Shown piece after piece: positions 1-64,000 of a stretch of DNA of 64,000 bases (its first letter is position 1; each line of letters begins with the position of its first letter). The notes under the pieces were generated by a model that was given only the letters and a program-made list of their open reading frames with translations, did not search any database and was not told the DNA's origin. The stretch covers positions 1 to 64,000 of the forward strand of contig PLAH01000197.1 in assembly GCA_003134045.1 (NCBI GenBank). Reading direction: 5' to 3'. The position numbers and the translations under genes were made by a program. Source of the DNA: Gammaproteobacteria bacterium. Its GTDB lineage: Bacteria; Pseudomonadota; Gammaproteobacteria; Steroidobacterales; Steroidobacteraceae.

Positions 1-147
1 ATCCGCCTGGGGTTTGTGGTCGATTTCATTCACTTCCATTGGGATCGTGCGTACTTTCCGGCGTTCAATGTGGCGGATTCCGCGATCACCGTGGGCGCCG
101 CGTGTCTGTTGCTGGATGCACTGTTCGATTCAAGGCGGAAAACCTGA
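1..147 (+). CDS. lspA: Signal peptidase II, C-terminal end (partial)
   Basis: The window opens inside this gene; only the last 48 codons are present. The reading frame carries FNVADSAI, which holds the second catalytic aspartate of the LspA aspartyl peptidase family, followed by the hydrophobic last membrane helix. LspA is an inner-membrane enzyme that removes signal peptides from prolipoproteins. Its stop codon overlaps the ispH start (TGATG), the usual lspA-ispH arrangement in proteobacteria, so this is core chromosome and not island DNA. Confidence 0.93.
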
Positions 148-1127
148 TGCATATTCTCTTGGCCAATCCTCGTGGATTCTGCGCCGGCGTGGATCGCGCC
201 ATCGACATCGTCGAGCGGGCGATCGACCTGTTCGGCGCCCCGATCTACGTGCGCCATGAAGTGGTCCACAACAAGTACGTGGTCGATCGACTGCGCACCA
301 TCGGTGCGGTGTTCGTCGAGGAACTGGTCGAGGTCCCCGACGGCGCGACCGTCATATTCAGCGCCCACGGCGTGTCGCGGGTGGTGCAGATGGAGGCGAA
401 GCGCCGCTCCCTGAACGTATTCGACGCCACGTGTCCGCTGGTGACCAAGGTCCACATGGAAGTCACCCGCTATGCGCGCGAGGCCCGCGAAGTGTTCCTG
501 ATCGGCCACGAGGGGCACCCGGAGGTGGAGGGCACCATCGGGCAGTTCGATACCTCCTTCGGCGGCAGCATTTACCTAGTCGAGACCGTCGAGGACGTGC
601 AGCGGGTGGTCGTGCGCAATCCAGCACACCTGGCCTTTGTGACTCAGACGACCCTGTCGGTGGACGATACGGCTTCGATCGTCGAGGCGCTGCGCACTCG
701 CTTCCCGGGGCTCAAGGCACCCGTCAAAGAGGATATCTGCTACGCCACGCAGAATCGCCAGGACGCTGTCAAAGATCTCATTGGCCACTGCGACGTGCTG
801 GTGGTGGTGGGCTCGAAATCGAGCTCCAACTCGAACCGGCTGCGTGAAATGGCCGACAAGGTCGGGATTCCTGGATTTCTGGTGGATGGGCCGGAATTCC
901 TGCACCGCGAGTGGTTCGACGGGGCGAAGACGGTGGGGGTGACTGCCGGCGCATCCGCGCCCGAAATCCTGGTCCAGGGCGTGATTGCGCAGCTGAAGGA
1001 GTGGGGCGGGGCGGTGGTGGATGAATTGAAAGGCCGGGAGGAACACGTGATCTTTGCCCTGCCGAAGACGCTGCGGGACGTCACAAAGCGGGTCGGCAGC
1101 CTTTCGTCCGATGGCTCAGCGGGTTAG
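147..1127 (+). CDS. ispH: 4-hydroxy-3-methylbut-2-enyl diphosphate reductase
   Basis: IspH catalyses the last step of the MEP isoprenoid pathway, reducing HMBPP to IPP and DMAPP with a [4Fe-4S] cluster. The 326-residue protein begins [18 protein letters not shown], placing cluster cysteine C12 where the family has it. [11 protein letters not shown] and [10 protein letters not shown] supply the other two cluster cysteines. [10 protein letters not shown] holds the catalytic Glu/His region and [12 protein letters not shown] the substrate phosphate site. Length is typical. The ATG overlaps the lspA stop, so the two are translationally coupled. It is complete and the last core gene before the insertion hot spot. 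Confidence 0.97.
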
Positions 1128-1151
1128 AATGCCGGCCCCTTCGGGTAGTGC

Positions 1152-1227
<76 letters not shown>

Positions 1228-1570
1228 TTTTTTAAGGCATTTGAGCGAAACTGAAGCCTGGCGTTGTCCCCCGTAAGTGCATGGTAAGTGCACCGTCATT
1301 TCGACAGCAGAATCCATTCGACGCCTGACCAGCTGGCCGAACTTCCTCTTGTAATCTCGGCAGTGGCGGCTCCAGCATTCGGAAGTGGAGCCGTCCCCCC
1401 AACCCCCACCCGCATTCGGGGTAACATCGACCGGTCACAGCCGCTTGAGTCTCCGTGAATGATGCCAAATCCCCGACGTACCGGCTGCCGGACCCTTCCG
1501 GTGCGCCCGCGCGCGAACGAGGTTTTCGTCCCTGACATTGCCCTCACAGGGCGGTGATCAATTTGCTTGT
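1228..1570 (+). other. Non-coding stretch after tRNA-Thr with integrase arm-like repeats
   Basis: No convincing gene is seen here. At 1271-1292 two copies of GTAAGTGCA sit 3 bases apart. The same doublet occurs at 9574-9594 and 28724-28745, each just beyond sequence resembling the DNA next to the tRNA 3' end. The start of this stretch (ACCATTTTTTAAGGCATTT) also recurs, with one mismatch, at about 9528. It is best read as the arm region of an inserted element left by earlier integration. Confidence 0.5.
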
Positions 1571-1900
1571 ATGGCAAGACGTAAACGGCAGCCTCGTTGC
1601 ATCGTAATAGCTGGCCCAAACGGCGCCGGCAAGACAACTTTGCCTGCCAATATCTTCCCGACGATGCGCGAGTGGTTCACTTCGTCAATGCGGATTTGAT
1701 CGCCAGCGGTTTGTCACCGCTTCAACCCGATCTCACTGCAATCGCCGCGGGCCGCCTCGTTTTGAGGGAGATCGGATGTGGTCCGGCGCTTCAAACGGGG
1801 CTGGGAAAACTTCGAACTCGTATATCGTCCCCTGGCGGATTCCTGGGCAGTGTACGAGAATTCAGATCGTACGCCGCGACTATTGGAGCGAGGACCATGA
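1571..1900 (+). pseudogene. Zeta-toxin-like P-loop kinase, frameshifted and internally deleted
   Basis: From ATG 1571 the frame reads MARRKRQPRCIVIAGPNGAGKTT, a Walker A motif typical of zeta-toxin-like kinases, then soon hits a stop. A shifted frame continues with NADLIASGLSPLQPD, the conserved segment after the P-loop. From about 1781 the original frame returns with RRFKRGWENFELVYRPLADSW and a C-terminal YENSDRTP segment, the family's usual ending. The middle of the protein is missing. The TGA stop overlaps the ATG of the next small gene, the normal coupling in this gene pair. The gene is clearly inactive. Confidence 0.75.
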
Positions 1901-2055
1901 AAGCGAAAGGGTCAACCAAGAAACCTGAACACTTTGCGACGGGTGTTGGTCGCGCCTTACGTCGCGCCGCCAAGGACGCGCAGAAAGTCGCGCGCATGTA
2001 TGGCACGCCGCTGTACGTTTGGCAAAACGGCAAGGTCGTCGCGAAGAAGCCGTAG
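1897..2055 (+). CDS. Small basic protein, partner of zeta-like toxin
   Basis: A 52-residue basic protein whose ATG overlaps the stop of the broken zeta-like gene (ATGA). It ends MYGTPLYVWQNGKVVAKKP. A second, frameshifted homologue lies at 18924-19081, again directly after a zeta-like C-terminal remnant, with the ending MHGTPIYIVEDGKIVAKRP. The repeated pairing suggests a toxin-antitoxin partner or accessory protein, but I know no named family for it. It is intact here although the toxin is dead. Confidence 0.5.
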   Translation: MKAKGSTKKPEHFATGVGRALRRAAKDAQKVARMYGTPLYVWQNGKVVAKKP

Positions 2056-2144
2056 GCGCCAGGTTTGTCAGACTAGCGTGCCGACACTCGGGCGCGCCTA
2101 AGAGCGCGGGTTCCAAGAACGACTATTTACCCTGAGGTCATGCC

Positions 2145-3428
2145 ATGCATCGATGCTACTTCACCGTGCTAATGGGACTGATGTGTCTGGCCGCGGCCCA
2201 CACCACGTACGCCACCGGCGCGACGGCGCCGCCGCCAGCCACTGAATTGCTGCGGGAGCTGGTGGAGATCAACAGCACGCACGCGCACGGCTCCACCGAA
2301 GCGGCCAAGGCCCTGGCCGAGCACTTTCTCGCTGCTGGCTTTACGGCGCAGGATGTCGCGTTCCTGGCGCCGGCCGATCATCCGACCAAGGGCAATCTCG
2401 TCGTGCGCCTCCGCGGTCGCGGGCAGCGTCGTCCGGTTCTGTATATCGGTCATCTCGACGTCGTCGAGGCCAAGCGGGAGGACTGGAATTACGATCCGTT
2501 CAAGTTGACGGAGCATGACGGCTGGCTGTACGGCCGTGGGGTCATCGACATGAAGGGCCAGGACGTAGCCATGGCGGTCGCCCTGATGCGTCTGAAACGC
2601 GAGGGATTCCAGCCGGAGCGCGACTTGATCGTGGCGCTCACTGCTGACGAAGAGGCGGGGGACGACGCCAATGGAGTCAGCTGGCTGCTGGCAACGCATC
2701 GAGATCTCATCGATGCGCAGATCGTGATCAATCCCGACGGCGGACAATCCGATCTACCGGCTGGCCACGGCGCTAACGCGCCTTTCGCAGTATCGCTTTC
2801 CGGTTCATTTGACCGAGACGACCAAGCAGTACTTTGAGCGCCGCGCCGAACTGGAAAGTGGGAAGACGCAGGCAGACATGCGCGCGGTGGGAAGGGGGGC
2901 GCTGATCCGGCAGCCGTGGAGCGCTTGTCAGCCGTCGTCGAGACGAACATCATGCTGCGCACCACCTGCACGGCAACGCAGATCGAAGGAGGCCACGCCG
3001 AGAACGCCCTGCCGCAGCGCGCCCGAGCCACCTTGCAGTGTCGAGTCATCCCGGGAGAGTCGGCGGACTCGGTTCAAGCAGAGCTGCAGGCCGTGCTGGC
3101 CGACCCACTCGTCAAATTCAGCACGATCACGCCTGCGACCCCCAGTCCGGAATCACCTCTGGCCCCGTTTCTATTGCGCGAGGTCGAGAGCGTGGTACAC
3201 GGCCTCTGGCCCCACGTCATCGTCCTGCCGGAGATGTCCCCGGGCGCGAGCGACAGCCGCTACACGCGAGCGTTGGGCATGCCCAGTTACGGGATCGACG
3301 CCACGTTCGATGACTTGGACGACGGTCGCGCACATAGACGGGACGAGCGGATCGGAGTACAGGCCTTTGAACAGGACGTCGAGTTCACTTACCGATTGAT
3401 GAAGGTGCTCGCCCGAGGCTCCCATTAG
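2145..3428 (+). pseudogene. M20-family metallopeptidase, disrupted
   Basis: The first 200 residues are a good periplasmic M20 peptidase. A signal peptide (MHRCYFTVLMGLMCLAAAHTTYA) is followed by YIGHLDVV with a metal-binding His, GRGVIDMKGQD with the bridging Asp, and ALTADEEAGDD with the catalytic Glu pair. After NPDGGQSDL the frame is lost. A second frame resumes at about 2765 (LATALTRLSQYRFPVHLTET) and a third from about 2916 carries the C-terminal half to DDGRAHRRDER, which contains the last metal His. Part of the dimerisation region is deleted and there are at least two frameshifts, so no active enzyme is expected. Confidence 0.8.
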
Positions 3429-3514
3429 CGGCCGCTGATGTCGCAGCGTTTGGCATTGGGTCGCCGGGTATGGGTGGATATACCTGAACGCACTATTTAT
3501 CCATGGGCGATGCC

Positions 3515-3710
3515 ATGCAGGTTTCAAAGTAGGGCAATAGCCTCGCGGTCCGACTTCCCGCGGCAGTGGTGGATGCGCTCGGATTGAAGGAAGGCGATCA
3601 GATCGAAATCCAAGTGGCGGGCAAACGATCATTCGACGTGACCAAGGCACCCGGCGCACGCGAGTTGCTGGCACGCTTGCGAAATTTTTGCGCAACACTA
3701 CTCGCCCCAC
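3515..3710 (+). pseudogene. AbrB/VapB-type antitoxin, nonsense copy
   Basis: This matches the intact antitoxin at 9758-9991 nearly base for base up to about 3700, including upstream DNA from about 3434. The sixth codon is TAG (3530-3532) where the intact copy has TGG, so MQVSKWGNS becomes MQVSK-stop. Sequence diverges after the ARLR segment and no toxin follows. It is one arm of a direct duplication of about 270 bp whose other arm is at about 9672-9945. Confidence 0.8.
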
Positions 3711-3726
3711 CAGTTTCAATTACTGA

Positions 3727-3827
3727 CAGCATTGCGTGACAAAAACGGTCCGGAACGCGTTTTTACTCGTTTTGCCAATTTCTGGCGGCGAGAGGCTAAG
3801 TATCGGAATTTACCAATGTAATGCGAC
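3727..3827 (+). repeat. 101-bp inverted repeat, left copy
   Basis: The reverse complement of 9205-9305 aligns over 101 bp with roughly ten mismatches. The pair encloses the TonB-receptor module (3922-8920) in opposite orientations. The right copy runs into a serine-recombinase-like reading frame, so both may be the edge of one recombinase-carrying element. Confidence 0.8.
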
Positions 3828-3921
3828 ATCTGCGGCGTTCGGCTCCAAAGTTGCGCGCAGCAGGGTGGCGACCGCGACAGCCACGCGCTCCAGGACCCGT
3901 AACGGCGAACCCCTGTGTCGC

Positions 3922-6243
3922 TCAAAAGCGAGTACTTAGAACAACGCCATACGTTCGCGGATCGGAGAGCGTCACCGTCGACGTGACCGGCCCCGGGGGC
4001 TCGCCGGCGAGGCCGGGGCCGGGGGTCTTGTAGCGAATGTTCGAGACATTACGCACGTAGCCAGTCACTGAAAACTTTCCGCCGACCGAGGCCCAGGTCG
4101 CGTTAAGATCACCGATCCATGCACTCTCGGTCCGGATGTACGGAAAATACGATGGACCACCGCCGGGCGGATTCAGCTGCAACGATGTGATTGATCCGAA
4201 ATCGTACGGCGAGTGCCAGCGGGCATCGCCGTGCAGCGTGAGCGTCGAGCTGCCCGGCAGCGGTACGGTGTGGTCGTAGGAGACATCGGCCGTGAATGGA
4301 GCGACCCCGGGGATTTTGTCGCGCGCGTAGAAGCGTCCGAACGTGATAGGTCCCGCGACGGGGTCCGTGTAGATCTCGGTGCCGTTTTTGTCGACGTAGT
4401 AGGAGTTCGTGTAGCCGAGATTGACGCCGACGCGATCGTGAGACGTGAACTGGTAGAGCACTTCCAGCTCAGCGCCGTCAACCTCCACCGGAGAGGCGAT
4501 CGTGGCGAACGTCGGAGCAAACGGATTCTGCGGTGTGATGTTGACGCCGGCCGTCTGGAAGCCGTCATATTTGGCGTAATAGATCGCGCCGTTGACCTGC
4601 AGAGTGTCGTTCAGAAAGCGATTCTTGGATCCGATCTCGTAGGACGTCAGTGTCTCAGCCTTCAACTCGAGCACGACAGGATTACCGGTGACGCCCGTCG
4701 AGGCGGTTACGTCTCCCGGTGAAACCCCCGTCGTGACCGAGGCATAGAGCATGTTCTGCGCCGTCACGTCGTGCTCGAGCCGGGCTTTGTAGGTGAGATT
4801 GCTGAAGCGCCGAACGCCGGCTTCGCCGTTCAACGACTGCGTGACTCCGGTGATCGAGGTGTAGTCCTGATCGACCCCGACCCGGGTGTGGTCATAGCGC
4901 ACGCCTCCGGTCAAACGCCAGGAGTCCGCGACAGGGTACGTGGCCTCGGAGAATGCGCTGTAAGTCTGCGTGGCCTTCTCCCGCGTCACCGAGTCGAACA
5001 GCACCATGCCGCTCGGATAGTTTTTGTTCAGGTCGCTGTTGGACAGATTGTTGTTGTAGTAGAACGCTCCCACCTGCCAGGTGAGCTTGGACCCGGGATT
5101 GGATGCCAGGCGCAGCTCATGCGTCTGGAAAGTGTCATGGGGCGTATCGATCGTCTGGTCGAAGTTGAGGAAGGTGCTGCGGGCGCTCGCCAGCGCGTGC
5201 GACGTCCAGGTGCGATAAGCGGGTTGATAGGTCAGTGTCGCATTACCCAGGTCCCAATTGAGCTCCGCCCAGTATTGGCGATAGTCGTTGCCGCCCGGTG
5301 AAGCCGGGGTCCCCGGTGAAAACGGTGTCCCCGGTGGAACCGGTGAACAAAATGTTTTATTGTCGAAGCAGTAGACGTTCGGCGCAGTCTGAGTGATGGT
5401 TACGCCTCCGGTATGCGTGTCGTTATTCTGCAATGCGGCGCCAAGCAGAATCGACAGCTGCTCGTTGGGCTTGTAAAGCAGCTTCACTTTGCCGTCGGTG
5501 GTCGTCACTTGCCCACCGACTGCTGAGTCATACCCGTTGTGCTCGTAGCGGTTGCCGGCGACGCGGATTCCCAAGACATCATCAACGAGAGGGACGTTCA
5601 CCGCGGCCGTGTAGTGCTGCAAATCATAGTTGCCGAATTCCACCGCCGCATTGCCTCCAAGGCGGCTCAGGTCGGGATTGGCCGTGTGAATGGCCACGAG
5701 ACCCGAGGTGGCGCTGCGCCCGTAGAGCGTTCCCTGCGGACCGCGCAGAACCTCGACGCGGTCGATGTCGTAGCCTCCGCCCACTCCTTCGTATACCCCG
5801 TCGACATACACCGCTGCCGACGCCGCAACGGAGGTGACACTTCCGCCGGCGCCAGAATTCGACGGAACGCCGCGGATCGTAATCCCGGAGCCGATGTTAT
5901 CCGTTCCACTCCCGAATGAAGCGCCCGTATTGCTCGCGGCTCCGCCCGACACGCCCGGAATGTCTTCGAGAATCTGCCCGAGCAAGAAACGGCCTTGACT
6001 TTGCAAGTCCGCACCCTCGCGTACGCTCATCGAGAGAGCCGTCTTCTGCACATCGCTGACGCGGCGCTCGGCCGTGACAATGATTTCTACGAGTGCATCT
6101 GATTGCCCTTGAGTTGCCGCCGCGCTCGCAGCGGCCGGTTCCGCATGAGCCGGACCGGTCATCACCGCCAAATTCAACGAGCCGGCCACAGCCATCGCAG
6201 TCAAGTGACGGAAACCGCCACCGGTATACCTGTTTTTCATCAC
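3922..6243 (-). CDS. TonB-dependent outer-membrane receptor
   Basis: A 773-residue outer-membrane receptor. The N-terminus (MMKNRYTGGGFRHLTAMAVAGSLNLAVMTG...AHA) is a signal peptide. DALVEIIVTAERR is a TonB-box region, and residues about 50-200 form the plug, with IRGVPS and DRVEVLRGPQGTLYGRSATSG. The rest is a 22-strand-type beta barrel ending in SDPRTYGVVLSTRF, with the terminal Phe needed for outer-membrane assembly. The sphingomonad-style plug suggests uptake of an organic substrate rather than a classic siderophore, but the ligand is unknown. It lies upstream of three smaller secreted-protein genes facing the same way. It is intact, unlike its relic at 8663-8920. Confidence 0.93.
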   Translation of the reverse strand: MMKNRYTGGGFRHLTAMAVAGSLNLAVMTGPAHAEPAAASAAATQGQSDALVEIIVTAERRVSDVQKTALSMSVREGADLQSQGRFLLGQILEDIPGVSGGAASNTGASFGSGTDNIGSGITIRGVPSNSGAGGSVTSVAASAAVYVDGVYEGVGGGYDIDRVEVLRGPQGTLYGRSATSGLVAIHTANPDLSRLGGNAAVEFGNYDLQHYTAAVNVPLVDDVLGIRVAGNRYEHNGYDSAVGGQVTTTDGKVKLLYKPNEQLSILLGAALQNNDTHTGGVTITQTAPNVYCFDNKTFCSPVPPGTPFSPGTPASPGGNDYRQYWAELNWDLGNATLTYQPAYRTWTSHALASARSTFLNFDQTIDTPHDTFQTHELRLASNPGSKLTWQVGAFYYNNNLSNSDLNKNYPSGMVLFDSVTREKATQTYSAFSEATYPVADSWRLTGGVRYDHTRVGVDQDYTSITGVTQSLNGEAGVRRFSNLTYKARLEHDVTAQNMLYASVTTGVSPGDVTASTGVTGNPVVLELKAETLTSYEIGSKNRFLNDTLQVNGAIYYAKYDGFQTAGVNITPQNPFAPTFATIASPVEVDGAELEVLYQFTSHDRVGVNLGYTNSYYVDKNGTEIYTDPVAGPITFGRFYARDKIPGVAPFTADVSYDHTVPLPGSSTLTLHGDARWHSPYDFGSITSLQLNPPGGGPSYFPYIRTESAWIGDLNATWASVGGKFSVTGYVRNVSNIRYKTPGPGLAGEPPGPVTSTVTLSDPRTYGVVLSTRF

Positions 6244-6358
6244 TCATCCCCCCTTGAAGAATTCTAATCAACTATTTCTACGAATAGTGTTTTCGCCAGA
6301 AGCTCCCTTCTTGCGCACCGAACAGTCTCCGCCGTGGACGCCCTGTTTTGAGGTCTCG

Positions 6359-7285
6359 TCAGTCCTGCGGCTCGGGCACCAGGCTCGGATCGACCCCATC
6401 CTTCGCGCCGGTCTGCAGCTCGCAATTGTACTCGTGGAATAGCGTCATGTCCGGACGCCATGAATAGTCGCGCATCCACGACCACGGGTGTGTGTAGTAC
6501 GTCGGATCGTCGAGCGTGAATTCGACCTCCAGGAACCAGTGGTCGCTCTTCACCTTGCGGATACGCATCGTGAGCTTCGCATTCTTGGAGGTCGGCGTAC
6601 CGTCGACATCAAGCCAGAGCCCGTCCTTGAAGCCGGTCGTCTCCACCACCAGCGTATCGCCGTCCCAGTGTCCGACAGAGCTGCCCATGTAGGCCGCCGG
6701 CAGCGCCTTTGCCGGATCCATGATGACCTGCATGAGTCCGTGATACTCCTCAAACGCGAAATCCAATCTGTCCTTCGACTGGAAGATGTGGAACGGCATG
6801 TTCAAATCCATCTGCCACGGCTGGCCCATCGGAATGCAAAGCGCCGACGCGTTGATGAACGGTGTGCCGGTCTTGAGCGATTTGACACGACGCTGCTGCA
6901 CCTTGAGACCGGCGTCGGTGAATGGCGCTTTGTTGCCGAACATGTCGGTCGTGATCTGAAACTGCAGCAACGCTTCGTGGTACCACGTACCATCGAAATT
7001 GCGCGGATCGGGTGAAGGCTGCGGCGCATCGGCAGGCAGCGGCGGTATGGCAAGCAGACTGGCTGCAGCTTCTGCGCTAGGGGGGCCGCCTGCGCCAGGA
7101 GGACCGCCACCCGGCGGTCCAAAGGGTCCGCCCGCTGGGCCACCGGGTGGCAGGCCTCCATTGGCAGACGGTCCCGCCGTGCCGGGAGGAGGGCCGCCGG
7201 GCGGCTGCGCAAACGCCGCGCCCGCGTAGACGATGAGCGCGAGGACAGCGGCACTCGTCCAGATGCTCTTGATTTCCGAATTCAT
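6359..7285 (-). CDS. Secreted Pro/Gly-rich hypothetical protein
   Basis: 308 residues with a signal peptide ending in AAFAQ. A collagen-like low-complexity tract of Pro and Gly follows, at about residues 27-70. The remainder is a conserved domain containing GHWDGDTLVVETTGF, also seen in the next gene (GHWEGDTLVVATEGF), so the two are distant paralogues. Such proteins often accompany TonB receptors and DUF6152 proteins in environmental proteobacteria; no biochemical role is known to me. It is transcribed ahead of the TonB receptor. Confidence 0.8.
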   Translation of the reverse strand: MNSEIKSIWTSAAVLALIVYAGAAFAQPPGGPPPGTAGPSANGGLPPGGPAGGPFGPPGGGPPGAGGPPSAEAAASLLAIPPLPADAPQPSPDPRNFDGTWYHEALLQFQITTDMFGNKAPFTDAGLKVQQRRVKSLKTGTPFINASALCIPMGQPWQMDLNMPFHIFQSKDRLDFAFEEYHGLMQVIMDPAKALPAAYMGSSVGHWDGDTLVVETTGFKDGLWLDVDGTPTSKNAKLTMRIRKVKSDHWFLEVEFTLDDPTYYTHPWSWMRDYSWRPDMTLFHEYNCELQTGAKDGVDPSLVPEPQD

Positions 7286-7318
7286 GGCTCAGTGCCTTCT
7301 GGTTGTGCGTTGGAGGAG

Positions 7319-8080
7319 TTAAGGCTTCACAGCAGCGCCCTCGGCGGTGCGCGTAACGAGGCAGACGTTCTCCGGAAATGGGTCATCCGGTTGGCGCTGA
7401 TAGGTCACGACCGTCCGCCAAGGTCGCGTGAAGTACCTCGGATCCTCGATGGTGATGCGATCCTCGAGTGTATTCGCGCCTTTGAGTCGGATGCGCTCGG
7501 TCGTCTTGAGGTCATAGCCGTGCGGCACGAGATTGTCGATCAGCGTGTTGTTCTGGAAACCCTCCGTCGCTACCACCAGAGTATCGCCCTCCCAGTGCCC
7601 CTTGGAGATGGGCACGGCCCTGCCGACGATCGCGTCGTCCGCGCCGAAGAGGGAATCAGCCGCGACTCTGCGCTGCGGCTGAATCAGGCTGCCCATGTCC
7701 ACTTCCCGCGCCAAGCGATTCCACTCGAACTGAAAGCCGATCCATCCTGGTCGCTGCCAGATGCGGAAACGCTCCGGAGTGAGCATCAACCGGGGCAGTC
7801 CCGGCGATGCGCAACGCGCCGTGGCATAGTCGTATTCTTCGTAAGCGCGCTTGGCGAGGTTGTCTTTGTTCTGCGCGTAGCGCTTGCGGCCGATATCCGT
7901 GAACGGAATCGATCCGCCTTCCGGCCTGAAGGCTAACTGTGGAGCGCTGATCTTCCACGTACCTTCCAGATTGACTGAATCGGCTGCCGGCGCGCGCGCC
8001 GGCAGCACGGCGGCAGCCATTGCCAGGCACAAAGCCCAGCCGATCGAACTCGGGCTTCGCGCAGCCCTCGTGATTTTCAT
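7319..8080 (-). CDS. Secreted hypothetical protein, GHWxGDTLVV family
   Basis: 253 residues beginning MKITRAARSPSSIG, with a signal peptide ending near LPARAPAAD. The start at 8080 is chosen over longer options because AGGAG lies about 8 bases upstream. The domain has GTWKISAPQ near the start and GHWEGDTLVVATEGFQNNT in the second half, as in the neighbour at 6359-7285. Nineteen bases separate it from the upstream DUF6152 gene, so they form one operon. Function unknown. Confidence 0.82.
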   Translation of the reverse strand: MKITRAARSPSSIGWALCLAMAAAVLPARAPAADSVNLEGTWKISAPQLAFRPEGGSIPFTDIGRKRYAQNKDNLAKRAYEEYDYATARCASPGLPRLMLTPERFRIWQRPGWIGFQFEWNRLAREVDMGSLIQPQRRVAADSLFGADDAIVGRAVPISKGHWEGDTLVVATEGFQNNTLIDNLVPHGYDLKTTERIRLKGANTLEDRITIEDPRYFTRPWRTVVTYQRQPDDPFPENVCLVTRTAEGAAVKP

Positions 8081-8099
8081 TCGCTTTGGCTCCTGGTGA

Positions 8100-8540
8100 C
8101 TACTTGGCTGTCTCGGCTTGTTTGAGGACATCGCTGGGTGTGAGGCCGGGTGCGAATTCGACATCCTTGAACACGCGTCCATTCGGAAACTTCACGCTTG
8201 CCAACATGCCGCCGAGATGGCCGCTCAACGCGGGGTGCCAGCTGATTTCCATTTTGTCGCCAATCTGGAAATCCTTTGGCATGAAGCCTTGCTTGACGAA
8301 CATCGCCGGACTGCCGCTGGCCACCGTCATGTCTTCGGGCTTGCCATCCGGACCCTTGATCGTGAACACCGCCGCTGAATGCGGCGCGCTCCAACGGAAT
8401 TCCTTAAGGGTCGCCTGTGCGGAAAGGGTCTTAGACAAATCATACCCGGCAGCGGAATGATGGGCCCAGACCGGCGCGGTTATCGCCATGGCCAGCATCG
8501 ACCATACAAACCGCTCTGGGCGTACTGCGCGCTTGTGCAT
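8100..8540 (-). CDS. DUF6152-like secreted protein
   Basis: 146 residues starting MHKRAVRPERF, with GAGGAAA 8 bases upstream; an ATG 15 bases earlier is also possible. A signal peptide ends VWAHHSAA, and the mature protein begins with the HHS motif of the DUF6152 family. EFRWSAPHS and a Gly-rich GHLGG segment follow. It is first in a four-gene minus-strand set with the two GHWxGDTLVV proteins and the TonB receptor. No function is established; the co-location suggests an envelope accessory role in substrate capture. Confidence 0.75.
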   Translation of the reverse strand: MHKRAVRPERFVWSMLAMAITAPVWAHHSAAGYDLSKTLSAQATLKEFRWSAPHSAAVFTIKGPDGKPEDMTVASGSPAMFVKQGFMPKDFQIGDKMEISWHPALSGHLGGMLASVKFPNGRVFKDVEFAPGLTPSDVLKQAETAK

Positions 8541-8662
8541 ACTCGATTTCCTCATGAGGTGGAATGGCAAATAAGGAGAGACGACTCTTCGCTCGTTCGA
8601 ACAATCACCACTTCGGCGACTGGAAATAAACTGCGGCAATGAAGCCGTAGAAGGTGCGCCGG

Positions 8663-8920
8663 TCATTGCTGCCCTGTCTCAGGTGTGACCGGCGGCGACG
8701 TTGCCGGGATGGACGTTATGTAGCGACTGTCCTCCTCGTTACGAACGTAGGCCGTTAGCGTGTGGTGGTTGCGCGGCGAAGCCCGCGTCGCGCTCGTTTG
8801 CGCATGAGCCGGACCGGCCATTAACGCCAAATTCAATGTGCCCGCCGGGGCGAACACTGTCATGTGACGGAAACCGCCACCGGTGAACGTGCTCTTCAGC
8901 GCGAATCCCCCCCCGTCCAC
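8663..8920 (-). pseudogene. TonB-receptor relic (N- and C-terminal ends fused)
   Basis: The frame starts with FTGGGFRHMTVFAPAGTLNL and AHAQTSAT, very close to the signal peptide of the intact receptor at 3922-6243. After RASPRN it jumps to HTLTAYVRNEEDSRYITS, which matches that receptor's last beta strands (FSVTGYVRNVSNIRY). Almost the whole barrel has been deleted in frame. It sits upstream of the DUF6152 gene and shows there was once a second receptor here. Confidence 0.75.
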
Positions 8921-9204
8921 GAAAACTCCTGTTCTACTTCCAACGATCGGTACATTCGCCAGAAGCTCTTCTTATCCTGGGCAGCGCCGAGATTCGCCCA
9001 TCTGCCTGATCGTCTCCCGAAACGTAGGGGCCGCTCGTGCAAGGTAATCTTTCGCTGAACGATCCTGAGCTACTATGGCGCCGAGGAGTCGTCGGGACCA
9101 ATGCTTAGTTCGATGTGTCCCATATTGGAATGATATGGGTCTGCGCCCGATGTGGAATACCTCTATTGCTGTCATTTTTCCCATGGTGGATGTCTCGCAC
9201 GAAC

Positions 9205-9305
9205 GTCGAATTTCATTTGTAAATTCCGCTACTTAGCCTCTCGCCGCCAGAAATTGGCAAAACGAGTAGAATCGCGTTCTGGGCCGTTTTTGTCACGCAA
9301 TGCTG
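9205..9305 (-). repeat. 101-bp inverted repeat, right copy
   Basis: Reverse complement of 3727-3827 with roughly ten differences. Its end runs directly into the serine-recombinase-like frame that starts at 9300. Confidence 0.8.
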
Positions 9306-9560
9306 AATGAGTTTGAGCTCGGTGTGATCCGAGCCCGCATGCTCGACGCCAAGCACGGCAAAGCCTTGCGCGGTGATCTGCGCATTCGCGTTCCAATCGG
9401 TTATAGCTGGCATCGAAAGATTGGACTCGGACTCGACCCGAACCTGCGCGTGCAGGAGCCGGTCCGCGTCGTGTTCGCGCGGCCAACTGGGCAGCGCTCG
9501 GCAGGAGCTGATCTCGCTCACCGCGCACCATTTTTTGAGGCATTTCAGCGATCGCCTGGC
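9300..9560 (+). pseudogene. Serine recombinase fragment
   Basis: ATG 9300 opens a frame with MLNEFELGVIRARM, then KALRGDLRIRVPIGYSW and LDPNLRVQEPVRVVF. This order (SEFE..VIRARM, RGEL....PIGY, DPD.RVQ....VF) is that of the region after the catalytic domain in resolvase/invertase-type serine recombinases. A frameshift at about 9490 leads to QLGSARQELISL, the next expected segment. The catalytic N-terminus and DNA-binding C-terminus are absent. It is a relic of a mobile element. Confidence 0.6.
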
Positions 9561-9595
9561 TTTCTCCGGATAGCCGTAAGTGCACGATAAGTGCA
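9526..9595 (+). repeat. Copy of the DNA bordering tRNA-Thr (att-flank relic)
   Basis: GCACCATTTTTTGAGGCATTT matches the tRNA 3' end and its downstream border (1222-1242) with one mismatch. The doublet GTAAGTGCA/ATAAGTGCA follows at 9577-9594, as at 1273-1292. The tRNA part itself is missing apart from GCACCA. It reads as a truncated attachment site. Confidence 0.6.
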
Positions 9596-9757
9596 CCTGT
9601 TCTCGATGTGGATCCGCGCAGATAAGTCACTGCACTCTGTGCATGCTGAGTAACGCAATCATTCAATGAGCGCGCTGATGTCGATGGCGAAGGGGTTTGC
9701 TTCGACCGACATGAGTGGATATACTTTAGCTCCGTGTATATCTATGAGTACGGTGCC

Positions 9758-9991
9758 ATGCAAGTTTCAAAATGGGGCAACAGCCTCGCCGTCCGGCTTC
9801 CCGCTTCGGTAGTGGACGCCCTCGGGTTGAAGGAGGGCGATCAGATCGAAATTCAAGTGGCAGGCAAACGGTCATTCGATGTAACCAAGGCTCCCGGCGC
9901 TCGCGAGTTGCTGGCGCGCTTGCGAAAATTTCGCGGAACCCTCCCGGAAACTTTCAAGTTCGATCGACTCGATGCCAATGAGCGACGGTGA
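9758..9991 (+). CDS. AbrB/MazE-type antitoxin (VapB-like)
   Basis: 77 residues from MQVSKWGNSLAVRLP, the textbook start of a SpoVT/AbrB swapped-hairpin DNA-binding antitoxin. VVDALGLKEGDQIEI follows, and the C-terminal tail (LRKFRGTLPETFKFDRLD) would wrap the toxin. The first ATG at 9734 is less likely because MQVSKWGNS is the conserved family start. It overlaps the PIN toxin gene. Such pairs are usually autorepressed. A nonsense copy lies at 3515-3710. Confidence 0.88.
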   Translation: MQVSKWGNSLAVRLPASVVDALGLKEGDQIEIQVAGKRSFDVTKAPGARELLARLRKFRGTLPETFKFDRLDANERR

Positions 9992-10388
9992 GCGCTTTTT
10001 CGACACGAGTGTTCTCTTGTATTTGCTATCGGGGGACTCCCGTAAGGCCGACCGGGTCGAGCAACTAATTGCAGAAAGGGGAACGATCAGCGTTCAAGTC
10101 CTGAACGAATTCGCAGCCGTCGCTCTGCGCAAACTTCGGATGAAACTCGGAGACATCAGAGAAATCCTGGAAACGGTGCGCGCTGTTTGCACCGTCGAGG
10201 CACTGACCGTCGCGACTCACGATCGGGGCCTTACCGTCAACGAGCGCTACGGATTTTCGTTGTACGACTCGATGATCGTTTCGTCAGCATTGATGGTGGG
10301 TTCGGAAGTGCTGTACTCGGAGGACCTGCAGGACGGGCAGATCATCGACGGCCAACTGCGGGTGGCGAATCCATTTCTGCCGCCCTGA
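9972..10388 (+). CDS. PIN-domain ribonuclease toxin (VapC-like)
   Basis: A 138-residue PIN protein. ERFFDTSVLLYLLSGD holds the first catalytic Asp, VLNEFAAV the conserved Glu, and YDSMIVSSAL and LYSEDLQDGQ the later acidic residues. These proteins cut RNA when not bound by the antitoxin. The frame has two possible starts (9972 and 9978), both overlapping the antitoxin 3' end, so the pair is coupled. It ends 27 bases before an att copy, so this TA module lies at the edge of an insertion layer, where it would stabilise it. Confidence 0.9.
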   Translation: MPMSDGERFFDTSVLLYLLSGDSRKADRVEQLIAERGTISVQVLNEFAAVALRKLRMKLGDIREILETVRAVCTVEALTVATHDRGLTVNERYGFSLYDSMIVSSALMVGSEVLYSEDLQDGQIIDGQLRVANPFLPP

Positions 10389-10415
10389 GCGGGGCCCCGA
10401 ATCGGCGAGAAAGAT

Positions 10416-10461
10416 ATTCGTAATGCGTGGGTCAGGGGTTCGAATCCTCTTTGCGGCACCA
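10416..10461 (+). repeat. att copy: 46-bp tRNA-Thr 3' half
   Basis: Identical to 1182-1227, from the anticodon loop through the encoded CCA. There is no 5' half, so it is not a tRNA gene. It marks the junction between the VapBC layer and the next one. Confidence 0.9.
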
Positions 10462-10480
10462 AAAAAAATAAGAAAATCAA

Positions 10481-10683
10481 ACGTATACGTGACTCGTGCG
10501 TTCTCGCACCTGATTTCGCTGTAGCCACTTTTGTACCCGCACAATGCGTGGGTCGGGGACTGCGAACCCTTTTACGGCACCATAAAAATCATTAAAGGCA
10601 AACACATACGTGACGCTGGTGTTATCGCACGTGATTTCGCTGTGGCCACTCTTGTCCGACACAATGCGCGGGTCGGTGAGGGA
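10481..10683 (+). repeat. Two diverged tandem repeats carrying decayed att cores
   Basis: Copy 1 (10481-10562) and copy 2 (10602-10683) share a layout of ATACGTGAC, a TCGCAC element, GATTTCGCTGT.GCCAC, then ACAATGCG.GGGTCGG. Copy 1 continues into a degenerate tRNA 3' end (10543-10582, ending TTTACGGCACCA). The element GCTGTGGCCACTTTTGTACC recurs at 16769-16790, about 95 bases before the next att copy. These look like att sites of the same element family drifting after insertion. Confidence 0.6.
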
Positions 10684-11358
10684 TTTCCGCTCTCTGATCC
10701 AGCAATCGCCGCTCTCAAGGCCCGTCAGCAAGATAGAAAGGACCTGGCCTCTAAATGTAATGTTTGAACGGCAAGGGCAGCTGGTTTTCCGGCGTTGGCC
10801 CCGCCGTCAAAATCTCTCCAACGGCGCTTGCAAAACGAAGAGTAACAGGCAGTCCGTCACCATAGATGCACGCGTTGAAATTGAGCTTCGTTAAAGCCAT
10901 GACGTCTGCCATCACTATCAGCAAATCGGCGTCTCCGCATAGCAGATCAATTCGGAGTGGATTGCAGCACCACGTCGTCGCGGCCATGACTGGTCACTAT
11001 CACCGTTCCTCGATGAACAACGCCGCGTAAGCGGCCAAACTCGCGCTGAAAGTAAACAGGCGCAGGGCTCGGCGGATGTGGACGCCTTGGAAGCTGCACA
11101 CCAGCGATGATCTCCATCTGTTCGAGTATGCGATCAGAGCGACGGTCCAGCGCTTCCAATCTACGCTGCTCGATGGCTTGTGCGAGCGTGGTGTTCGAGG
11201 CACGGCGGGTGCCCTTCGATCTCGACCGTGGCTAGTCTGTTGCATTGACTACATTGCGGCCTATCGAACCTCCCTCCCTGTAAATGGTGAGGTTTAACCG
11301 CCTTGTGCCCGCTCGTCGGCACACTCAAGTTGAGCTTTAGGCGACCGCGCCGGACGAG
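10684..11358. other. Region without a confident gene
   Basis: About 675 bases. On the minus strand, short frames exist at 10751-10987 (MAATTWCCNPLRIDLL) and 10947-11159 (MEALDRRSDRILEQMEIIAGV). They overlap by 41 bases and would lie downstream of the kinase gene. They match no family I recognise, and codon use is not decisive. They may be remnants of the kinase operon or chance frames. Confidence 0.3.
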
Positions 11359-12762
11359 TCAAAATGAGAAGATGTCGTCTTTTGCTGGTGGAGCATTCGG
11401 CGGCACCGGCACCGGCACCGGCACGGGCGCCGGGGGTGGCAGCGGTGGCAACACGGCGCAAATGACGGGATGGTAGTCACCGACGGACCGACTAATCACC
11501 GCTGCACATCGACGGAATTCGTTCTCAAACTCGCAAGCGCGAATCTCAATGGCCACACGCTGCGCGACGTTGCTGTCCATGTCGGGTCCGCACACGTCGA
11601 AGAGACGATTCATCACGAACCATCGGTTGTGCTGTTCCGCAAGGATTGCCGTCGCGAGCACGGCATTGGCCTTGATCCCCACAGTGCCATGGTCGTAAAT
11701 TATCCGCAGACGCAGAGCCAGCACGTCACAGTAGTTGAAGTCGAAGTTCGGAGACTTTGCCCACTCGCAGTACTGATTCGCGATATCGACCCAAGAATCC
11801 GGGTCGCGCTCTTTGAGCCTTACGATGCGTTCCTCGGTCAGCGCCGAGAAAAGGAGACCGGCAAATGCGGGGTGCTCGACACCACGAACAAACCGCGCCA
11901 TGTCGGCGAACTCAGGCACCTGCATAGCGTCGATGTTCTCTAATTTCGCAGCCCAATGAGCAGCGGCGAGCGTCGCTTCCGTCTCAACAGGAATCTCTGG
12001 CGGGGTTGCAAGTACCTCAAAAAGTGCAGCTCGCAAACGATCCACTGATTTAAATCGCTTTTTCGGGTCAAGCTCGGTGCTCTTCTCGATTACGCAGGCT
12101 ATCTTTCCGGGAGCGCTGAGACGCTGGCAAGGTGCGCGCGTCGAATTTCCGAAGCAGTCGTGCAGGATGCAGCCGAAAGCGAAGATGTCTGCCGGGCATC
12201 CCGCTCTCTTGAAGTCAACGAATTGCTCGGGTGCGCCGTATGCCGGAGTGCCCCAAGCCTGGTTTGAAACAGTCAACTTCGTGGTGTTGGCTTCGATAGG
12301 TAACACTAAACCTAAATCCGCAAGCTTCCATCGCCCTTCATGCAAAAGAATATTGGAGGGCTGCAGGTCTCGGTGGGCGTAGCCGAGTGCATGCAGCGCT
12401 CCGAGAGCGTCTAATACTTGCCCAAATGCGGCCAGCAACTCCGGTGGATTGCCCTTGAGGCTCGACATTTGATGTTCAAACGTGGCCTCGGCGAGGGGCA
12501 TTACAAACGATGGCGGGTCTGCATCTAAGTCCGCGAAAAGGATTGGTACCACAAATTGGTCGGGAAGTGCGCGCTGCACCCGTACTTCACGTGCAAATCG
12601 CTTCCGTAGGTCCGGTAGATTCACGCCGCGCAATATGGTGTCACTTGGCTGAAGAACTTTACGCGCGGCGATTGATCCATCTTTCAGGCGCACACGCTCG
12701 ACGTAGCCAAAGCCGGTCTTGGCAATCACATCTAAGGATTCCATTTGCACGTTCGCTGTCAC
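11359..12762 (-). CDS. Hanks-type Ser/Thr protein kinase with C-terminal helical extension
   Basis: 467 residues. The kinase core has a short Gly loop (TGFGYVERV), the ATP Lys at about 35 (ARKVL) and the alpha-C Glu at about 59. The catalytic loop is HRDLQPSN (Asp 132), the metal Asp is in DLG (149-151) and the activation segment ends GTPAYGAPE (171-179). All catalytic residues are present. Residues about 260-440 are a separate helical region of no recognised family, and the tail is a Pro-Val repeat. There is no membrane segment, so it is cytosolic. The genomic setting, between att copies and beside a TIR-like protein, suggests defence or abortive infection. Confidence 0.85.
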   Translation of the reverse strand: MTANVQMESLDVIAKTGFGYVERVRLKDGSIAARKVLQPSDTILRGVNLPDLRKRFAREVRVQRALPDQFVVPILFADLDADPPSFVMPLAEATFEHQMSSLKGNPPELLAAFGQVLDALGALHALGYAHRDLQPSNILLHEGRWKLADLGLVLPIEANTTKLTVSNQAWGTPAYGAPEQFVDFKRAGCPADIFAFGCILHDCFGNSTRAPCQRLSAPGKIACVIEKSTELDPKKRFKSVDRLRAALFEVLATPPEIPVETEATLAAAHWAAKLENIDAMQVPEFADMARFVRGVEHPAFAGLLFSALTEERIVRLKERDPDSWVDIANQYCEWAKSPNFDFNYCDVLALRLRIIYDHGTVGIKANAVLATAILAEQHNRWFVMNRLFDVCGPDMDSNVAQRVAIEIRACEFENEFRRCAAVISRSVGDYHPVICAVLPPLPPPAPVPVPVPVPPNAPPAKDDIFSF

Positions 12763-13029
12763 TTCCTGTTCGATTTGAGCGAGGAAGTGTACCGGGCAGG
12801 GGCTGAGTCCAACCTTGCGCGGACTCTCATCTTTGCGGCCACTGTGCGAACGACGCGCAAATTTAAGTATTCGGGCTGTAGTTCCCCGGTCGGCGCTCGA
12901 TGGGCGCGCCGCTCAACTGAGGGAGACCCTCCCTGCGACCGGTCACCCTCCGTCGAAGGGCGCTAGCAGGTGACGCGCGGCGCCGTGGTCGCGGGCATCG
13001 CACGCGCGTAAAGTGGAAGTCGGGCACGC

Positions 13030-13171
13030 GTTCTACGCCTAACCCTCGAAAATTTCCACCAAAACGGTGGACATCCTCCTGACTCAAACCAGGGCGGACT
13101 GCACCAGACTCCTCTCGGACATTCTCATTGCGCTTGGATTTCTCCTGGCTTGATTCGCTGGCACCCATCAA
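13030..13171 (-). pseudogene. Inverted partial copy of the TIR-gene 5' end
   Basis: Read on the minus strand, this gives SQEKSKRNENVREESGAV and then LSQEDV. It matches the start of the TIR-like protein at 13366 (KPKRNENVREESGAG, VSQTDV). About 75 bp are nearly identical at DNA level, in opposite orientation, around 13070-13150 versus 13380-13455. The frame then turns into unrelated sequence. It sits upstream of the kinase gene and may be the head of a lost paralogue. Confidence 0.65.
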
Positions 13172-13365
13172 TAGCCGCGCGAACAGTGTTGACCGTGTCT
13201 ACACACAAAGAAGCCAAAATATACGTTTTTGGCCAGTCAAAAATAGAGGAACTTTCCGGCATATATCCGCATATCCCGGCATTTCTAGGATCAATATTTC
13301 ACATTACATGGACTTAATAGACGCCATATTGTAAAGTCAATGCCAGTTTCTCCAGGAAGGTAGTC

Positions 13366-14490
13366 ATGGCATCGAAAAAGGAAAAGCCCAAACGCAATGA
13401 GAATGTCCGAGAGGAGTCTGGTGCAGGCCGCTCTTATGTGAGTCAGACGGATGTTCCTGGGTTCTCACTCACGAACGCACTGAGGGTCCCTGAGGCACTT
13501 GATGCGAACTTCGCGCGCACCCCGGCGAAACCGCTTCGACTCGCGCAGGCAATGGATATGTCGCCGGGATCGTCGAGGTTCAGGATGTTGTGTGGTGCCG
13601 CTATCGCGTACGGGCTCACCGATGGCGGCTACAACGCGGACACTATTGGACTGACTGCACTTGGTCGCCGGATCGTCGCGCCGACAAGTGAAGGGGACGA
13701 CCTTGCTGCCAAGCGCGAAGCCATACTGCGCCCGCGTGTACTCCGCGAGTTTCTCACTCGGTATAACGAGGCAAAGGTCCCTCCCGAACACATCGCGCGC
13801 AACGTCCTTGAAGAGATTGGAGTCCCACAGGACAAAACTGCTGAGGTCTACAAGCTGGTGATGGAGGGCGCCGAAGCGGTTGGATTTCTCCGTCAGGTGA
13901 AGGGCCAACTGTATGTGGATCTCGATTCCACTGTGGAGGCAGCTGCGAGTGAAGATTCAGGAGAAGGCGCAGGGCCGCTGGATGAGGCGTCTACCTCCTC
14001 GACTGCTAAGGCGCCAGCACCATCACCCATGACTGCAACAGCGCCCGCCGTGACGCCACTGAAGCACACCAGCCGGGTGTTCATCACGCACGGGAAAAAT
14101 CAGGACATCGTTACTCAGCTTAAGGAACTGCTGACCTTCGGCGGATTCACGCCAGTGATCGCCATCGAGTCAGAGACGGTGTCGAAGCTACTGCCGGACA
14201 AGGTGATGGATGAGATGCGCGGTTGCAGCGCTGCAGTGATCCATGTGGGCGCCGAGCAGCGGATGATCGATGCAGACGGCAAAGAGCACCTCATGCTGAA
14301 CCAAAATGTTCTGATCGAGATTGGCGCCGCAATGGCGCTATACGGGCGCAAGTTCATCATGCTGGTAGAGAAGGGCGCCAAGCTGCCGTCGAATCTCCGG
14401 GGGCTGTATGAGGTTCGATATGAAGGTGGCAAGTTGGACTACGAGTCCACCATGCGCCTGCTCAAAGCTTTCAATGATTTCAGGAGTTGA
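13366..14490 (+). CDS. TIR-like (CAP12/Pycsar-effector type) domain protein
   Basis: 374 residues in three parts. First comes a short basic leader with KRNENVREESGA. Residues about 30-185 are a region with winged-helix-like segments (LTALGRRIVAP, GAAIAYGLTDGG). After an Ala/Pro/Ser linker, about residues 235-370 form a TIR-like nucleotide-binding domain. Its signature runs SRVFITHGKNQDIVTQL, CSAAVIHVGAE, LNQNVLIEIGAAMALYGRKF and LPSNLRGLYEVRYEG. Domains of this kind act as NAD-degrading effectors in anti-phage systems. No cyclase gene is adjacent, so the trigger is unknown. GGAAGG lies 9 bases before the ATG. The region upstream is AT-rich and probably holds the promoter. Confidence 0.82.
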   Translation: MASKKEKPKRNENVREESGAGRSYVSQTDVPGFSLTNALRVPEALDANFARTPAKPLRLAQAMDMSPGSSRFRMLCGAAIAYGLTDGGYNADTIGLTALGRRIVAPTSEGDDLAAKREAILRPRVLREFLTRYNEAKVPPEHIARNVLEEIGVPQDKTAEVYKLVMEGAEAVGFLRQVKGQLYVDLDSTVEAAASEDSGEGAGPLDEASTSSTAKAPAPSPMTATAPAVTPLKHTSRVFITHGKNQDIVTQLKELLTFGGFTPVIAIESETVSKLLPDKVMDEMRGCSAAVIHVGAEQRMIDADGKEHLMLNQNVLIEIGAAMALYGRKFIMLVEKGAKLPSNLRGLYEVRYEGGKLDYESTMRLLKAFNDFRS

Positions 14491-14496
14491 AAAGGT

Positions 14497-14603
14497 TAAA
14501 GGCTACTCACGGCCCGTGGACTTAGAAGGTCAAGCGCCGTCCAACAGCGCTCGATGCCACCACGGGCCGTGAGGAAAAGCCGGGATTCCAACACCCGGCC
14601 TGC
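14497..14603 (+). other. Strong hairpin pair, possible structured RNA or terminator
   Basis: CTCACGGCCCGTGG (14506-14519) and its exact reverse complement (14560-14573) form a 14-bp stem around a 40-nt loop. A second hairpin, GCCGGG/CCCGGC, lies at 14579-14599. A pyrimidine stretch follows, but there is no clear run of T. It lies just after the TIR-like gene and before a small gene. It could be a terminator, but the long loop and double hairpin are more elaborate than usual. Confidence 0.5.
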
Positions 14604-14651
14604 CCCCTTATATTCTACACATCGTCAGGCGATAACCCTCAAGGAGCGAGA

Positions 14652-14903
14652 ATGCCTATCCAAATGACGCAGCAGCAGATCGCCGAGTGGATACTGGAAA
14701 TCCTGGTAGAGGAACTCAAGCTGAAGCCGGGGGACAGGCTGCCCGATCAGCTGCTCAAGGAACGGTATCGCGCCCGCAAGGGCGACAGTGGCGACATCAA
14801 GATTGGTCTTGAGCTTGCCACGGAACTGGAGTGGCTGACACTTGACGAATTTGCTCCAACGCAGTTCCGCCTAACCGAGCTAGGTTACGAGAGCTTTAGC
14901 TAG
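14652..14903 (+). CDS. Small hypothetical protein, winged-helix-like
   Basis: 83 residues, acidic, starting MPIQMTQQQIAEWILEIL and preceded by AAGGAG 8 bases before the ATG. The order of predicted helices, then LKERYRARKGDSGDIKIGLELATELEWL and a short beta-like end (FRLTELGYESF), resembles a small winged-helix fold. I recognise no named family. It follows the TIR-like gene and the hairpins and may belong to the same defence locus. Confidence 0.6.
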   Translation: MPIQMTQQQIAEWILEILVEELKLKPGDRLPDQLLKERYRARKGDSGDIKIGLELATELEWLTLDEFAPTQFRLTELGYESFS

Positions 14904-15025
14904 GTGCCCTCGTGGTGCCAATCTTTGTTCGGCGATTGTTGGTTTGCAGGGCATAATGCGTATTTTATAATAGAATCAATGAGTTAAAGAGAAACTTCGG
15001 AATGTCGTTTTCTATAAGGTATCTA

Positions 15026-15058
15026 AAAATAGACTTTAAGCCGCTTTAGGTCTATTTT
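15026..15058 (+). promoter_or_regulatory. Palindromic operator candidate upstream of hipB
   Basis: AAAATAGAC (15026-15034) and GTCTATTTT (15050-15058) form a perfect 9-bp inverted repeat with a 15-bp gap. It ends 10 bases before the hipB-like start. HipB-type regulators bind such palindromes, so this is probably the autoregulatory operator. Confidence 0.6.
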
Positions 15059-15068
15059 ATGAGACCTT

Positions 15069-15404
15069 ATGAAAGCGACGAAAAACAAATCAGTCCTGCC
15101 GCTACGCCTGCGACAGGGCATTGCCAAGCTCGGCGCTGACATTGCCGTAGCGCGACGTAAGCGCTCCTTGACCATTGGCATGATGGCCGAGCGAATTGGC
15201 GTTCATAAAAATACCTACCTGAAAGTCGAGAAAGGCGATCCGACTGTCTCCTTCGGAATCTACGCCATGGCCCTTTTTGTTCTGGGGCTATCCGATGCAC
15301 TCACGGCTCTAGCCGATCCTGGCCGAGATGACACTGGCCTCTTGCTCGACGCAGATCACTTGCCGAAACGCGTCCGTGCGCCTAAGGAACCTCAAGCGTT
15401 ATGA
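15069..15404 (+). CDS. hipB: XRE-family antitoxin/regulator (HipB-like)
   Basis: 111 residues with a helix-turn-helix at about residues 25-80: LGADIAVARRKRSLTIGMMAERIGVHKNTYLKVEKGDP. The length, C-terminal tail and position directly before a HipA kinase identify it as the HipB-type antitoxin, which binds HipA and represses the operon. The stop overlaps the hipA start by 4 bases. A palindrome at 15026-15058 is the likely operator. Confidence 0.85.
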   Translation: MKATKNKSVLPLRLRQGIAKLGADIAVARRKRSLTIGMMAERIGVHKNTYLKVEKGDPTVSFGIYAMALFVLGLSDALTALADPGRDDTGLLLDADHLPKRVRAPKEPQAL

Positions 15405-16702
15405 AGCGCACGATCGGCGTGTTTCTCGGTGACGCCGGTCGTCGCATTGGCACGCTTCGCTTTGACAGCCAAGGCGCACGCCAAAGTGCCGCTTTCGAAT
15501 ACGACCGTCAGTGGCTTGCCGCTTCGGATCGATTCGCACTCGAGCCCGACCTGCCTTTGGTGACAGGCGCACAATTTCACAAGCCACCCGGCCGCGATGC
15601 ATCGATATTTCATGGCGCCATAGCCGATACCGAACCGGATGGGTGGGCGCGTCGCGTTATTCTTCGTGATTACGCCAAACGCCGCGCATTAGCTCGGGCG
15701 GTCGGAGAAGCGCAGGACCACCACCAGCCGCTCACCCCTATCGACTTTCTTCTCGCGGTCGATGATGTCAATCGCGTAGGGGCGCTTCGATTTCAAGACG
15801 AGGAAGGTGTTTTCCAGCGTGCGACCGGTGAAGGACAGCGAACCGCACCGCCATTGATCGAGCTGTCTATGATGATGACTGCTAGTCGGGCGGTCGAGAC
15901 CAACACCGAAACGGCAGAAGACCTTGCTTACCTTCGCGGTCGAGGGACTTCGCTGGGGGGGCTTCGACCAAAATGCTCTGTCATCGACTCTGATGGCGCG
16001 CTCAGCATTGGCAAGTTTCCGAGCATCGAGGATGAGCGGGCCGTTACCAAGGGCGAGGTCTTGGCGATGCAACTGGCAAAGGCGGCGGGGATCAATGCTT
16101 CGCAGGCACGGCTCATCGACAGCGACGGTATCCCCGTCACTCTGATTCGTAGATTCGATCGTACTGCCAAGGGGAGACTCATGTACGTCTCCGCCGCAAC
16201 ACTGCTTGGTGTGGACGTTGGAGCACCCACAGAACATACCTACACCGAAATAGTCGACGCAATACGTCAGCATGGAGCAGACGCACAAGCCGATATCGAA
16301 GAGCTTTGGCGCCGAATTGCCTTCTCGATCCTTATTAACAATGTTGATGATCACTTGCACAATCATGGGTTTCTTCATGTCGCAAAGGACCAATGGCGAC
16401 TATCGCCGGCTTTCGATATCAATCCCTTCCCCGATCGTCAGCGTGAACTGAAAACATGGATCTCCGAAGAGGCGGGTCCAGCGGCTTCGATCGATGCGCT
16501 GATGGCGGTTGCAGCCTATTTCAAGCTGGATAAGGAAGCTGCTGTCGAAATACTTGCAGAGGTCGAACGGACCGTTTCAAATTGGCGCGTGCGTGGCCGC
16601 GAGCTTGGAATGAGCGCAGCAGAACTCGAGCAATTCGCCGATGCTTTTGAGCATCGCGAGCGAGAGGTCGCGCAGTCAATCGTCCGAGAAAGGAGGGGTT
16701 AA
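15401..16702 (+). CDS. hipA: HipA-family Ser/Thr kinase toxin
   Basis: 433 residues, full HipA length. The N-terminal subdomain begins MKRTIGVFLGDAGRRIG. RGRGTSLGGLRPKCSV (about residues 178-193) is the nucleotide-binding loop. NNVDDHLHNHG (about 312-322) is the catalytic segment and SPAFDINPF (about 334) holds the metal-binding Asp. HipA kinases phosphorylate glutamyl-tRNA synthetase in E. coli and can induce persistence; the target here is unknown. No defects are visible. It is translated with hipB and lies at the end of the second insertion layer. Confidence 0.92.
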   Translation: MKRTIGVFLGDAGRRIGTLRFDSQGARQSAAFEYDRQWLAASDRFALEPDLPLVTGAQFHKPPGRDASIFHGAIADTEPDGWARRVILRDYAKRRALARAVGEAQDHHQPLTPIDFLLAVDDVNRVGALRFQDEEGVFQRATGEGQRTAPPLIELSMMMTASRAVETNTETAEDLAYLRGRGTSLGGLRPKCSVIDSDGALSIGKFPSIEDERAVTKGEVLAMQLAKAAGINASQARLIDSDGIPVTLIRRFDRTAKGRLMYVSAATLLGVDVGAPTEHTYTEIVDAIRQHGADAQADIEELWRRIAFSILINNVDDHLHNHGFLHVAKDQWRLSPAFDINPFPDRQRELKTWISEEAGPAASIDALMAVAAYFKLDKEAAVEILAEVERTVSNWRVRGRELGMSAAELEQFADAFEHREREVAQSIVRERRG

Positions 16703-16884
16703 AAACCGGATTTGGATCTGCGACCCCCTAAGTTATAAAAATTCAAATCTGTTCAAACATGGCTAGCATGCTGTGGCCACTTTTGTACCAGCACAAGCAG
16801 ATTTTCCACTTGTGTTACCGATGAAGATCGCGTTTGGCGTTCGTAAGATATTGATTGATAGGCATCGCTAGAAAGACCTGCGAG

Positions 16885-16929
16885 TTCGTAATGCGTGGGT
16901 CAGGGGTTCGAATCCTCTTTGCGGCACCA
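16885..16929 (+). repeat. att copy: 45-bp tRNA-Thr 3' half beside integrase
   Basis: Identical to tRNA positions 1183-1227. It lies 246 bases before the integrase start, the usual attL-int arrangement of P4-type elements. The matching right end is probably 28660-28681. Confidence 0.9.
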
Positions 16930-17062
16930 TTCACCCCGTCCAACGAAGTCTGATAATTTCCAGCGACGTCTAGATCGCTCGGAAAATCCCTGGATTTCTA
17001 GGCTCAAACTTTCCACGTCCGTCGATGCGCGTTTTTCGACGTCGATTGACAGCCAGACATTC

Positions 17063-17115
17063 CTGGGGGTACTTCTGGGGTACTCGGGTCTTCCGCGATA
17101 CCCCGGTACCCCCAA
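17063..17115 (+). promoter_or_regulatory. Integrase arm-site cluster (GGGGTAC repeats)
   Basis: Two direct copies of CTGGGGGTAC/CTGGGGTACT (17063-17083) face an inverted copy, TACCCCGGTACCCCC (17099-17113). The cluster lies between the att core and the integrase gene. A related GGGGTGCTTTTGGGGGTA sits at 28587-28604, inside the opposite end of the element. This is the expected layout for arm-type binding sites. Confidence 0.55.
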
Positions 17116-17175
17116 ATTCGGAGCCGCGCGACCTGACGCGATTTCGTTCACGCAACCGTCACGTGAGGTCCGACC

Positions 17176-18382
17176 ATGCCGCTCAGCGAGACCGTCATCC
17201 GCCAGACGAAGGCCGAGTCCAAAGCGATCAAACTGTTCGATGGACGCGGGTTGTTCCTTATCATCAAGCCCAACGGTGCCCGCGGTTGGCGGTTCAAGTA
17301 CCGCATCGACGGTCGCGAGAAGCTGCTCTCGTTCGGCGTGTATCCCGACGTCCCGCTGAAGCTCGCCCGCGACCGTCGCGAGGCGGCGCGGCAGCAGCTC
17401 GCCTCCGGCATCGACCCGGGCACCAAGCGCAAGGCCGAGAAGGTCGCCCAGGGCAACACCTTCGAGGCCATCGCCCGTGAGTGGCTGGCGCTGCAAGAAC
17501 CCAAGCTCGCGCCGGCGACGTTCGCCAAGGCGACTTGGACGCTCGAGACGCTGATCTTTCCTGGCCTCGGCAGGCGGCCGATCGCTAAGATCGCCGCGCC
17601 CGACCTGCTGGCGGTGCTGCGCAAGATCGAAGTGCGGGGGACCTACGAGACCGCCCACCGAGCGAAGCAACGCTGCGGCCAGGTGTTCCGGTACGCCATC
17701 GCCACCGGCCGCCGCCCACGACATCACCGCCGCCCTACGCGGTGCGCTGGCCCCCGTGGTGACGACGAACCATGCCGCCGTCACCGATCCCGCCCGCGTC
17801 GGTGAACTGCTGCGCGCCATCGACGGTTACCGGGGCAGTCTCGTGACGAGCTACGCGTTGAAACTCGCGCCGCTGACCTTCGTCCGCCCGGGTGAGCTGC
17901 GCCATGCGACGTGGTCCGAGCTGGCCCTCGACCAAAGCGAGTGGCGCATCCCCGCCGAACGCATGAAGATGCGCGAGGTCCACATCGTTCCCTTGAGCCG
18001 CCAGCCCGTCGAACTCCTGCGCGAGCTCCAATCGATCTCCGGCCGCAGCAGCTACGTCTTCCCGGCCCTCGGCAACGTGCATCGACCGATGAGCGAGAAC
18101 ACCGTCAACGCCGCGCTCCGGCGCTTGGGCTACGCGCACGACGAGATGACCGGCCACGGCTTCCGCTCGATGGCCTCGACACTGCTCAACGAACAGGGCT
18201 GGCACCCTGACCTCATCGAGCTGCAGCTCGCCCACGCCGAGCGCAACCAGGTCCGCGCCGCCTACAATCGAGCGCAACGCTTGGTCGAGCGGCGCAAGAT
18301 GATGCAGGCGTGGGCGGATTATCTGGACCAGCTCAAACTCGCGACGGGCGGCTCGGCGAACGAACGGATGCAGGCGGCGTAG
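17176..18382 (+). pseudogene. P4-type tyrosine integrase, frameshifted
   Basis: The N-terminal half begins MPLSETVIRQTKAESKAIKLFDGRGLFL, the DUF4102 arm-binding domain of P4-like integrases, followed by a core-binding domain. At about 17713, in a GC-rich GGCCGCCGCCC run, the frame shifts by one base. The other frame then supplies the catalytic domain: FVRPGELRHATW (Arg I), GHGFRSMAS (His-x-x-Arg) and LAHAERNQVRAAYNR (His/Tyr). Together they make a complete protein of about 400 residues. Apart from the shift all catalytic residues are intact, so the lesion is recent or a sequencing error. GAGG precedes the ATG. Confidence 0.88.
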
Positions 18383-18849
18383 GCGACGAGAATTCGTCTA
18401 ACGCTGGGGGTTTGGGCGCGACGCAACTACGGGCCCGGCAATAGCCTTCTCCTGCGCTTGGAACGCGATCTTCGGGCGTGACCTCTGTTTTTTCCCCGTG
18501 CGGCAATTGCCCAACAATGCGGTCCAATCTTCGGCGATGCCGGCGGACGAATCGGTTCGCGCGCTCCAGCGTAGCCCAGCGGACAGCGAAGTGCGCAGGT
18601 AAATGAATTCACTAGAAAGCACGGGGTCGGGGGATACCACGTTTTTTCCCCGTGGCGCGCGAAGGGGCGCCATAACCCATTGTGCAGACGTTGCTTTCGA
18701 TAGGGAGTAACTCCCTATCTTTTATCTTGCTAACGTTTCCGTTCGCTTCTCCTGCACATTTTGCGAATCGAAACCGGTATGCGCGCTACCAGCCGAGCCG
18801 AACCGGCGGCGCCGCGTCCAGCGTGAGGGGGATCCCGCCGACGAGCGCC
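18383..18849. repeat. Intergenic stretch with a dispersed repeat (18621-18780)
   Basis: No gene is seen between the integrase and the zeta relic. About 160 bases (18621-18780) resemble 55625-55793: both have GGGGTC.GGGGATAC, then GCCATAACCCATTG.GCAGAC, then ACTCCCT..CTTTTATCTTGCT and CGAATCG. Identity is moderate. No protein is encoded in either copy. It is a dispersed non-coding repeat, possibly a small structured element. Confidence 0.55.
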
Positions 18850-19081
18850 ACCACCGCGATGGCGGAAAGCGGGGCCGTGTACGCCAATACGAAGGCGTCT
18901 CCGCAGTTCTTGGACGTCAAAAAATGAAAGCTTCCACTCGTCGTAAACGTCCCGAAAGTTTTGCCGCCGGCGTCGGTGCGGCCTCCGGATGGCGGCGAAG
19001 ACGGCACGTAAGATTGCTCGGATGCACGGGACGCCGATCTACATCGTCGAGGACGGAAAAATCGTCGCAAAGAGGCCCTGA
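18850..19081 (+). pseudogene. Second zeta-toxin C-terminus plus small-partner relic
   Basis: A short frame ends AVYANTKASPQFLDVKK, the C-terminal pattern of zeta-like toxins. Its TGA overlaps an ATG at 18924 that starts MKASTRRKRPESFAAGVG. That second frame is shifted by one base and continues in another frame to MHGTPIYIVEDGKIVAKRP. The same two-gene order as 1571-2055 is therefore present, but both genes are broken here. Most of the toxin is gone. Confidence 0.6.
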
Positions 19082-19089
19082 TACTCCCA

Positions 19090-20082
19090 ATGCGGTATTG
19101 GTGGGTCAATCAGAATCAGACCTACCGGCACGAGGTGGCGGGCGGCTATCTGTGGTCCCCGAAACGCAAGTCCAATGGCGGGGTCAACCCATTCTATGAG
19201 TCCATGCGAGAGGTCGCTCCCGGCGACATCATCCTATCGTTCGCCGACACCCGGATCGCCGCCATCGGCATCGCCCGATCCCACTGCTATGAATGCCCGA
19301 AGCCACCCGAATTTGGTTCGGCCGGCATGAATTGGGATGCGGTCGGGCGGAAGGTCGAGGTCAAATTTACGGAGTTGGGAAACCGAATTCGGCCGGCGGA
19401 GCACATGAAGATACTGGGTCCCCGACTGCCCAAGAAATACTCGCCGCTGCTGTCCGACGGGCGCGGAAGCCAGTCGGTGTACCTCGCAGAAATTCCGGTC
19501 GTGATGTTTGCGGCCTTGCGCGCTTTGATCGGATACGAGGCACGCCAAACCCTGGGGGTCGCCGAATCCTGGAACGATCTGGACACCGCCGCCGACACGC
19601 CTCTGCGCGACGTGTTCACCTGAGAGGATCACCTGCGGGAATCGATCGAGGGCGACGTCACGATCCCGGAGACCCAGCGGCAGGCCGTCATCCAGGCCCG
19701 ACGGGGACAAGGGATCTTCAGGCAGAGGGTGTCCAACGTCGAACGAAAGTGCCGAATCACCGGCGTCAGCAACCCCGAGCACCTTCGGGCGAGTCACTGT
19801 AAACCGTGGCGGGACAGCTCGAACGAAGAGCGACTCGACGGAGAGAACGGCCTCCTGTTGACACCCAGCATCGACCATCTATTCGACCGAGGCTTCATAG
19901 GATTCGAGAGGAGCGGGGCGCTCCTGATTTCGCCCGTGGCGGACCGGAAATCGCTTGAACGAATGGGGGTGCGAACCGGTGCGCGATTGAACGTCGGCAC
20001 GGTTGCCGAGGGACAGCGCCGGTATCTCGATTGGCATCAGGAATATGTGTTTCTGCAATCGCGGCTGAGCCGGGAACGGTAA
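19090..20082 (+). pseudogene. EVE-like/HNH endonuclease interrupted by a stop codon
   Basis: The first frame (177 codons) starts MRYWWVNQNQTYRHEVAGGY and includes VAPGDIILSFADTRIAAIGIA, resembling EVE/PUA-like modified-base readers. A single TGA at 19621-19623 ends it. The same frame then runs on without further stops through RQRVSNVERKCRITGVSN, HLRASHCKPW, DGENGLLLTPSIDHLFDRGF, an HNH_2 nuclease with His, Asn and His in place. The natural protein is about 330 residues, a likely modification-dependent restriction enzyme. The stop is probably TGG to TGA, so one base separates it from a full gene. Confidence 0.85.
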
Positions 20083-20145
20083 TCAGTGTCTCGGGGATTG
20101 TAGCGCTCGCTGTGTGCCGCTCGTCGGTAACCGATGGATCGGATT

Positions 20146-20520
20146 TCAATTGCGCTTGGGTGTCGCCGCGATCGCCAAGCCGAGTTCCACCCGATCATAA
20201 ATGACTTTTGGCGCAATTCGGCCGTGCTCGCCAGGTTCGAGGCGAACAAGTCCATAGCCTGCCATCGTCTTCAGAGTTCGGGAAAGATTCGACTTCGCAC
20301 GCCCCGTGAGCTGCGCCAATTCCTCGATCGAACCCGGCGCTGCCTCGCTGATAATCCGAAGCAGCTCCCGATTGCCAGCAGACAAAACTTTGGCAAAGGA
20401 CTCGGTCGACGTGAACCAGACACGCGGTTCGTCGGCTACACGATGCTCGCCACGCGCCACCGCGAGCGTGCGCGCCTTCATTTCTGCGTACGTGGATATG
20501 CCTACTTTGAGCGTCTTCAT
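20146..20520 (-). CDS. Winged-helix transcriptional regulator, antitoxin-like
   Basis: 124 residues with a winged HTH at about 50-100: ELLRIISEAAPGSIEELAQLTGRAKSNLSRTLKTMAGYGLVRLE. The MarR-like arrangement resembles HVO_A0114-type regulators found beside toxin-like proteins. Its ATG overlaps the upstream gene's stop by 4 bases, so the two are one operon. It probably neutralises or represses the DUF6516 protein; that is inference from pairing. Confidence 0.75.
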   Translation of the reverse strand: MKTLKVGISTYAEMKARTLAVARGEHRVADEPRVWFTSTESFAKVLSAGNRELLRIISEAAPGSIEELAQLTGRAKSNLSRTLKTMAGYGLVRLEPGEHGRIAPKVIYDRVELGLAIAATPKRN

Positions 20521-20873
20521 GTGATCACACCTCGTTCTCGCAGTACGGAGTCGACTGCGTTCCAGAAATCTGCCAGGAGACTTGCCGCGTCTCGGTATTC
20601 GTAGGCTTTGATCGTACTCAGGCTGTGTCGATGGTCTTGGGGTCCGCCGAACTCCTGCCTGGCTACACGGTGAGCGTCATCAAAGCCTACCAATCGCTCT
20701 CCGTCAGGTCCGTGCAGCGTCAGCGAATAATCGAGTCCGTGCGGCTTCTCCAGCGACGCCGGCACGCGCGTCACCACGAACCTGACCCAGTGACCCCCTT
20801 CCGGATCGACCACGAGTGCCTGTCCGTCGAGATCCAGAAGCGTGTCCAGGCTCGGGTCGGGAGGTGCTGTCAC
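20517..20873 (-). CDS. DUF6516 (toxin-6-like) protein
   Basis: 118 residues: LDYSLTLHGPDGERLVGFDDAH, then DHRHSLSTIKAYEYRD and LLADFWNAVDSVL. The Asp-Asn/Asp-Ala-His motif and the DH.H segment are typical of DUF6516, a family often paired with an HTH gene as here and suspected to be a toxin. The translation overlap with the downstream regulator supports a TA-like unit. There is no experimental function known to me. Confidence 0.7.
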   Translation of the reverse strand: MTAPPDPSLDTLLDLDGQALVVDPEGGHWVRFVVTRVPASLEKPHGLDYSLTLHGPDGERLVGFDDAHRVARQEFGGPQDHRHSLSTIKAYEYRDAASLLADFWNAVDSVLRERGVIT

Positions 20874-20974
20874 TTTTGAAGGTTATCACACTGACATAAC
20901 TCATGAAAGTCAAAGCAGGCGAGGCATATCGACTTGCTACGACAGGATTTTTCGTGGAACTCGGCACTGGATCG

Positions 20975-23728
20975 TTACCAACGCTTCTGAATTTGCACTG
21001 CGATGAGCCGTCCCACCGGAGAGGCGTTCGTCCCGTCGAACGGAATCCCGCTACGCCCGGTCGGCAGATCCGCTGCGGGAATCTGCAAATAGGGCGGCCT
21101 TTGATCCATCAAATTCTGGACGCTGAGACCCACCTGCCAATCGCTCCACGGCTTACCTTGCTTGGTCCCCGTCGAATATCCCAGATAGACATCCGCAGTC
21201 GTCCAGGAGCCAATCCTTTGCGGTGGGCTAAAAAGAGTGTTCTGATAGCCGTTCACATAGCTCAGCGACACATCGACCGTCGCCCCGCCCCTCGTCCAAT
21301 TGAACCCCGACCGTCCCTTGAATTTCGGCGGCTCGCCCAGCGTATTGTCGACGGTGAACTCTGGTTCAGCCGCGATGGTCCGGATGCGGTCTGTTACCAA
21401 ATATTGACCGGCGATCCATAGCCCGACGTCGCCGTAGTCAGTCCTCCAACCATAACGCGACGACATGTTCACCCCGGCCTCGCGCGTGGTCGCGGTATTC
21501 GCGAGCTGATCGTCCACGATAAAGTCCACGCCGGCTGGCCCAAGCCCCGCGTTGTCGCCCTGGAATCTACCGCCGGCAAAGTAGGCTTGCACGTACTGCA
21601 AATAATAGGGTTTGGCGTTGAGCGTAATGAATTGCAGCTGCGGCTGCGATGGGATCGGTTGTGCCTGAATGAGTTGGGTCTGGATCCGATTATCGAAGCG
21701 CAACCAAAATCCATTTGTTGAGAGCGTCAAACCCGGAAGAGGCGTCGGTTGATACTCGAATCCCAGAGTGACTGATGAAGCGTTCTCGGCATGCAAACCA
21801 GGATTTCCCCCATTGATGATCAAGGCATCCGTCTTGCTGGGCGAAGGTTCGCCGGAGGGAAACAAGGCCGTATACGCAGTGACGGGGGCCCCCAACTGCG
21901 AGAGCAGCGGCGACTTGAACGACGTGCTCGCCGTGCCCTTCAACCGCAGACCCGTCAGCGGCTCCCACAGCCAACCAATTTTCGGATTGTGGGTCGAGCC
22001 AAATCCCTGGTAATGGTCGAAGCGAAAAGCCCCGGACACCTCCAGGCGCCGCAATCCACGCGGCCCATCGGAAACGATCGGAGCGATCACCTCCGCATAC
22101 CCGCTGGCCACGGTGCGGCTCTGCGACACCTCCGTATAGTTTTGGACGATATTGGTGACACTTTGAAAATCCTCGGAGCGAACGCTGGCTCCCCAGGATT
22201 CCTTGACGGTCCCGTCGCCTAGATCGGGGACCGGACCGCTCAATAGGATGTCCACGCCGCGCACATCCGAGTTCGCTTCCTCGCGGTCGAAACCGGAAAC
22301 GCCATCGAACACTCCGTTTGCACCGCCCGTTACAGTGTCCGCAAGCTGCCGAATGCTGGAGTAATTGGCTGTCAGGGTGGCGTTCCACTGCTCGAACAGA
22401 TGACGATCAACCGTCACGCTGGCTGCCGATTGCGTGACGTGTCCGGCGGAAAACTGGGGGCCGTTCACCGAGGAGTTGATTCCATTCTGGACACCATAAT
22501 TCTCGAAGTGGCGGTCCGTGTAGAGAAGGTCGGCGGAGGTCATCAGACCATCGGCAACCTCTTGACGACCAGTGACGAAGACACTCTGCCGCCGATTCTC
22601 CGGAAGCAACGAGAAATGACCGCCTTGCGAGCCAATCCAGGACCGTTGGGACGCGTCCAGGCCGCCTTGGTCATCATATTCATAGTCGACCATCAGGTTG
22701 CCTGTGCTCCAAGACCGGCCGGCCACCTGAGACGCGGTAACCTCCGCGGCGCCCCCCTGCGTCGCCCGGCCATAGCGAAGCCCGGTTTCCTCACCCTCAA
22801 AGTTACGACGCGTGATGATATTGACGACCCCTGCCACGGCATCTGAGCCATAAATGGCGGAGGCGCCGTCATCCAATACTTCGATGTGATCGACCGCACT
22901 CAAGGGGATTTGTGAAATATCGACGATGGAACCGTCGAGCCCGCCCGCAGCGAGGCGACGCCCGTTTAGCAGCGTGAGCGTCGAGCCGGGGCCAAGGCCC
23001 TTCAGATTGAAGCCCGCGCCCCCGAACACGTTGCTCGACGCTCCCTGTTCGAAGCTGCCCAGCCCCGCATTGGTGTTGACCGTCGCCACGGTGTCGGTGC
23101 CAGCATAGTTTTCGGTCATCTTGCGACCGAATTGCTCCAGAGTCGCGCTGCCGGACTCCTGTATTTCCTCGCGCGTGTGGATGATCATTGAGGAACCGAC
23201 CGGCGTCTCTCCCGGGATGTGCGTTCCGGTGACGACGATGGTCCTCAGCACCGCCTCACGCAGCCCCGTAGAATCCGGATCCGATGTGGTGTCATGCCGG
23301 ACGGTATTAGAACTCTCGGTGGGAGACATTGCTGATCGCTCGACATCGTTGATCGATGGGGGATCTTCCGGTCGCGATGGTGTGACTAGAATGGCGCCGT
23401 CCGGATGCTCGATCAGTCGCAGGCTGTCACCCTCGACCAACCGATGAACGGCCGCCAACGTCGTCATTCGGCCGTCCACGCCTGGCGTCGTGAGCCCCTT
23501 TAGTTGATCCGCGTCGTATACCAGTTCCAACCGGAATTGCTTCGCCAGTTGTTCGAGCGCGTCCACCAGCAAGCCCGGGGGAATATCGATGTCGTGCAGA
23601 TCCGCGTCCGCGGCGCGGGACACCTCGGCCGATTCGGTCGGAACGTAGCTGCACACCACCCACAGCAAGGTCACCGAAACGGCACTCATGAACCAGCGCC
23701 GTACGCCCAACATCCTGTCTTGGCTCAT
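20975..23728 (-). CDS. FecA-type TonB-dependent transducer receptor with STN domain
   Basis: 917 residues. A signal region is followed by an STN domain (about 45-115: DIDIPPGLLVDALEQLAKQF), which contacts the FecR-like anti-sigma factor. The TonB box region IVVTGTHIPGETPVGSS and the plug (TLTLLNGRRLAAGG, IEVLDDGASAIYGSDAVAGV) come next, then the barrel to GRLIAVQIQKRW. The plug style (Q.P..AVDRIEVL.DGASA.YG) is that of receptors for complex organic ligands in Steroidobacter- and Caulobacter-like bacteria. It is last in the sigma-FecR-receptor operon and would signal ligand binding to the ECF sigma factor. Confidence 0.93.
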   Translation of the reverse strand: MSQDRMLGVRRWFMSAVSVTLLWVVCSYVPTESAEVSRAADADLHDIDIPPGLLVDALEQLAKQFRLELVYDADQLKGLTTPGVDGRMTTLAAVHRLVEGDSLRLIEHPDGAILVTPSRPEDPPSINDVERSAMSPTESSNTVRHDTTSDPDSTGLREAVLRTIVVTGTHIPGETPVGSSMIIHTREEIQESGSATLEQFGRKMTENYAGTDTVATVNTNAGLGSFEQGASSNVFGGAGFNLKGLGPGSTLTLLNGRRLAAGGLDGSIVDISQIPLSAVDHIEVLDDGASAIYGSDAVAGVVNIITRRNFEGEETGLRYGRATQGGAAEVTASQVAGRSWSTGNLMVDYEYDDQGGLDASQRSWIGSQGGHFSLLPENRRQSVFVTGRQEVADGLMTSADLLYTDRHFENYGVQNGINSSVNGPQFSAGHVTQSAASVTVDRHLFEQWNATLTANYSSIRQLADTVTGGANGVFDGVSGFDREEANSDVRGVDILLSGPVPDLGDGTVKESWGASVRSEDFQSVTNIVQNYTEVSQSRTVASGYAEVIAPIVSDGPRGLRRLEVSGAFRFDHYQGFGSTHNPKIGWLWEPLTGLRLKGTASTSFKSPLLSQLGAPVTAYTALFPSGEPSPSKTDALIINGGNPGLHAENASSVTLGFEYQPTPLPGLTLSTNGFWLRFDNRIQTQLIQAQPIPSQPQLQFITLNAKPYYLQYVQAYFAGGRFQGDNAGLGPAGVDFIVDDQLANTATTREAGVNMSSRYGWRTDYGDVGLWIAGQYLVTDRIRTIAAEPEFTVDNTLGEPPKFKGRSGFNWTRGGATVDVSLSYVNGYQNTLFSPPQRIGSWTTADVYLGYSTGTKQGKPWSDWQVGLSVQNLMDQRPPYLQIPAADLPTGRSGIPFDGTNASPVGRLIAVQIQKRW

Positions 23729-23746
23729 ATCCGTCTCGTCTCTGAC

Positions 23747-24772
23747 TCAGCGTCTTGTCAAACGGACGCTCGCGCCATCCTCGGCGACGTGGATCGGGAA
23801 TCCATTCTGTAGGAGCCACAGGAACGCGTCAGAATCCGCGAAGCGGAAGCGGCCACCGATCCGCAGCGTGGCAATCGTCGGGTCCGCAATCACGATCCTG
23901 CGGGGGTTGTATCGGTTGAACTCGGCAATGGCCTCGGCGAGCGGCGTGTCATGAAAAACCACATAGCCGCTCCGCCAGCTCAATAAGTCCTCGGCCTGCC
24001 CGGGCTTCTCCGGCTCCACCAAGACCGTATCGTCACGCGTCTGCGCTGCCGAGCCGGCCGCCACGGCGGTTGCGGCCGAATGTGACAGCAGCGTCTCGCG
24101 GGACATTTTCACCCGTCCCTCGGTGACCATCACCCGGATATCGTCTTGATCGCGACGAACCGTGAACTGCGTGCCCACGGCGGTGACGCGTTTGTCGCCG
24201 CTTTCAACCACAAACGGCCGCGCGGGGTCCTTCTTCACTTCGAAGAAGGCTTCGCCCCGATCCAACCGGATGACGCGTCGAGCCGTCGTGAGATGAACGT
24301 GTATTTGGCTGTTGGTGTTCAACGTGACCGTCGAGCCGTCGGACAATGGCACGGTCGCCACCACGCCAACCTGAGTGCTGTATTCGGGAAGGTGGTTCAC
24401 GGAGACCAGCCATAGGCTGACCGCGACCGTTACCGCGACGAGGCCCGCCGCCAGGGCAGCCGCACGCCGCCCGAGCCACCCCGGTTTTGAGGACCCGACT
24501 GAGGGTTCGCTAGTAGCGTCGCCCGCCTGAAATCTCCACGCGCCGCGCGGCGGAATTACACCTGCCGGAATCCCGGCGCCCAGCGCCTGGAGCCGACCCG
24601 AACGCTCCCAGGCAGCCACCAGCCGTAAATACGCGATGCGATGCGCGGTCGCCCCATTTAGCCATGCTTCCAGCGCCCGCTCGTCGGCCGCAGTCCATGA
24701 GTCACCCTCGCGCCGAGCGAACCACGCTGCCGCTGCCGCCTCAATATCGGCGCTAGTGTTGCTTGGATTCAT
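23747..24772 (-). CDS. FecR-family anti-sigma/sensor protein
   Basis: 341 residues from MNPSNTSADIEAAAAAWFARREG. The N-terminal DUF4880 cytoplasmic domain binds the sigma factor (WTAADERALEAWL....HRIAYLRL). One membrane helix lies near residues 108-128 (AAALAAGLVAVTVAVSLWLV). The periplasmic FecR domain has VPLSDGSTVTLNTNSQIHV, RGEAFFEV and FVVESGDKRVTAVGTQF. A C-terminal STN-like segment follows (DTPLAEAIAEFNRYN). A start at 24793 is possible, but this one follows the family pattern. It overlaps the sigma gene by 20 bases. Confidence 0.9.
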   Translation of the reverse strand: MNPSNTSADIEAAAAAWFARREGDSWTAADERALEAWLNGATAHRIAYLRLVAAWERSGRLQALGAGIPAGVIPPRGAWRFQAGDATSEPSVGSSKPGWLGRRAAALAAGLVAVTVAVSLWLVSVNHLPEYSTQVGVVATVPLSDGSTVTLNTNSQIHVHLTTARRVIRLDRGEAFFEVKKDPARPFVVESGDKRVTAVGTQFTVRRDQDDIRVMVTEGRVKMSRETLLSHSAATAVAAGSAAQTRDDTVLVEPEKPGQAEDLLSWRSGYVVFHDTPLAEAIAEFNRYNPRRIVIADPTIATLRIGGRFRFADSDAFLWLLQNGFPIHVAEDGASVRLTRR

Positions 24773-25322
24773 GCTCAGATACCGCTTTCCCACGTGCGGG
24801 TTGGAACCGTTCGCTCACACCGAAGACCGCCTGCGCCAACGCCCGGACGCCTCGCCCCAATTGGCTTTCAACCGCTCCCTCGTCCAATCCGAGCCGCGCG
24901 GCGGTTTCGCGCTGCGATAGCCCCTCAACCCGGCGCAGCCACACGACGTTGCGGCATTTGTCGGACAGTGCGTCCAATGCCGCTGCCAATCGCTGCAATT
25001 CTTGTCGGGCATTTAACTGCCGCTCGGGCGACACGTGATCGACAAGAACGTTCAACCCGTCGACATCCGCGGTCGAGTCAATCGGCACGACACGGCTATG
25101 TCGCACCCGATCGGTCATCAAATTGCGCGCGGTCGCGAACAGGAACGCCTTGGGAGCCGTCGGGCGATTGTGGCGAGCGCTTTCGTAGACACGCACGTAA
25201 ATGTCCTGCCGGAGATCCGGCACTTCGCTGGCATTCGGCCAGACCCGAGTCAAATAGCCGACCAACACGCCCTCATGAGGAAGGATTTCCGCGGTGAACC
25301 AGTGATCGAGATCCGTGAGCAC
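24753..25322 (-). CDS. ECF RNA polymerase sigma factor (FecI-like)
   Basis: 189 residues. Region 2 is seen in DLRQDIYVRVYESARHN and AFLFATARNLMTDRVRH, region 4 in LSDKCRNVVWLRRVEGLSQRETAARLGLDEGAVESQLGRGVRAL. It is the first gene of the sigma-FecR-receptor operon and would direct transcription of the receptor when the ligand binds. Its own promoter must lie in the short space shared with the divergent HAF-repeat gene. Confidence 0.9.
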   Translation of the reverse strand: MLTDLDHWFTAEILPHEGVLVGYLTRVWPNASEVPDLRQDIYVRVYESARHNRPTAPKAFLFATARNLMTDRVRHSRVVPIDSTADVDGLNVLVDHVSPERQLNARQELQRLAAALDALSDKCRNVVWLRRVEGLSQRETAARLGLDEGAVESQLGRGVRALAQAVFGVSERFQPARGKAVSEHESKQH

Positions 25323-25443
25323 GCACCCACGATACTGGGGAAATCAGCGGAAATATAGGGAAAGAAAAATATTCCGGCGGCCGCGAAGGATTTTACTGGG
25401 TTGCTCGTCTACAGCCCATGTGCCTGACGCAAATACCTTGCCG

Positions 25444-26559
25444 ATGATCGATTACGACAGCAACCGAACCACCTTGGCCACGCTCGGTCAGCGCGACCAT
25501 TCTACTTACCGGAGGAATGCGCCGTTCTCCCATCTCGTCATCGACCCGTTCTTCGATCCCCCTACGATCGAGGCCGTCATCGGCGGGGTGATTACCGTTG
25601 ATTTTTCCGATTCGCAGCACGTTTACCATGGATTCGTGCGGGCGGCCGACGGCACGACAATCGTATTCGACTGCCCAGGGGTGAGTACCCATCTCGGCAA
25701 TGGGACCTTTCCCATCAGCATCAATTCCGTCGGCGTGGTAGTCGGCTCCTACAACGACGCCAACGGAACGTCGCATGGCTTCCTGCGTGCCACAGATGGT
25801 CATATCGTGAGCTTTGATGTCGCTGACGCCCATTTCGGAACAGATCCCGCCGATATCAATACTGCAGGTATTGTCACCGGGGCCTACGGTGATGTTAACG
25901 GCATAAGCCACGGCTTTGTCCGAGGATCCGATGGGGTGATCGCCATGTTTGATGCCCCGGACGGCGCCAATGGCACCAATCCCAGCAGCACCAACGACCT
26001 CGGGGTCATCACAGGGACGGCGCGCACCGGCAGCGAGGTTCTACGAGGTTTCGTTCGCACTCCCGATGGGAAGATTGTGGAATTCGATGTGCCGGGGGCG
26101 GCCAATGGAATGGTTCCGACCAGCATCAATAGCGAAGGTGTAGTGGTCGGGTATTTCGTCGATGCCGGGGGAGCGCAACACGCCTTTGTACGATCTGTGG
26201 ACGGCCAGATAACCGTCCTTGACGAACCTAACGGCAATGCCTCGCCGCCGTCCACGTCCGCCGTAAGCATTAATGCCGACGGATCGATCACGGGTGTTTA
26301 CCTGGACGCCAAAAATGAGCGTCATGGATTCGCGTTATTGGCGGCGGGCTCAAGCAGCTCTCCAACCTCCGCGTCGCCATCCAGCGCCGCCTCGACCACG
26401 GCCGCCTCCAGTGTCATGAGCCAACCCTTGAGCAGTTCCGCATCCCAAAGCCCGTCCGGTAGCGGCGGCGGCGGCTCGATGAGCTCCTTAGCTCTCTTGC
26501 TCCTACTCGCACAGGTTGGCGCGACGGCTGCAGTTTCCAAGCGGCAATGGAGCACCTAG
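25444..26559 (+). CDS. HAF-repeat surface protein with GlyGly-CTERM-like anchor
   Basis: About 371 residues from MIDYDSNRTT. The frame is open back to 25315, so the start is uncertain and no signal peptide is visible. It contains five or six repeats of about 45 residues with the pattern HGFVR..DG.I..FD.P.A..GT.P..IN..GVI.G.Y.D..G, as in extended-HAF repeat proteins. A Ser/Ala/Pro-rich linker leads to GSGGGGSMSSLALLLLL and KRQ, a glycine-rich motif, hydrophobic stretch and basic end like GlyGly-CTERM sorting signals. It is divergent from the sigma gene. It is probably an envelope-anchored beta-propeller-like protein of unknown binding target. Confidence 0.72.
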   Translation: MIDYDSNRTTLATLGQRDHSTYRRNAPFSHLVIDPFFDPPTIEAVIGGVITVDFSDSQHVYHGFVRAADGTTIVFDCPGVSTHLGNGTFPISINSVGVVVGSYNDANGTSHGFLRATDGHIVSFDVADAHFGTDPADINTAGIVTGAYGDVNGISHGFVRGSDGVIAMFDAPDGANGTNPSSTNDLGVITGTARTGSEVLRGFVRTPDGKIVEFDVPGAANGMVPTSINSEGVVVGYFVDAGGAQHAFVRSVDGQITVLDEPNGNASPPSTSAVSINADGSITGVYLDAKNERHGFALLAAGSSSSPTSASPSSAASTTAASSVMSQPLSSSASQSPSGSGGGGSMSSLALLLLLAQVGATAAVSKRQWST

Positions 26560-26575
26560 GTTGCCGCCGCACGCC

Positions 26576-27535
26576 ATGTTTGGCACCACCCCCACGGCTG
26601 AGTTCGGAGTCAACCGACCGCATGTTCCGCCCTTAGGGCTCGACGCCCCTTGGCCGAGCTATGCGACGCTCCTGGCGGTCGACAGGACCCGCCTCTCGAA
26701 CGTCGGGCGACGCTTCCGACTCAAGTGGGCCATGAGCCGAATTCGACGATATCAGGACGTCGTCGATGCGGCGGTGCGTAGCTCCCCGTGGGTATGGAAG
26801 ACCCTCCAACGTCATCCGATTCTATTTCGCCCTCTGACCTCTGGATTCTTGGATGCTCGCCTGAATAATCAATGCCGTGCAGAGGCCTTTGCGTACGACC
26901 TACGCTTCACATCCACTTATGTTCAAGGCGCCTTCCCACGCTTCTTCCCGACCCAGCTGCAGGCGCCCTTGTGTGTCGATTTGCCTCAGTGCTATACCCT
27001 CATCCTGGATCTCAATTTGGACCATCCTCAAGAGGGGCTATGGCGATTGTCGCTGCAGAACGTGGACGAGCGGATCTTTTCGGTATGCTTTTCCGTCTTA
27101 CCTGGACCAGAAATCTTCATTGGTGGTGTGCAGGGCGGGCGCTCCACCGCATTAGCCAACATGGTGGAGCAAATCCGCGCCGCCACCAAAGCATTCGAAG
27201 GCATTCGACCGCATTTTCTGCTGGTCGACGTGATTCGTACATTGGCCGCGGCGTGGAATGCTAAGACAATTCGCGGCATCCCCTCCCGACTTCAGCTCAA
27301 GGTTCGGTCAGGCGGCCGAGGACGGGCTGGTGTCCGATTCTCTTACGACGAATTCTTTCAAGACCTTGGCGCGGTGGCTACGCCCGATGATCTCTGGGCC
27401 ATACCGACGACTACGATGGACCGTGATATTTCGGATGTCCCCTCGCGAAAGCGGGCTATGTACCGACGGCGGAAGGTTTTGCTTGACCATCTGAGGAAGG
27501 CCGTTAGGAGCCACTGGCTGGTTGAAACCGGTTGA
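26576..27535 (+). CDS. DUF535 (VirK/YbjX-like) protein
   Basis: 319 residues from MFGTTPTAEF; an earlier ATG at 26516 would overlap the previous gene. The segments FAYDLRFTSTYVQGAFP, LWRLSLQNVDERIFSVCFSV, IGGVQGG and RPHFLLVDVIRTLAAAWN match the DUF535/VirK-YbjX family. The C-terminus has a conserved MDRDISDVPSRKRAMYRRR-type motif. Members in enterobacteria contribute to resistance to antimicrobial peptides; the role here is unknown. It is complete. Confidence 0.82.
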   Translation: MFGTTPTAEFGVNRPHVPPLGLDAPWPSYATLLAVDRTRLSNVGRRFRLKWAMSRIRRYQDVVDAAVRSSPWVWKTLQRHPILFRPLTSGFLDARLNNQCRAEAFAYDLRFTSTYVQGAFPRFFPTQLQAPLCVDLPQCYTLILDLNLDHPQEGLWRLSLQNVDERIFSVCFSVLPGPEIFIGGVQGGRSTALANMVEQIRAATKAFEGIRPHFLLVDVIRTLAAAWNAKTIRGIPSRLQLKVRSGGRGRAGVRFSYDEFFQDLGAVATPDDLWAIPTTTMDRDISDVPSRKRAMYRRRKVLLDHLRKAVRSHWLVETG

Positions 27536-27559
27536 TTGTCGGCGCCTGCAGGGGGCACG

Positions 27560-28139
27560 CTATCTCGGACGCTCGACGAATAACCGAATAGCTTCCTCAT
27601 ACCCGCGAAATCGCAGTCCCTCGGGCGCCATTCGGACGAGGGCCTCCAGATCGCGGCTGTAGTCGGCGACCCGCGGGTCTCGCTCCAGCCACTGTCGGAG
27701 ATCCCTATCTGTGGATTTGCCCGTCGATCCCGCCTTCCTCCCAAGGGCCTGTCCGGCTAACCCGGACAGGGCGAGGGCTCGAACCGGACAGCGGCGGGCG
27801 ATCGTCCGGTGGCTGTCCGGCGGCGCCGGACAGGGTCGGGGATTCCAGCGGGACTTCGTCCGGCAGTGCTGCCTGCAGGTCCGTGCTGGGGCCGCCGCGG
27901 GGTCGCTTGCAGCCGATCAGCCAGCCGGCGGCGATGGCGGCAGCCCGGTGTTCCGCCACCGTGCTCTTGTCCAGGCCGGTGTCCTTCGCCAGGCGCCGCA
28001 CGCCGACCCAGCAATGTGTACCGTCACGGTCCATGAACAGCGAATGCGCATAGAGCACGAGCCGGGTGGTCGGCGCCGGCCCGTAGCGGCTCATCACCGT
28101 CCTCATCCAGTGGTAGACGTCGTCACATCGTCGGGGCAT
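27560..28139 (-). pseudogene. HTH replication/plasmid-type protein, probably frameshifted
   Basis: The first 144 codons start MPRRCDDVYHWMRTVMSRYG. They contain a helix-turn-helix (CWVGVRRLAKDTGLDKSTVAEHRAAAIAAGWL) typical of replication-initiation or helix-turn-helix proteins on integrative elements, then a Pro-rich linker. The frame stops at 27705, but another frame carries on with DRDLRQWLERDPRVADYSRDLEAL to FVERPR and a stop at 27560-27562. A one-base shift around 27740 most simply explains this. Its start overlaps the AlpA-like gene by 17 bases. Confidence 0.6.
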
Positions 28140-28323
28140 TTCCCGACCCGACGTAGCGCTGCAATTCGGCGACGGTGATGTACGTGCGCCGGCCGTCCTT
28201 CTGGACGGCCAGGTGGCCGGCGCGGATGCGTTGGTATAAGGTGGCTCGGCTCATGCGCAGCATGCGCGCGGCCTCGACGATGTCGAACCGCAGGTAGGGC
28301 AGGGGTCGTTCGGAGAGGGACAT
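28123..28323 (-). CDS. AlpA/excisionase-like HTH regulator
   Basis: 66 residues from MSLSERPLPYLRFDIVEAARML, with GAGG 8 bases before the ATG. The fold is a MerR-like excisionase HTH (AARMLRMSRATLYQRIRAGHLAVQKDGRRTYITVAELQRYV). Such proteins act as Xis or as activators of excision in P4-type elements. It is placed at the right end, opposite the integrase, and is intact although the integrase is not. Confidence 0.82.
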   Translation of the reverse strand: MSLSERPLPYLRFDIVEAARMLRMSRATLYQRIRAGHLAVQKDGRRTYITVAELQRYVGSGNAPTM

Positions 28324-28659
28324 AGACGCCTCGCAGTGTTGAGTGGCGTCTGAATAAATAATCCTCTTGTTCGCACGATGCAAACAGGTGTCAAGGCGGC
28401 TTTACACGTCCTACGCCTGAGCCCGCTCAACTACGCTGGACTACGCAAGCAGTCGGCGCCGCAACGTCGCCTGCAGAAAAGTTGCGCAACTTTTCAATGA
28501 AACCTTGGAATTACCGAAAGAAAAGTGATCGCCGGAGCGGGAAATGCCGCAAAAAATAGGGGTTTCCGTAGAGCTGGCGAGATGGCGGGGTGCTTTTGGG
28601 GGTAGCGAATTTTCCGAATCGGAGAATTGCCCTCCCGATCAACTGGTTGTCGCGCAACC
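28324..28659. other. Right end of the integrative element, no gene
   Basis: Non-coding. It contains GGGGTGCTTTTGGGGGTA (28587-28604), resembling the arm sites beside the integrase at 17063-17083, just inside the right att remnant. The stretch upstream of the AlpA-like gene presumably holds its promoter. Confidence 0.45.
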
Positions 28660-28681
28660 TCGAATCCTCTTTGCGGCACCA
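28660..28681 (+). repeat. att copy: last 22 bp of tRNA-Thr
   Basis: TCGAATCCTCTTTGCGGCAC plus CA matches tRNA positions 1206-1227 exactly. Sequence to the left differs, so recombination or decay reached into the T-loop. It is the probable right end of the element starting at 16885. A GTAAGTGCA doublet (28726-28745) lies 43 bases beyond it, as beyond the tRNA itself. Confidence 0.8.
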
Positions 28682-29004
28682 ATAAATCAATGACTTGCGC
28701 TTTCGGACTTGGCGCAAGATTTACCGTAAGTGCGGCGTAAGTGCAAGATGGGCAGGATTTGGGAAGGGAGTCCGGCGTCGCAAACGCTTATTGCGCGTCT
28801 TGCCAACCGACGTTGCCGATCATCTGAATCATCTACCAGAGCTGTCGTATTCGTCGCTGGAACTGTGCGCACTCGGCCGGCGCAGATTCCCGAGTGGTGC
28901 GTTGAAGGCTACGCCTGCTGCGCCAGGAGCTGAAAAATTAGATCGCTTCGACCCCGCGAGCTGGATATCGGAGCCTGCCTAAATCGACGCACTGAGCCGA
29001 GTTG
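28682..29004. other. Non-coding stretch with arm-like doublet
   Basis: The doublet GTAAGTGCGGC/GTAAGTGCA lies at 28726-28745. No gene is supported in the remaining sequence. Confidence 0.45.
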
Positions 29005-29199
29005 GGTACGCGGTGTCGTCGTGTTCCCGGGGTGGTTCATCGAGCAGGGTTCCGCCGCGGCCCCGTGTGGGTCCTGGAGCCTAAGATGTTGCCGGGGTTC
29101 ATCGAACAGGAGCCGACCTGCATGGCACCGGCGGACGTGGCGCTGACATCATTCCATTTGTCACGCTATGTGAGAGCCGAGACCGAGAAGGCAGCTTGA
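29005..29199 (+). pseudogene. NERD-like nuclease-related protein, C-terminal relic
   Basis: One frame reads VVVFPGWFIEQGSA, and a second, shifted by one base, continues VWVLEPKMLPGFIEQEPTCMAPADVALTSFHLSRYVRAE to a stop. This order (FPGW, VLEPK.LPGFI, DVA...HLSRYVR) matches the end of proteins with a nuclease-related (NERD) domain. The N-terminal nuclease part is absent. Confidence 0.5.
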
Positions 29200-29248
29200 C
29201 ACTGGTTATTTGACGGACGCTCTAGGCGGAGCCCGTGGGAGAGTCGAT

Positions 29249-29770
29249 ATGCATTCATCCTACTTCGGCGGAACGGTCCGCTCGATATTAATGTGCTTTG
29301 CGCTGACCTTGTCCGTTGGCTTCGTTTGCGCAGCGACCACCAGTCCCTTGGATGTCGCGGTTGCCTTTCAACCGGACGGCTCAAAGGGTGAGAATGCCGC
29401 GTGGCTCGGCTACATTCTAGCGCGGGCTCACTTCGTCGATGAACACCATAGTCTATACGAACAGAAGCCGGGCCCGATTATTCCGACATTTACCGAAGAG
29501 CTGAGCGCTCGAACCGATGCCGTGAAAATCTACCGCGAGATGCTTGCAAAAGATCCATCAATGGATGTGCCGTACTTCGATGAGCTCAGTCGGGTGGACG
29601 TAAGCGCCTATATGCCCGAGTACGTCTGGACGTTCCTCCGTCAAACCACTTGGGTACAGCCGCCAAATTTACAGCTCGCTGCGTTCGAGGAATGGCGAAA
29701 AGCTCATTTGGTGAACCATCATGCGCTCACGAAGGGCAGCTTACAGTTCACGATTAGCCGTGGCGTCTAG
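29249..29770 (+). CDS. Secreted hypothetical protein
   Basis: 173 residues from MHSSYFGGTVRSILMCFALTLSVGFVCA, a clear signal peptide; a longer start at 29210 would hide it. The mature part is charged, with no motif I recognise (ENAAWLGYILARAHFVDEHH, DELSRVDVSAYMPEYVWTFL). GAGAGTCG precedes the start. It may form a pair with the next small secreted protein. No function can be assigned. Confidence 0.65.
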   Translation: MHSSYFGGTVRSILMCFALTLSVGFVCAATTSPLDVAVAFQPDGSKGENAAWLGYILARAHFVDEHHSLYEQKPGPIIPTFTEELSARTDAVKIYREMLAKDPSMDVPYFDELSRVDVSAYMPEYVWTFLRQTTWVQPPNLQLAAFEEWRKAHLVNHHALTKGSLQFTISRGV

Positions 29771-29955
29771 TGGTGTGTGAGGTTCACCGCAAAATTCAAG
29801 GACTTCGTTCGAGCGCGCAGTTCGGGTGAGGAGATATCGCCGTCGCAAAGAGCGGGATTGGTATAAAGGCCTGGACCAGACTGCGGTACTTCAATCACGT
29901 AGCGACAATGGGAACTAGGGTGCCGTTCGATCGGGACAGGGAGGAATAGCTTACA

Positions 29956-30228
29956 ATGTTTAGCCGCGGAATGAGTCGCTCGATCATCGGTCTCGTGCTG
30001 GCGTTGTCGGTGACGCTGCCGTCGATCGCATTTGGGCTCGGGACGTTTGCGGTAGAGCACCAAGCTCAAATGCATTGTCCGAAAGATACCGTAGTCTGGC
30101 TTAACCTACCGACGATGATTTGGCACTACAAGGGACAGCGTTGGTATGCCAATACGAAACACGGTGCGTTCGCGTGCCAGAACGAAGCTGCGGCGGGTGG
30201 GGCACGCGGTACGCGAAATGGCCAATGA
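29956..30228 (+). CDS. Small secreted protein, HCP.D.VVWLN family
   Basis: 90 residues. A signal peptide (MSRSIIGLVLALSVTLPSIAFG) is followed by MHCPKDTVVWLNLPTMIWHYKGQRWYANTKHGAFACQNEA. The two-cysteine layout and the VVWLN...I.H..G.RWY.NTK.G..C pattern occur in short periplasmic proteins of several proteobacteria, with no known function. AGGGAGG lies about 14 bases before the ATG. It is intact. Confidence 0.7.
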   Translation: MFSRGMSRSIIGLVLALSVTLPSIAFGLGTFAVEHQAQMHCPKDTVVWLNLPTMIWHYKGQRWYANTKHGAFACQNEAAAGGARGTRNGQ

Positions 30229-30534
30229 GATCGGGCAACCGGCGCTGTTGGGAGTCTCCTCGGAATCACTCATGGGCGATGGAAACGCGCTCGATTAGAA
30301 ATGGAGGATCGATAAACGGGACAAATTTACATACCGTCCCACCAGTGAACTTCATTTTTTTGCAAGCGTTATCCTGTTGATTTTATAATACTTTTTGTCA
30401 CCATGGGAAAGCAATTAGGGGCGTACCTTCAAAACCAGCGTCAACTGATGCGAGGATGTCGCTTACGAGATTGACGACATGGACGACATGGACAATAATT
30501 AAGAAAGGGCTCTCCCGCAACGTACGAGCTTTTC
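30229..30534. other. Intergenic region upstream of the Xre-like gene
   Basis: No gene. It is AT-rich in the middle, with TATAAT at about 30384-30389, a plausible -10 box for the downstream regulator. A short tandem GACGACATG repeat lies at about 30470-30490. Confidence 0.35.
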
Positions 30535-31290
30535 ATGTCTACCAAGACTTTTTTGCACTCTTCGAGCCAAGCCCCACGCCGTGCCATGAGCAGCACGGCA
30601 CGCAAGCCGGTACAGCTGAGCAAAGCACGTAAGAGCGACGCCTTGTTCAAGGGCCGCGCCGCGCGCAAGTCGAGGGTTGCGAATCTTCGGAACCAAATTC
30701 TGTCCAAGATCGTCAGCGTCGTAACCGAGCACGTTGATTGCATCGACGATACCGAAGTACCCCGTGTGCTCAAGCAACTGGACGCCAGGCACAGTCTCGA
30801 ACAGGCGCTGCGTGAGACCTTCGCTCACACCCAATATCGATCGACGGAGGGTGGAGCAATTCCGGCCGAAAATCAGCAGGCGCTCAACCGAGCCCAAGCA
30901 CGCGCGGCGGTTGCCAAAATGGATTTGCTGAAACGAGCGGACATGTTAACCGGCGCGCAATTGGCCGAAAGACTCGGGCTGACTCGTGCCACGGTCGATA
31001 AACGGCGGACCGAGCGCAAACTACTGGCGCTCGATTTCGGCACCAAGCGCGGGTTTCGATATCCGGCGTGGCAGGGGGATCTGGTGCAGGACGCCGACGC
31101 GCGCGCCACCTTCGAGCAAGTGCTGCGCTTACTTGGCGCGGAGGGCAACTGGTCTCGGTATCGGTTCCTTACGCAAGTCGCCCCGGTGCTTGGGGGCGTC
31201 ACCCCAACCGACGCGCTACGCGCTGGGCGTCGAGACGAGGTGCTGCGCGCCGCGGAGAGCTGGGCGGCGGGAGCTCAGGGCGGGGGATAA
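30535..31290 (+). CDS. Xre/MbcA/ParS-like antitoxin domain protein
   Basis: 251 residues. A long N-terminal extension precedes an HTH-like segment (LTGAQLAERLGLTRATVDKRRTERKLLALDFGTKRGFRYPAWQ). The C-terminal toxin-binding domain runs FEQVLRLLGAEGNWSRYRFLTQVAPVLGGVTPTDALRAG...VLRAAESW. Such proteins neutralise RES-domain NAD-degrading toxins encoded downstream. Here no complete toxin follows, so it may be an orphan antitoxin. A later start at 30586 is possible. Confidence 0.75.
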   Translation: MSTKTFLHSSSQAPRRAMSSTARKPVQLSKARKSDALFKGRAARKSRVANLRNQILSKIVSVVTEHVDCIDDTEVPRVLKQLDARHSLEQALRETFAHTQYRSTEGGAIPAENQQALNRAQARAAVAKMDLLKRADMLTGAQLAERLGLTRATVDKRRTERKLLALDFGTKRGFRYPAWQGDLVQDADARATFEQVLRLLGAEGNWSRYRFLTQVAPVLGGVTPTDALRAGRRDEVLRAAESWAAGAQGGG

Positions 31291-31799
31291 CGACCCCCGC
31301 TATCCCATGCGGCTCCTCATCGCGCGCTCGTCGCGCGGGTATACGCGCGAATGGCACCCCTTGATCCGCCGTCAAAGGATTTTTCAAAGCTCATTCTCGT
31401 CACGACCGAGGTTGAGCCTTCATCACTGCTGCGCTTGGCGTCAACGAAACATCTATCAAGTGACCCCTTTCGGCGTGACCCAAAGCAATCGCACATCGGC
31501 CGGGCACAGGCATCGAAGCCGCATTAGTGATCCGTATTCGGTCCTGAAACGAAAGCCGGCGATCAACCTTTGCTTTCAGGCGAAGATCAGACAGCCACCA
31601 TCGATGCGATGTCAGCCATGACGTCGCGCATTTATCCCGGCACACTCATAGCAGATCGCGCGTCTTATTCTCGATTTCTCCCTTCAGCGCCCTAAAGGAG
31701 CAGTTTCCGTCCGGCAAGGGGGCGAAATTTAGATTGTTTTCCGGCAAACTAACGCATATTTCTGATGTGAAAAACCCATCAACGGCGAGGGGGAGCGGT
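31291..31799. other. Region after the antitoxin gene; possible toxin relic
   Basis: No intact gene. About 31350-31530 has an open plus-strand frame reading DPPSKDFSKLILVTTEVEP, LLRLASTKHL and DPFRRDPKQSH, which could be the decayed start of the RES toxin expected here, but this is weak. Around 31725-31790 is AT-rich DNA preceding the cupin regulator. Confidence 0.3.
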
Positions 31800-32447
31800 A
31801 TGGCACGGGATGTGGAGATCACGGAGGCGAATCAGATCGGCGCGCGGCTCAAAGAGATCCGACGTGGACTCGAGCAGACCCTCGCCCAGGTCAGCAAATC
31901 GACCGGTGTATCAATTTCTAATCTATCGAAAATCGAAAACAGCCAGATTTCACCTTCCTTCGACATCATGAAGCGAATTTGCGATGGGCTAGGTGTCTCC
32001 ATCGAGGACTTCGTACGGCCGGGAGCCAAAAGCGTGGTGTCCGGCCGCAAAACGGTGACGCGTCGCGATGACGGCGATCATTTCGCGAGCGGCCAATACG
32101 ACTACCGCGCGCACTCCTCGGAACTGTCCCGTAAGGCCATGGTTCCGCTGGAGATTTTGGTGCGTGCTCGGTCGGTCGAGGAGTTCGACCACTGGAGCCA
32201 ACATCGGGGCGAAGAATTCGTCTATGTGGTGAGTGGTGCCATCGAAGTGCACACTGAGCATTACGCCGCCTTCCGGCTCGATGCCGGTGAGAGCGCCTAT
32301 TTCGACAGCAGCATGCGTCATGTCTACATCTCCGTGAGCAAGGAGAATGCCCACGTGCTCTCGGTGTCGCACGATCCAGGCATCCCGGAAGACATCTCCC
32401 ATATGATGAATTCGTCCGTTCGGCCAGTCGACGCGGCGAAGAGATAA
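31800..32447 (+). CDS. XRE-cupin transcriptional regulator
   Basis: 215 residues from MARDVEITEANQIG, with a GGGGGAG ribosome site 5 bases upstream. An N-terminal HTH (ARLKEIRRGLEQTLAQVSKSTGVSISNLSKIENSQISPSFD) is joined to a C-terminal cupin domain (GEEFVYVVSGAIEVHTEHYAAFRLDAGESAYFDSSMRHVY). This architecture (PuuR/SutR-like) senses a small molecule and controls catabolic operons. It stands directly before the catabolic series, with a palindrome 16 bases after its stop, so it probably regulates that series. Confidence 0.88.
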   Translation: MARDVEITEANQIGARLKEIRRGLEQTLAQVSKSTGVSISNLSKIENSQISPSFDIMKRICDGLGVSIEDFVRPGAKSVVSGRKTVTRRDDGDHFASGQYDYRAHSSELSRKAMVPLEILVRARSVEEFDHWSQHRGEEFVYVVSGAIEVHTEHYAAFRLDAGESAYFDSSMRHVYISVSKENAHVLSVSHDPGIPEDISHMMNSSVRPVDAAKR

Positions 32448-32463
32448 ACGTTGCGGGCCTTAA

Positions 32464-32479
32464 TTTTCTTATAAGAAAA
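32464..32479 (+). promoter_or_regulatory. Perfect 16-bp palindrome, operator candidate
   Basis: TTTTCTTATAAGAAAA lies between the cupin regulator and the enolase-superfamily gene, 65 bases before the latter. Similar half-sites (TTTTTCTTAA, TTTTCTAAA on the minus strand) lie at 43413-43441, beside the IclR gene. Confidence 0.5.
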
Positions 32480-32544
32480 AAAATCTTGGAAAACTGGGTG
32501 GTTGCCGTTAGCATGCCGCTCACACTCCATCGCCGCAGGTTTAG

Positions 32545-33699
32545 ATGAAAATTCAATTGATCGAGGCGTCCGCCTTTCGTCTGCCAAATCGCCGCGACTT
32601 CAAATGGGCCGGATTGAACGGCGAATTAGGTCATTTCGTTCTAGTCCGCATTCGGACCGATGAGGGCATCACCGGCTACGGGGAGTCGACCCCATTGCCC
32701 GACTGGGGTGGTGACTTCGGGCGGCGCTCCGGCGAGACGGCAGCCACGGTTATCAGCATGATCAACGACATATTCGCGCCGGCGCTGCTCGGGACCGATC
32801 CCACGGCCGTGACGTCGGCACGGCAGCGCATGGATGGTCTGGTCGTCGGCAACCCCTATGCGAAATGCGCCATCGATATTGCGTTGCATGACCTTTGGGG
32901 CAAAAGCGTAGGACAGCCCATTTATCGATTGCTGGGAGGCAAGGTTCGAGAGACAGTTCCGGTGGCGCACATGATCGGTCTCATGAACGAGAAGGACGCC
33001 GCTGAGGAAGGCTTGACCGCCGTGAGCGATGGCGTGCGTGCCCTGCAGATCAAAGGCGGCGTCGATTCGGAGCGCGACATTCGGCTGGTGCGCACGTTGC
33101 GGCGCGAAGTGGGTCCGGGTGTCACACTGCGCCTCGATGCCAACCAGGGATATGGCCATCCAAAGCGAGCAAGGATCGTGGTGGATCGGTTGGTGGACGC
33201 GGGCGTCGACATGGTCGAGCAGCCTACCACTGGCCTCAGCTATCTCGCCGAGGTGACGGCGCACGCCAGGGTTCCCATCATTGCGGACGAATCGTGTTGG
33301 GATCTGGCCGACGCATTGGAGGTCGTGCAACGCCGTGCCGCTGATTGCATCTCGATCTATCTGGCAAAGGCCGGTGGTTTCGTCGGTGCGCGGGCGGTCG
33401 CCGCCGTGGCCGAGGCGCAGCGCATCCCTTGCGATATCAACGGCTCGATCGAGTCCGCGATCGGCAACGCTGCGAATACTCATTTCGTTTTGGCGCATCC
33501 GTCGGTCTCGCTCGCGTCCGTCATTCCCATCAGTGCGCCCAGCGGGGCGCATCCCTACCTCGCGGCCGGCCGCTACTACGAGGACGATGTCATCAGCAAG
33601 GCATTCGAAGTCAAAGACGGCGCCATTCTACCGCTCGATGGCCCGGGCCTCGGCATCGAGGTCGACGAATCTCGCTTGGCCAAGTATCGGTGCGATTGA
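32545..33699 (+). CDS. Mandelate racemase/muconate lactonizing enzyme family protein
   Basis: 384 residues of the enolase superfamily. The N-terminal capping domain holds GYGESTPLPDW, and the barrel residues follow the muconate-lactonizing subgroup. They are LQIKGG (second Lys of KxK; the first is Gln), LRLDANQGY (metal Asp), MVEQP (metal Glu), IIADESCW (metal Asp) and IYLAKAGG (general-base Lys). Such enzymes abstract an alpha-proton for racemisation, cycloisomerisation or dehydration. The substrate is unknown; it overlaps the hydantoinase gene, so lactam or amino-acid-like substrates are plausible. Confidence 0.9.
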   Translation: MKIQLIEASAFRLPNRRDFKWAGLNGELGHFVLVRIRTDEGITGYGESTPLPDWGGDFGRRSGETAATVISMINDIFAPALLGTDPTAVTSARQRMDGLVVGNPYAKCAIDIALHDLWGKSVGQPIYRLLGGKVRETVPVAHMIGLMNEKDAAEEGLTAVSDGVRALQIKGGVDSERDIRLVRTLRREVGPGVTLRLDANQGYGHPKRARIVVDRLVDAGVDMVEQPTTGLSYLAEVTAHARVPIIADESCWDLADALEVVQRRAADCISIYLAKAGGFVGARAVAAVAEAQRIPCDINGSIESAIGNAANTHFVLAHPSVSLASVIPISAPSGAHPYLAAGRYYEDDVISKAFEVKDGAILPLDGPGLGIEVDESRLAKYRCD

Positions 33700-35786
33700 T
33701 GGCGGCCACCTTGCGCGTAGCTGCCGATGTCGGGGGCACCTTCACCGATATCGCCTGCCTCTCCGCCGATGGAGAGTTGTGCACGTGCAAGGTTCCATCG
33801 ACGCCCGCCGATTATGCGCTAGCCGTGCTCGAGGGCATCCAGGCGCTAACCCGCGATCTCGGGGTGGATCCGGGCGATTACGCGGAAGTAAGTCATGCCT
33901 CGACAGTTGCCACGAACACCATCCTGGAGGGCAAGGGGGCGCGTACCGCGCTCGTGACCACGGCGGGATTTCGCGACGTGCTCGAATTGCGGCGTATCCG
34001 CGTCCCGCGACTTTACGAGCCGCTTTATGAAAAGCCAGCCCCGCTCGTGCCGCGCCGGCATCGCTACGAGGTCACGGAGCGGCTCGACGCAAAGGGCGAC
34101 GTCGTACGTCCCTTGGATGAGGCTCGAGTTCACGCACTTGCGATCATCCTGGCACAGGCGCGCGTCGAATCGGTGGCCGTCTCACTATTACATTCCTACG
34201 TCAATCCTGCGCACGAACAACGGATCGCGACAATCCTGAAGGCGGCGCTGCCGGATTGCTTCGTCACGGTGTCGAGTGAAGTATTGCCCGAGATCCGCGA
34301 ATACGAGCGCACCAGCACCACGGTCGTGAACGCCTATGTGGGCCCGGTGGTGACGCGCTACCTGAAGTCCCTGCAGCGGCGGCTTGCCGCCGACGGCATC
34401 GGTGCGCGGCTGGTCATGATGCAATCGAGCGGTGGAACCATCGATGTTCGGCAGGTTATCGAGAGGCCGGCCATCGTGGTGGAGAGTGGACCTGCGGCCG
34501 GCGTCATCGGGGCGGCGCGGCTGGGCGCACGCGCGGGCCATGACAGCATCATCACGTTCGACATGGGAGGCACGACCGCCAAGGCATCCCTCATCGATCG
34601 AGGTGAGATTGCCTCGACGGACGAATATGAAGTGGGCGGCGGCATTTCGATGAGCGGGGGCTTGGCGAAGGGCGGTGGCTACGCGATCAAGTTACCGGTC
34701 GTCGACGTCTCCGAAGTCGGCGCGGGAGGGGGCAGCATCGTGCGCATTGATGCCGGCAACGCGCTCAAGGTGGGTCCGGATAGCGCGGGTGCGGTGCCGG
34801 GACCGGCGTGCTATGGCAGGGGCGGAACCGAGGCGACCGTGACCGACGCGAATGTGGTGCTGGGCTATCTGAATCCGCAGGGACTTGCGGGCGGAACCGT
34901 CCCGATCGACGTCGCTCTGGCCCGCGCCTCGGTACAGGTCATTGCCGGACAGCTGGGACTGGGATTGATGGAAACCGCCTACGGAATCCATCGCCTCGCC
35001 AATGCGGCCATGACGCGGGCGGTCAAAGCGGTATCCACTTATCGGGGCCGCGATCCGCGCGGCTTCAGCTTGTTTGCTTTTGGCGGCAACGGGGGTATCC
35101 ACGCCGCGAGCCTCGCCGACGATCTTCAGATCCGACAGGTGCTGGTGCCGCCGGCGGCGGGCGTGTTCAGCGCCGTTGGATTGTTGTGCGCGGACCGGGA
35201 GGCGCTGCGATCCGCGGCGTTCTTGCGTCCGTTGGACGCGGTAAACCTGGCCGACGCGCGCGCGCAATGCGCCGTGCTCGAGCGCCAGGCTCGCGCAGAT
35301 TTGGGTGACTCGGAGGCGCCGGTGGTGCGCTGGCGCGCTGCCCTGCGCTATGCCGGGCAGGGCTTCGAGTTGGCGATCGAACTGCCGCAACGGGATGCGG
35401 ACGCCGCCGACCCGGTCCAGGGTCTGCGCACGGCCTTCGAGTGCGAGTACCGACGCACCTACGGGCATGAACTCGCGGGCCACCGCCTGGAATTCGTGGC
35501 CGTGCGCGTATTCGCCGCGGTGCAGCCGTCCGGGACTCCCCTGGGAATGCGGATGCGGCTCGCGCAGCGCCCTACGCCCCTTGAATCGACTCGGGCGGTG
35601 TACTTCGGTGCGCCGCTTGGGCTGCTCGATACACCCGTCATCGGCCGTGAGGCGCTCGATGCGGTGCCACGACGTGGGCCGCTCATCATCGAGGAATATG
35701 AGGGGACCACGGTGGTTCCTCCTCACGCAACCGCAGGGCGCGACGCATTCGGCAACATCATCGTGGCATTGAGCGGAGCGCATTGA
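33699..35786 (+). CDS. Hydantoinase/5-oxoprolinase subunit A
   Basis: 695 residues from MAATLRVAADVGGTFTDIACL; the ATG overlaps the previous stop (TGATG). AADVGGTFTD is the ATP-binding start of the HyuA family, and FDMGGTTAKASLID (about residue 287) is the second ASKHA phosphate site. EYERTSTTVVNAYV and the C-terminal GTTVVPPHA are also family hallmarks. With the B subunit it uses ATP to open cyclic amides such as hydantoins or 5-oxoproline; some relatives carboxylate ketones. Sequence alone does not separate these. It is complete. Confidence 0.92.
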   Translation: MAATLRVAADVGGTFTDIACLSADGELCTCKVPSTPADYALAVLEGIQALTRDLGVDPGDYAEVSHASTVATNTILEGKGARTALVTTAGFRDVLELRRIRVPRLYEPLYEKPAPLVPRRHRYEVTERLDAKGDVVRPLDEARVHALAIILAQARVESVAVSLLHSYVNPAHEQRIATILKAALPDCFVTVSSEVLPEIREYERTSTTVVNAYVGPVVTRYLKSLQRRLAADGIGARLVMMQSSGGTIDVRQVIERPAIVVESGPAAGVIGAARLGARAGHDSIITFDMGGTTAKASLIDRGEIASTDEYEVGGGISMSGGLAKGGGYAIKLPVVDVSEVGAGGGSIVRIDAGNALKVGPDSAGAVPGPACYGRGGTEATVTDANVVLGYLNPQGLAGGTVPIDVALARASVQVIAGQLGLGLMETAYGIHRLANAAMTRAVKAVSTYRGRDPRGFSLFAFGGNGGIHAASLADDLQIRQVLVPPAAGVFSAVGLLCADREALRSAAFLRPLDAVNLADARAQCAVLERQARADLGDSEAPVVRWRAALRYAGQGFELAIELPQRDADAADPVQGLRTAFECEYRRTYGHELAGHRLEFVAVRVFAAVQPSGTPLGMRMRLAQRPTPLESTRAVYFGAPLGLLDTPVIGREALDAVPRRGPLIIEEYEGTTVVPPHATAGRDAFGNIIVALSGAH

Positions 35787-35787
35787 C

Positions 35788-37536
35788 ATGACGCTCAACA
35801 TCGATCCGATATCGCTCGAGGTGTTTCGCAACGCATTCGAATCCAGCGCCGACCAAATGGCCTTGATCCTGATGCGCACCGCGCACTCGCCGATCGTTCG
35901 TGATGCCATGGACTTCTCCACGGCGATCTGCGACGCGTCCGGGCAGAACCTGGCGCAAGGACTGACCACGCCGATGCATCTCGGCAGCTTTGTCGACGCG
36001 ATGCGCCATCTCATCCGCCAATACGAGGGACGCATCGCGACGGGCGACGTCTTCATCGCCAACGATCCCTATCTGGCGAGCGGTCAACATTTGCCGGACA
36101 TCTATGTCGTGCGGCCCGTGTTCGAGGGGATGCGTCTGTGTGCTTGGGCCGCGACCATTGCTCATCACGTCGACGTCGGCGGCCTGGTGCCCGGCAGCAA
36201 TTCGTTGGGGGCGGTCGAGATCCATCAGGAGGGCCTGCGCCTGCCGTTCGTCAAACTGGCGGAGGGCGGTGTCCTGAACGCCATCGTGCTCGACATCATT
36301 GCCGCCAACGTCCGCGTGCCCGATCAGGTCTTGGGCGACCTGCATGCGCAGATGGCGGCCTGCCTGGTGGGCGAGCGCGAAATGCTGGAGCTGTTCGCGC
36401 GCTACGGCGCCGACACCGTGATGATGTACGGCGATGCCCTGCAAGATTACTCGGAGCGGCTGGCACGCGCGGCGATCGCGAAGATTCCGGATGGCACTTA
36501 CCGATTTTCGGATCACATCGACGGCTTGGGCGAGAACCCGCAACCGATACGGTTCGAGGTGCAATTGATCGTAAAGGGAGACGAACTCACCGCGGATTGG
36601 ACCGGTACTTCGCCCCAGGTCAAAGGCGGAATCAACGCCCCGATCTCCTTCTGCAAGTCCAATGTCTACGCGGCCCTGCGATGCGTCATGCCGCTGGATG
36701 TCCCGAACTGCCATGGTTACACGCGTCCCATTCACGTGGTGGCACCGGAAGGGTCGGTGCTCAACGCCCGGTATCCAGCGCCGTGCGGGGCCCGTGGCAT
36801 CACGGGTTATCGAATCGTCGACTGCGTTTTCGGCGCGCTGGCGCAAGCGCTGCCGGATGCGATTGCCGCCGATGGGGCCGGCGGCTCGACACTGCCGAGT
36901 TTCAGCGGTTGGCACGAGGGAAAACGCTTCGTGTTCTCCGAATGCATCATGGGAACCTGGGGTGCCACCTCGCGCCATGATGGTCAGGAAGGTGTGCCTC
37001 ATATGGCATCCAATCAAGCCAATGTGCCGGTGGAAATGATCGAGTGCGATTATCCTATTCGAATCGAGCAGTACGGATACGCAGCCGACACCGGCGGTGC
37101 GGGCAAGTATCGCGGCGGTCTTGGCGTGGTGCGCGAGTACCGCATGCTGACGGATGAGGTGTATTTCGGCGTGCGTTCGGACAAGGCCGTGCATGCGCCT
37201 CACGGCTTGTTCGGTGGCGCCGCAGGCGCGCTGGCCCTCAATGTCATCCGGTCGGCGACAAGTGAGCGGAAGCTGCCGCCCATGCCCATGGTGCCCATCA
37301 CCTTGAGCCGTGGCGAGGTCTATCGCCATGTGATGGCGGGAGGCGGAGGCTTCGGCGATCCGCTGGAGCGAGAACCGGAGAGCGTGCGCACCGATGTCCT
37401 GGATGGCAAGGTGTCTCCCGCGGGCGCTCGCAGCGCCTACGGCGTGGTTCTCGATGGCGACGTTCGGGTGGATACGGCCGCAACCCGGAGTCTCCGGGCA
37501 TCGCGGGCGGCGTCCGGCCGCGCCACCGGAGCTTGA
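35788..37536 (+). CDS. Hydantoinase/5-oxoprolinase subunit B
   Basis: 582 residues, one base after HyuA. HyuB markers are SSADQMALILMRTAHSPIVRD, FSTAICDASGQNLAQG, NDPYLASGQHLPDI, HVDVGG, and near the end YRGGLGVVREY with GGGGFGDPLERE. It forms the catalytic complex with subunit A. The tight spacing means coupled translation and equal amounts. There are no further Apc- or Acx-type subunits beside it, which argues against acetophenone or acetone carboxylase and for a hydantoinase/oxoprolinase-type activity. Confidence 0.92.
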   Translation: MTLNIDPISLEVFRNAFESSADQMALILMRTAHSPIVRDAMDFSTAICDASGQNLAQGLTTPMHLGSFVDAMRHLIRQYEGRIATGDVFIANDPYLASGQHLPDIYVVRPVFEGMRLCAWAATIAHHVDVGGLVPGSNSLGAVEIHQEGLRLPFVKLAEGGVLNAIVLDIIAANVRVPDQVLGDLHAQMAACLVGEREMLELFARYGADTVMMYGDALQDYSERLARAAIAKIPDGTYRFSDHIDGLGENPQPIRFEVQLIVKGDELTADWTGTSPQVKGGINAPISFCKSNVYAALRCVMPLDVPNCHGYTRPIHVVAPEGSVLNARYPAPCGARGITGYRIVDCVFGALAQALPDAIAADGAGGSTLPSFSGWHEGKRFVFSECIMGTWGATSRHDGQEGVPHMASNQANVPVEMIECDYPIRIEQYGYAADTGGAGKYRGGLGVVREYRMLTDEVYFGVRSDKAVHAPHGLFGGAAGALALNVIRSATSERKLPPMPMVPITLSRGEVYRHVMAGGGGFGDPLEREPESVRTDVLDGKVSPAGARSAYGVVLDGDVRVDTAATRSLRASRAASGRATGA

Positions 37537-37544
37537 ACACCGCC

Positions 37545-38753
37545 ATGCACAGCGCCGCCGCACCCGTAAACTCCGACCTGGATCCCTTCTCGCCGGAATT
37601 CCGTGCGGACCCCTTCGAGCCCTATACTCGCCTGCGCGAGGCTGCGGCGCCCATCGTATGGCTCAACAAGTACTCGATCTGGGCAGTGTCCCGTTACCAA
37701 GCGGTGCGGGCCGTGCTCGACGACTGGAGGCGTTTCAGCAATGCGGGGGGCGGCGGTCTTGCCAATTATTTCCTCGAAAAGCCCTGGCGCCGCCCGAGCT
37801 TGATTCTGGAGGTCGATCCGCCCGAGCATCAGCGCACCCGGCGGGTGCTGATGCAGGCTCTCTCCGCTCACCGCTTGCAGCAAGTGCGCGTGACGTTCGA
37901 GGCGCAGGCCGACGCGCTCATCGATGAAGCCATCGAGCGAGGAGCGCTCGATGCGATACCCGATCTGGTGCAGCGCTTTCCGTTGACGGTATTTCCTGAC
38001 GCGGTGGGGATGAGGCGCGAAGATCGCTCCCCCATGCTCGCCTATGGGGCGATGGTGTTCGGCGGATTTGGCCCGGTCACCCCCTGGTACCAGGACCTCA
38101 TGAAGCAAGCGGATGCCGTCTCCGCGTGGATCATGGAGCGCTGCCAGCGCCAGGCGCTGTCCGCCGATGGTATCGGCGCCGCGATTTATGCGCATGCCGA
38201 TGCAGGCGACATCGAGGAAGGGGAGGCCACGTTGTTGGTGCGCTCGTTGCTGTCGGCCGGTGTCGATACGACCATCGATTCGATCGGCCTCTGTCTGCGC
38301 TGTCTGGCGGAGCATCCCGAGCAGTGGGCTGTGTTGCGCGATAACCCCGGGATGGCGCGCCGGGCTTTCGAGGAGGCGACACGCTTCGACTCGTCGAGCC
38401 AGTCGCTGTTCCGCACCACGCTCGAGGATGTCGACTTCCAAGGAGTGCAGCTTAAAAAGCATCAAAAGGTCTTGGTGCTCATCGGCGCCGCAGGTCGCGA
38501 TCCCGCGAAATGGCCGCAGCCGGACCGCTTCGACATCCAACGGCGCGTGACCGCGAGCCAGATTGGCTATGGCGCGGGAGTTCACAGTTGTGTCGCGCAG
38601 ATGATGGCGCGGCTCGAAGGCGAAGTCTTCTTTGCCGCGCTCGCGCGCAAGGTGCAGGATATCGAACTCGTCGGACCGGCCGTGCTTCGGTTGCAACCCG
38701 GCCTGAGGGGCTTGAGCAGTTTACCGATCCGATTCACGCGAAAGACGATTTGA
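37545..38753 (+). CDS. Cytochrome P450
   Basis: 402 residues from MHSAAAPVNSDLDPFSPEFR. A TTG at 37533 is possible, but GGAGC 12 bases upstream favours this ATG. It is a soluble bacterial P450. The I-helix has LLSAGVDTTIDS, the ExxR motif is in EEATR, and the heme loop is IGYGAGVHSCVAQMMAR, where Tyr replaces the usual Phe and Ala the Gly after Cys. Class I bacterial P450s need a ferredoxin and reductase; none is encoded nearby. It probably hydroxylates or dealkylates the pathway substrate. Confidence 0.92.
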   Translation: MHSAAAPVNSDLDPFSPEFRADPFEPYTRLREAAAPIVWLNKYSIWAVSRYQAVRAVLDDWRRFSNAGGGGLANYFLEKPWRRPSLILEVDPPEHQRTRRVLMQALSAHRLQQVRVTFEAQADALIDEAIERGALDAIPDLVQRFPLTVFPDAVGMRREDRSPMLAYGAMVFGGFGPVTPWYQDLMKQADAVSAWIMERCQRQALSADGIGAAIYAHADAGDIEEGEATLLVRSLLSAGVDTTIDSIGLCLRCLAEHPEQWAVLRDNPGMARRAFEEATRFDSSSQSLFRTTLEDVDFQGVQLKKHQKVLVLIGAAGRDPAKWPQPDRFDIQRRVTASQIGYGAGVHSCVAQMMARLEGEVFFAALARKVQDIELVGPAVLRLQPGLRGLSSLPIRFTRKTI

Positions 38754-38766
38754 ACGAGGCAACTCC

Positions 38767-39507
38767 ATGGCAAACGTGATCGTGGCAGGCGGGGCGACGG
38801 GCATCGGACGGGCGTCGGTACGCGGCTTTCGCGCACGCGGCGACAACGTGCTGCTCGTGGATCATCGTCCAGAGGCGGCGGATCTCGCCGCCGAGCAAGC
38901 GTCGGGTGCGATTCGCTTCCTGCAGCGAGACCTGGCCGCGCCCGACGCTCCCCGCGAGATCGTGAGCGAGGCGGTCGAGACCTTTGGATCGCTCGATACC
39001 GTGTTGGTCACGGCGGCGCTCATGCTGTCCGCATCGCTGGGCGAGTGGACCTTCGACATGTGGGACCGAACCGTGGCGCTCAATCTGCGCATGCCGTTTT
39101 TTTTCGCGCAGGCGGCGGCCCCGGCGCTGGCGAAATCGGACAATGCCAGCATCACCTTCATTTCCTCGACGGGCGCACTGCGCGGCCATGCGGGCATGTC
39201 CGCCTATCAAGCGACCAAGGCGGGGCTGCCTGCGCTGTGCCGTAGTTTGACGGCGGAATTGGGGCCGCTCGGCATTCGCATCAATACGCTCATGCCCGGC
39301 TGGATAGACACTCCTTTCAACGATCCTTTCTGGTCCTTCCAAGCGGATCCCGTAGAGCGGCGCCGTCTGATCGAGGACCAAATTCCCCTGCGTCGCCAGG
39401 GCAACCCCGAGGAAGTCTCGTCCATGGTCTTGTTTCTCGCATCGCCGGCAGGCCGCTACATCGCCGGCACGTCCATCGTCATCGACGGCGGATATACGGC
39501 GGTGTGA
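38767..39507 (+). CDS. Short-chain dehydrogenase/reductase
   Basis: 246 residues of the classical SDR type. The NAD(P) loop is AGGATGIGRAS, FISSTGALRG provides the catalytic Ser region, and YQATK holds the Tyr and Lys. RINTLMPGWIDTPF and the C-terminal GTSIVIDGGYTAV are typical. The Asn-Ala-Gly motif after beta-4 is replaced (VTAALML). It lies 13 bases after the P450 and adjoins the next gene, so it probably oxidises the hydroxylated intermediate. Substrate unknown. Confidence 0.9.
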   Translation: MANVIVAGGATGIGRASVRGFRARGDNVLLVDHRPEAADLAAEQASGAIRFLQRDLAAPDAPREIVSEAVETFGSLDTVLVTAALMLSASLGEWTFDMWDRTVALNLRMPFFFAQAAAPALAKSDNASITFISSTGALRGHAGMSAYQATKAGLPALCRSLTAELGPLGIRINTLMPGWIDTPFNDPFWSFQADPVERRRLIEDQIPLRRQGNPEEVSSMVLFLASPAGRYIAGTSIVIDGGYTAV

Positions 39508-40992
39508 GTGCGCATGCCTCTGATCGGTGAAGCGTTCTCATCGGCGGTACGCCCCGTCCTGCGTGGCCAGGTGGGTGCGGTGTCGGCGGCGCATCCGTTG
39601 GCGGTGTCCGCGGGGCAGGAGATGCTGGCCCGTGGCGGTTCGGCCGCGGATGCGGCGATTGCCGCTCAAGCCGTGTTGTGCGTGCTCATGCCCGATGCCT
39701 GTGGTCTCGGGGGCGACATGCTGGCGCTGGTGCAGACACCTGGCGCGGCAGCGCAAGCCGTCAATGGTACGGGGGCGGCACCCATGCGCCTCTCACGCGT
39801 TTCGGACGATGGGCCCGACAGCATCACGGTGCCGGGAATCGTGGACGGCTGGTGCTGCATGTCACGATTGCATGGCCTCGTGCCGTTGGCGCAGGTGCTC
39901 GAGCCGGCAATGCGGCTCGCGCGGTCGGGCATCCGAATCTCGGCGTCGCTATCGGTCACCGTTGCCAAACATCGTGAGCGACTGCTTCAGGGCGGCGCCG
40001 GCGGCTGGGGGTTGTTGGGCGCACGTGCCGGTGATCGGCTGCGCCAACCGGAACTCGGTGCGCTACTCGAATGCGTGGGCTCGGCGGGTCGCGCAGCTTT
40101 TTATGAGGGCGCCGCAGCCCGACGAATCGCCCACGCGATCGGCGTCCTGGGTGGCGCGCTCGACGAGAACGATCTGGCCGCACACGAGACCGTAATGGCC
40201 ACGCCCATTGCGACGTGCTGGGACGAACTCACGGTGTCGACGCAACCGCCCATGACGCAGGGAATCCTGCTCAATATGTCGGTGCAAGCGCTGTCACGGC
40301 TCGGCGCGCTGGATGAGTCGGTCACCGATCATGCCGCGATCGAACTGACCAACGCCGCTTTCGCGTTCCGTGACCGAGTGGCAGAAGGGCCTTCGTTGCT
40401 CGAGCATGCGCTGCCGATCGATCTCGAGCGCGCGTCGAACCGAGGCGGTCCCCGTGCGTATTTGCATACCGCCGGAGTGGCCTGCGCGGATGCGCAAGGC
40501 ATGGTGGTCTCATCGTTGGTGAGCGTCTTCGACGACTTTGGCTCCTGCGTGTTCGTGCCCGAGCTGGGCATAACGTTGAACAATCGTGCGGGCGGATTTA
40601 CCGCGGGAGCCAACTCCGCTGCCTCCGGCAAGCGCCCGGTTCACACGTTGGCGCCGGTCCTGCTACAGACGCCGCAGGGCACCCTGGCGCTGGCAACGCC
40701 TGGGGCCGACGGCCAGGTTCAAACGCTGCTACAAGTTCTGATGGGTTTGCATCTCGACGACCTCGACCTAGCGCAAGCGATCGCCCGTCCGCGCTGGCGC
40801 AGCGAAAATGGTGTGCTGCTCATCGAGCAGAGCCATGCCGCCGTCGACCGGTTGCGCGCCCGTGGCCATCGTTTGACCCCCTGTACGGACGGTGATCTGC
40901 GCTTCGGTTCCGTGGTGAGCGCGGGCCATATCGATGGCGAGCCGATCGCGGTTGCCGATTGGCGGCGTCTGGCCGCGGCTGGTGTCGCTTGA
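39508..40992 (+). CDS. Gamma-glutamyltransferase-family protein
   Basis: 494 residues starting with GTG (or ATG 39514). The Ntn-hydrolase GGT family is shown by AAHPLAVSAGQEMLARGGSAADAAIAAQAVLCVL, GLGGDMLALV and later GITLNNR and ATPGADGQVQ. The usual TTH cleavage motif is replaced by HTAGVACADAQG (about residue 319); the Thr needed for self-cleavage remains, but the next two residues differ. There is no signal peptide, so it is cytosolic, unlike periplasmic GGTs. It may cleave a gamma-glutamyl-amide made by the GS-like enzyme that follows, or be a cyclic-amide or cephalosporin-acylase-like hydrolase. Confidence 0.85.
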   Translation: MRMPLIGEAFSSAVRPVLRGQVGAVSAAHPLAVSAGQEMLARGGSAADAAIAAQAVLCVLMPDACGLGGDMLALVQTPGAAAQAVNGTGAAPMRLSRVSDDGPDSITVPGIVDGWCCMSRLHGLVPLAQVLEPAMRLARSGIRISASLSVTVAKHRERLLQGGAGGWGLLGARAGDRLRQPELGALLECVGSAGRAAFYEGAAARRIAHAIGVLGGALDENDLAAHETVMATPIATCWDELTVSTQPPMTQGILLNMSVQALSRLGALDESVTDHAAIELTNAAFAFRDRVAEGPSLLEHALPIDLERASNRGGPRAYLHTAGVACADAQGMVVSSLVSVFDDFGSCVFVPELGITLNNRAGGFTAGANSAASGKRPVHTLAPVLLQTPQGTLALATPGADGQVQTLLQVLMGLHLDDLDLAQAIARPRWRSENGVLLIEQSHAAVDRLRARGHRLTPCTDGDLRFGSVVSAGHIDGEPIAVADWRRLAAAGVA

Positions 40993-41152
40993 TACGGGCG
41001 GAGTTGCCTCGCCAGCGGGTTCCGGGCGCGCGCAACGAGATTCGGAGAACCGCCTTGACCCAAGCGCCCCGCGCCGGACGCCTCAGGAAAATATTTTTTA
41101 TGTATAGAAGTTATTTTATTGACTTGCGCTCAGCCGGAACCAAGGATCGGAC
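40993..41152 (+). promoter_or_regulatory. AT-rich promoter region before the GS-like gene
   Basis: A 160-bp gap inside an otherwise tight gene series. AAAATATTTTTTATGTATAG lies at about 41088-41107, with TATTTTATTGAC after it. The sharp fall in GC content suggests an internal promoter, so the GS-like gene may have separate control. Confidence 0.4.
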
Positions 41153-42589
41153 ATGGCTTTCATAGAACACCATGGTCTTTGGACGGAACTGCAGCGTCGG
41201 TCGGCGGAGGATGTGCTGCGACGTATCGAGGCCGATGACACACGAGTCGTGCGATTTTCGTTTCCCGATCTCCATGGCATCTTGCGCGGCAAAGCGCTCC
41301 TGACCGCAGCGCTACCCGGGGCGTTCGCGGACGGGTGCGCGATCACCTCCAGCCTCTTGTTCAAAGATTCCTCGCATCGCACGGTAGTGCCGGTATTCGC
41401 GGCAGGTGCAGGCATCGGGGCGACGCGACTGCAGGGCGCGCGCGATGTCATCATGGTGCCAGATCCGACCACGTTTCGGGTCTTGCCGTGGTTGAGCTCT
41501 ACGGGGTGGGTGCTGTGCGATCTCTACTATCCCGATGGTTCCCCCGTCGAGTTCGCACCGCGTCACCTGTTGCGACGCGCGCTCGCGGCGCTCGACACCG
41601 CGGGGCGCGAGTTCGTGACGGGACTCGAGGTCGAGTTTCATATCCTACGATTGGTGGACGCGCGACTTGGGCTCGAGGACGGCGGCCAACCGGGCACGCC
41701 GCCGGACGTCGAGCTGACCCACCAAGGCTACAATCATTTGACCGAGATACGTCTCGATCGAATCGAGCCGATCACCGAGATTTTGAGACAGCACTTGCTT
41801 GCACTCGGCATGGACCTGCATTCCATCGAGATCGAGTTCGGACCGAGTCAGGTCGAGTTCGTATTCCGGCCGGCACGCGGTATGAAATCGGCGGACGACA
41901 TGGTTCTGTTTCGTAGCGCGGTCAAACAAATCTGTCGGCGCCACGGATTTCACGCGACGTTCATGTGCCGGCCCGCCTTTGCGAATGCAGCGGCGAGCGG
42001 ATGGCATTTGCATCAGTCGCTCGTGGATTTGCAGGGCCGCAATCTTTTCGTTCCCGACCAGCCGGCTGAGCTGTTGTCGCCGCTCGGCCGCCACTACCTG
42101 GCGGGATTGATGGCGGGCGCGGCGGAGGCGGTCGCTTTCACGACGCCGACCGTGAACGGGTACAAGCGCTTCCGTGCCCATTCGCTCGCGCCGGATCGAA
42201 TCGCGTGGGGCAGCGACAATCGGGGTGCCATGTTGCGCGTGATCGGTGCTGGCGCGAATCCCGCCGCAACCCGGATCGAAAACCGCATCGGTGAGCCGGC
42301 CGCGAATCCGTATCTCTACCTGGCTTCGCAGCTGGCCACGGGACTTCAAGGCATCGACAGAGCGGTAGACCCGCCGCTGCCGGTGGATGAGCCTTATGAG
42401 GCCGCTGCCACACTGTTGCCCGGCAGCCTCGGCGCCGCGCTGCAGACGCTGGATGGCGGCAGCCTGTTGCGCGAAGCGTTCGGTGACGACTTCATAGACT
42501 ATTACCTGAGGGTAAAGCGTGCCGAAGTGCGCCGCTATGAAACCTGTGTGACGGACTGGGAAACGAGAGAATACATGGATATATTTTGA
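41153..42589 (+). CDS. Glutamine-synthetase-like gamma-glutamylamide ligase
   Basis: 478 residues of the GS fold. TGLEVEFHILRL gives the metal Glu residues, EIEFGPSQVEFVF the next pair, SGWHLHQSL the His-x-His and ammonia-side region, and VNGYKRFRAHSLAPDRIAWGSDNRGAMLRV the glutamate/ATP-binding Arg region. ATRIENRIGEPAANPYLYLA is the end of the active site. The family includes PuuA, methylamide and gamma-glutamylanilide synthetases, which join glutamate to an amine rather than ammonia. True nitrogen-assimilating GS motifs are altered and no GlnB-type context exists. I expect ATP-dependent gamma-glutamylation of an organic amine. Confidence 0.88.
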   Translation: MAFIEHHGLWTELQRRSAEDVLRRIEADDTRVVRFSFPDLHGILRGKALLTAALPGAFADGCAITSSLLFKDSSHRTVVPVFAAGAGIGATRLQGARDVIMVPDPTTFRVLPWLSSTGWVLCDLYYPDGSPVEFAPRHLLRRALAALDTAGREFVTGLEVEFHILRLVDARLGLEDGGQPGTPPDVELTHQGYNHLTEIRLDRIEPITEILRQHLLALGMDLHSIEIEFGPSQVEFVFRPARGMKSADDMVLFRSAVKQICRRHGFHATFMCRPAFANAAASGWHLHQSLVDLQGRNLFVPDQPAELLSPLGRHYLAGLMAGAAEAVAFTTPTVNGYKRFRAHSLAPDRIAWGSDNRGAMLRVIGAGANPAATRIENRIGEPAANPYLYLASQLATGLQGIDRAVDPPLPVDEPYEAAATLLPGSLGAALQTLDGGSLLREAFGDDFIDYYLRVKRAEVRRYETCVTDWETREYMDIF

Positions 42590-42597
42590 TAATCGTG

Positions 42598-43398
42598 TCA
42601 GATCAATTGGGCGCTCAAGCGCTCTGCCTCCGCACATAACCGCGGCAGATATTTTTGCTGCAGCGACGAGAGAGAGCCTCCCTCGACCCGCATTCCCGTG
42701 TTCAGTGCGTAGGCGACGGCTCCGCCGCCGCGCCGAACCGGTACCGCCAGCGATTGGAATCCGAGTTCGGCTTCCTCCTCCGCCATGCCATAGCCGTCGG
42801 TCGCCACCTTCTCGAGGATCGAGCGCAATGTCGCCTTGTTGGTGACGGTGCGTGCGGTGATCGCCTTGGGACGAAGCCGTTTGAGAAATGTCTCGCGCTC
42901 CGTCTTCGATAGACCGGCCAGCAACACCCGCCCGACGGCGCTGCAGAATGCCGGCAGTCGCAAGCCGACGCCGGGCGCTTCCATGTACATCCGGCGAGGC
43001 GTGGCATAGGCGATCATTACCGCGTACTCGCCGTCCAATGCCGCCACCGAAAATGTATCACCGCATTCCTTCGCGAGACGCTCGCAGCAGGGCTGAAAAA
43101 TCGCCGTTGCGGGACTGGCCGACAGATACGCCGAGGCAAGTTCGAGAATCCGGGGCGTTGGGCTGAAAAGGCGCCCTTGCTCCTGAATGTATCCCAGCTG
43201 GGTGAGGGTCAGGAGGGAGCGGCGGGCGGTGGCCCTCGGCAGATCGACTCGCCGCGCAACGTCGCTGAGCGTCAGCGCAGGCGCGTTTGAACCGAAGGTC
43301 CTGAGTATTTCCAGGCCTCGGGAGAGCGACTCCGAAAAGTCACGTCCCAGAGGGTTGGCGGCACGTTTGGCGGCGGCTAATGGTTTGAGCCTCGGCAT
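42598..43398 (-). CDS. IclR-family regulator (PcaR/PobR-like)
   Basis: 266 residues from MPRLKPLAAAKRAANPLGRDF; an upstream start at 43473 adds a hydrophobic extension without support. HTH region: LTLSDVARRVDLPRATARRSLLTLTQLGYI. Effector domain: ERLAKECGDTFSVAALDGEYAVMIAYA to GFQSLAVPVRRGGGAVAYALN. This type controls aromatic catabolic genes such as pca and pob. It is divergent from the Rieske oxygenase and convergent with the GS-like gene, so it probably controls the oxygenase. Confidence 0.9.
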   Translation of the reverse strand: MPRLKPLAAAKRAANPLGRDFSESLSRGLEILRTFGSNAPALTLSDVARRVDLPRATARRSLLTLTQLGYIQEQGRLFSPTPRILELASAYLSASPATAIFQPCCERLAKECGDTFSVAALDGEYAVMIAYATPRRMYMEAPGVGLRLPAFCSAVGRVLLAGLSKTERETFLKRLRPKAITARTVTNKATLRSILEKVATDGYGMAEEEAELGFQSLAVPVRRGGGAVAYALNTGMRVEGGSLSSLQQKYLPRLCAEAERLSAQLI

Positions 43399-43524
43399 CA
43401 GATTATTTCCGTTTAGAAAAAAAATGGAAGTTAAGAAAAAAATTCGTGCCTTCGCCAAGAATCTATGATTCAATCGCGAGATGTTCGCAATATACAGTGT
43501 TCGTTCGGTAGGTGAACACGCTTG
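43399..43524. promoter_or_regulatory. Divergent control region between IclR and Rieske genes
   Basis: About 125 bp. TTTAGAAAAAAAATGGAAGT and TTAAGAAAAAAATTC lie near the IclR end. Two GTTCG half-sites, at about 43484 and 43499 (GTTCGCAATATACAGTGTTCG), lie near the oxygenase end. GTTCG also forms the arms of the palindrome at 52104-52122. Both are candidate regulator sites. Confidence 0.45.
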
Positions 43525-44841
43525 ATGACGCGTGCGCAGAACGAGGCGCTGACGCGCATGGGGGCTGGCTCACCGGCGCGCGGGCTGCTGTCCAAGTATT
43601 GGCAGCCCATCGTGTTGATCGAGGAACTGGTTGGTCCGCGACCTCTCAAGGCCGCGCGCATATTCGGTGTGGATCTCATCGTCTTCCGCGGCACCGACGG
43701 TCGGCTGGGTCTTCTCGATCGGAACTGTCCCCATCGCGGCGCGGACCTCGCGTTCGGGCGCCTCGAGGACGGCGGGGTGCGGTGCTTGTTCCATGGATGG
43801 CTGTTCGGCGCCGACGGTCGCTGCCTCGACACGCCGGGCGAGCCGCCCGAGAGTCGAATCTGCAGCCGGGTGCGTCAGAAATCGTATCCGGTTCAGGAGC
43901 GCGGCGGAATCGTCTTCGGCTTTCTGGGAGACGGCGAACCACCGGCTCTACCTGCACTCGATTGCTTCATTGCGCCCGACAGCCATGTGTTTGCCTTCAA
44001 GGGGCACTTGCAATGCAACTGGCTGCAGGCCGTCGAAGTGGGAGTCGACCCGGCGCACGCGAGTTTTCTGCATCGATTCTTCGATGACGACGCAGAGGAT
44101 TCCTACGGCAGACAGTTTCGCGCGACCTCCGCCGACAGCGACATGCCGATGACCAAGGTCTTGAGGCTCTACCCGCAGCCCCGCATCGAAGTCGAGCCCA
44201 TCGACATCGGACTACGGATCACGGCGTTGCGCGATATCGGCAACGGCAAGATGCACGTGCGCGTCACCAATCTGCTGTTCCCGCAGGCGTTCGTGATCCC
44301 CCTGTCGGAAACCATGAGCATCACGCAATGGCACGTGCCCGTGGACGATGTGAGCTGTTATTGGTTTGCGATCTTCACCAGTTTTACCGACGTCGTAGAC
44401 AAACACACCATGCGCGAGCAGCGGCTGCGCCTGTACACGCTGCCAGACTACAAGCCGCGCTTGGGGCGTTTCAACGATTACGGCTTCGACCTCGAGGAGC
44501 AGGAGCGGCGCACGTATACCGGGATGGGCGAGGATATCAACGTGCATGACCAGTGGGCTGTCGAATCCCAGGGCGAAATTCAAGACCGTACACGTGAGCA
44601 TCTGGGTCTGACGGATAAGGCCATCGTCGCCTTTCGGCAAATGCTGCTCACGGCCTTCCGGCAAGCTGCGGCCGGAGAGAGAGTGCCGATGGAACTCGAT
44701 GCGGTGGCCGCTTCCCAGATCGAAGGCCCGTCGACCATGGACGGCATTGGTCCTGCCGATGGATGGGAAGACTATTGGCGCGCCGTGGACGCGCGACGGC
44801 GGCAGGGCGCCGTGCTCGCGTGGCGTGAGCGTACCGGCTGA
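43525..44841 (+). CDS. Rieske non-heme iron oxygenase, large subunit
   Basis: About 438 residues (MTRAQNEALTRMG; a TTG lies one codon upstream). The Rieske [2Fe-2S] site is CPHRGADLAF with CLFHGWLF, at about residues 68-95. The mononuclear iron site is in VEVGVDPAHASFLHRFF (Asp-x-x-His-x-x-x-x-His). Its length and the C-terminal VHDQWAVESQGEIQDRTREHLG place it with phenoxybenzoate/vanillate-type oxygenases that demethylate or cleave aromatic ethers. No reductase gene is next to it, so electrons must come from elsewhere. It is divergent from the IclR regulator. Confidence 0.92.
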   Translation: MTRAQNEALTRMGAGSPARGLLSKYWQPIVLIEELVGPRPLKAARIFGVDLIVFRGTDGRLGLLDRNCPHRGADLAFGRLEDGGVRCLFHGWLFGADGRCLDTPGEPPESRICSRVRQKSYPVQERGGIVFGFLGDGEPPALPALDCFIAPDSHVFAFKGHLQCNWLQAVEVGVDPAHASFLHRFFDDDAEDSYGRQFRATSADSDMPMTKVLRLYPQPRIEVEPIDIGLRITALRDIGNGKMHVRVTNLLFPQAFVIPLSETMSITQWHVPVDDVSCYWFAIFTSFTDVVDKHTMREQRLRLYTLPDYKPRLGRFNDYGFDLEEQERRTYTGMGEDINVHDQWAVESQGEIQDRTREHLGLTDKAIVAFRQMLLTAFRQAAAGERVPMELDAVAASQIEGPSTMDGIGPADGWEDYWRAVDARRRQGAVLAWRERTG

Positions 44842-44978
44842 CGGATAAGAGTTTACGCAGATTCGATTCGAGACATAAAAAAGCTAAGGATCCTGGTACG
44901 CAGGTATTCAGTGTGGTGAGCAGTGGGGGGTTGAGGACGTTTTTTTAGTTTCATCTACTATAAAAGGGACCAACCGCA

Positions 44979-47330
44979 ATGAATCTACCAAAGTTTGCGC
45001 GTGCCTTGCTGATGCTGGGCATGCTGCAAGAAGCTGCGTACGGCGACTCACCCGTCAGCGTTGATTGCAGTGTCTCCTCCGCGCCGGAGCAGTGCCTTCG
45101 AACGCCGAACAGCGCGCAAGCCACGGCACTCACACCTCAAGCTAATGAACTCGAAGGGATCGTCGTCACCGCGGAAAAGCGGGCTGAAGACATCAAGGAG
45201 GTGCCGCTCAGCGTCACCGTGATCAGCGGGGCTGCGCTGGAGAGCCAAAAAATCGAGAACTACGATGATCTCGCCCGTGTGGTGCCCGGTCTATCCGTCA
45301 GCGATGCAGGGGCACCGAACCTCGCCCGGCTGACGCTGCGTGGAGTGAGCTCGGCGCAAGGCACGGCAACGGTCGGCGTCTATCTCGACGATATTTCGCT
45401 CACGATCCCGAACCTATTCTTCACCGGCGCGACCTTGCCGCAACTCTTCGACTTGCAAGATGCGGAGGTCCTGCGGGGTCCCCAGGGAACTCTCTATGGC
45501 GCGAGCTCTCTCGGTGGCACGATCCGATTCACCAGCAACGCGCCCAAGCTGAACACGTTCGAGGGCAGCGTTCGCGCCGATCTTGCGGACACGAACGCTG
45601 CCGGACTCGACCATCTCGTCCAGGCCGTCGTGAACGTTCCTCTCATCGAGGACACGATGGCGTTGCGGATCGGCGTGCAGAGCAGCGACGACGCTGGCTA
45701 TGTCAATCGCATCGGCGAGGCGGGCGCCTTCTACGCGGGAATGAACGACGACCGCACGACGTCGGCCCGTGCAACCTTGCTCATCAAACCTACGCAGGAC
45801 CTGACCATCAAGCCGGCACTCCTTTGGCAGCAGTTCTCGACCGGCGGCACCGATGCATTCGATCTTTCGCTGCCGCGCTACGAACAGCAAAAGCTGAGCG
45901 GCGAGCCTGATACGGACCGACTGTTCGTCCCCAGCCTCACGCTCGATGCAGATCTGCACCAGGCCAATTTGATTTCCGTAACCAGCTACGTCAGCCGCAC
46001 CAACGACCGTATCCAGGACGGACAGGCTTACAACAGCGGATACCTCGCCAGCGTCCTCGATCCGAGCTTTGGCTCCACCTTCGACGCGATCGCGGCGCTG
46101 CCGGGTCCCTACAGCAACCGGGTCTCATCGGAGCAATGGTCCGAAGAGTTGAGGCTTAGCTCAAAATCGATGATCGAGACCGGCCGGCCCTATGAGGGAC
46201 AGATCGGTTTCTACTACTTCGACCAGGACATCCGTACCCTCGACGATGAATATGTGACGGGGCTGGCGACAACGCTGGAGAGCGTTTTCCCCGGGCAGAC
46301 TCCGAGCGCAGTCCTCGGCGCGCCGCTGGTGAACGACGAACTCGGCTACTTTCACTATGACGACAAACAGCGCGAGACGGCGATATTTGGCGAAGCGTCT
46401 TATGAGCCCTTGTCCGGGCTGAAAGCGACTTTCGGGTTCCGGAAATCCTACGCCCATACGAGCTATGACCTGACCGAGGGCGGCTGGTTGGCCTTGGGCA
46501 TCCCGGCCGCCTATTCGAAGGGCGACACCGAGCAACCATTCACACCGAAGTTCGCGCTGTCCTATGACGTCAACGAGGACGCCACCGTGTATACCACCGC
46601 TGCCAAAGGGTTTCGGCTGGGCGGGGCCGGTGCGCCGTTGCCGTCGAGCTGCGGAATATCGCTGTCGGGCTACGGGATTGCGAACGCGACCAACAGCTAC
46701 AGCCCGGACTCGCTGTGGAGCTATGAAGGCGGCGCCAAATTCCGGACGTTCGGGAATCGCCTCAGCGTCAATGCGGACGGCTTCTACATCAATTGGAGCA
46801 ATATTCAGCAGAGTCTGTACCTCCCCTCGTGCGGCTATGCCGCCACGGTCAATGCCGGCGATGCCCGAAGCTACGGAGGCGAGATCGAGGCTACGCTGCT
46901 GGTGACGCGCGACCTCTCGTTGGGGTTCAAGGGGTCGATCGATAACGCCAAGATCACGAAGGCCGCTGCGGGCACTGGTGCGAGCGACGGGGACTGGCTG
47001 CTCGACGTTCCAAAGTACAACCTGACGGTCGATGTCGATGACCGATACCCGATCACGCCGGCGCTCGGCGGCTATTTCCATACCGATGTGGATCGCGTCG
47101 GTGCAAGCTACGGTAGTTTCGACATCACCGACACCGATTACTATCGGCCGGCATATACGACGGTCAATATGAACCTCGGAGTGCAGACGGGCCGTTACGA
47201 TCTCTCGCTCTTTGCGCGAAATCTTCTCGACGCCGATACGATCATCCAGCGGCCGGCACTGCTGTTCATCAATCAAGGGATCAGGATCCGGCCACGCACG
47301 ATCGGACTGTCCGTACGTGCCAAGTTCTAG
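44979..47330 (+). CDS. TonB-dependent receptor for the catabolic cluster
   Basis: 783 residues. A signal peptide is followed by ELEGIVVTAEKRAEDIKEVPLSV (TonB box and plug start), LTLRGVSSAQ and DAEVLRGPQGTLYGASSLGG, with the barrel ending IRPRTIGLSVRAKF. This is the sphingomonad-type receptor class found in catabolic clusters for organic compounds, many of them plant-derived or steroid-like. The next gene, a secreted hydrolase, starts one base after its stop. An AT-rich segment with CTATAA at about 44956 may be its promoter. Confidence 0.92.
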   Translation: MNLPKFARALLMLGMLQEAAYGDSPVSVDCSVSSAPEQCLRTPNSAQATALTPQANELEGIVVTAEKRAEDIKEVPLSVTVISGAALESQKIENYDDLARVVPGLSVSDAGAPNLARLTLRGVSSAQGTATVGVYLDDISLTIPNLFFTGATLPQLFDLQDAEVLRGPQGTLYGASSLGGTIRFTSNAPKLNTFEGSVRADLADTNAAGLDHLVQAVVNVPLIEDTMALRIGVQSSDDAGYVNRIGEAGAFYAGMNDDRTTSARATLLIKPTQDLTIKPALLWQQFSTGGTDAFDLSLPRYEQQKLSGEPDTDRLFVPSLTLDADLHQANLISVTSYVSRTNDRIQDGQAYNSGYLASVLDPSFGSTFDAIAALPGPYSNRVSSEQWSEELRLSSKSMIETGRPYEGQIGFYYFDQDIRTLDDEYVTGLATTLESVFPGQTPSAVLGAPLVNDELGYFHYDDKQRETAIFGEASYEPLSGLKATFGFRKSYAHTSYDLTEGGWLALGIPAAYSKGDTEQPFTPKFALSYDVNEDATVYTTAAKGFRLGGAGAPLPSSCGISLSGYGIANATNSYSPDSLWSYEGGAKFRTFGNRLSVNADGFYINWSNIQQSLYLPSCGYAATVNAGDARSYGGEIEATLLVTRDLSLGFKGSIDNAKITKAAAGTGASDGDWLLDVPKYNLTVDVDDRYPITPALGGYFHTDVDRVGASYGSFDITDTDYYRPAYTTVNMNLGVQTGRYDLSLFARNLLDADTIIQRPALLFINQGIRIRPRTIGLSVRAKF

Positions 47331-47331
47331 T

Positions 47332-48618
47332 ATGGCCGCGCGTAGCCGGATGCTGAATGTGGCCGACTTGTGCCGGGGTGCAGCCGCGTTGTTGGTCTTC
47401 ACGGCCAACGCGCAGGCCGGCTCCGTTCCACCGTCCGACCCGTGGGCCGGCGATGGTGGGGCACCCGGCTTCTACTCGTGGTCCGATCTGCTCGCCTCGC
47501 CCCCTGGGACGATGCTGCGCCATGAACCGTTGCCCGTCGCGTTCAGCCTGCCCGCCGCGGGCCGAGCCGAGCGCATCCTCTATGTCTCGAGCGACTGGAA
47601 GGACGGTCACGCCATCACTGTTTCAGGTGCGGTCTACTTCCCCATGGGAAATGCGCCGCCGGGAGGCTGGCCGATCGTGGCCTGGGCGCACGGGACGACC
47701 GGAGTGGCGGACGTTTGCGCGCCGTCGCTGCGGCCCCACTCGACCAGCGACAGTGCCTATCTGGATGCTTGGCTCGAACAGGGCTACGCCGTTGTCGCCA
47801 CCGACTATCCAGGTCTCGGCACGCCGGGCCCGCACCCCTACCTGCTGTATCGCCCGGAGGGGCTCGCCGTGCTGGACAGTATTCGCGCCGGGTTGGGGGC
47901 GTGGCCTGCGCTCCTGAAGAATCAAGCGGTCGCGGTTGGACAATCTCAGGGTGCAGGTGCGGCGCTCGGCGCGGGTTATCTCTCCCGAAGCTACGCGTCC
48001 GGCGTCAATCTGGTCGGGGTGGTCGCGACGGGGATCGTCGCCGCGGTCGCCGACGTCAAAGGTGCGCCGCAGCTTCCGCAGACCGATTTCTATGCCGATC
48101 CTGACTACTACGACGCCGCATTTGCCATGTTGCACTTCCTCGGCACGGATCGCGCCATCGATCCGTCGATCGATCCGGATAAGTATGTTTCAAAGATCGG
48201 CCGTCCGCTCCTCCACTCGGGTCTCTCGGCTTGCATGTCGGACATGGTTAACGTCGCGAAAGCAGGTGGTGTTACCGCCGCCTCGATCTACAAAAAAAGC
48301 GTCGCGGCGCTCGATCGGATGGAGACTGTTCATGGTAGTTTCCCCACGGCAGAGATACCGGTTCCCGTCTTCGTGGGCACGGGCTTGGCTGATAGCGCCG
48401 CCGGCACCACCGGCCAATACAACTTTGTCTCCGCCATGTGCCGTGCGGGCGTGACCGTGGACTGGCGATACTATCCGCACGCCACGCACACGAGCGCTGT
48501 AAACCGATCGCTGGAGCATTCGAAACCGTTTGTTGCTGCGCTGATGGCCGGTCGGCCGGTAGAAAGCCGGTGCGCCGCGCTGGTTCCTCCGGGCCCGCTG
48601 CAAACGCCTGTAGAATAG
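47332..48618 (+). CDS. Secreted lipase/alpha-beta hydrolase (LIP family)
   Basis: 428 residues from MAARSRMLNVADLCRGAAALLVFTANAQAG, a signal peptide. The start at 47332 sits one base after the receptor stop. IVAWAHGTTGVADVCAPS is the oxyanion region, AVGQSQGAGAALGA holds the nucleophile Ser, GTGLADSAAG the Asp and YPHATHTSAVN the His. The pattern fits secretory lipases of the Candida LIP type (PF03583). It probably hydrolyses an ester outside the cytoplasm before uptake by the receptor. Confidence 0.88.
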   Translation: MAARSRMLNVADLCRGAAALLVFTANAQAGSVPPSDPWAGDGGAPGFYSWSDLLASPPGTMLRHEPLPVAFSLPAAGRAERILYVSSDWKDGHAITVSGAVYFPMGNAPPGGWPIVAWAHGTTGVADVCAPSLRPHSTSDSAYLDAWLEQGYAVVATDYPGLGTPGPHPYLLYRPEGLAVLDSIRAGLGAWPALLKNQAVAVGQSQGAGAALGAGYLSRSYASGVNLVGVVATGIVAAVADVKGAPQLPQTDFYADPDYYDAAFAMLHFLGTDRAIDPSIDPDKYVSKIGRPLLHSGLSACMSDMVNVAKAGGVTAASIYKKSVAALDRMETVHGSFPTAEIPVPVFVGTGLADSAAGTTGQYNFVSAMCRAGVTVDWRYYPHATHTSAVNRSLEHSKPFVAALMAGRPVESRCAALVPPGPLQTPVE

Positions 48619-48671
48619 AGGGAGGGATCAAGTAACATGCCGACCAACGTCGGCGACACAGTCAGCACCCC

Positions 48672-49448
48672 ATGGCAGTCAAGAGCGAACCCAAGGAACC
48701 TCGAGATTTCGTCGGGTCGGTCAAGCATGTGCTCGACGTATTCAAGGCATTCGACCGGAATCACCAGCAGATGACGCTATCGGCAGTCTCCGAGCGCACC
48801 GGTATGACCCGCGCAGGCGCCCGACGATATTTATTGACGCTCGAGCATCTGGGCTATATCGCCAAGGATGATCGCCTGTTCCGCCTCACGGCCAAGGTAC
48901 TCGATCTGGGTTTTGCGTTCATGGACACGATGCCGCTGACCGACCTGGCCCGGCCGTATCTACAGAGGATCACGCGCGAGACTGGCGAGATCGCGGGTCT
49001 CGCCGTGCTCGACCGCGGCGATATCATTCACTTGGTCGGCTCTACCGTGGAACGCCAGCTCGCACCCACGCTCGCGATCGGCCGGCGCTTCAATGCGCTC
49101 TATACGTCTTCGGGACGGGTGATCGTTGCCTTTCTGAATCCCGTGGGCCGCGAGGAATTGCTCAAAAGCGGCGTAATCGCTGCGATCACGCCGCATAGCC
49201 TCGCGAGCAGGGAACGCATCCGCGCGGAACTCGAGTTGGTGCAGCACCAAGGCTATGCGGTCGTCGATCAGGAAATGGAAGTGGGCATTCGCTCACTCGC
49301 CGTACCCGTGCTGGATAGAAAGGAGGCGCCGGTGGCGGCCGTCACCGTGCTCACGAACGTTGCGATGGTGACAAAGAGGCAACTCATCGAGCAGATCCTG
49401 CCCGTCGTACGGCGCATCGTCCGCGAGATCCCGACCCAGGCGCCTTGA
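48672..49448 (+). CDS. IclR-family regulator, second copy
   Basis: 258 residues. HTH: MTLSAVSERTGMTRAGARRYLLTLEHLGYI; effector domain: LTDLARPYLQRITRETGEIAGLAVLDRGDIIHL to VGIRSLAVPVLDRKEAPVAAVTVLTN. It is related to PcaR/PobR but only moderately to the regulator at 42598-43398. It lies 54 bases after the lipase-like gene and is convergent with the M24 gene. It is a good candidate for binding the palindrome at 52104-52122. Confidence 0.9.
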   Translation: MAVKSEPKEPRDFVGSVKHVLDVFKAFDRNHQQMTLSAVSERTGMTRAGARRYLLTLEHLGYIAKDDRLFRLTAKVLDLGFAFMDTMPLTDLARPYLQRITRETGEIAGLAVLDRGDIIHLVGSTVERQLAPTLAIGRRFNALYTSSGRVIVAFLNPVGREELLKSGVIAAITPHSLASRERIRAELELVQHQGYAVVDQEMEVGIRSLAVPVLDRKEAPVAAVTVLTNVAMVTKRQLIEQILPVVRRIVREIPTQAP

Positions 49449-49454
49449 GAGCCT

Positions 49455-50645
49455 CTACTCGAACAGCATTGGACTCGTGATCAGCAGCTCCGACCCGTCG
49501 CGGGTGACGATCACGCTGTTCTCGAACCCGGCCTGACCGACACCATCACGCGCGAAAAACATTTCCACACTGATGACCATGTTTTCGCGCAAGACGAACT
49601 CCGCATCCGGGCCCACGCGCACCGAAATGCTGGGCGCCTCGAAAAACAAACCATTGCCGTGGCCGTACACCGGCCACTCGCGCGTGAGATCACTTGGCTC
49701 GCCGCCGAACTGCGCCGTGAGCCGATCGCCGATTGCGACCAGCTCGTGCACCTTGACACCGGCGCGCACGGCAGCGAGCACGGTGCTCACCGCCTCGGCA
49801 TTGGCCTCGAGCAGGGCGCGCTGCGGCGGACTGGGGTGGGCGCCGCACACCACCGTGCGTCCTGGGCCGAGCCAATAGCCCTGAAACATCGGCCCGGTGA
49901 CCCACGCGCGCGCGAGTTCGTCGGCCGCGGGAGTCTGCTGGTTGTAGCCGACCACAGGATCGCTCGCCAGATGCTTCAGCTGTGCGCCGTGACTGATTGC
50001 CAGCTGATGCACGTGGCCGCCGCCGCGCGTCACCTGCCGCGCGGCCTCGCCGGCTGCTTCGGCCTGTGAACGGCCGGCGATCAGCGCCTGCGCGAGGGCC
50101 GTGATGGCAGCGCTTGCAGTCTTTCCTGCACAGCGGAAGGCCTCCAGCTCGCGCGCACTCTTTATCAGGCGCACCTCGCGCACCAGGTCATCGGCTATGA
50201 CCCACTGCACCTGCGGCGTCAGCGCCTGCAGCCGCGACCAATATTTCATCGGGATCAGGTCGGTTCCGACCAGCCCAACCTTCCGGCTGCCCGCCGCGGC
50301 AAGTCGATGCGCGACGGCTTCAAAGGTATTGGAGCAGGCCTGCACGCGATCCGTGGCGATCAGTTCGTGCCGTAGATCCTGCATGTCGGCAAACAGCTCG
50401 GGCGTTTGACCGACCTGTAACACGACGGCCGAGAACCCCTGCGGTCCGTTTCGGCCTTGTCCCGGCTGATTGCCGTAGTAATTGGCCAGGTACAGGAGGT
50501 CTGCGCAGCGATCATAGGTGCCGGCCGAACGGCTCCAGACCACCACCAGATCCAGCCCGCGTTGCTGCATGGCCTGCTGCACACGGTGCCAGCGCTGCGC
50601 ATACTCCTCGAGCGAAAAAAAGCGCGAACTCACCGTGGTGCTCAT
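49455..50645 (-). CDS. Creatinase-fold (M24) protein lacking the metal ligands
   Basis: 396 residues of the pita-bread fold. An N-terminal domain (RWHRVQQAMQQRGLDLVVVWS, DLLYLANYYG) precedes the M24 catalytic domain (VREVRLIKSARELEAFRCAG, VYGHGNGLFFEAPSISV, NMVISVEMFFA). The usual two metal Asp residues (D.G....GY..D.TRT) are missing: the segment reads VTGPMFQGYWLGPGRTVVC. Creatinase itself is metal-free in the same fold, so an amidino- or amide-hydrolase activity is more likely than a peptidase. It is translated with the MFS transporter gene (4-base overlap), suggesting the transporter brings in its substrate. Confidence 0.82.
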   Translation of the reverse strand: MSTTVSSRFFSLEEYAQRWHRVQQAMQQRGLDLVVVWSRSAGTYDRCADLLYLANYYGNQPGQGRNGPQGFSAVVLQVGQTPELFADMQDLRHELIATDRVQACSNTFEAVAHRLAAAGSRKVGLVGTDLIPMKYWSRLQALTPQVQWVIADDLVREVRLIKSARELEAFRCAGKTASAAITALAQALIAGRSQAEAAGEAARQVTRGGGHVHQLAISHGAQLKHLASDPVVGYNQQTPAADELARAWVTGPMFQGYWLGPGRTVVCGAHPSPPQRALLEANAEAVSTVLAAVRAGVKVHELVAIGDRLTAQFGGEPSDLTREWPVYGHGNGLFFEAPSISVRVGPDAEFVLRENMVISVEMFFARDGVGQAGFENSVIVTRDGSELLITSPMLFE

Positions 50646-51991
50646 GGCAACGTCGGCGAGATGAGCGCGCAGGATTGCGCGACCGGTGGGGCGGACGCAG
50701 CCGCCGCCGTGGCGAGCTCACGGGGTAGCAGTCGCGCCGCATAGACAATGAGCGCCACGCCCGCGACGGCGCCCGACAGCGTCAACGTCAGCGACACGCG
50801 CACGGCCTCGCCGCCATACCGCCCGGCAAGGGCATCGTTGAGTAGGCCAGCCAGCAGGGGACCCGCGCCGGGCCCAATGAGGTTGAGCAGCAGGTACACC
50901 AGGGCTGTCGCCTGCGCGCGTAGCCGCACCGGCATCAGCCGCTGCGTAATGGCGATCAGCGGCGCCATGTAGGCTCCCGCAAACACCACGGTCACGAAGT
51001 AAAACACGAACATGCCTGTGCCATTGGTGTGCAAAAATAGGTACATCGACGGCACCATCGCGCCTGCCGACAGAGCCGGTATCCATAGGTACCAGCGCTC
51101 ATCGTGCCTTCCCAGGCGGTCCGCGAGTACACCACCGGCCAGCGTGCCGAGGATTCCACCGACACCCTCGACGGTACCCGTCCACGCCCCCACGGCGCTG
51201 CTGCCCATGTGATAGAGGCGCATCAAATAAACCGGGGTCCAGGTCTCGAAGGCGTTGCCGGACAACGAGCACAGGCCCAAGCCCGCACCGTAGGCAAGGA
51301 AGCATTTGCACGCCAGCAGCGTCCGAACCGTGTCCGGCAGCGATTGCAGTCCTGGTTCTTCGGCCGATGCGTCCTGCTGGCCGCGCACGGGCTCGCGTAC
51401 CGTGACGCGCACGATCACGGCCATCAGCACGCCCGGCAAACCGACCAGCATCAGCGCTGAACGCCAACCGTAATGCTCGCTTGCCCAGCCACCAATCGAC
51501 AGGCCCATTGCCATTCCGATGGAGATGCCAAGTCCATAGATCGCGAATGCGGTCGCGCGTCGGTGCGACGGAAAATAATCCGCGATGAGTGAACTCGCCG
51601 CCGGACTGCAGGCCGATTCACCGAGCGCGACGCCAACGCGAGCCGCGATCAGCTGCGCGAAATTCCGTGCGAGTCCCGACACGGCCGTCATCGCACTCCA
51701 GACGACCATTCCGAGCGAGATCAGCGAGCGGCGTGAGCCTCGATCGGCCCAGCGTGCGATGGGCACGCCGGCAAGCGAGTACACGAGCGCAAAGGCGAAC
51801 CCGGACAGCAACCCCAGCTCGCCGTCCGATAATCGCAGATCCTGCTTAATCGGTTGCAAGAGGATCACCAGCACATAGCGATCCATCCAATTGAAGCTGT
51901 AGACGGCGACCAGCATCGCGAGCACGTACCAGGAGTACATGGGCTGGTGGGGCTCGGCGTTGCGGACCACGAATGGACTTGTATCTGGCAA
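50642..51991 (-). CDS. MFS transporter, spinster-like
   Basis: 449 residues, 12 membrane segments. The start is MYSWYVLAMLVAVYSFNWMDRYVL, with the MFS motif A-like loop IARWADRGSRRSLISLGM between helices 2 and 3 and GESACSPAASSLIADYFPSHRRATAFAIYGLG between 4 and 5. The pattern is that of the spinster/aromatic-acid-like subfamily that often carries organic acids in catabolic clusters. It is first in a two-gene unit with the creatinase-fold gene and divergent from the isochorismatase pair, sharing a palindromic operator candidate. Confidence 0.9.
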   Translation of the reverse strand: MPDTSPFVVRNAEPHQPMYSWYVLAMLVAVYSFNWMDRYVLVILLQPIKQDLRLSDGELGLLSGFAFALVYSLAGVPIARWADRGSRRSLISLGMVVWSAMTAVSGLARNFAQLIAARVGVALGESACSPAASSLIADYFPSHRRATAFAIYGLGISIGMAMGLSIGGWASEHYGWRSALMLVGLPGVLMAVIVRVTVREPVRGQQDASAEEPGLQSLPDTVRTLLACKCFLAYGAGLGLCSLSGNAFETWTPVYLMRLYHMGSSAVGAWTGTVEGVGGILGTLAGGVLADRLGRHDERWYLWIPALSAGAMVPSMYLFLHTNGTGMFVFYFVTVVFAGAYMAPLIAITQRLMPVRLRAQATALVYLLLNLIGPGAGPLLAGLLNDALAGRYGGEAVRVSLTLTLSGAVAGVALIVYAARLLPRELATAAAASAPPVAQSCALISPTLP

Positions 51992-52103
51992 TTGTTGCTA
52001 CCTACACAAGCGGTACGGCGGGAGCGATTCGATGATAGTCGAGCCGCCGATTACAGTTGGGGCATTGTGCCACCAAATTGCAGCTGTTACTATTTGCGCA
52101 CAA

Positions 52104-52122
52104 TAGTTCGTATTACGAACTA
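52104..52122 (+). promoter_or_regulatory. 19-bp palindromic operator candidate
   Basis: TAGTTCGTATTACGAACTA is a perfect inverted repeat with one central base. It lies between the MFS gene (start 51991, minus) and the isochorismatase-like gene (start 52150, plus), where a shared regulator such as the IclR protein at 48672-49448 could control both. Confidence 0.6.
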
Positions 52123-52149
52123 CAGCGCTTCTCTCGCTTTCATCGGTTC

Positions 52150-52671
52150 ATGAACTCTCCAACGCACTCAATATCCGCCAGACCCCGCCGCTCGGTAATC
52201 GAGGGTAACCCTGCGTTGCTGGTGCTGGGCGGGGCGGATGTATATCGACCATTTGCACCGCTGCTGAACGCCGCACGCAGCCTATCCATCCCCGTCATCT
52301 TTGCCACTGTCGACGCTGAGACCTGCGGACCGACTGGGTCGGCGGTGCTTGCCGGCGAGGGGAGGATCCATCCTCCCTGCCTGTCTGCATTTCTCGGCAC
52401 GCCGTTATCACTGTTGCTGGCTCGACTGAATGCGCAGACGCTACTGTTGGCAGGCGGCCGAACCAGTGTGGAAGTCCACTATTCATTCGTCGATGCGCAC
52501 CAGAACGACTTTTTTTGCCGGTTGGCGGAGGACTGCATGGCGGGTGCGTCACCGGCGGCCCACGAGGCGGCTTTGAAAGCCATGGAATATTTGCAGACCG
52601 GCGCCCGCCAGAGCAGCACGACGCTAGTGGCTGCCCTGCAAGCTTTCGAAGCCCGGCGCTCGAGCAAATGA
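52150..52671 (+). CDS. Isochorismatase-fold protein lacking catalytic residues
   Basis: 173 residues from MNSPTHSISARP. The fold is that of the cysteine-hydrolase family: PALLVLGGADVYRPF stands where active members have VIDVQ, and GGRTSVEVHYSFVDAHQNDFFCRLAEDCMAGAS stands where they have GGFTDVCVH. The catalytic Asp is replaced (LGGAD) and the catalytic Cys is Glu. It is encoded directly before an active paralogue with a 4-base overlap. It looks like a structural or regulatory pseudoenzyme subunit rather than decay, because the frame is intact and codons look normal. Confidence 0.8.
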   Translation: MNSPTHSISARPRRSVIEGNPALLVLGGADVYRPFAPLLNAARSLSIPVIFATVDAETCGPTGSAVLAGEGRIHPPCLSAFLGTPLSLLLARLNAQTLLLAGGRTSVEVHYSFVDAHQNDFFCRLAEDCMAGASPAAHEAALKAMEYLQTGARQSSTTLVAALQAFEARRSSK

Positions 52672-53312
52672 GCGCAATGGCGAAGATCGTGACCGGTGCC
52701 CACACCAGCAGCCTCTTGCCCGGCAAGCTGGTGCTGCTGGTCATCGATGTGCAGGGAGAGCTTACGGGTACGCGCTACGACGTTGCTCGGGATTTTCCGA
52801 TGCCGAACTTCAATGAGTACATGCGGCGTATTCCGGCGGTGATCGCGGCTGCACGCGCCAGGAGCGTGCCAATCATCTACATGCAAGAGGTGCATCATCC
52901 AAGTCTGATCGACTTCGGCCGTGAACTGGATGGATTCGAACGCGTGCACTGCCTCGAAAATGCACCGGACACCGCAATTTCCCCGGAAGTGCAGTTGCGC
53001 CCGGAAAGCTTTCACATACGTAAAAGACGCTATTCGTCCTTTTTTTGCACCGAGCTGGATATCTATCTGCGCGGCCTCGAGGCGGCGACGCTGCTGATGG
53101 TCGGTGGTTTCACCGACGTCTGCGTGCACTACACTTTCGCCGACGCCCATCAGCGCGGTTACGTTTGCCGCGTCGTTGAAGACTGCGTCGCGGGCTCCTC
53201 ATTTGAGGCGCATCAAACAGCACTGCAGGCCATGGAGTTCCTGCAGCCTGGCAGCCGTTGCCGACGGGATGAAGTCATCGCGCAGATGGCTGTCATAGCG
53301 CCGCCACGCTGA
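52668..53312 (+). CDS. Isochorismatase-family cysteine hydrolase
   Basis: 214 residues from MSAMAKIVTGAHTSS. All three catalytic residues are visible: Asp in LVLLVIDVQGEL, Lys in HIRKRRYSSFFCTEL and Cys in GGFTDVCVHYTF. The family includes N-carbamoylsarcosine amidase, ureidoacrylate amidase, nicotinamidase and isochorismatase. Among known members, the nearby hydantoinase genes make an N-carbamoyl-amino-acid amidase the most sensible guess. The ATG overlaps the stop of the catalytically dead paralogue, so both subunits are made together. Confidence 0.88.
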   Translation: MSAMAKIVTGAHTSSLLPGKLVLLVIDVQGELTGTRYDVARDFPMPNFNEYMRRIPAVIAAARARSVPIIYMQEVHHPSLIDFGRELDGFERVHCLENAPDTAISPEVQLRPESFHIRKRRYSSFFCTELDIYLRGLEAATLLMVGGFTDVCVHYTFADAHQRGYVCRVVEDCVAGSSFEAHQTALQAMEFLQPGSRCRRDEVIAQMAVIAPPR

Positions 53313-53979
53313 CGCCGCGAGCGGGGTCGGTACGGCAATGTCTGCTCAACGGGATCGGGGGCGAGTGAAAACTTCCTCGCGCTGATAAGGGTCCTCAGAC
53401 GCAGTTCATCATTCCGAGGGTGCGGTGAAAAAGAAGAAAAAAAGCACCGCAATGTAGCAATTCGACGGCCCCCTGGTTCCAAGACGTCGGTGCTTGATGC
53501 TTTCACGGAAAGTGACCTGGAGGAGTGGGGCCCAACGTTCGGTCGATGTTCAAGCGCCACCATCTTCCAAAACATTCGGCATCAACTTAATCGTGCCGGC
53601 TGCCCATCCCTCATGTATTGACACGGCCTCGACCCACTCCAGACATCGACCTTTCCGCGCGAGCGCTCGACAACGATGCCGCTGCGACACTGGAAGTCAT
53701 CCGCAAGATCTCGGCAATAGCTCTCGATGATGGTCTTATCTTCGATTCCGCCAGCGCTACTGCTGAGGCTATCCGGGAAGATGAGAACCACAGCGGAGTT
53801 CGCGTTACGTTAGGCGGAACGCTGTTTTTCCACTCATGCTCCCCATGTGCTCTCTCTCTTTCGCTGGCGACTCTTCGCGGATACGTGTCAGTACTATCGC
53901 ATTTTTGTGGCGCGCATGGCAGCATACAACCCGGCGTAAAAAACCCTGCCGACCCAGCAACTTCTCGCGTGGTACCTCC
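53313..53979 (+). pseudogene. Intergenic DNA with AbiEii-type nucleotidyltransferase fragment (53618-53830)
   Basis: TGCGGTG (53421-53427) and CACCGCA (53445-53451) form a weak stem after the hydrolase gene, possibly a terminator. From 53618 a frame reads PTPDIDLSARALDND, VIRKISAIALDDGLIFD and AIREDENHSGVRVTLGGTL. This is the central part of AbiEii/AbiGii nucleotidyltransferase toxins (DIDL, DGL.FD, IRED, GVRV). The N-terminal part and the rest are missing and no AbiEi gene is present. It is a fragment of a lost toxin-antitoxin locus. Confidence 0.55.
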
Positions 53980-54462
53980 ATGTCGATGCCGACTTACCTT
54001 GTTGCTCTTCGCGAGGCCTATGACGGTGAGATGGAGGGCGAGGCGGTATACCGGCGTCTGTCTGGGCTTAGTGAAGACTCGGATCAACGCAAGAAGTTCG
54101 CGACGATCGCGGATGTCGAGCACCGCACTCACCGTATCCTGCACGCGGCCGCGTCGCGCCTCGGCATCGAACCCGCCATGGAAGGAATCGGAGCGAAGGC
54201 TGCGCGCCGCGCCGAGGAGCTAAACCAACTCACATGGCCGGAGTTCGTCGCCAAGGCGACCGTGGATTGGCCGCCGTACATCGAGCGTTTCGAGACGGTG
54301 GAGCGCATGGCCCCAGCCGCCGATGCGCTCGCAGCTCGCCAGTTAGTCGAGCACGAACGCGCGTTAGTGGAATTTGTCCGCTTGGAGGAGCAGCACTCAG
54401 ATGAATCCTTGCGGCCGCTGCAAGAGTTTTTGGCCGACACTCGTGGTGAGCCGACCCAATGA
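53980..54462 (+). CDS. Ferritin-like small helical protein
   Basis: 160 residues from MSMPTYLVALREAYDGEMEGEAVYRRL; an ATG two codons later is equally possible. The order of helices with ALREAYDGEMEGEAVYRRL, FATIADVEHRTHRIL and RQLVEHERALVEFVRLEEQ suggests a four-helix rubrerythrin/ferritin-like fold. Glu and Glu-x-x-His residues (E14/E18, E45-His) could bind metal. It is encoded just before the CoA-transferase with a 34-base gap. It may be a redox or quinone-handling partner for the oxygenases, but this is inference. Confidence 0.65.
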   Translation: MSMPTYLVALREAYDGEMEGEAVYRRLSGLSEDSDQRKKFATIADVEHRTHRILHAAASRLGIEPAMEGIGAKAARRAEELNQLTWPEFVAKATVDWPPYIERFETVERMAPAADALAARQLVEHERALVEFVRLEEQHSDESLRPLQEFLADTRGEPTQ

Positions 54463-54496
54463 GTCAAGCATCTCGCAACTTGTTCTGGGTGTTCGC

Positions 54497-55525
54497 GTGA
54501 ATGCGCCGCTGCGCGGCTTACGCGTGGTGGAATTCGAAGGACTGGGGCCTGGGCCACTGGTCGGCCGATTGCTCGCCGATATGGGCGCCGAAGTCACACT
54601 GATTCGGCGCCCGCAAAGCGGCGCTGTTGCGAATCAGTTCGACGCTGGCGACAGGGACGTACTCCGCCACGGTAAGATCGGCGTCGCACTGAACCTCAAG
54701 CAACCGTCGGACGTGGCCAAGGCACTTGACTATGTCGCGTCGTCCGACGCGTTGATCGAGGGAAACCGCCCGGGCGTGATGGAACGCCTCGGTTTGGGAC
54801 CCGCTCAATGTGCGGCGCGAAACCCAAAGCTCGTATACGGGCGCATGACGGGGTGGGGTCAGAACGGACCGCTGGCTCAAGCGGCTGGGCATGATCTGAA
54901 CTACGTGGCGTTATCGGGGTTGCTGTCGCTCTCGGCGCATCGTGGCGAACGCCCCATCATACCGCCGACGGTGCTGGGCGACGCCTCGGGTGCTCTGGGG
55001 CTGGCATTCGGTATCGTCTGTGCGTTGTTCGATGTCCGCCGCACGGGGCAGGGCCGCGTGGTCGACGCCGCCATCGTCGATGTCATGGGCATGCTAGGGA
55101 CGATCGCAATGTGGGTGCGCGCGAGTGGGCACCTGGATGGCCCCGGCCCGAGCGTGTTTTACGATTCGCCGTTTTACGACGTATACGCATGCGCCGATGG
55201 GCGGTATATCTCGGTAGCCGCGCTGGAGCCGCAATTCTATGCGCTGCTGATCAAGGCGCTCGGCTTCAATGACGTGGATCTGAATGCTCAAAACGACGAG
55301 AGTGCGTGGCCCGCGCTCAAGTCGCGGTTCAAGGAGACCTTCGCCTCGCGGCCATCCGCTCACTGGCGGGAAGTCCTCGAGGGTACGGATGCATGTTTTG
55401 CTCCGGTCCTCAGTGTGAGTGAGGCGGTCAATCATCCGCACAACGTGGCACGCGAGATATTCCGGGTCGATGACGGGGGCACGGTCACCGTCAACGTGGC
55501 GCCGCGATTTTTGCCCCTCGGCTAG
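54497..55525 (+). CDS. CaiB/BaiF family CoA-transferase
   Basis: 342 residues, GTG start (MNAPLRGLRVVEFEGLGPGPLVGRLLADMGAEV). Class III CoA-transferase: RRPQSG, the nucleotide region KQPSDVAKALDYVASSDALIEG, RPGVMERLGLGP, and GHDLNYVALSGLL with the catalytic Asp of the racemase/transferase family. It is somewhat short at the C-terminus (PRFLPLG), but the core is complete. Members are alpha-methylacyl-CoA racemases or CoA transferases used in degradation of branched, steroid or carnitine-like acids. It may activate the carbon skeleton left by the pathway. Confidence 0.88.
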   Translation: MNAPLRGLRVVEFEGLGPGPLVGRLLADMGAEVTLIRRPQSGAVANQFDAGDRDVLRHGKIGVALNLKQPSDVAKALDYVASSDALIEGNRPGVMERLGLGPAQCAARNPKLVYGRMTGWGQNGPLAQAAGHDLNYVALSGLLSLSAHRGERPIIPPTVLGDASGALGLAFGIVCALFDVRRTGQGRVVDAAIVDVMGMLGTIAMWVRASGHLDGPGPSVFYDSPFYDVYACADGRYISVAALEPQFYALLIKALGFNDVDLNAQNDESAWPALKSRFKETFASRPSAHWREVLEGTDACFAPVLSVSEAVNHPHNVAREIFRVDDGGTVTVNVAPRFLPLG

Positions 55526-55918
55526 CCCTGAAAATACTGTGGCCACGACAGTGTAAGTCGAGAGGCAGGTGGAATGTTATCGCGAGCAATCATCAGGCTT
55601 CATGTGGATGAATGATCTCAAAAAACGCGGGGTCAGGGGATACTGCATCAGGGTCCCACGAGGCGCGGAAGGCCGCCATAACCCATTGCGCAGACATGGC
55701 TTTGGGTAGAGGGTGACTCCCTGCCTTTTATCTTGCTCGCTCGTTCTCGCATTCCTGCTCGCATTTCCGGGCACTTCGCGAATCGTAGCCGCGGAGGGCA
55801 CTACATACCCAAGCGGGACGGACGGATCATTGGGTTGTACTATCGCATTGACTAGCGTCCCTGTCTCAGGGATATGATCGCGTCGCAGCCGGAATAAGGA
55901 CCAGTCCCCTACATCGAA
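55526..55918. repeat. Intergenic stretch with second copy of the dispersed repeat (55625-55793)
   Basis: No gene is seen. 55625-55793 resembles 18621-18780 (GGGGTC.GGGGATAC, GCCATAACCCATTG.GCAGAC, CTTTTATCTTGCT, CGAATCG). GATAAGG/GGACCAG sequence follows before the ATPase start. Confidence 0.55.
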
Positions 55919-58618
55919 ATGTCCGTGAGGATCCACCAATTGTCTGCGCTTGATGCCGTCGCGAGCATGAAGAGCACCGTGACAGGGTTGAGCGACGTCG
56001 AAGTCGAACGCCGCCTGCACGAATTCGGTCTCAACGAAGTGGAGAAAGTGGCCGGCGTGCCTCTGGGGCTGCGGCTCGTGAAGGAGTTCATTACCTTTTT
56101 CTCGCTCCTGCTGTGGGTCGCCGCCGGGCTGGCTTTCTTCGCCGAATGGAGCGAGCCGGGGGAAGGTATGGCGAAAGTGGGTTACGCCATCGTGATCGTC
56201 ATTCTGGTGAGCGGGCTATTCTCCTTCTGGCAAGAGTATCGCGTTGAACAGACGCTCGCGGCGCTGCGCAAACTGCTGCCGCAACAGGCCCAGGTGTTGC
56301 GCGATGGTGCGGTCATCCGAGTGCCTGCGACGCAGCTGGTGCCGGGGGACATCGTCCATTTGGAGCAGGGCGATAACATCCCCGCAGACTGCCGGCTGAT
56401 CGAGGCGTTTAGCGCACGAGTCAATAACGCGGCCGTCACCGGTGAGTCCCTGCCGAGGGTACGGGAGGCCGACGCCTCCACGGCCGATGACTTGATCGAC
56501 AGCGAGAACGTCATGCTCGCCGGCACGTCGATGGTGTCCGGGCGGGCTAAAGCGGTCGTCTTCGCCACCGGCATGCACACGGAATTCGGCAAGATTGCGC
56601 ATCTTACCCAAACAGCGGGGGAGGAGGTCTCGCCGCTGCGCAAGGAGATCGCCCACCTAAGCCGTTTGACTGCATTGCTCGCCGTTCTGATCAGTGTCAT
56701 ATTTTTCTCGCTCGGCTGGATGATCGGAATCCCCTTCTGGAAGGACTTCATCTTTGCCATCGGCATCATCGTCGCCATGGTGCCTGAAGGGCTGCTTCCG
56801 ACGTTGACCTTGGCTCTCGTGCTGGCCACCCAGCGTATGGCGAAGCGCAACGTCCTTATCCGTTACCTGCCGTCGGTCGAGACACTCGGCTCCACGACCG
56901 TCATTTGCAGTGACAAGACCGGGACGCTGACCCAGAACCACATGATGGTTCGGCAACTGTATCTTGGGGAAACGTTCGATTTGGCTGCCGCGGAACAACA
57001 GGCACTATGCCTTGCGACCCGCTACCGACCCTTTCTTCTGGCAGCTCGGATGTGCGAGGATCTGAAGGAAACGGACAATCAGGGGATGCTGACCTTTCGC
57101 GGCGACCCGATGGAGGTCGCACTGGCAGAAATGTCGGTGCACTTCGTCTCAAATCTCCCGCGCTATCCTCGATTGGACGAGATCCCGTTCGACGCCGACC
57201 GCATGCGGATGTGCACCGTGCATCAAGCGCCCGAAGGACTTGTTCTCTACTGCAAGGGCGCGCCCGAGTCGGTACTTCCTCTCTGCCGACACATCCTTAA
57301 TGACGAGAAGATTCAGCCGCTTAGCGTTGAGGGCAAGGCGAGCATCGTGAAGGCTCAAGACGCGATGGCGCAGCGAGGCCTGCGGGTGTTGGCCTTTGCC
57401 TACAGGAAGCTGGCGGTCGGTTACGACCGTAAAGCGCTTGAGGAGGACCTGGTTTTTGCCGGCCTGGCGGGGCTGGAAGACCCGCCCCGGCCTGAAGTGC
57501 CGAACGCACTCCGTAAGTGCCAGGAAGCCGGCATCAGGGTCATCATGGTCACTGGCGACCACCCCCGGACCGCTACGGCGATCGCACGCGAAATCGGGCT
57601 GGTGAAGTCCGACAATCCGACGGTCATCACCGGTGAGCAGCTCAAACGGTACTCGAAGATCCAGCTTCAGCTTGCCTTGGATGCCCCGGAGATCGTCTTT
57701 GCGCGGATCGTCGCCGACCAGAAGATGCGAATCGTGGAGGCATTGAGGGACAAGAAGCAGATCGTGGCCGTGACCGGCGACGGAGTCAACGATGCACCGG
57801 CGCTCAAAGCTGCGCATATCGGTATCGCCATGGGCATTGCCGGCACTGACGTAGCTAAGGAAGCCGCCGACATGGTTCTGCTCGATGACAACTTCGCCAG
57901 CATCGTGAGTGCCGTTGAGGAGGGGCGCGCCGTATTCGAAAATATCCGCAAATTCCTGACATACGTCCTGGTCCATAACGTGGCGGAGTTGATTCCTTAC
58001 CTGGGCTTTCTGCTGTTCCAGATCCCCTTGGCGCTGACACCCGTTCAAGCGCTGTCCATCGACATGGGTTCCGACACGTTGACCGCCCTAGGACTCGGTG
58101 TCGAGAAGCCCGCCCCGCAAATCATGCGTCGCCCCCCTCGGCCACACGGCGAGAGGCTCATGAACTGGCGTTTGGCGTTCCGTGCCTATCTCTTCCTGGG
58201 CCTGATAGAGGCGGCTGGAGCGATGGCGGCCTTCTTCTTCGTGCTCAACGTCGCCGGATGGAAGTATGGGCAAAACCTGGCTGCAAAGGATCCCGTTTAC
58301 CTGCAGGCCACTACCGCCTGCTTGGGCACCATCATCGTGATGCAGATCGTCAATGTGTTCCTGTGCAGAAGCTCAACCCGATCCGCGTTCTCAACCGGGC
58401 TTCGTGGCAATACGCTGATTATCATCGGAGTGGTATCGGAAATCGCCATCCTTCTTTTGATCGCCTATACGCCTTGGGGAAACTCTATTCTCGGAACGGC
58501 GCCCGTTGGAGGAAAGGTCTGGGGCGTCATAATGCCTTTCGCGATAGCGATGTTCTTGTTGGAGGAGCTGCGCAAGTGGCTTGCCCGCCGGAGGCTGCTC
58601 AGTCATTCTTCCCGCTGA
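55919..58618 (+). CDS. P-type cation-transporting ATPase (type II)
   Basis: 899 residues, full length for type IIA/IIC pumps. The N-terminal cation-ATPase domain (GLSDVEVERRLHEFGLNEV) is followed by the actuator (AVTGESLP), membrane helices with MVPEGLLPTLTLALVLA, the phosphorylation site CSDKTGTLTQN, the nucleotide-binding domain (MVTGDHPRTA) and TGDGVNDAPAL. The C-terminal six-helix domain (about 700-890) includes DMGSDTLTALGLGVEKP. The MVPEGLLPT motif and C-terminus resemble Na/K- and Ca-type pumps of environmental bacteria. Ion specificity cannot be fixed by eye. It is outside the catabolic operons. Confidence 0.92.
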   Translation: MSVRIHQLSALDAVASMKSTVTGLSDVEVERRLHEFGLNEVEKVAGVPLGLRLVKEFITFFSLLLWVAAGLAFFAEWSEPGEGMAKVGYAIVIVILVSGLFSFWQEYRVEQTLAALRKLLPQQAQVLRDGAVIRVPATQLVPGDIVHLEQGDNIPADCRLIEAFSARVNNAAVTGESLPRVREADASTADDLIDSENVMLAGTSMVSGRAKAVVFATGMHTEFGKIAHLTQTAGEEVSPLRKEIAHLSRLTALLAVLISVIFFSLGWMIGIPFWKDFIFAIGIIVAMVPEGLLPTLTLALVLATQRMAKRNVLIRYLPSVETLGSTTVICSDKTGTLTQNHMMVRQLYLGETFDLAAAEQQALCLATRYRPFLLAARMCEDLKETDNQGMLTFRGDPMEVALAEMSVHFVSNLPRYPRLDEIPFDADRMRMCTVHQAPEGLVLYCKGAPESVLPLCRHILNDEKIQPLSVEGKASIVKAQDAMAQRGLRVLAFAYRKLAVGYDRKALEEDLVFAGLAGLEDPPRPEVPNALRKCQEAGIRVIMVTGDHPRTATAIAREIGLVKSDNPTVITGEQLKRYSKIQLQLALDAPEIVFARIVADQKMRIVEALRDKKQIVAVTGDGVNDAPALKAAHIGIAMGIAGTDVAKEAADMVLLDDNFASIVSAVEEGRAVFENIRKFLTYVLVHNVAELIPYLGFLLFQIPLALTPVQALSIDMGSDTLTALGLGVEKPAPQIMRRPPRPHGERLMNWRLAFRAYLFLGLIEAAGAMAAFFFVLNVAGWKYGQNLAAKDPVYLQATTACLGTIIVMQIVNVFLCRSSTRSAFSTGLRGNTLIIIGVVSEIAILLLIAYTPWGNSILGTAPVGGKVWGVIMPFAIAMFLLEELRKWLARRRLLSHSSR

Positions 58619-58638
58619 GATGCCTGAAAGTGGGGAAG

Positions 58639-59046
58639 GTGATCAGAGGACGCTCTGTAGGTACCAACGTTCTCGCTTATCTGATGTTGGAGGGTGATCG
58701 CACGTCGGCAGCGCAGGAATTGTATGAGCGGGACGCGGACTGGCGCAGCGAGGCGTTCATCATGGTGGAATTTTCGAATGTTCTCACCACCTATGTGCGC
58801 ACCAAAACGATCACGCGCGATCAGGGGCTAAAGCTTTTGGTTGGAGCGGAAGAGTTTATGCCGATACTGACCAGTGTGCCGCATGCACGGGCACTGGAGG
58901 CAGCAGTGCAATTCGGAATCTCCGCTTACGATGCGCGTTTTATTGCGCTGGCTATGCAAATGAAAGTTAGACTCGTAACCGAAGATGCCAAGCTTCGAGC
59001 TGCTGTGCCGTTGTGGACGGATTCGATCGCAAATGCTATAGCCTGA
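58639..59046 (+). pseudogene. PIN-domain toxin-like protein without the first catalytic Asp
   Basis: The frame (GTG start guess) reads VIRGRSVGTNVLAYLMLEGDRTSAAQELY, then FIMVEFSNVLTTYV, AFGISAYDARFIALAMQMKVRLVTEDAKL. The order is that of VapC-type PIN domains, where VDTNVLAYL is the usual start. Here Asp is Gly (VGTNVLAYL), and no start codon or antitoxin gene is well placed. It was probably a VapC toxin that has lost activity. Confidence 0.6.
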
Positions 59047-59093
59047 ACCGGTTTCTTTGCAAATCCACCAAATGGGAACAATCGAGCACAATT

Positions 59094-59128
59094 TTCGTAA
59101 TGCGTGGGTCAGGGGTTCGAATCCTCTT
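59094..59128 (+). repeat. att copy: 35-bp anticodon-loop to T-arm segment, right edge
   Basis: TTCGTAATGCG...AATCCTCTT matches tRNA positions 1183-1217, then diverges (CGACGGAATCC in place of TGCGGCACCA). It is the right-most copy. Everything from the tRNA to here may be inserted DNA. Confidence 0.85.
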
Positions 59129-59143
59129 CGACGGAATCCAGCG

Positions 59144-59340
59144 ATGGCGATCACCTCGCTGAATCAGTATCTCGATGTGGAATGGCTGGAATATGCCTTT
59201 GAGAGCACACGCAAGGACGGCGCGGTCGGAGTCGATGGTCAGACGGCGGAGAGTTATGCGGCGAATCTGCGGCAGAACTTATCGTCGCTGATCGAGCGGC
59301 TCAAATCGGGCCGTTATCGTGCGCCGCCGGTGCGGCGTCA
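59144..59340 (+). pseudogene. Group II intron reverse transcriptase, N-terminal fragment
   Basis: From ATG 59144 the frame reads SLNQYLDVEWLEYAFESTRKDGAVGVDGQTAESY and NLRQNLSSLIERLKSGRYRAPPVRR. This is the start of the RT domain of group II intron maturases (GVDG, RLKSG.Y.APPVRRV). It then leaves the family and no later RT motif (YADD) is present. The piece sits between the right-most att copy and the next minus-strand gene. Confidence 0.7.
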
Positions 59341-59360
59341 CTGCTATTCGCAGGCACCCG

Positions 59361-60197
59361 CTACGGCCGGTCGAAGTCGGTACCGAGAGTCACCGATCTC
59401 CATTGATCGATGTCTTCCGCGAAGCGGGCGTACATCTCCTGGATGCGCGCGAGCGCGTCGGACCCGAGCAGCAGGTGCAGTGGCGGTTTCGCCGCGCTGA
59501 CAGCCTCGATGATGGCCGCCGCGCCGCGCACGGGATCCCCGATCTGCTTTCCGGCCATGGTCGCGAGGCGCGCGATATTCGCGCCCGCGGTGGAAGCATA
59601 GTCATCGATGCCGGCGCGGCTGGCCCGGATCGAGTGATCCGACAGGAAGTCCGTCCGAAATGCGCCGGGCTCGACCAGAGTGACCTTGATCCCTAAGGGC
59701 GAAACCTCCTGCGCCAATGATTGCGACAGTCCTTCGACCGCAAATTTCGCGGCGGCATAAAACCCCGCTCCGGCTCCGGGCGCCAGACCCGCGATCGAGG
59801 TGATATTGACGATGTGACCGGATCTTTGCGAACGCAGGTGCGGAAGCACCGCCTGGATGACGCGCCTGGTGCCGTGAAAGTTGACGTCGAACAGGTGTGT
59901 TATTTCATCCTCGCTGGCTTCCTCGACCGAACCCAGCAATCCATAGCCCGCATTGTTGACGACCACGTCCAGCCGCCCATGCAGCATCCATGCCTGCTCG
60001 ACGATCTGGCCCACGGCCTGCGCATCCGTGATCTCCAGGGGCAGCAGATGCAGCCTCCCCTTTCCCTGCCCAATGGCGGCGTTGCCATCCCGCGTCGTGC
60101 CGACGACGGTCTCGCCCTTCGCGAGGACCGCCTCGGTCAGCGCCTTGCCGAAACCGCGTGCGACGCCGGTGATGAACCATACTCTTGATGTAGTCAT
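59361..60197 (-). CDS. Short-chain oxidoreductase
   Basis: 278 residues from MTTSRVWFITGVARGFGKAL; an ATG at 60227 is possible. SDR features are TGVARGFGKAL (NADP loop), VVVNNAGYGLLG, NITSIAGLAPGAGAGFYAAAKFAVEG with Ser, Tyr and Lys, and VTLVEPGAFRTDF. The extended C-terminus (HLLLGSDALARIQEMYARFAEDIDQW) is common in SDRs beside AraC/YqhC-type regulators. It is complete and lies 10 bases downstream of the aldo/keto reductase, in the same operon. Confidence 0.9.
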   Translation of the reverse strand: MTTSRVWFITGVARGFGKALTEAVLAKGETVVGTTRDGNAAIGQGKGRLHLLPLEITDAQAVGQIVEQAWMLHGRLDVVVNNAGYGLLGSVEEASEDEITHLFDVNFHGTRRVIQAVLPHLRSQRSGHIVNITSIAGLAPGAGAGFYAAAKFAVEGLSQSLAQEVSPLGIKVTLVEPGAFRTDFLSDHSIRASRAGIDDYASTAGANIARLATMAGKQIGDPVRGAAAIIEAVSAAKPPLHLLLGSDALARIQEMYARFAEDIDQWRSVTLGTDFDRP

Positions 60198-60207
60198 GTA
60201 GATTTCC

Positions 60208-61110
<903 letters not shown>

Positions 61111-61129
61111 TCATTCCAGGTTCAACCCA

Positions 61130-62101
61130 ATGACTTTGAACGAAAGCAGCAGCAGTACCATCGCCCCCGCCGGGGAGATGAGCGACAAGCTCGACCCCGA
61201 GTTGGACTCGGAGCGGCGGGAACTCGTCAGTCTGCTCGATCAGCTGACCGGAGACGTGGAGGGCACGGTCGAAACCGCGGTGACGGGATTGAGCCTGCAT
61301 CGCATCATGCGTCCCGCGGATCCGAAACCGACCATACATCTGCCTGCCCTCGCGCTGATTGCACAGGGCTCGAAGCGGATATTGGTCGGGGATGAACAAT
61401 ATGCATACGATCCATTGCATTATCTGGTGACGTCGGTGGATTTGCCCGCTGTGGGAAAGGTCATGGTCGCGAGTTCGACGCAGCCCTATCTTGGCCTGCG
61501 CCTCGATCTCGACGTCGAGGCGATTGCGGAGTTGGTCCAGGACGAAAATCTGCCGCAGGCGGCGCGCGCCGCTTCGTCGCGTGGGCTTTACGTGAATCGG
61601 CTCAGCGCTGAGATGCTCGATGCCGTGCTGCGGCTTCTGCGCCTGCTGTCCAACCCCGACGATATTCCCATACTCGCACCCATGATCAAGCGCGAGATTT
61701 TGTACCGGCTGCTGCAAAACGGTCAGGGGACAAGGTTGCGGCAAATCGCGCTGCAAGACAGTCAGACACAGCGCGTGGCCAAGGTGATCCGCTATCTGCG
61801 GGGAAACTTCGCCCGATCCATGCGCATGGATTCGATCGCTCGCGATGTGCATATGAGTGTGTCCTCCCTGCATCATCACTTCAAGGCCGTTACGGCAATG
61901 AGTCCGCTGCAGTATCAAAAGCAACTGCGGCTTCAGGAAGCCCGGCGTCTCATGCTCCTCGAGGACATAGATGTGGCCATGGCGGCGCATCGGGTCGGCT
62001 ACGAGAGTGCATCCCAATTCAGCCGCGAGTACAGCCGATTTTTCGGCGCGCCGCCGCTGCGCGACAGGCGCCGTTGGTTGGAGGATGGGGCCGAAGGATA
62101 A
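61130..62101 (+). CDS. AraC-family regulator (YqhC-like)
   Basis: 323 residues. The N-terminal AraC_N domain (LALIAQGSKRILVGDEQYAYDPLHYLVTSVDLPAVG) is of the type in YqhC, which activates aldehyde reductases. The C-terminal HTH has MRMDSIARDVHMSVSSLHHHFKAVTAMSPLQYQKQLRLQEARRLML and VGYESASQFSREYSRFFG. It is divergent from the SDR/AKR operon, the classic arrangement for an aldehyde-response regulator and its reductase, though the reductase here is deleted. Confidence 0.92.
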   Translation: MTLNESSSSTIAPAGEMSDKLDPELDSERRELVSLLDQLTGDVEGTVETAVTGLSLHRIMRPADPKPTIHLPALALIAQGSKRILVGDEQYAYDPLHYLVTSVDLPAVGKVMVASSTQPYLGLRLDLDVEAIAELVQDENLPQAARAASSRGLYVNRLSAEMLDAVLRLLRLLSNPDDIPILAPMIKREILYRLLQNGQGTRLRQIALQDSQTQRVAKVIRYLRGNFARSMRMDSIARDVHMSVSSLHHHFKAVTAMSPLQYQKQLRLQEARRLMLLEDIDVAMAAHRVGYESASQFSREYSRFFGAPPLRDRRRWLEDGAEG

Positions 62102-62151
62102 GGCTCGCGGCTCATTACCTCCGATTCGGTAATTGCCCGGGAGTTTTGTGC

Positions 62152-62376
62152 TTACTTGCCCTGCGCCAGGCGGCGGGCGCATTCCGCAACGAACAGCGGG
62201 CGACGCACCACCATGGCCTCTGCGGTCACCCGCTCCGGAGGCGCCGCGTCGTCGGGAAAGGAGGCCGGGATGACCTCGCAGCGCTGCTGCACTCCCTCAC
62301 GATACTCCGAGTGAATGAGTATCCATAAATCATTGCGGCGGATTCCCGTGAGCACCTGCTCGCTGAGGCGCGATAT
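62152..62376 (-). pseudogene. Short-chain dehydrogenase, C-terminal tail relic
   Basis: The minus-strand frame ends VLTGIRRNDLWILIHSEYREGVQQRCEVIPASFPD, AMVVRRPLFVAECARR. GIRRND.YI.THPE...GV..R...I.ASFPDE is the extended tail of a group of SDRs. The Rossmann part is absent. The surrounding 62102-62454 has no other gene. Confidence 0.55.
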
Positions 62377-62454
62377 CCTGTAAAAGTAGGTTGGTGAGTA
62401 TTGGCGGAGTTTCGCCCATCCGAAGTCTGTTACTCGTTCAGAGAGCGCAAATAA

Positions 62455-63510
62455 GTGCCGGTTAGCAATGAATCTCCACCGAAGCACGCTGCGGCCAGAA
62501 CGCCGCTGAGTGCGGTACTTCGAGCCGTCGTTGGCCATCGTGGAGTCCAGGCTACCGTCGCTCTTTGGGTGATCGGATATCTCTTGGTGTTGTGGCTTGC
62601 GGACGGATCGCTGCCATTCGATCGTCCGGCGGTCGCCAAACTGCCATTCGTCCTGCAGGTGGCAGCTCCCAGCATCACCTTAATCGAGATCTTCGTGCTG
62701 ATGGGAATGGTTTACCTACTCACCCGCCGGCGCGTCGTTCCCGACATGGCTAGTCGCGCACCTCACCGTCACACTGCCTTGCGTGAAACACTGTTGCTGA
62801 TTGGCTATGCGGCCCTCGGCCAAGTGGGTGGCTGGATCCTGGGTCCGGCGTTGGGTTATCGACCCTTTAGCTTCCACATTGCCGGCACAGTCTTTGGCTG
62901 CAGCGTTGCGCCCCAGAGAGGCGAGATGTGGACATGGGCGCTGTATAATTTTGTGGTCTTCGCGCTCCTGCCCTACGTCTGCTTCCGACGCCGCTATACG
63001 AACACCCAACTCAACCTGCGCTCGAGCAATCGTAGAAATGATGCCCTGCTGATTTTCACCGTGGTAGCGGTCGAATCCGCATTCGAACTGATGGCCTTCG
63101 ACAAAACCATTTTCCATCTGAGCGCTCATCAAGTGCTGCTCGGTGCGCCCCTGACATTGCTGATCTTTTTCATCGGAACAGTCTTGCCGACGATGGTACT
63201 GATTTACGCAATTTTACTGCCTCGCTACCTCATGCTGACGGGCTCCGCAATCAGTACCGTGCTGCTCGGTGGCCTGACGTATGCGGCGATGCATATCGTC
63301 GAAGGATGGTCGACGTTTGATTCTCCGCGGAATGCGGCGCTCTCGCTGATTTTCGTAATGCTCCAATATTTTGGACCCGGAATGTTCAAGAGCGTGTTGA
63401 CCTTGCGTACCGGCAATGCCTGGGTACATGCGCTGAGCTACCACATCATTGCTCCGCACGTCATCGTTGATACGCCGCTCGTGGTCAAGACTTTCGGAAT
63501 CCTGCCATGA
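62455..63510 (+). CDS. Multi-pass membrane protein, CPBP-like
   Basis: 351 residues with about eight membrane helices (ALWVIGYLLVLWLADG, ITLIEIFVLMGMVYLL, LLIGYAALGQVGGWILG, ALLPYVCF, LLIFFIGTVLPTMVLIYAILL). TYAAMHIVEGW and ALSYHIIAPHVIVD resemble the His-containing helices of CPBP/CAAX-type proteins, but the usual Glu-Glu motif is not present (VESAFELM). It may be an inactive relative or another family. It overlaps the next gene by 4 bases, so they are an operon. Confidence 0.65.
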   Translation: MPVSNESPPKHAAARTPLSAVLRAVVGHRGVQATVALWVIGYLLVLWLADGSLPFDRPAVAKLPFVLQVAAPSITLIEIFVLMGMVYLLTRRRVVPDMASRAPHRHTALRETLLLIGYAALGQVGGWILGPALGYRPFSFHIAGTVFGCSVAPQRGEMWTWALYNFVVFALLPYVCFRRRYTNTQLNLRSSNRRNDALLIFTVVAVESAFELMAFDKTIFHLSAHQVLLGAPLTLLIFFIGTVLPTMVLIYAILLPRYLMLTGSAISTVLLGGLTYAAMHIVEGWSTFDSPRNAALSLIFVMLQYFGPGMFKSVLTLRTGNAWVHALSYHIIAPHVIVDTPLVVKTFGILP

Positions 63511-64000
63511 CGTTGCTCGAAACTTACCTGCCTGTATTCCAGTTCAGGGAGTTCCATCAAGTATCGGTTGAGGCCGCACCGGCCGATCTGCTCGGTGCGG
63601 TCAACCTGCCGGGCGTCCTGGACGATCCATGGGTGAAGAGATTTATTAAACTTCGGGAGACTCCGGGGCGTCTATTGGACGCCTTGGGTCGCCGAAGCCT
63701 AATGAGAGATAAGGCGGCCTTTGGACTTGCCGATTTTACGCGACTCGGTCGAGATTCGGACCGGGAAGTCGCGTTTGGCCTAGTGGGCAAATTCTGGCAA
63801 TTTGACTACGGCCTGGTTGCCATCGCGGATGCGCGGGCATTCGAGCGGTTCAGCACCATCGGCATCCCAAAGCTCGTACTGAATTTCTCGGTTGATGCGG
63901 CGGATCGAGGGTGTACATGGCTACGTACGGAGACCCGGGTATATTGCAATGATCGAAAGTCGTTCGTTCGATTTCTTCCGTATTGGTTGCTGATTCGGCC
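63507..64000 (+). CDS. Hypothetical protein, N-terminal part (runs off window)
   Basis: An open frame from ATG 63507 (ATGA overlap) to the window end, 164 codons so far. The segments QVSVEAAPADLLGAV, LMRDKAAFG, FGLVGKFWQFDYGLV and WLRTETRVYCNDRKSFVRFLPYWLLIRP resemble DUF2867/SRPBCC-like proteins, which end with TETRV....RF..YW..I.P. The C-terminus is not visible. Function unknown. Confidence 0.6.
   Translation, partial: MTLLETYLPVFQFREFHQVSVEAAPADLLGAVNLPGVLDDPWVKRFIKLRETPGRLLDALGRRSLMRDKAAFGLADFTRLGRDSDREVAFGLVGKFWQFDYGLVAIADARAFERFSTIGIPKLVLNFSVDAADRGCTWLRTETRVYCNDRKSFVRFLPYWLLIR

Follow-up and report, generated by a model that had tools for sequence, protein, structure and literature searches.

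Isochorismatase-like proteins form a large family of bacterial hydrolases whose members are treated as homo-oligomers, and a dead helper subunit would, going by the open-licence papers that were searched, be new there. The locus described here, found in a window (the whole stretch of DNA that was analysed) of 64,000 nucleotides, raises the question of whether such a subunit may exist, as two genes of this family overlap and the product of the first lacks the residues needed for catalysis. An earlier note on this DNA had described the two as an overlapping dead/active pair and had read the first as a pseudoenzyme that is a partner of the second. Here, we ask what the first gene has lost and kept, whether it is maintained or decaying and, if it is maintained, in which role.

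The overlapping pair and its subfamily

Gene 1 (P0001; 52150..52671, + strand) has an ATG start and an open frame and encodes a catalytically dead isochorismatase-like protein of 173 aa, while gene 2 (P0002; 52668..53312, + strand), likewise starting with ATG, encodes an isochorismatase-like cysteine hydrolase of 214 aa with the residues D27, K119, C152 and Q193. Both frames are open as the earlier note had it, and stop and start share the four bases ATGA (52668..52671, + strand), an overlap from which translational coupling would be expected. With 69.2 bits for gene 1 and 125.3 bits for gene 2, both lie above the curated PF00857 cut-off of 27, and the proteins are 49% identical over 85 C-terminal residues. 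By sequence, they are isochorismatase-like hydrolases from one subfamily. The genome has four PF00857 genes, of which these two are the only neighbours, and none other of 143 sampled genomes of the class (86 of them with PF00857) has two separate PF00857 genes so near to each other, the nearest same-strand pair elsewhere in this sample being about 1.7 kb apart. That the two genes lie so close together is not due to chance.

Gene 2 looks like a working hydrolase with an intact triad: the Asp, Lys and Cys that had been pointed out in it (D27, K119 and C152) fall on columns conserved across the family. Its AlphaFold2 model (52 sequences; pLDDT 86.2, pTM 0.85) matches NicF/RutB with a Z of 21.5, and its closest sequence in the PDB is the biuret hydrolase 6xjm. 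An assignment as BiuH (NF050097) was rejected at 63.6 bits versus an equivalog cut-off of 370, and scores for RutB and similar equivalogs were also far below their cut-offs. Gene 2 probably encodes an amide or ureide hydrolase.

Plasmids searched by tblastn, some 85,000 species genomes that were scanned and relatives that were searched yielded at least 90 other members of the subfamily, from groups that include Alphaproteobacteria, Acidimicrobiales, Chloroflexota and Gammaproteobacteria, and the alignment of 92 sequences sets 90 of them beside gene 1 and gene 2. The genome scan used two patterns, one of which demanded the Cys, and dead orthologues without the EYLQ motif could escape it. Among the matches listed, the further members keep every catalytic residue that their sequence covers. 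Of the 92 aligned rows, 89 have the Asp, gene 2 among them, and the three others are gene 1 and two rows that are truncated at the N-terminus and do not reach this column; both Lys and Cys are present in 91 rows, with gene 1 as the sole exception.

The same pair was not recovered from other genomes: no second dead/active pair occurs among the matches listed (90 members), in close relatives or in the syntenic Caulobacteraceae clusters, and the relatives and clusters hold only active genes. The best matches in the class (G335 and G439) are single active-type genes. In G439 (L040, minus strand) an active-type member is split over two frames, possibly by a frameshift or as a real decaying copy. 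Tandem PF00857 neighbours in the relatives G001 and G066 and in the locus L048 were considered and rejected as instances of the same pair, since they are biuret-hydrolase-like and, in the parts that were read, both copies have the full triad. Adjacent, distinct biuret-hydrolase-like pairs, with both members active by sequence, were seen at L020 6835-8067, L021 5408-7228 and L048 near 1251-2730 (minus strand); the L020 pair adjoins a urease alpha subunit gene, and its two members are joined by unknown bases. The pair being unique in the searched data, conservation is no guide to whether gene 1 is maintained. Absence of the first gene from relatives, which the earlier note had counted against a partnership, is literally what was found, and a lineage-specific gain explains this absence equally well.

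Loss and retention in gene 1

In the 92-sequence alignment, gene 1 shows a gap at the Asp column, where the segment is deleted, Pro at the Lys column (K75P) and Glu at the Cys column (C108E), the last two being Lys and Cys in all 91 other sequences. All three members of the Asp-Lys-Cys triad are missing, so that gene 1 does not qualify as an enzyme of the family. The earlier note had described the loss of Asp and Cys, which the alignment bears out; the loss of the Lys adds to that description. Additionally, the Asp adjoining the Cys position has become Ser (D106S), deletions of about 40 aa have removed most of the lid regions that follow the Asp and that precede the Lys, and ten near-invariant columns are deleted outright. 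The lost lid and Lys strand map to residues 53-78 of gene 1 (52306..52383, + strand).

The AlphaFold2 model of gene 1 (53 sequences; pLDDT 81.3, pTM 0.77) is confident except for the first residues and residues 56-77, the former site of the lid and the Lys strand, and its best fold match is the maleamate amidase 4l07 (Z 17.5, rmsd 2.6 over 146 residues). Gene 1 is thus predicted to have the isochorismatase core fold. That it keeps frame and fold, as had been stated, applies fully to the open frame and, for the fold, to the core only, residues 56-77 being predicted as disordered.

The losses are unevenly distributed. Of 86 near-invariant columns (at least 90% conserved), 25 lie in the lid/Asp/Lys region, where gene 1 keeps 2 residues and has 23 deleted or changed, and 61 lie elsewhere, where it keeps 50 (a split derived from the listed changes); gene 2 keeps 70 of all 86. 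The C-terminal half has 46 residues conserved at 95%, of which gene 1 keeps 38 and gene 2 keeps 39, and the mean identity to the family in this half is 62% and 63%, respectively. The nucleophile codons were altered by several bases each (Cys to Glu by three, Asp to Ser by two), and the other changes in this half are mostly mild (I>L, Y>F, V>L, V>M, S>A), with the exception of E>S at residue 87.

Of the rival explanations, the one that survives best is that gene 1 is a decaying duplicate, i.e. the relic of a tandem duplication, or a second copy, whose in-frame deletions and substitutions leave the frame open by luck and whose product, if one is made, has no function. It finds support in the absence of gene 1 from every relative examined, in its large deletions and in its very long branch. 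In the full-length tree this branch lies away from gene 2, from which we do not claim separate origins, as this is a long-branch placement and constraining the two genes to be sisters gives a higher likelihood on the C-terminal half. For that half the two genes are not rejected as sisters (p-AU 0.869), which makes a local duplication possible, and local duplication followed by loss of catalysis would be compatible with the sequences. Further, gene 1 shows the weakest codon preference among the genes compared (0.048 vs 0.145-0.262) and a codon-position GC pattern flatter than in its neighbours, and some relaxation of constraint is therefore likely.

However, decay would have to account for a loss concentrated in the lid and active site of a protein whose scaffold is as conserved as that of gene 2, and for 173 codons without stop or frameshift. 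It would also have to account for the multi-base changes in the nucleophile codons: among 20,000 runs that simulated uniform decay without stops, changing as many codons as are changed in gene 1 and taking the family consensus as ancestor, which is a weakness of the simulation, 0.035% gave as many multi-base codons as gene 1 has. Uniform decay of the whole gene is thus disfavoured and appears to fit the sequence poorly, and we consider decay altogether a rather unlikely explanation. The earlier reading of the first gene as a pseudoenzyme, with selective loss of the active site and retention of the scaffold, stands as more likely than decay, and the uneven constraint suggests that gene 1 may be maintained under purifying selection.

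The glutamine helix and the proposed heteromer

A possible reason for keeping such a scaffold is offered by characterised relatives. In TrtA, whose nucleophile is Cys162, Gln202 reaches across from the other subunit to complete the active site, the helices alpha6 and alpha7 make most contacts of the dimer, the substrate-contacting residues include the Asp, a lid Glu and the Lys, and the counterpart of Gln202 in BiuH is Gln215 (PMC7948467). The corresponding helix of gene 1 (residues 135-149, ending in Q149; 52552..52596, + strand), aligned with TrtA Q202 and BiuH Q215, keeps 10 of 10 near-invariant residues, and its Gln is identical in all 92 sequences. The subfamily Gln, which lies 41 residues past the Cys position, aligns with the Gln of MVTMQ in Rhodococcus BiuH, 40 past the Cys (counted by inspection). 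Gene 2 keeps its own Gln and differs at two conserved positions of this helix (A to T and Y to F at alignment columns 195 and 202), numbers too small to carry weight. We infer, by analogy, that the interface is equivalent to that of TrtA and BiuH, structures that are about a quarter identical in sequence to this pair.

In the mechanism that we propose, gene 1 and gene 2 would be made from one coupled message and would form a heteromer. Gene 1 would be a pseudoenzyme subunit kept for its scaffold; it lacks a triad and a lid but retains Q149 with its helix and the C-terminal helices and, turning over no substrate itself, would donate its Gln to the live site of gene 2 or help to shape that site, while gene 2 would work in an inducible cluster for uptake and catabolism. 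That gene 1 is a maintained pseudo-subunit dimerising with gene 2, possibly lending its Gln, has, in our judgement, an even chance of being correct. The narrower form, in which the heterodimer is obligate, each dimer has a single working site and the dead subunit inserts its Gln there, is more tentative and on balance doubtful. The heteromer, drawn from one genome, is plausible and the best working model, and the C-terminal residues of gene 1 may be kept for folding alone and not for pairing.

Selective loss of catalysis with the fold kept would also suit a maintained pseudoenzyme that acts independently of gene 2, for example as a homo-oligomeric binding protein or a regulator such as a substrate sensor, and gene 1 is the first gene after a regulator-like palindrome. 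Yet most TrtA-type substrate contacts fall in the lost region (PMC7948467), leaving little of a pocket, and the overlap with a paralogue favours a joint function, so that we regard this role as improbable. The idea that gene 1 is instead a negative or buffering partner that enters gene 2 oligomers and lowers or tunes their activity follows the same heteromer logic, and a dead subunit at 1:1 would be expected to halve the competent sites, but it is the least probable reading, since the best-kept element is the Q149 helix, which supports the neighbour's site and which an inhibitor would be free to lose.

The preferred reading, a pseudo-subunit paired with gene 2, resembles known systems in part. 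With BiuH and TrtA the pair shares the PF00857 fold, the Asp-Lys-Cys triad (in gene 2) and the invariant Gln after the penultimate helix (PMC7948467), whereas the known enzymes are homodimers or homotetramers of active subunits and the triad is absent from gene 1. Trypanosomes provide well-documented cases of a dead paralogue completing its live partner (PMC5201418, PMC3663545); in the trypanosomatid AdoMetDC/prozyme and deoxyhypusine synthase the dead paralogue completes or activates the live partner, as is proposed here, although these eukaryotic proteins have unrelated folds and are experimentally proven, while the case of gene 1 and gene 2 is inferred. Among the open-licence papers that were searched, nothing relevant turned up on pseudoenzymes or heteromers of the isochorismatase family. 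Should the model be true, it would represent a split of labour built on the family's trans-acting Gln and would warn against annotating gene 1 as a hydrolase or dismissing it as a pseudogene. As a residue of the family that crosses the subunit interface is known, the heteromer idea is testable with one point mutation.

Genomic context and regulation

Upstream of the pair on the + strand are genes for a TonB-dependent receptor (44979..47330; PF00593, PF07715), a secretory-lipase-like hydrolase (47212..48618; PF03583), the true start of which is probably downstream of the first TTG of the ORF, and an IclR-family regulator of the PcaR/PcaU/PobR type (48672..49448), which scores 243.6 bits against TIGR02431, below the curated cut-off of 284.75. 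An M24/creatinase-like pita-bread protein (49455..50645; PF00557, PF01321) of a divergent operon and an MFS transporter (50642..51991; PF07690, 190.6 bits) divergent from the pair are encoded on the - strand. By eye, the M24 protein appears to be without the two Asp metal ligands of M24 peptidases and has YWLGPGRT at the expected metal site; it may be a creatinase-type non-metallo enzyme and would then be a second neighbour departing from the catalytic set of its family.

About 30 bp upstream of gene 1 lies GTTCGTATTACGAAC (52106..52120, no strand assigned), a near-perfect palindrome and the sole exact match to GTTCG-N5-CGNAC in the window, which resembles the PcaR operator GTTCGATAATCGCAC (PMC12455658). 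The nearby IclR protein is a plausible candidate for binding this palindrome and regulating the pair. A scan for sigma-70 promoters gave no match. Inverted repeats of the form GTTC-N7-GAAC occur at 52106-52120 and at 43503-43517, each just upstream of a + strand gene, the latter preceding a Rieske oxygenase gene that is divergent from a second IclR gene.

Related clusters are found in Caulobacteraceae, with identities of 44-46% for the TonB-dependent receptor, 53-54% for the lipase, 48% for the MFS transporter and 50% for the IclR protein (one genome), not every member being present in every genome. These clusters have a single active isochorismatase, 47-50% identical to gene 2, and G847, of the same class as the Caulobacteraceae genomes, has two active copies flanking its TonB gene. 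As the Caulobacteraceae clusters have active copies only, the dead copy has, judging from these sequences, been added in this lineage to a cluster that otherwise recurs.

Some Caulobacteraceae clusters also include DUF1989 proteins and allophanate hydrolase, both known from guanidine and ureide breakdown (PMC9800807), and the recurring cluster is apparently a catabolic one of ureide or guanidine type. The adjoining DUF1989 and allophanate hydrolase genes recall the CgdAB carboxyguanidine deiminase/AtzF system and hint at ureide-type substrates for active subfamily members (PMC9800807), although the isochorismatase pair is of another fold; homologues of CgdAB/AtzF-type genes were not found in the window. 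The recurring combination of an active isochorismatase with DUF1989 and/or allophanate hydrolase, lipase, TonB and MFS genes was seen at L141 4162-8075 and in L090, L139 and L140.

Two further ORFs of the window were noted by eye. At 53836-54462 an ORF of 208 aa, with no Pfam/NCBIfam match, has a C-terminal part of helical, ferritin/rubrerythrin-like appearance, and an ORF at 59057-59500, apparently truncated, begins much like the N-terminal end of group II intron reverse transcriptases.
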